From positions 1 to 9,944 of the forward strand of contig JAUWXV010000133.1 in assembly GCA_030616165.1 (NCBI GenBank): a stretch of 9,944 bases of DNA, read 5' to 3'. The notes beneath the pieces were generated by a model that searched no databases, was not told the DNA's origin, and saw only the letters and a program-made list of their open reading frames with translations. Every line of letters begins with the position of its first letter. Position 1 is the stretch's first letter. The translations under genes were made by a program, and so were the position numbers. The stretch comes from a bacterium. Lineage in GTDB: Bacteria; SM23-31; JAUVVT01. Positions 1-9,944 of this stretch are shown piece by piece.

Positions 1-39
1 TTATTAATAAACATTTCTGTCAATAGGTTAAAGTATTAA
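1..39 (+). CDS. possible C-terminal tail of an upstream gene (partial)
   Basis: Frame 1 is open from the window edge and reads 12 residues (LLINISVNRLKY) before a TAA at 37-39. Frames 2 and 3 both hit stops in this stretch. The stop lies 2 nt before the lgt ATG, a spacing typical of translationally coupled genes. The tail is hydrophobic and then basic, as at the end of a membrane protein. lspA is a frequent neighbour of lgt, but twelve residues cannot identify it. It may also be chance. Confidence 0.2.
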   Translation, partial: LLINISVNRLKY

Positions 40-41
40 AT

Positions 42-860
42 ATGCATCCTATAATATTTAAAATCGGGTGGCTCCAAATTCACTCTTACGGTTTATTCTT
101 GGCTTTAGCATTTTTAGTCGGGATTTATACCGCAATAAAAAGAGCAAAAAAATTTAGGGTCCAGCCTGATATTATAATGGACTTTTCTGTGGTAATAATT
201 ATTTCTTCTATAATAGGTTCAAGATTTCTTTATGTTATTTTCCATATAGAAGAGTTCAGGGGGAACTATTTGGATATTATAAATCCTTTTCAAAGTTCAG
301 GGGAATTTGGGATTGCTGGTCTTACTATGCTTGGGGGAGTAATTTTCGCTCTTTTTTCGACTATCTTTTATGCAAGGATAAAAAATTTAAGTTTCTTAAA
401 GACCGCAGATATATTGAGCCCATCTATTGCTCTTGGTGTTGGAATTACCAGAATCGGCTGTTTTTTAAACGGCTGTTGTTACGGGGTGGAGTGTAATTTG
501 CCCTGGGGAATGGTTTTCAGCCCGGAAAGCCCGGCAGGATATCATTTTTATGACATAGCCATTCATCCCACTCAACTCTATTCTTCATTAGGTGGATTTA
601 TTATATTTTTTATATTAATTTATATCAGTAAATATAAAATATTTAATGGAATTATCTTCTATAGTTTCCTTATTCTATATTCAATAGACAGGTTTATTAT
701 TGATTTTTTTAGGTATTATGAAAAAGAGATGATTCTTTTTACAATAGGTGAAGTTAATTTTTCTGTAAATCAGGGGATTTGTATTTTGTTATTTTTAATA
801 GGTGTTACCCTTATTACTATTAATTACTTCAGAAATAAGACGAGTTCGCAAAAAGCCTAA
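42..860 (+). CDS. lgt: prolipoprotein diacylglyceryl transferase (Lgt)
   Basis: Lgt is an inner-membrane enzyme that transfers diacylglycerol from phosphatidylglycerol to the lipobox cysteine of prolipoproteins, the first step of lipoprotein maturation. The 272-residue product has family-typical length and about seven hydrophobic segments. Recognisable blocks are the N-terminal SYG (Tyr16), the Lgt signature at 134-148 (GVGITRIGCFLNGCCYG region, Arg137, Asn143, Gly148), HPTQLYSS at 175-182, and YSIDRFIIDFFR at 213-224, whose Arg217 probably corresponds to E. coli Arg239. Two positions differ from E. coli: the FHGG motif holding His103 reads MLGG (Leu97), and Asn146 of the signature is Cys140. 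The RIGCFLNGCCYG form is, as I recall, seen in other bacterial Lgt proteins. The Shine-Dalgarno is weak (AGGTTAAAG, around 25-33). The neighbouring 1132-1881 product is a lipoprotein and so a likely substrate. The family assignment is firm. Confidence 0.95.
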   Translation: MHPIIFKIGWLQIHSYGLFLALAFLVGIYTAIKRAKKFRVQPDIIMDFSVVIIISSIIGSRFLYVIFHIEEFRGNYLDIINPFQSSGEFGIAGLTMLGGVIFALFSTIFYARIKNLSFLKTADILSPSIALGVGITRIGCFLNGCCYGVECNLPWGMVFSPESPAGYHFYDIAIHPTQLYSSLGGFIIFFILIYISKYKIFNGIIFYSFLILYSIDRFIIDFFRYYEKEMILFTIGEVNFSVNQGICILLFLIGVTLITINYFRNKTSSQKA

Positions 861-924
861 AAATTTTGTTTTTTTTAATCTTTCTGCTAAATAGATGCAA
901 TTGTAATATATTGTTTTACTTTAA

Positions 925-963
925 TTTCCACAAACATGTAGGGACAACCCTCGGGTTGTCCCT
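925..963 (+). repeat. hairpin repeat family A, copy A1
   Basis: The core has arms GGGACAACCC (941-950) and GGGTTGTCCC (953-962), a perfect 10-bp stem with a 2-nt loop, preceded by TTTCCACAAACATGTA. The same 39-base unit recurs at 1898-1936 with few differences. The hairpin is followed by a T-rich stretch (963-981), so it may also end lgt transcripts. Confidence 0.85.
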
Positions 964-1071
964 CTTTTATTTTCATTTTTTGCCGATTTTCCTTTTAAAT
1001 AACCTTTTGTAATTTTCAGTTAATTAAAGTTGTTTTTTTCAAAAATAATTTATAAATTACAGGTGTTAAAT

Positions 1072-1101
1072 TTGACATAAAATAAATTTATTGAACATTA
1101 T
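1072..1101 (+). promoter_or_regulatory. candidate sigma-70-type promoter of cpoB-like gene
   Basis: A perfect TTGACA (1072-1077) is followed after 18 nt by CATTAT (1096-1101), which matches TATAAT at four of six positions. Transcription would begin near 1108, giving a leader of about 25 nt before the ATG at 1132. In AT-rich sequence the -10 match is weak evidence; the -35 is what makes it plausible. Confidence 0.45.
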
Positions 1102-1131
1102 CTTTTGAGTAAAATCAAATATGGAGGCAAA

Positions 1132-1881
1132 ATGCAAAAGGTATATAAAAGAATAATTTTAATATTAACAGGGGTATTTTTATCTATATTTATAATTTCT
1201 TGTGCCAGTTCAAACGGAGGTGCAAAAGGTAGAGAAGCGCAAATTTCACAGGAAGACCAGACAGAACAAGACATCCTTAAATTATTGGGAGTTGAAGGAG
1301 AAGTTGATGAAGAATATAAGGTTGGGGAAAGACCATTAACAGATTTGGGGAAAAGGATTACTGAATTAGAAAAACAAATTATTGAGAAAAATTCAGAGAT
1401 TAATGAATTAAAATCTGAAATCGTTTTAAAGAATGAACGTATGGATGAATTGCAGTCAAAAATCGGAGAGATGAGAATAGGTTTTCCGCAGGTGAGAGAG
1501 AAGATTGATTTTAATGAATTTTCAAGGCGATACCAGATTGCCCTGAATGGCTATTATTCAAGAAAATATAGAGAAGCGATAAATATGTTTGACGAACTTC
1601 TTTCAATAGATATGAATAACAGTCTTTCGGATAACTGTCAATATTGGATTGGCGAGTGTTATTATGCTTTAAGAGATTTTAAAAAAGCAGTCATAGAATT
1701 TGAAAAAGTCTTTACTTTCAGCAACTCTAACAAGGATGATGATGCACAGTTGAAATTAGGTTTATGTTATATAAATTTGAGGGATAAGGAGAGGGCAAGG
1801 AGTGAATTGAATAGACTTTTAACCAATTATCCGAACAGTGAATATGTGCAAAAGGCTAAAAGCTTTTTAGATAATTTGTAA
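1132..1881 (+). CDS. YbgF/CpoB-like periplasmic TPR lipoprotein
   Basis: The ATG at 1132 is chosen because GGAGG at 1123-1127 lies 4 nt upstream of it; the in-frame TTG at 1105 would put that site inside the gene. The 249-residue product has a basic start, a hydrophobic stretch (about 8-22) and a lipobox IISC with Cys24, so it should be lipidated by Lgt and processed by signal peptidase II. An acidic linker follows, then a heptad-rich coiled coil (about 72-114). A C-terminal domain holds three tetratricopeptide units at about 130-163, 167-200 and 204-237 (YWIGECYYALRDFKKA and LKLGLCYINLRDKERA are the clearest). Signal, coiled coil and three TPRs ending in YPNSEYVQKAKSFL is the architecture of YbgF/CpoB, which in E. 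coli links Tol-Pal with septal peptidoglycan synthesis. Unlike E. coli CpoB, this one appears lipid-anchored. No tol or pal genes are in the window, so the cellular role is inferred. Confidence 0.88.
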   Translation: MQKVYKRIILILTGVFLSIFIISCASSNGGAKGREAQISQEDQTEQDILKLLGVEGEVDEEYKVGERPLTDLGKRITELEKQIIEKNSEINELKSEIVLKNERMDELQSKIGEMRIGFPQVREKIDFNEFSRRYQIALNGYYSRKYREAINMFDELLSIDMNNSLSDNCQYWIGECYYALRDFKKAVIEFEKVFTFSNSNKDDDAQLKLGLCYINLRDKERARSELNRLLTNYPNSEYVQKAKSFLDNL

Positions 1882-1897
1882 AAGATAATCTTAACAT

Positions 1898-1936
1898 TTT
1901 CCACAACCATGTAGGGACAACCCTTGGGTTGTCCTT
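1898..1936 (+). repeat. hairpin repeat family A, copy A2
   Basis: Arms GGGACAACCC (1914-1923) and GGGTTGTCC (1926-1934) with a TT loop, preceded by TTTCCACAACCATGTA. This is nearly identical to copy A1 over 39 bases. It starts 17 nt after the cpoB-like stop codon and could act as a transcript 3' end, although the following tract is only modestly T-rich. Confidence 0.85.
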
Positions 1937-1978
1937 GCAAAATTTTCATTTCTTTACAATTCACAGTATAAAATTGTA

Positions 1979-2000
1979 AAACAGACATTCTTGTCTGTTT
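1979..2000. repeat. hairpin repeat family B, copy B1
   Basis: Arms AAACAGACA (1979-1987) and TGTCTGTTT (1992-2000) with loop TTCT. The central 18 bases (1981-1998) are the exact reverse complement of copy B3 at 4462-4479. Confidence 0.75.
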
Positions 2001-2092
2001 AAAAATTTACCCTGATTAGTGTAACGATTTGTTAATACATTAACTTTAAATATTCGCACCTTAAAAAGCAGTTTTATGATGTATTACTGATA

Positions 2093-2213
2093 AAAGCTCA
2101 AATTATAAAGCTCAAATGCCAAATAAAATCCAAATGACTAAATGTCAAAACTTGTGTATTTATAGTTATTTTGATATTTGGATTTTGAGCTTGATTTGAT
2201 ATTTGGATTTTGA
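2093..2213. repeat. AT-rich imperfect long inverted repeat with tandem duplications
   Basis: The left arm contains AAAGCTCAAAT twice (2093-2103 and 2107-2117), then AAAATCCAAAT and ATGTCAAAA. The right arm contains TTTGATATTTGGATTTTGA twice (2170-2188 and 2195-2213, period 25). TTTTGAGCTT (2183-2192) in the right arm is complementary to the left-arm AAGCTCAAA motifs, and the whole can fold into a long imperfect hairpin. No terminal repeats or coding capacity were found. Confidence 0.6.
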
Positions 2214-2279
2214 CATTAAATATTCTATTTTCTACTAATATAGAAGAATTATTAGTTAAAGGGTCAAGAAATCACTTCA

Positions 2280-2297
2280 TCAGACAGGAATGTCTGA
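2280..2297. repeat. hairpin repeat family B, copy B2
   Basis: Arms TCAGACA (2280-2286) and TGTCTGA (2291-2297) with loop GGAA. Relative to copies B1 and B3 the outermost A-T pair has become T-A, so the stem is preserved although both bases changed. Confidence 0.65.
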
Positions 2298-2368
2298 CCA
2301 ACCATAGTCATTTTTGACATTCCCCATAATTGAAAAAAATATTTTTCTCCAAAAAATTAAAAAATTAT

Positions 2369-2395
2369 TAAAGAAATTTCAATATCTGCCGATAT
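2369..2395 (+). promoter_or_regulatory. sigma-28 (FliA) flagellar promoter
   Basis: TAAAGAAA begins at 2369 and GCCGATAT lies at 2388-2395, giving TAAA-N15-GCCGATAT against the sigma-28 consensus TAAAGTTT-N11-GCCGATAA. Transcription should start near 2402, leaving a leader of about 47 nt. GGA triplets lie at its 5' end (2404-2406) and in the Shine-Dalgarno region (2434-2442). That arrangement would suit CsrA control as at Bacillus hag, but this is only a suggestion. Confidence 0.85.
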
Positions 2396-2448
2396 AGAGA
2401 ATAGGAAAATTATACAAAATTTAAAATATTATCCAGGGAGGAAAAGAT

Positions 2449-3312
2449 ATGGCAATAGGTGACGCAACAAGAATAAATACAAATATAGGTGCATTTAATG
2501 CGCTAAATGCATTAAAAAGTATAAATAGAATGTTGGAGAAAAGCCAGTTGAGATTGGCTACTGGCAGAAGAATAAATGAGGTAGCCGATGACCCGGCTGG
2601 CTTCGTAATTTCTACCAGATTAAATGCTAGGTCAAGAGGTCTGTCAACCGCACTTGATAATATCGGAACTGCTAAAAATGTCCTTTCTATTGCAGAAGGC
2701 GGACTTCTAAATATTAGTGATATCCTTGTCACTATGAAAGAAAAGGTCACTCAGGCAGCGAGTGATACCTTGGGTTCAGCCGAAAGAAATGCCATAAAAA
2801 CAGAACTTGACCAACTCACCGCAGAAATCAATAACATTGTAGATGAAACCACTTTCAGTAATATAAGTCTAATAGATGGAAATTATAGAAATAAGTCAAT
2901 ACAGACTGGTGAAGATACAACAAATACATTAGAGATAAACATTGTGAGACAGGGAACAACTTCAAGCGGTTTCAGAGCTGCCGATTTAGAAGTCGATACT
3001 GCAAACGTTTCTTCGCTGGTATTTACAGCAGCAGGTTCAAGCACAGCATTATCAAAAATTGATTCCGCAATAGAAATCATCTCTGATGCACTCCAAAATG
3101 TCGGTGCTTATATTTCGAGGATGACGGTTAAAGAATCTACGCTTTCTATTTCTATCATAAATACTGAAGCAACAAGAAGCAGGATTATGGATGCAGACCT
3201 CGCAAGAGAACAACTCAATGCTACAAAATATCTCATTCTCCAGCAGACCTCGACCGCTCAACTTGCTCAGGCTAATATCACCCCTCAGAATGTTCTTGCT
3301 TTATTTGTATAG
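2449..3312 (+). CDS. fliC: flagellin, compact D0/D1-only type
   Basis: This is the structural subunit of the flagellar filament, secreted through the flagellar type III apparatus. A strong Shine-Dalgarno (AGGGAGG, 2435-2441) sits 7 nt before the ATG. The 287-residue product has the conserved N-terminal D0/D1 helices, with the signature KSQLRLATGRRINEVADDPAG at 31-51, and the C-terminal helices with SRIMDADLAREQ (244-255), LQQTSTAQLAQAN (264-276) and the terminal PQNVLALFV. Only about 55 residues of beta-rich sequence (roughly 145-200) join the two halves, so the surface-exposed D2/D3 region is absent. At about 285 residues it is near the lower end for flagellins, but both ends are intact. It is transcribed alone from a sigma-28 promoter and ends in an intrinsic terminator; no other flagellar genes lie in the window. 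The family assignment is certain; fliC versus flaA naming is a convention. Confidence 0.97.
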   Translation: MAIGDATRINTNIGAFNALNALKSINRMLEKSQLRLATGRRINEVADDPAGFVISTRLNARSRGLSTALDNIGTAKNVLSIAEGGLLNISDILVTMKEKVTQAASDTLGSAERNAIKTELDQLTAEINNIVDETTFSNISLIDGNYRNKSIQTGEDTTNTLEINIVRQGTTSSGFRAADLEVDTANVSSLVFTAAGSSTALSKIDSAIEIISDALQNVGAYISRMTVKESTLSISIINTEATRSRIMDADLAREQLNATKYLILQQTSTAQLAQANITPQNVLALFV

Positions 3313-3350
3313 AGGTTTAGTAAATTTTTTGTAATTGTAAGCCTTTTCAT

Positions 3351-3371
3351 TAATAAGCCTATGGCTTATTA
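3351..3371. repeat. upstream hairpin of the convergent terminator region
   Basis: Arms TAATAAGCC (3351-3359) and GGCTTATTA (3363-3371) with loop TAT directly abut the main terminator. It has no T tract of its own on either strand and may assist transcription ending for the - strand gene. Confidence 0.55.
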
Positions 3372-3397
3372 ACCCCTAACTTTAGTTAGGGGTTTTT
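3371..3397 (+). terminator. intrinsic terminator of the flagellin gene
   Basis: Stem AACCCCTAAC (3371-3380) and GTTAGGGGTT (3385-3394) with loop TTTA, running into TTTTT (3393-3397). The T tract is on the + strand, so it terminates flagellin transcription. It overlaps the TAA of the convergent glycosylasparaginase gene, for which the hairpin lacks a U tract. Confidence 0.9.
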
Positions 3398-4427
3398 AAT
3401 ATGTTATTATAGTAACACCGTAATATGTCTCATTCCCTCTCTTATCGAATACTGTATATGATGGACCCCTTGCTCCCTTTCTGCCTCTCACCTGTGCACA
3501 TCCTGTTAAACCGTCTTTATTTACCGCGACAAATTTATCACTAAAGTTGACCTTCCCATTATGCCACTTTATGATTCTTCTGCATACATCCTCACAGGCT
3601 TGCTGTGGTGTCATACCATTTCTCATATTTTCAACGACTTGATAAGAACCGCAAATTTTTATAACTTCTTCTCCTCTTCCTGTTGCACCGGCGGCACCTA
3701 CCTCATTATCTACATAAAGACCTGCGCCAATAATGGGTGAGTCTCCCACTCTGCCGGGTATCTTAAATCCCAATCCTGATGTGGTCGTTATACCTGCGAT
3801 GTTTCCATAGGTGTCAACTGCCAGAACATTTATTGTCCCTTGGGGTCTTTCTATTTCATATTTGTTATCTTCTGGTGGAAACCAGTCATCGTTAGGACTC
3901 AAATTTTCTTTCCATCTAAGCCAGATTTTTCTTGCCCTCTCCGTGAGCAAATCTTCTTCCTTAAAGCCGTGTGCCTTTGCAAATTTAAGTGCACCTTCTC
4001 CGACAAGCATAATATGGTCAGACCTTTCCATCACTAACCTTGCCGCTGAACTCGGCGTTTTAATATTTCGGAGTCCGCCCACTGAGCCGGCATTTCTTGT
4101 TTTTCCGCACATAATTGATGCATCGAGTTCCACAACCCCCTCTTCATTGGGTATCCCGCCGTATCCGACTGATGTATTTTCCGGGTCGAGTTCTACCACG
4201 TTTGCCCCTTTTTCAACGGCATCGAGTGCACTTCCACCCCTTGAGAGAACCTCCCAGGCAGCTTCATTTGCCTCTAAACCTGACCTTCCCCCGCTGGTAA
4301 TTACGATAGGTCTTTGGATTTCCTGGGCATTGCTCCTTAAAGAAAATTTGTTAATAAGATAGAAAGCCAATCCCGCCTTTGTGCTTCCTTTCATAAATCC
4401 TCTTCTTGAAATTTTTTCTGACATCAT
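3396..4427 (-). CDS. Tat-exported N4-(beta-N-acetylglucosaminyl)-L-asparaginase / asparaginase-2 family Ntn hydrolase
   Basis: The product (343 residues) belongs to the glycosylasparaginase (peptidase T2) family, which cleaves amide bonds of asparagine conjugates after self-cleavage into two chains. A twin-arginine signal is visible, SRRGFMK at 7-13 followed by a hydrophobic stretch, implying folded export to the periplasm. Self-cleavage should expose Thr198 (PQGTINVLAV). Thr216, Arg226, Asp229, Thr249 and Gly250 match Flavobacterium glycosylasparaginase residues 170, 180, 183, 203 and 204 with a constant offset from its catalytic Thr152; this alignment is from memory. Two features differ: the HDT before the scissile bond is QGT, and the substrate-binding Trp near the N-terminus (TWNFG) is replaced by SGGRSG at 45-50, so true glycoasparagine specificity is uncertain. 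There are two adjacent ATGs; GGAGG (4435-4431) is 3 nt from the first and 6 nt from the second, so 4424 may be the actual start. The gene lies 127 bp downstream of the secreted peptidase gene, possibly co-transcribed. Confidence 0.9.
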   Translation of the reverse strand: MMSEKISRRGFMKGSTKAGLAFYLINKFSLRSNAQEIQRPIVITSGGRSGLEANEAAWEVLSRGGSALDAVEKGANVVELDPENTSVGYGGIPNEEGVVELDASIMCGKTRNAGSVGGLRNIKTPSSAARLVMERSDHIMLVGEGALKFAKAHGFKEEDLLTERARKIWLRWKENLSPNDDWFPPEDNKYEIERPQGTINVLAVDTYGNIAGITTTSGLGFKIPGRVGDSPIIGAGLYVDNEVGAAGATGRGEEVIKICGSYQVVENMRNGMTPQQACEDVCRRIIKWHNGKVNFSDKFVAVNKDGLTGCAQVRGRKGARGPSYTVFDKRGNETYYGVTIITY

Positions 4428-4461
4428 TCACCTCCGATTACTTAGCAAAACTTTGTTAAGG

Positions 4462-4479
4462 ACAGACAAGAATGTCTGT
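4462..4479. repeat. hairpin repeat family B, copy B3
   Basis: ACAGACA (4462-4468), loop AGAA, TGTCTGT (4473-4479). These 18 bases are the exact reverse complement of 1981-1998. It lies in the spacer between the peptidase stop and the glycosylasparaginase start, where it could tune co-transcription or mRNA stability. Confidence 0.75.
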
Positions 4480-4554
4480 TCTACTTACTCCTTTTGAAAA
4501 AGAAGGTGGCATTGCCACATCAGCAAGAAAACTTAAAAAGATAAAAAATTTCTA

Positions 4555-6714
4555 CTATTTTTCTTCCTTTTCCAAAGTTTCAATCATCATTTTCCAGTCA
4601 ATCCATCCTTCTTTACCTCTAATCCATTTCTCGAACCAGTTAAACTCTGCCTGCCTTTTAACCATCTGGTATCTCATATCTCTGATTCCATGTCCTGTAT
4701 TGGGATATATAATAAATTCTGTCGGCACTCCCAATTTTTTTATTGCCATGTGTAATTCTTCACCTTGCGGTCGTGGGACTGTCCTATCATTTTCACCAAA
4801 GTGTATTAATGTCGGTGTTGTAGCATTTTTGATATATTTTAATGGGGATAAATCAACATAATTGTCCCAGTTATTATAAGGAGTTCCCTTAAAATATAAT
4901 TCAGTCCAGTACTGGATATCAGTTTGACCATAGAAAGATATCCAGTTTACTACCCCTGCACCAGTAGAAATTGCCTTGAACCGATTAGTATATACCAACG
5001 CCCAATTAGATAAGTCTCCTCCTGCGCTCCAGCCCATAATACCCATACTATCAGGATGAACTATATCTCTTTCAATCAGGTAATCTACACCAGTCATAAT
5101 ATCATCGAATCCCTGTCTTAAAAAATCTCCTTTTTTAAATTTTTCACCATATCCTGAAGAACCGCGGTAATTCGGCTGAAATACAACATAATCATTTGCT
5201 GCAAAAATGTGAATATAAGCTGAAAAATCGTTGATGTATGCATCTGCAGGTCCTCCATGTATCTGGACTATCAGGGGATATTTTCTATTCTCCCTATAAT
5301 TTACTGGTTTAATTAGAATTCCCTCTACAATTGTCCCATCTGTGCTTTTCCACCTTATAGTCTCCTGTTTGCCGAGTAAAAAACATTTTACCTGTGGATT
5401 AGAATCTGTGAGTCTTATCCACTTATCTCTGTCTGCAAAATTTTCAGGCTCGCTGTAATAATAATCTGATGGATTTTCCGGGTCTGTATAGCCAATAATA
5501 AATTTACCAGAATCTTCATCCTTTATGAAAGAACTATACCAGAACCCACCCAATTTTGTAATCTGTTCTATATGGTCATTATCTATTGATACCCTGAAAA
5601 GATGATAATCCACTCCGACCTGAGCAGTAAAATAGATATACCTGCTGTCATCACTCCAGAAAGATATCCAAGGCTCATAATTAAAATTATTCAGCAATTT
5701 ATTGGCTTTGTCACCTTTAGAAGGAATAACGTAAATTTTTCTCAAGTTCATAAATTCCTTTTCTCCATCCGGAATTGTAAAAGCTAACCATTTGCTGTCT
5801 GGAGAAAAACTCAGATACCATTCATCAACTGAATTGTTTGTTATTCGTGAAATTGTGTTAGTATCCAGATTAATTAGATAAACATCGATGTCAATGTATG
5901 TACGGTATCTTTTTGTTGGGGCACCGTTAAATGCGATTTTTGTTCCATCGTCCGAAATAGAAATCTCTGAAACCGAATACTCATTTCCCACTGTAAGTCG
6001 TCTTTCTTCTTTTGTTTCAATGTCAATTTCCCATAAATGAGATGGAAACCTTATTTCATCTTTGATTTCAACATCGAATCCTTTCTCTTTTCTCTCCTTA
6101 TTGAGCGAATCAACGCTGTCGGGAGCAACAAAATATATCTTCTTACCGTCTGGACTCCAAAGATATGAAATAATGGGAGTTTTATGGTTAGTTAATTTTT
6201 CTGCATAACTTCCTTTACCGGGCATAATCCAGATTTGCCTTTCGTCTGACTTTCCGCCTAAATAAGCAAGATATTTCCCATCCTTGCTCCATTCATAACT
6301 GCTTACTCCATATTTATCATCTGTTACTTGCCACGCTTCACCACCATCCGGTCGCATAAAAAATATCTGTGTCTTATCCTCCGAGCGATTTGATAAAAAT
6401 GCAAAAATTGAACTATCCTTATACCATTTTGGAGAATTCTCATTCTTATCCTTTGTAAAGGTCATCTGCTTTGTTTTATCACCAATTTTGGTAATATAAA
6501 TATCGGAAAATGTTTCATTTTTTTCCCAGTCAGGAACATAAAGAGCATAAATAAACCATTTCCCATCAGGTGAAATATTTGGTTCCCGCGCATACGGCAT
6601 CTGGATTATATCAAGAAAAGTCATTGCTCGTTTCTGCTCTTCTGCTCTTCCCTCGGTGAAAGAATAGCAAAATATTATGGATACTATAAATAATATTATT
6701 TTAATTTTTCTCAC
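4555..6714 (-). CDS. secreted S9 family (prolyl oligopeptidase / DPP IV-like) serine peptidase
   Basis: The gene starts with GTG at 6714; AAGAGG (6726-6721) is 6 nt upstream, and this start gives an intact signal peptide (MRKIK, then hydrophobic 6-18, cleavage probably near residue 24). The 719-residue product has an N-terminal beta-propeller of WD40/TolB-like blades (about 35-430), marked by repeated SPDGKW, SKDGKYLAYL, SPDGKKIYF, SDDGTKIAF and SPDSKWLAF motifs. A C-terminal alpha/beta hydrolase domain (about 450-700) follows. The triad is Ser563 in GWSAGG, Asp643 in GENDRTVP and His675 in NTGHG; HGGPA (486-490) and NYRGSSGYG (515-523) are also family hallmarks. Length and order fit exported S9 aminopeptidases or dipeptidyl peptidases, which release short peptides in the periplasm or outside the cell. 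The exact cleavage preference cannot be read from sequence. The glycosylasparaginase homologue lies downstream in the same direction. Confidence 0.94.
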   Translation of the reverse strand: MRKIKIILFIVSIIFCYSFTEGRAEEQKRAMTFLDIIQMPYAREPNISPDGKWFIYALYVPDWEKNETFSDIYITKIGDKTKQMTFTKDKNENSPKWYKDSSIFAFLSNRSEDKTQIFFMRPDGGEAWQVTDDKYGVSSYEWSKDGKYLAYLGGKSDERQIWIMPGKGSYAEKLTNHKTPIISYLWSPDGKKIYFVAPDSVDSLNKERKEKGFDVEIKDEIRFPSHLWEIDIETKEERRLTVGNEYSVSEISISDDGTKIAFNGAPTKRYRTYIDIDVYLINLDTNTISRITNNSVDEWYLSFSPDSKWLAFTIPDGEKEFMNLRKIYVIPSKGDKANKLLNNFNYEPWISFWSDDSRYIYFTAQVGVDYHLFRVSIDNDHIEQITKLGGFWYSSFIKDEDSGKFIIGYTDPENPSDYYYSEPENFADRDKWIRLTDSNPQVKCFLLGKQETIRWKSTDGTIVEGILIKPVNYRENRKYPLIVQIHGGPADAYINDFSAYIHIFAANDYVVFQPNYRGSSGYGEKFKKGDFLRQGFDDIMTGVDYLIERDIVHPDSMGIMGWSAGGDLSNWALVYTNRFKAISTGAGVVNWISFYGQTDIQYWTELYFKGTPYNNWDNYVDLSPLKYIKNATTPTLIHFGENDRTVPRPQGEELHMAIKKLGVPTEFIIYPNTGHGIRDMRYQMVKRQAEFNWFEKWIRGKEGWIDWKMMIETLEKEEK

Positions 6715-7165
6715 GATTCACCTCTTATTTATTTAAATAATAGGGTTTCATAAAAATACTTTATTAGAAATAATCAAAAAAAGCATTAGCAAGATTTGTC
6801 ATTCCCACGCCCACCTTGTCGTTCCCGCGCAGGCGGGAATCCAGTATTGTGTTTTGAATCAGTTTTAGCTCTGGATTCCCGCTTTCGTATCTGTTGCACA
6901 ACACCAACGTGTCATTTGGATCCGCCTTTGGCGGAGAGAAATCTCTAATTAACCGGAGATTCCTCTACTTCACCCTTTGGGCATTGCTCTGAATTATAAA
7001 AAAGATAGTTCTTCAACATTCACTTTCGTGAGAATGACAAGTTGTGTTATTATTATAGGAATTAATTTTTTATTAATATTGGACCTTTTATCCAGAAAAT
7101 AGCTGTCCTATCACATACGACATAAAATTTAATCATTAGTTCGCGTAGGGGCGGGTTTACCCGCC
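6715..7165. other. spacer built from dispersed inverted repeats
   Basis: I see no gene in these 451 bases. TTGTCATTC (6796-6804) and its reverse complement GAATGACAA (7032-7040) bound a patchwork of repeat modules, described separately. Hairpin A3 (7146-7168) closes the spacer and overlaps the next stop codon. I found no convincing - strand promoter for the peptidase gene. Confidence 0.65.
6796..7040. repeat. composite intergenic repeat island (family C modules)
   Basis: The ends are inverted 9-mers TTGTCATTC (6796-6804) and GAATGACAA (7032-7040). Inside are a TTCCCGC-GCAG-GCGGGAA hairpin (6822-6839), the pair GCGGGAATCCAG (6833-6844) and CTGGATTCCCGC (6871-6882), and a 28-base module at 6918-6945 (GGATCCGCCTTTGGCGGAG then AGAAATCTC) found again, identical, at 9912-9939. 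The module carries a TCCGCC-TTT-GGCGGA hairpin. There is no coding capacity. Confidence 0.75.
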
Positions 7166-7168
7166 CTA
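7146..7168 (+). repeat. hairpin repeat family A, copy A3 (supplies a stop codon)
   Basis: Arms TAGGGGCGGGT (7146-7156) and ACCCGCCCTA (7159-7168) with one bulged G and a TT loop. The last three bases, CTA, are the TAG stop of the - strand UroD-like gene, so the repeat overlaps the end of that reading frame. Confidence 0.8.
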
Positions 7169-8419
7169 TCTGTCGAATTCATGAACGGCGTCAATCATTG
7201 CAACGATATTTTCGAGTGGGGTTTGGGCTTGTAAGTTGTGAACGGCATTAAAAACAAATCCGCCATTTTTAGAAAATATTTCACATCTCTCAAGAACCTG
7301 CTTACGCACTTCTTCGGGTGTACCGAAGGGCAGAACTTGCTGTGTGTCTATTCCTCCTCCCCAAAAAGTAAGATGCTCACCATACGTACTCTTTAGATGC
7401 TGTGGCTCCATACCCGTAGCAGAACATTGAACCGGATTTACAATATCAAAGCCCCCATCGATAAAAGCACCCATGAATGTTTCGACAGCCCCGCATGAGT
7501 GTTTAAAAGTTTTCCAGTTCGTATTTTTGTGAATCCAGCCATTTATCTGCTTATAATAAGGCATATATAAACTTCTGAACCTTTCTTCGGAACAGAATGT
7601 AGAATCCTGGGTGCCAAAGTCCGTTCCACAAACATAGACCACATCAACAGCATTCCCGACAACAGCATAAATTTTTTCAAGATTTGTTAGGGAAATTTCA
7701 CACTGCTTTGAAAATACATTGTGAATATAATCCTGGCGGGTATGTGTTGATATATACCATTCCTCGACATCACGAATACCTTTGGGATATTTCAAGAACG
7801 TTGCAGGTACGAGTGCAATATCTCCAAAACCTGTTCCTCCGAAATTCGCCACTACCGCTCTCTCTTTTGATGAAACTTTCTTGACTTCTTCTGCAAAGTA
7901 GGATAGTTCCTCATCTGATATAGCTCCAAACTCCTCAAGATTGTCTTCCGGATTTAATTTATCCTCATCGATGGACTCCTGGCGAATGATAGCATCGGCA
8001 AAATAACCGCCCTTGGGGATTTTCCCACTTGGCGGTGCAGAAATGTCCCCTTCAGGATATATAAGCGTATCTCCATTTTCATCGACTGTTGTTTTGAAAT
8101 GTTCTGAAATGAGTACTTCAAGACCGTCATCCATTTTCCACGGTCTCCAGTTTTCATTGACAAATCCAAACATTGTTTTGTATGCACTTATGCCGTCAAT
8201 ATCAATGCCTATGGCTTCTTTTAAATCATCTTCAATCAGCCCGAGCATTTGATATGGCTCGAAAACCTTTACAGCCCTTTTTTCCAGACCATAATACGCC
8301 CTTAAAGCGGCAACACAACTTGCGTGAATTCCCGATGTCGGTGTTCCTCCAAAATCAACGGGGATACGGTCAGGCTCCCAGTGGTTCAATGCTGTCAATA
8401 TCCTCTCTTTGCTCGTCAT
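7166..8419 (-). CDS. uroporphyrinogen decarboxylase (UroD)-superfamily protein, not HemE
   Basis: This 417-residue cytoplasmic protein has the UroD/methyltransferase (beta/alpha)8-barrel pattern. It opens with SKERILTALNHWEPDRIPVDFGG (3-25). GTDFGTQDSTFCSEERFR (265-282) precedes MPYYKQI, as in UroD and MtaA/CmuA-like proteins. KHSCG (306-310) offers His307 and Cys309, the site of a zinc-binding His-x-Cys in corrinoid methyltransferases. The C-terminus reads FNAVHNLQAQTPLENIVAMIDA (390-411), where His394 aligns with the GHG of HemE. The HemE substrate motif RxPVWxMRQAGR is missing, so haem synthesis is unlikely. The third zinc-ligand Cys of MtaA is also not evident, so methyltransferase activity is open as well. 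The ATG has AGGTG (8431-8427) 7 nt upstream. No corrinoid protein or haem gene is nearby. The superfamily is clear; the substrate is unknown. Confidence 0.88.
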   Translation of the reverse strand: MTSKERILTALNHWEPDRIPVDFGGTPTSGIHASCVAALRAYYGLEKRAVKVFEPYQMLGLIEDDLKEAIGIDIDGISAYKTMFGFVNENWRPWKMDDGLEVLISEHFKTTVDENGDTLIYPEGDISAPPSGKIPKGGYFADAIIRQESIDEDKLNPEDNLEEFGAISDEELSYFAEEVKKVSSKERAVVANFGGTGFGDIALVPATFLKYPKGIRDVEEWYISTHTRQDYIHNVFSKQCEISLTNLEKIYAVVGNAVDVVYVCGTDFGTQDSTFCSEERFRSLYMPYYKQINGWIHKNTNWKTFKHSCGAVETFMGAFIDGGFDIVNPVQCSATGMEPQHLKSTYGEHLTFWGGGIDTQQVLPFGTPEEVRKQVLERCEIFSKNGGFVFNAVHNLQAQTPLENIVAMIDAVHEFDR

Positions 8420-8483
8420 TTCAGTTCACCTATTTTTATCCCGAAAATAGAACCACGAGTTTCACAGATTTAAGAGATTAGAT

Positions 8484-8512
8484 GTAGGGACAGAACAGTG
8501 TTCTGTCCTTAC
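8484..8512 (+). repeat. hairpin repeat family A, copy A4
   Basis: GTAGGGACAGAACA (8484-8497) pairs with TGTTCTGTCCTTAC (8499-8512) over 14 bp including one G-T wobble, with a formal 1-nt loop. It shares the GTAGGGACA lead of A1 and A2 but has AGAACA/TGTTCT at the tip. It lies 65 nt upstream of the UroD-like start. Confidence 0.85.
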
Positions 8513-8681
8513 AATTATTTTCACGTTTCGTGGCGCTCTGAAAGAGCATGAATGTTTAGTTTGGTAAAGATTCATCAAGTGGTATTGGGAAATTAAAAAA
8601 CAGCCATAAAGTTTTTTTTCATTAAACATTATAATTATATTTAATAGAAAATATTTAATCCTTATTTTAATAATATTTTTT

Positions 8682-8707
8682 GTCACTCCCCCGGGTACTC
8701 GGGGAAT
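8682..8707. repeat. fragment of family C palindromic repeat
   Basis: GTCACTCCCCC then GGGTACTCGGGG and AATC resembles the palindrome at 9872-9893 (CCCCCGAGTACTCGGGGG), with G for A at one position and a shortened right arm. It looks like a degenerate partial copy. Confidence 0.55.
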
Positions 8708-8734
8708 CTATAAAAGACTAAATTGATAACGGTT

Positions 8735-8771
8735 TTGTATGTAGGGGCAAACGGCCGTTTGCCCATACAAA
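8735..8771 (+). repeat. hairpin repeat family A, copy A5
   Basis: GGGCAAACGG (8745-8754) pairs perfectly with CCGTTTGCCC (8755-8764), and the outer TTTGTAT (8735-8741) pairs with ATACAAA, separated on the left by a GTAG bulge. It sits about 93 nt downstream of the AllA-like stop codon. Confidence 0.8.
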
Positions 8772-8827
8772 GCTATACGAATAATATCATTAAAGTCACT
8801 GAAAAATATTAAATTATAAATATTCTG

Positions 8828-8843
8828 TCTGATAAATATCAGA
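8828..8843 (-). terminator. weak candidate terminator of the AllA-like gene
   Basis: TCTGATA (8828-8834) and TATCAGA (8837-8843) form a 7-bp hairpin about 20 nt beyond the AllA-like stop. On the - strand the downstream sequence is AT-rich but has no clean U run, so termination is only possible. Confidence 0.3.
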
Positions 8844-8863
8844 TTTTAATCAATTTTTTGAAT

Positions 8864-9361
8864 TTAACGAATAATTTTTATCTTGTCTTCTTCTGACAAA
8901 ACAGCAACTTCACAGTCATTAGCGTATGTCCTTTCAGGAAGGACAATCACAACATTGGCAGAATCACCGCCGTCCACAAATGGGGCGTGATGCCAGACAC
9001 CCGGTTTTAATGCCACTAAAGTTCCTTTTGGAACTGAAAATACTCGAAATTCATCAAGGGGAATATCATCCTTTTTGGTAGCATGTGCCGCGTGGATTAA
9101 TATATTGCTGTCGAGTGGAAGAATCCCCTCTCCGGTCGAAGAATGAAACTCCGCAACCTCAATTATCTCCGGTCGCTTCTCAACCCGGCAGATAGAAAAG
9201 GAAGCAGTCGAAGAATCCCCCAAATTCAACTGAAGGATATCTCGATAGAATTCTATCGGTGGCTGACCAAAATGCACCTTATCCGGATTAATCATATTTG
9301 CAAAGTACCCGTATTCGCTGAATGACTCCATTGTTAATTTTTCAATTTTTACTTCTCTCAT
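8864..9361 (-). CDS. AllA-like ureidoglycolate lyase family cupin
   Basis: This 165-residue protein resembles AllA, the cytoplasmic cupin that splits ureidoglycolate into glyoxylate and urea at the end of allantoin breakdown. Matching stretches are the N-terminal KIEKLTMESFSEYG (5-18), VAEFHSSTGEGILPLDS (69-85, compare LERHPLGTQAFIPM in E. coli AllA), KPGVWHHAPF (119-128, compare RNVWHHPLF) and NDCEVAVLSEED (148-159). Length matches AllA (about 160). The ATG has GGAGG (9372-9368) 6 nt upstream. No other purine-degradation gene is visible, so it may serve a related ureido acid or sugar acid, or act as a housekeeping remnant. A MITE-like insertion ends a few bases before its ribosome binding site, so its promoter is probably inside or beyond that element. 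The family call rests on motif recognition; the substrate is uncertain. Confidence 0.78.
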   Translation of the reverse strand: MREVKIEKLTMESFSEYGYFANMINPDKVHFGQPPIEFYRDILQLNLGDSSTASFSICRVEKRPEIIEVAEFHSSTGEGILPLDSNILIHAAHATKKDDIPLDEFRVFSVPKGTLVALKPGVWHHAPFVDGGDSANVVIVLPERTYANDCEVAVLSEEDKIKIIR

Positions 9362-9376
9362 TTGTCTCCTCCATTT

Positions 9377-9623
9377 TAATAGATTGTTCTGTTCAATTTT
9401 AACACAAAAAAAGAAAACCTAATCACAATAATAAATCCTATATCCTAAACTCTAATATCTAAATAAATCCAAAATTCAAATTTCAAATGTTATAAACATA
9501 TTTTAACTTTTCTATTATGAATTTAAACTTATATTGTTTTGAATTTTGAATTTGTTTAGAATTTAGTATTTAGAATTTAAACCACTTACTTTTCAATCTT
9601 AATTGAACAGAACCTAATAGATT
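9377..9623. mobile_element. MITE-like element with 13-bp TIRs and 9-bp target duplication
   Basis: Perfect terminal inverted repeats GTTCTGTTCAATT (9386-9398) and AATTGAACAGAAC (9601-9613) bound a 229-bp segment (9386-9614). The 9-mer TAATAGATT occurs immediately outside on the left (9377-9385) and again on the right (9615-9623), one base beyond the right repeat, as expected of a target-site duplication. The interior is AT-rich with imperfectly complementary arms (CCAAAATTCAAATTTC around 9469-9485 against GAATTTTGAATTTG around 9540-9554) and has no transposase. A non-autonomous transposon is inferred; the 9-bp duplication is compatible with several IS families. Confidence 0.7.
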
Positions 9624-9854
9624 TATTTTGATATTTAGAAATATTATATAAAAAATATTTTTTGAAAACAATATAAAAATTTTTCACTGATATAAAAAGA
9701 ATCAAAATATTTTTTGACAAAATATATATAATTTCGTAAATTATAAAGAAATTTCTTTTAAAAGAAGATAAAATTTTGTTCATCCGGCTTTTTAGTTATA
9801 CGAAAGAGTAAAATAAATTTTAATTTATATATTAAATAATCGAATAAACACAAC

Positions 9855-9939
9855 TTGTCATTTCGACCGAAGTCCCCCGAGTACTCGGGGGACGTAGTGT
9901 CCTCCGAAGGCGGATCCGCCTTTGGCGGAGAGAAATCTC
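9855..9939. repeat. family C composite repeat, full-length form
   Basis: TTGTCATTTCGACCGAAG (9855-9872) leads into a perfect 22-bp palindrome (9872-9893, centre GAGTACTC). Next comes AAGGCGGATCCGCCTT (9907-9922), a 16-bp palindrome that overlaps the alternative hairpin TCCGCC-TTT-GGCGGA (9915-9929), ending in AGAAATCTC (9931-9939). The last 28 bases are identical to 6918-6945. The repeat may continue beyond the window. Confidence 0.75.
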
Positions 9940-9944
9940 AAATT

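Follow-up and report, generated by a model that had tools for sequence, protein, structure and literature searches.

A 2012 study by Matus-Garcia et al., 'Promoter propagation in prokaryotes', reportedly described putative mobile promoters, that is, near-identical sequences that carry a promoter and are situated directly 5' of non-homologous genes within one genome. Among transposable elements, Tn7 uses one sequence-specific site, attTn7, and the IS6 family generates an 8-bp duplication and has the ends GGTTCTGTTGCAAA. Several bacterial MITEs carry outward promoters, such as the Correia elements of Neisseria, MITEAba12, and BrickBuilt (reviewed in PMC10969869), and MITEAba12 shows no orientation preference (PMC6382973). 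The same review (PMC10969869) also cites transposons directed to a target, among them Tn7 with its site attTn7.

We analyzed a bacterial DNA stretch of 9,944 nucleotides, hereafter the window, in which a MITE-like element of 230 bp (9385..9614, minus strand) is situated directly 5' of a ureidoglycolate lyase (AllA)-like gene. The best reading of this locus, from comparisons of sequences, would be a promoter-bearing MITE that was put, or has been retained, in a constant register with start codons.

The element, its copies, and its mobility

The boundaries of the element were determined by comparison of its copies, and in the sense of the gene it runs from its right end (9614) to its left end (9385). 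The preliminary description of the window had proposed perfect inverted repeats at 9386-9398 and 9601-9613, and these are complementary at all 13 positions. Comparison of the inverted repeats places the gene-proximal left terminal repeat, TGTTCTGTTCAATT, at 9385..9398 (13 of its 14 bases pair perfectly with 9601-9613) and the right one, AATTGAACAGAACC, at 9601..9614, and the alignment of copies gives (T/G)GTTCTGTTCAATT as the termini of the element. The direct repeat of 9 bp that had been taken as the target-site duplication does exist, with TAATAGATT at both 9377-9385 and 9615-9623; however, since base 9385, the ninth to match, already belongs to the element as its outermost base and the other two-ended copies show 8 bp, the duplication is of 8 bp and the element is 230 bp long rather than 229 bp. 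The gene-proximal copy of the duplication, TAATAGAT (ATCTATTA in gene sense), occupies 9377..9384 and is identical to the distal copy, TAATAGAT, at 9615..9622. The interior of the element is a long imperfect palindrome (9439..9579) with arms at 9439-9480 and 9538-9579 that are 81% complementary, and the folding of the element in single-stranded form surpasses that of every one of 200 shuffled sequences (z = -4.0). The only ORF of at least 60 aa that overlaps the element is one of 65 aa entering from outside, and there is no transposase gene within it. An Rfam search over the window gave no match. Other short palindromes in the window (CCCCCGAGTACTCGGGGG, TCCGCCTTTGGCGGA, GGACAGAACAGTGTTCTGTCC, and GGGGCAAACGGCCGTTTGCCC) are found at 9875-9935, 8480-8520, and 8700-8760, and the type GTACTCGGGGGA recurs across the genome, where its distance from genes varies.

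We then searched for copies in the whole of the organism's own assembly (G000), a draft of 3,740,993 bases in 343 contigs; gene statistics were computed on 1.0-1.2 Mb of the 3.74 Mb. BLAST of the element against this genome yielded 53 matching pieces at E <= 0.001, far more than chance would give, and full-length copies on other contigs have 74-79% identity (best non-self E = 2.5e-70). The preliminary description had suggested looking for further copies and held that their absence would speak against its reading; about 25 copies or fragments were found in the 3.74-Mb genome. Terminal inverted repeats are present at both ends in the window copy (C119) and in C93, C42, and C182. Target duplications of 8 bp flank C119, C93 (ATTTATAT), and C42 (TAAATATT), and that of C182 (TAAGTTAA/TAAATTAA, TAARTTAA) agrees in 7 of 8 bases with one mismatch; C37 has no recognisable target duplication. 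The window copy is the best preserved, at 93% to the consensus. Most other copies (e.g., C93, C295, C42, C215, C59, C51, and C148) contain a 20-bp GC-rich palindrome, CCTGTCTGCCGACAGGCAGG, with flanking bases, which the window copy lacks, and C182 has an array of GGTAGGACAGACATTCCTGTCTGTCGAATTGGC repeats where other copies hold this palindrome. At a contig end (L141, G000:C18, 16754-17334), the AATTTAGAATTTAGTATTT-like interior motif of the element is repeated in tandem every ~32 bp.

The closest relative compared, G001 (JAUVVT01, bacterium isolate CSMAG_1171), has a contiguous allA leader without the element, ...AAGAAAATTAAAACGGAGGAACAAAATG (ATTAAAACGGAGGAACAAAATG). When the window flanks are joined over one copy of the duplication, the sequence ...AATAAATCTATTAAAATGGAGGAGACAAATG (ATTAAAATGGAGGAGACAAATG) is of the same length as in G001, the common part ATTAAAAYGGAGGA...ATG being equal in both, and the element sequence is thus not ancestral in the relative. 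Because the leader length is the same in G001, the 23-nt distance between element and start codon at allA dates from the insertion, without later tuning by indels. The G001 orthologue of iscU/nifU (C170 in G000; Pfam NifU_N) also lacks the left-end motif. The multiple copies, the 8-bp target duplications, and the uninterrupted leader in the relative show that the element is mobile; by the features tested (inverted repeats, duplications, multiple copies, an empty site, and no gene) it is a MITE. The proposal in the preliminary description of a non-autonomous element inserted just 5' of the ribosome-binding site of the AllA-like gene is supported by the other copies, the 8-bp duplications at four loci, and the relative's leader. 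The DNA target duplications led us to discard an integron-like or mRNA-derived mechanism. Five genomes of the small phylum were searched for DNA related to the element and contain no full copy, G002 alone showing a short interior similarity, and the exact left-end pattern was absent from the other bacterial genomes searched.

A predicted promoter at a fixed distance from start codons

The AllA-like gene (8864..9361, minus strand; 165 aa; Pfam PF04115, E = 9e-11; 78% identical in G001) lies downstream of the element, from which its ATG is separated by a leader of 23 nt (9362..9384, minus strand). This leader contains the Shine-Dalgarno sequence GGAGG at 9368-9372, which is 12 nt from the element and not ~4 nt as had been stated. 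The left end reads TAAAATTGAACAGAACA outward, and in the direction of the gene it consists of a T-tract, a G, and TAAAATTNAACAGAACA. Within TGTTAAAATTGAACAGAACA, a predicted outward box TAAAAT (9396..9401, minus strand) begins at -40 from the ATG, is conserved in all 17 left ends that reach the tip, and is probably a -10 box; it has five of the six bases of the sigma70 consensus. About half of the copies have TG one base before TAAAAT, i.e., an extended -10 as in the window, and no -35 box is recognisable in the left ends. Transcription is predicted to start near 9388-9390 (minus strand), or about -28, which would give a leader of ~28 nt. A general promoter scan at the left end gave scores no higher than those of shuffled sequence in this AT-rich stretch, and the predicted promoter is therefore argued from its conservation and position instead of a score. 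The hairpin interior, previously suggested to fold in the mRNA leader, would fall outside it because it lies upstream of the predicted start. Any older promoter would be located in the AT-rich DNA 5' of the insertion (9623..9859). That the gene may be silent, as was also suggested, is not the best reading, given that the gene-facing end has a conserved -10-like box in a fixed register to the ATG and stands before unrelated genes, some of them essential.

Using a left-end profile, 17 intact left ends reaching the tip were found in the assembly, and all 17 face a downstream gene in one orientation. Counting the bases between the element tip and the A of the ATG, the distance is exactly 23 nt in 13 of the 17 (C295, C51, C93, C249, C148, C326, C119, C276, C325, C154, C37, C231, and C296), and it is 22 nt in C301, 24 nt in C170, 26 nt in C182, and 94 nt in C42; C93 was counted from the ATG that follows GGAGG (23 nt) rather than from the ATG 8 nt downstream. 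Under a uniform spread over 20 nt, the chance of 13 of 17 falling on one value is <1e-12. The downstream products are unrelated by Pfam and comprise DAHP synthase, ATP synthase beta (atpD), ThyX, NifU/IscU, isocitrate/isopropylmalate dehydrogenase, HIT, macro domain, short-chain dehydrogenase, M20 peptidase, MFS, ceramidase-like, iron alcohol dehydrogenase, beta-lactamase-fold, and AllA-like proteins; several of these target genes are essential. Where the left end is missing or degraded (in C215, C59, C220, C73, C277, and C317, for which a TTG close to the element was taken as gene start), the copy still precedes the start of a gene and keeps the orientation of the others; contig-end fragments and short tandem arrays (C18, C158, C132, C29, and C286) are uninformative on position. 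For three further dispersed repeats in this genome, the distance to the next gene varies and both orientations occur.

Measured in 16 copies, the distance of the element to the ATG varies with an sd of 0.8 nt, which is less than the variation of its distance to the Shine-Dalgarno sequence (sd of 1.7 nt in 13 copies). The duplicated octamers at the targets share no base consensus, and a consensus target sequence in these 8 bp was accordingly rejected. AAAATG is found at the start codon in 11 of 16 targets vs. 20% of comparable genes (p = 5e-5), an excess which could be part of target recognition or a reflection of well-translated genes. Among native genes (~300 upstream regions), we found no fixed -10 box and a flat base composition from -40 to -35, and a de novo motif search of native upstream regions returned a T-rich signal only. 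The idea that all genes of the organism have a -10 box at -40 was likewise discarded, as TAWAAT is at best slightly enriched near -45 in native genes, without any exact position. In three paralogous secreted-protein genes (L197:19488, L168:692, and L201, minus strand, ~3410), we observed a common leader with two Shine-Dalgarno-like blocks (GGAGGTGATA/GGAGGTAAA) ~60 nt apart, which may point to a short upstream ORF.

A search for repeats at a constant offset from the ATG revealed a second palindromic family, unrelated in sequence, with ends ...ATTTATTTTTGACATTA and upstream arms TAATRTCAAAAAT. Its seven copies in G000 (L216-L222 set; C18:2931-2989, C32:5218-5277, C175:9528-9586, C178:6592-6651, C67:6632-6689, C271:663-720, and C317:9617-9661) show no clear target duplication, and five of the seven lie 26, 26, 26, 27, and 27 nt from the ATG, C271 being the exception and C317 being truncated. 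A TAnnnT box starting at -40 is common to the two families, with the sequence TAAAAT in the first family and TATTTT in the second. As the position of the box agrees while the ends differ by 3 nt (23 vs. 26), a constraint on the promoter-to-ATG distance is favored over the geometry of a transposase; the shared box at -40 favors such a constraint with the qualification that the box of the second family is weak and that AT-rich DNA offers many such boxes.

Possible causes of the fixed register

We consider it probable (about 0.7) that this is a dispersed, non-autonomous MITE with an outward -10 box, the left end of which acts as a mobile promoter. After insertion, the left end would supply the promoter of the gene, with the box, the RNA start, and the leader predicted above, and insertions would then be retained since the left end works as a promoter. 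The odds are about even that the exact spacing was set at insertion, with transposition tied to some component that occupies the start codon. Candidates for such an anchor would be RNA polymerase paused at the ATG or an initiating 30S-polymerase complex; the octamer that is duplicated covers -23 to -16 and, judging from the footprint, would be just behind a polymerase pausing with the ATG in its active site. Enrichment of E. coli RNA polymerase pauses at the ATG was reported by Larson et al. 2014, as cited in PMC4457086 and PMC12288461, and few pauses at the ATG were found in PMC4457086. As for a target-directed transposon, both distance and orientation are fixed among the copies compared, and the landmark would be the start codon and not a sequence. 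More tentatively, and at clearly less than even odds, insertion would be measured from the start codon, in one orientation and ~23 nt before the ATG, with each jump swapping in the element's promoter at a working distance. Against anchoring stands C42, which has both ends and a clean duplication and yet sits 94 nt from the ATG.

Conceivably, selection alone could have produced the register, which we regard as a serious contender a little short of an even chance: insertion would be random in AT-rich DNA, and the survivors would be those with the promoter at the optimal distance (box at -40, ~28-nt leader). The same C42 shows that insertion elsewhere occurs, two unrelated families both have a -10-like TAnnnT at -40, several target genes are essential, and of the two ends the one with the promoter seems to be retained more frequently (by eye, left-only copies outnumber right-only ones, in small numbers). 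Nevertheless, native genes have no such -10 constraint, and a selection acting at one nucleotide would have to be peculiar to these promoters; copies without the promoter end are still situated 5' of gene starts in the same orientation; and the best-preserved copy is already exactly at 23 nt, with the leader length unchanged in the relative. Between directed insertion and strict selection as the cause of the 23 nt, the balance is near even. Two further explanations fare much worse. The similarity of C170 and C325, which is limited to ~40 bp directly 5' of the gene, would suit a native class of promoters that the palindromic element merely adjoins, a reading that is improbable and largely refuted: the motif forms one arm of the perfect 13-bp terminal inverted repeats, the other arm being at the far end and target duplications flanking the two on the outside; the allA and iscU orthologues of G001 lack the motif; C325 has more element sequence ~600 bp upstream; and native genes lack a comparable box at -40. 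The AT-rich sequence and weak promoter scores would be expected of an ordinary intergenic MITE with neither a promoter role nor a meaningful position, but this is scarcely credible and is refuted by the spacing statistics, i.e., one orientation in 17/17 and the same nucleotide in 13/17.

Whether directed insertion or selection applies, a single mobile promoter appears to have rewired ~17 genes in one bacterium, housekeeping genes among them. If insertion is anchored at the start codon, the element would be a bacterial counterpart of promoter-targeting transposons, linking transposition to the initiation of transcription and translation; if selection alone is responsible, it would disclose an unexpectedly strict rule of leader length.

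Comparison with known elements

A full IS with the element's ends (GGTTCTGTTCAATT), the search for which had been recommended at the outset, was not found in the ~1.0 Mb of fetched sequence, where only chance pairs occurred, and a draft assembly may have lost a multi-copy IS. The element resembles the IS6 family in its 8-bp duplication and in its first nine terminal bases; however, the domain DDE_Tnp_IS240 (PF13610) is present in none of six genomes (0/6; the own genome and five relatives), and derivation from IS6 was rejected. Derivation from IS1595 was also rejected, as DDE_Tnp_IS1595 (PF12762) is absent from the own genome.

Promoter-carrying MITEs are already known. In the limited literature searched, none was described with a spacing to start codons that is exact to the base before unrelated genes, and that literature contained neither a MITE at a fixed nucleotide distance from the start codon nor a bacterial transposon anchored to start codons. 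Like the Correia elements, MITEAba12, and BrickBuilt, the element is short, palindromic, and non-autonomous, has terminal inverted repeats and target duplications, and would carry an outward sigma70-like promoter (here predicted), often directly 5' of genes; it differs from them in terminal sequence and duplication length, and from MITEAba12 in having one orientation. As with Tn7, position and orientation are fixed relative to a gene landmark, a likeness of behavior only by which no membership is claimed; unlike Tn7, the targets are many unrelated genes with no shared target sequence. Similar sequence is found at 17 left ends, in the same orientation and directly 5' of genes of differing, non-homologous families, as in putative mobile promoters, and by this behavior we infer that the element, with its predicted promoter, is one. 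In contrast to the putative mobile promoters, the vehicle here is a defined transposable element with target duplications and an exact register to the ATG.
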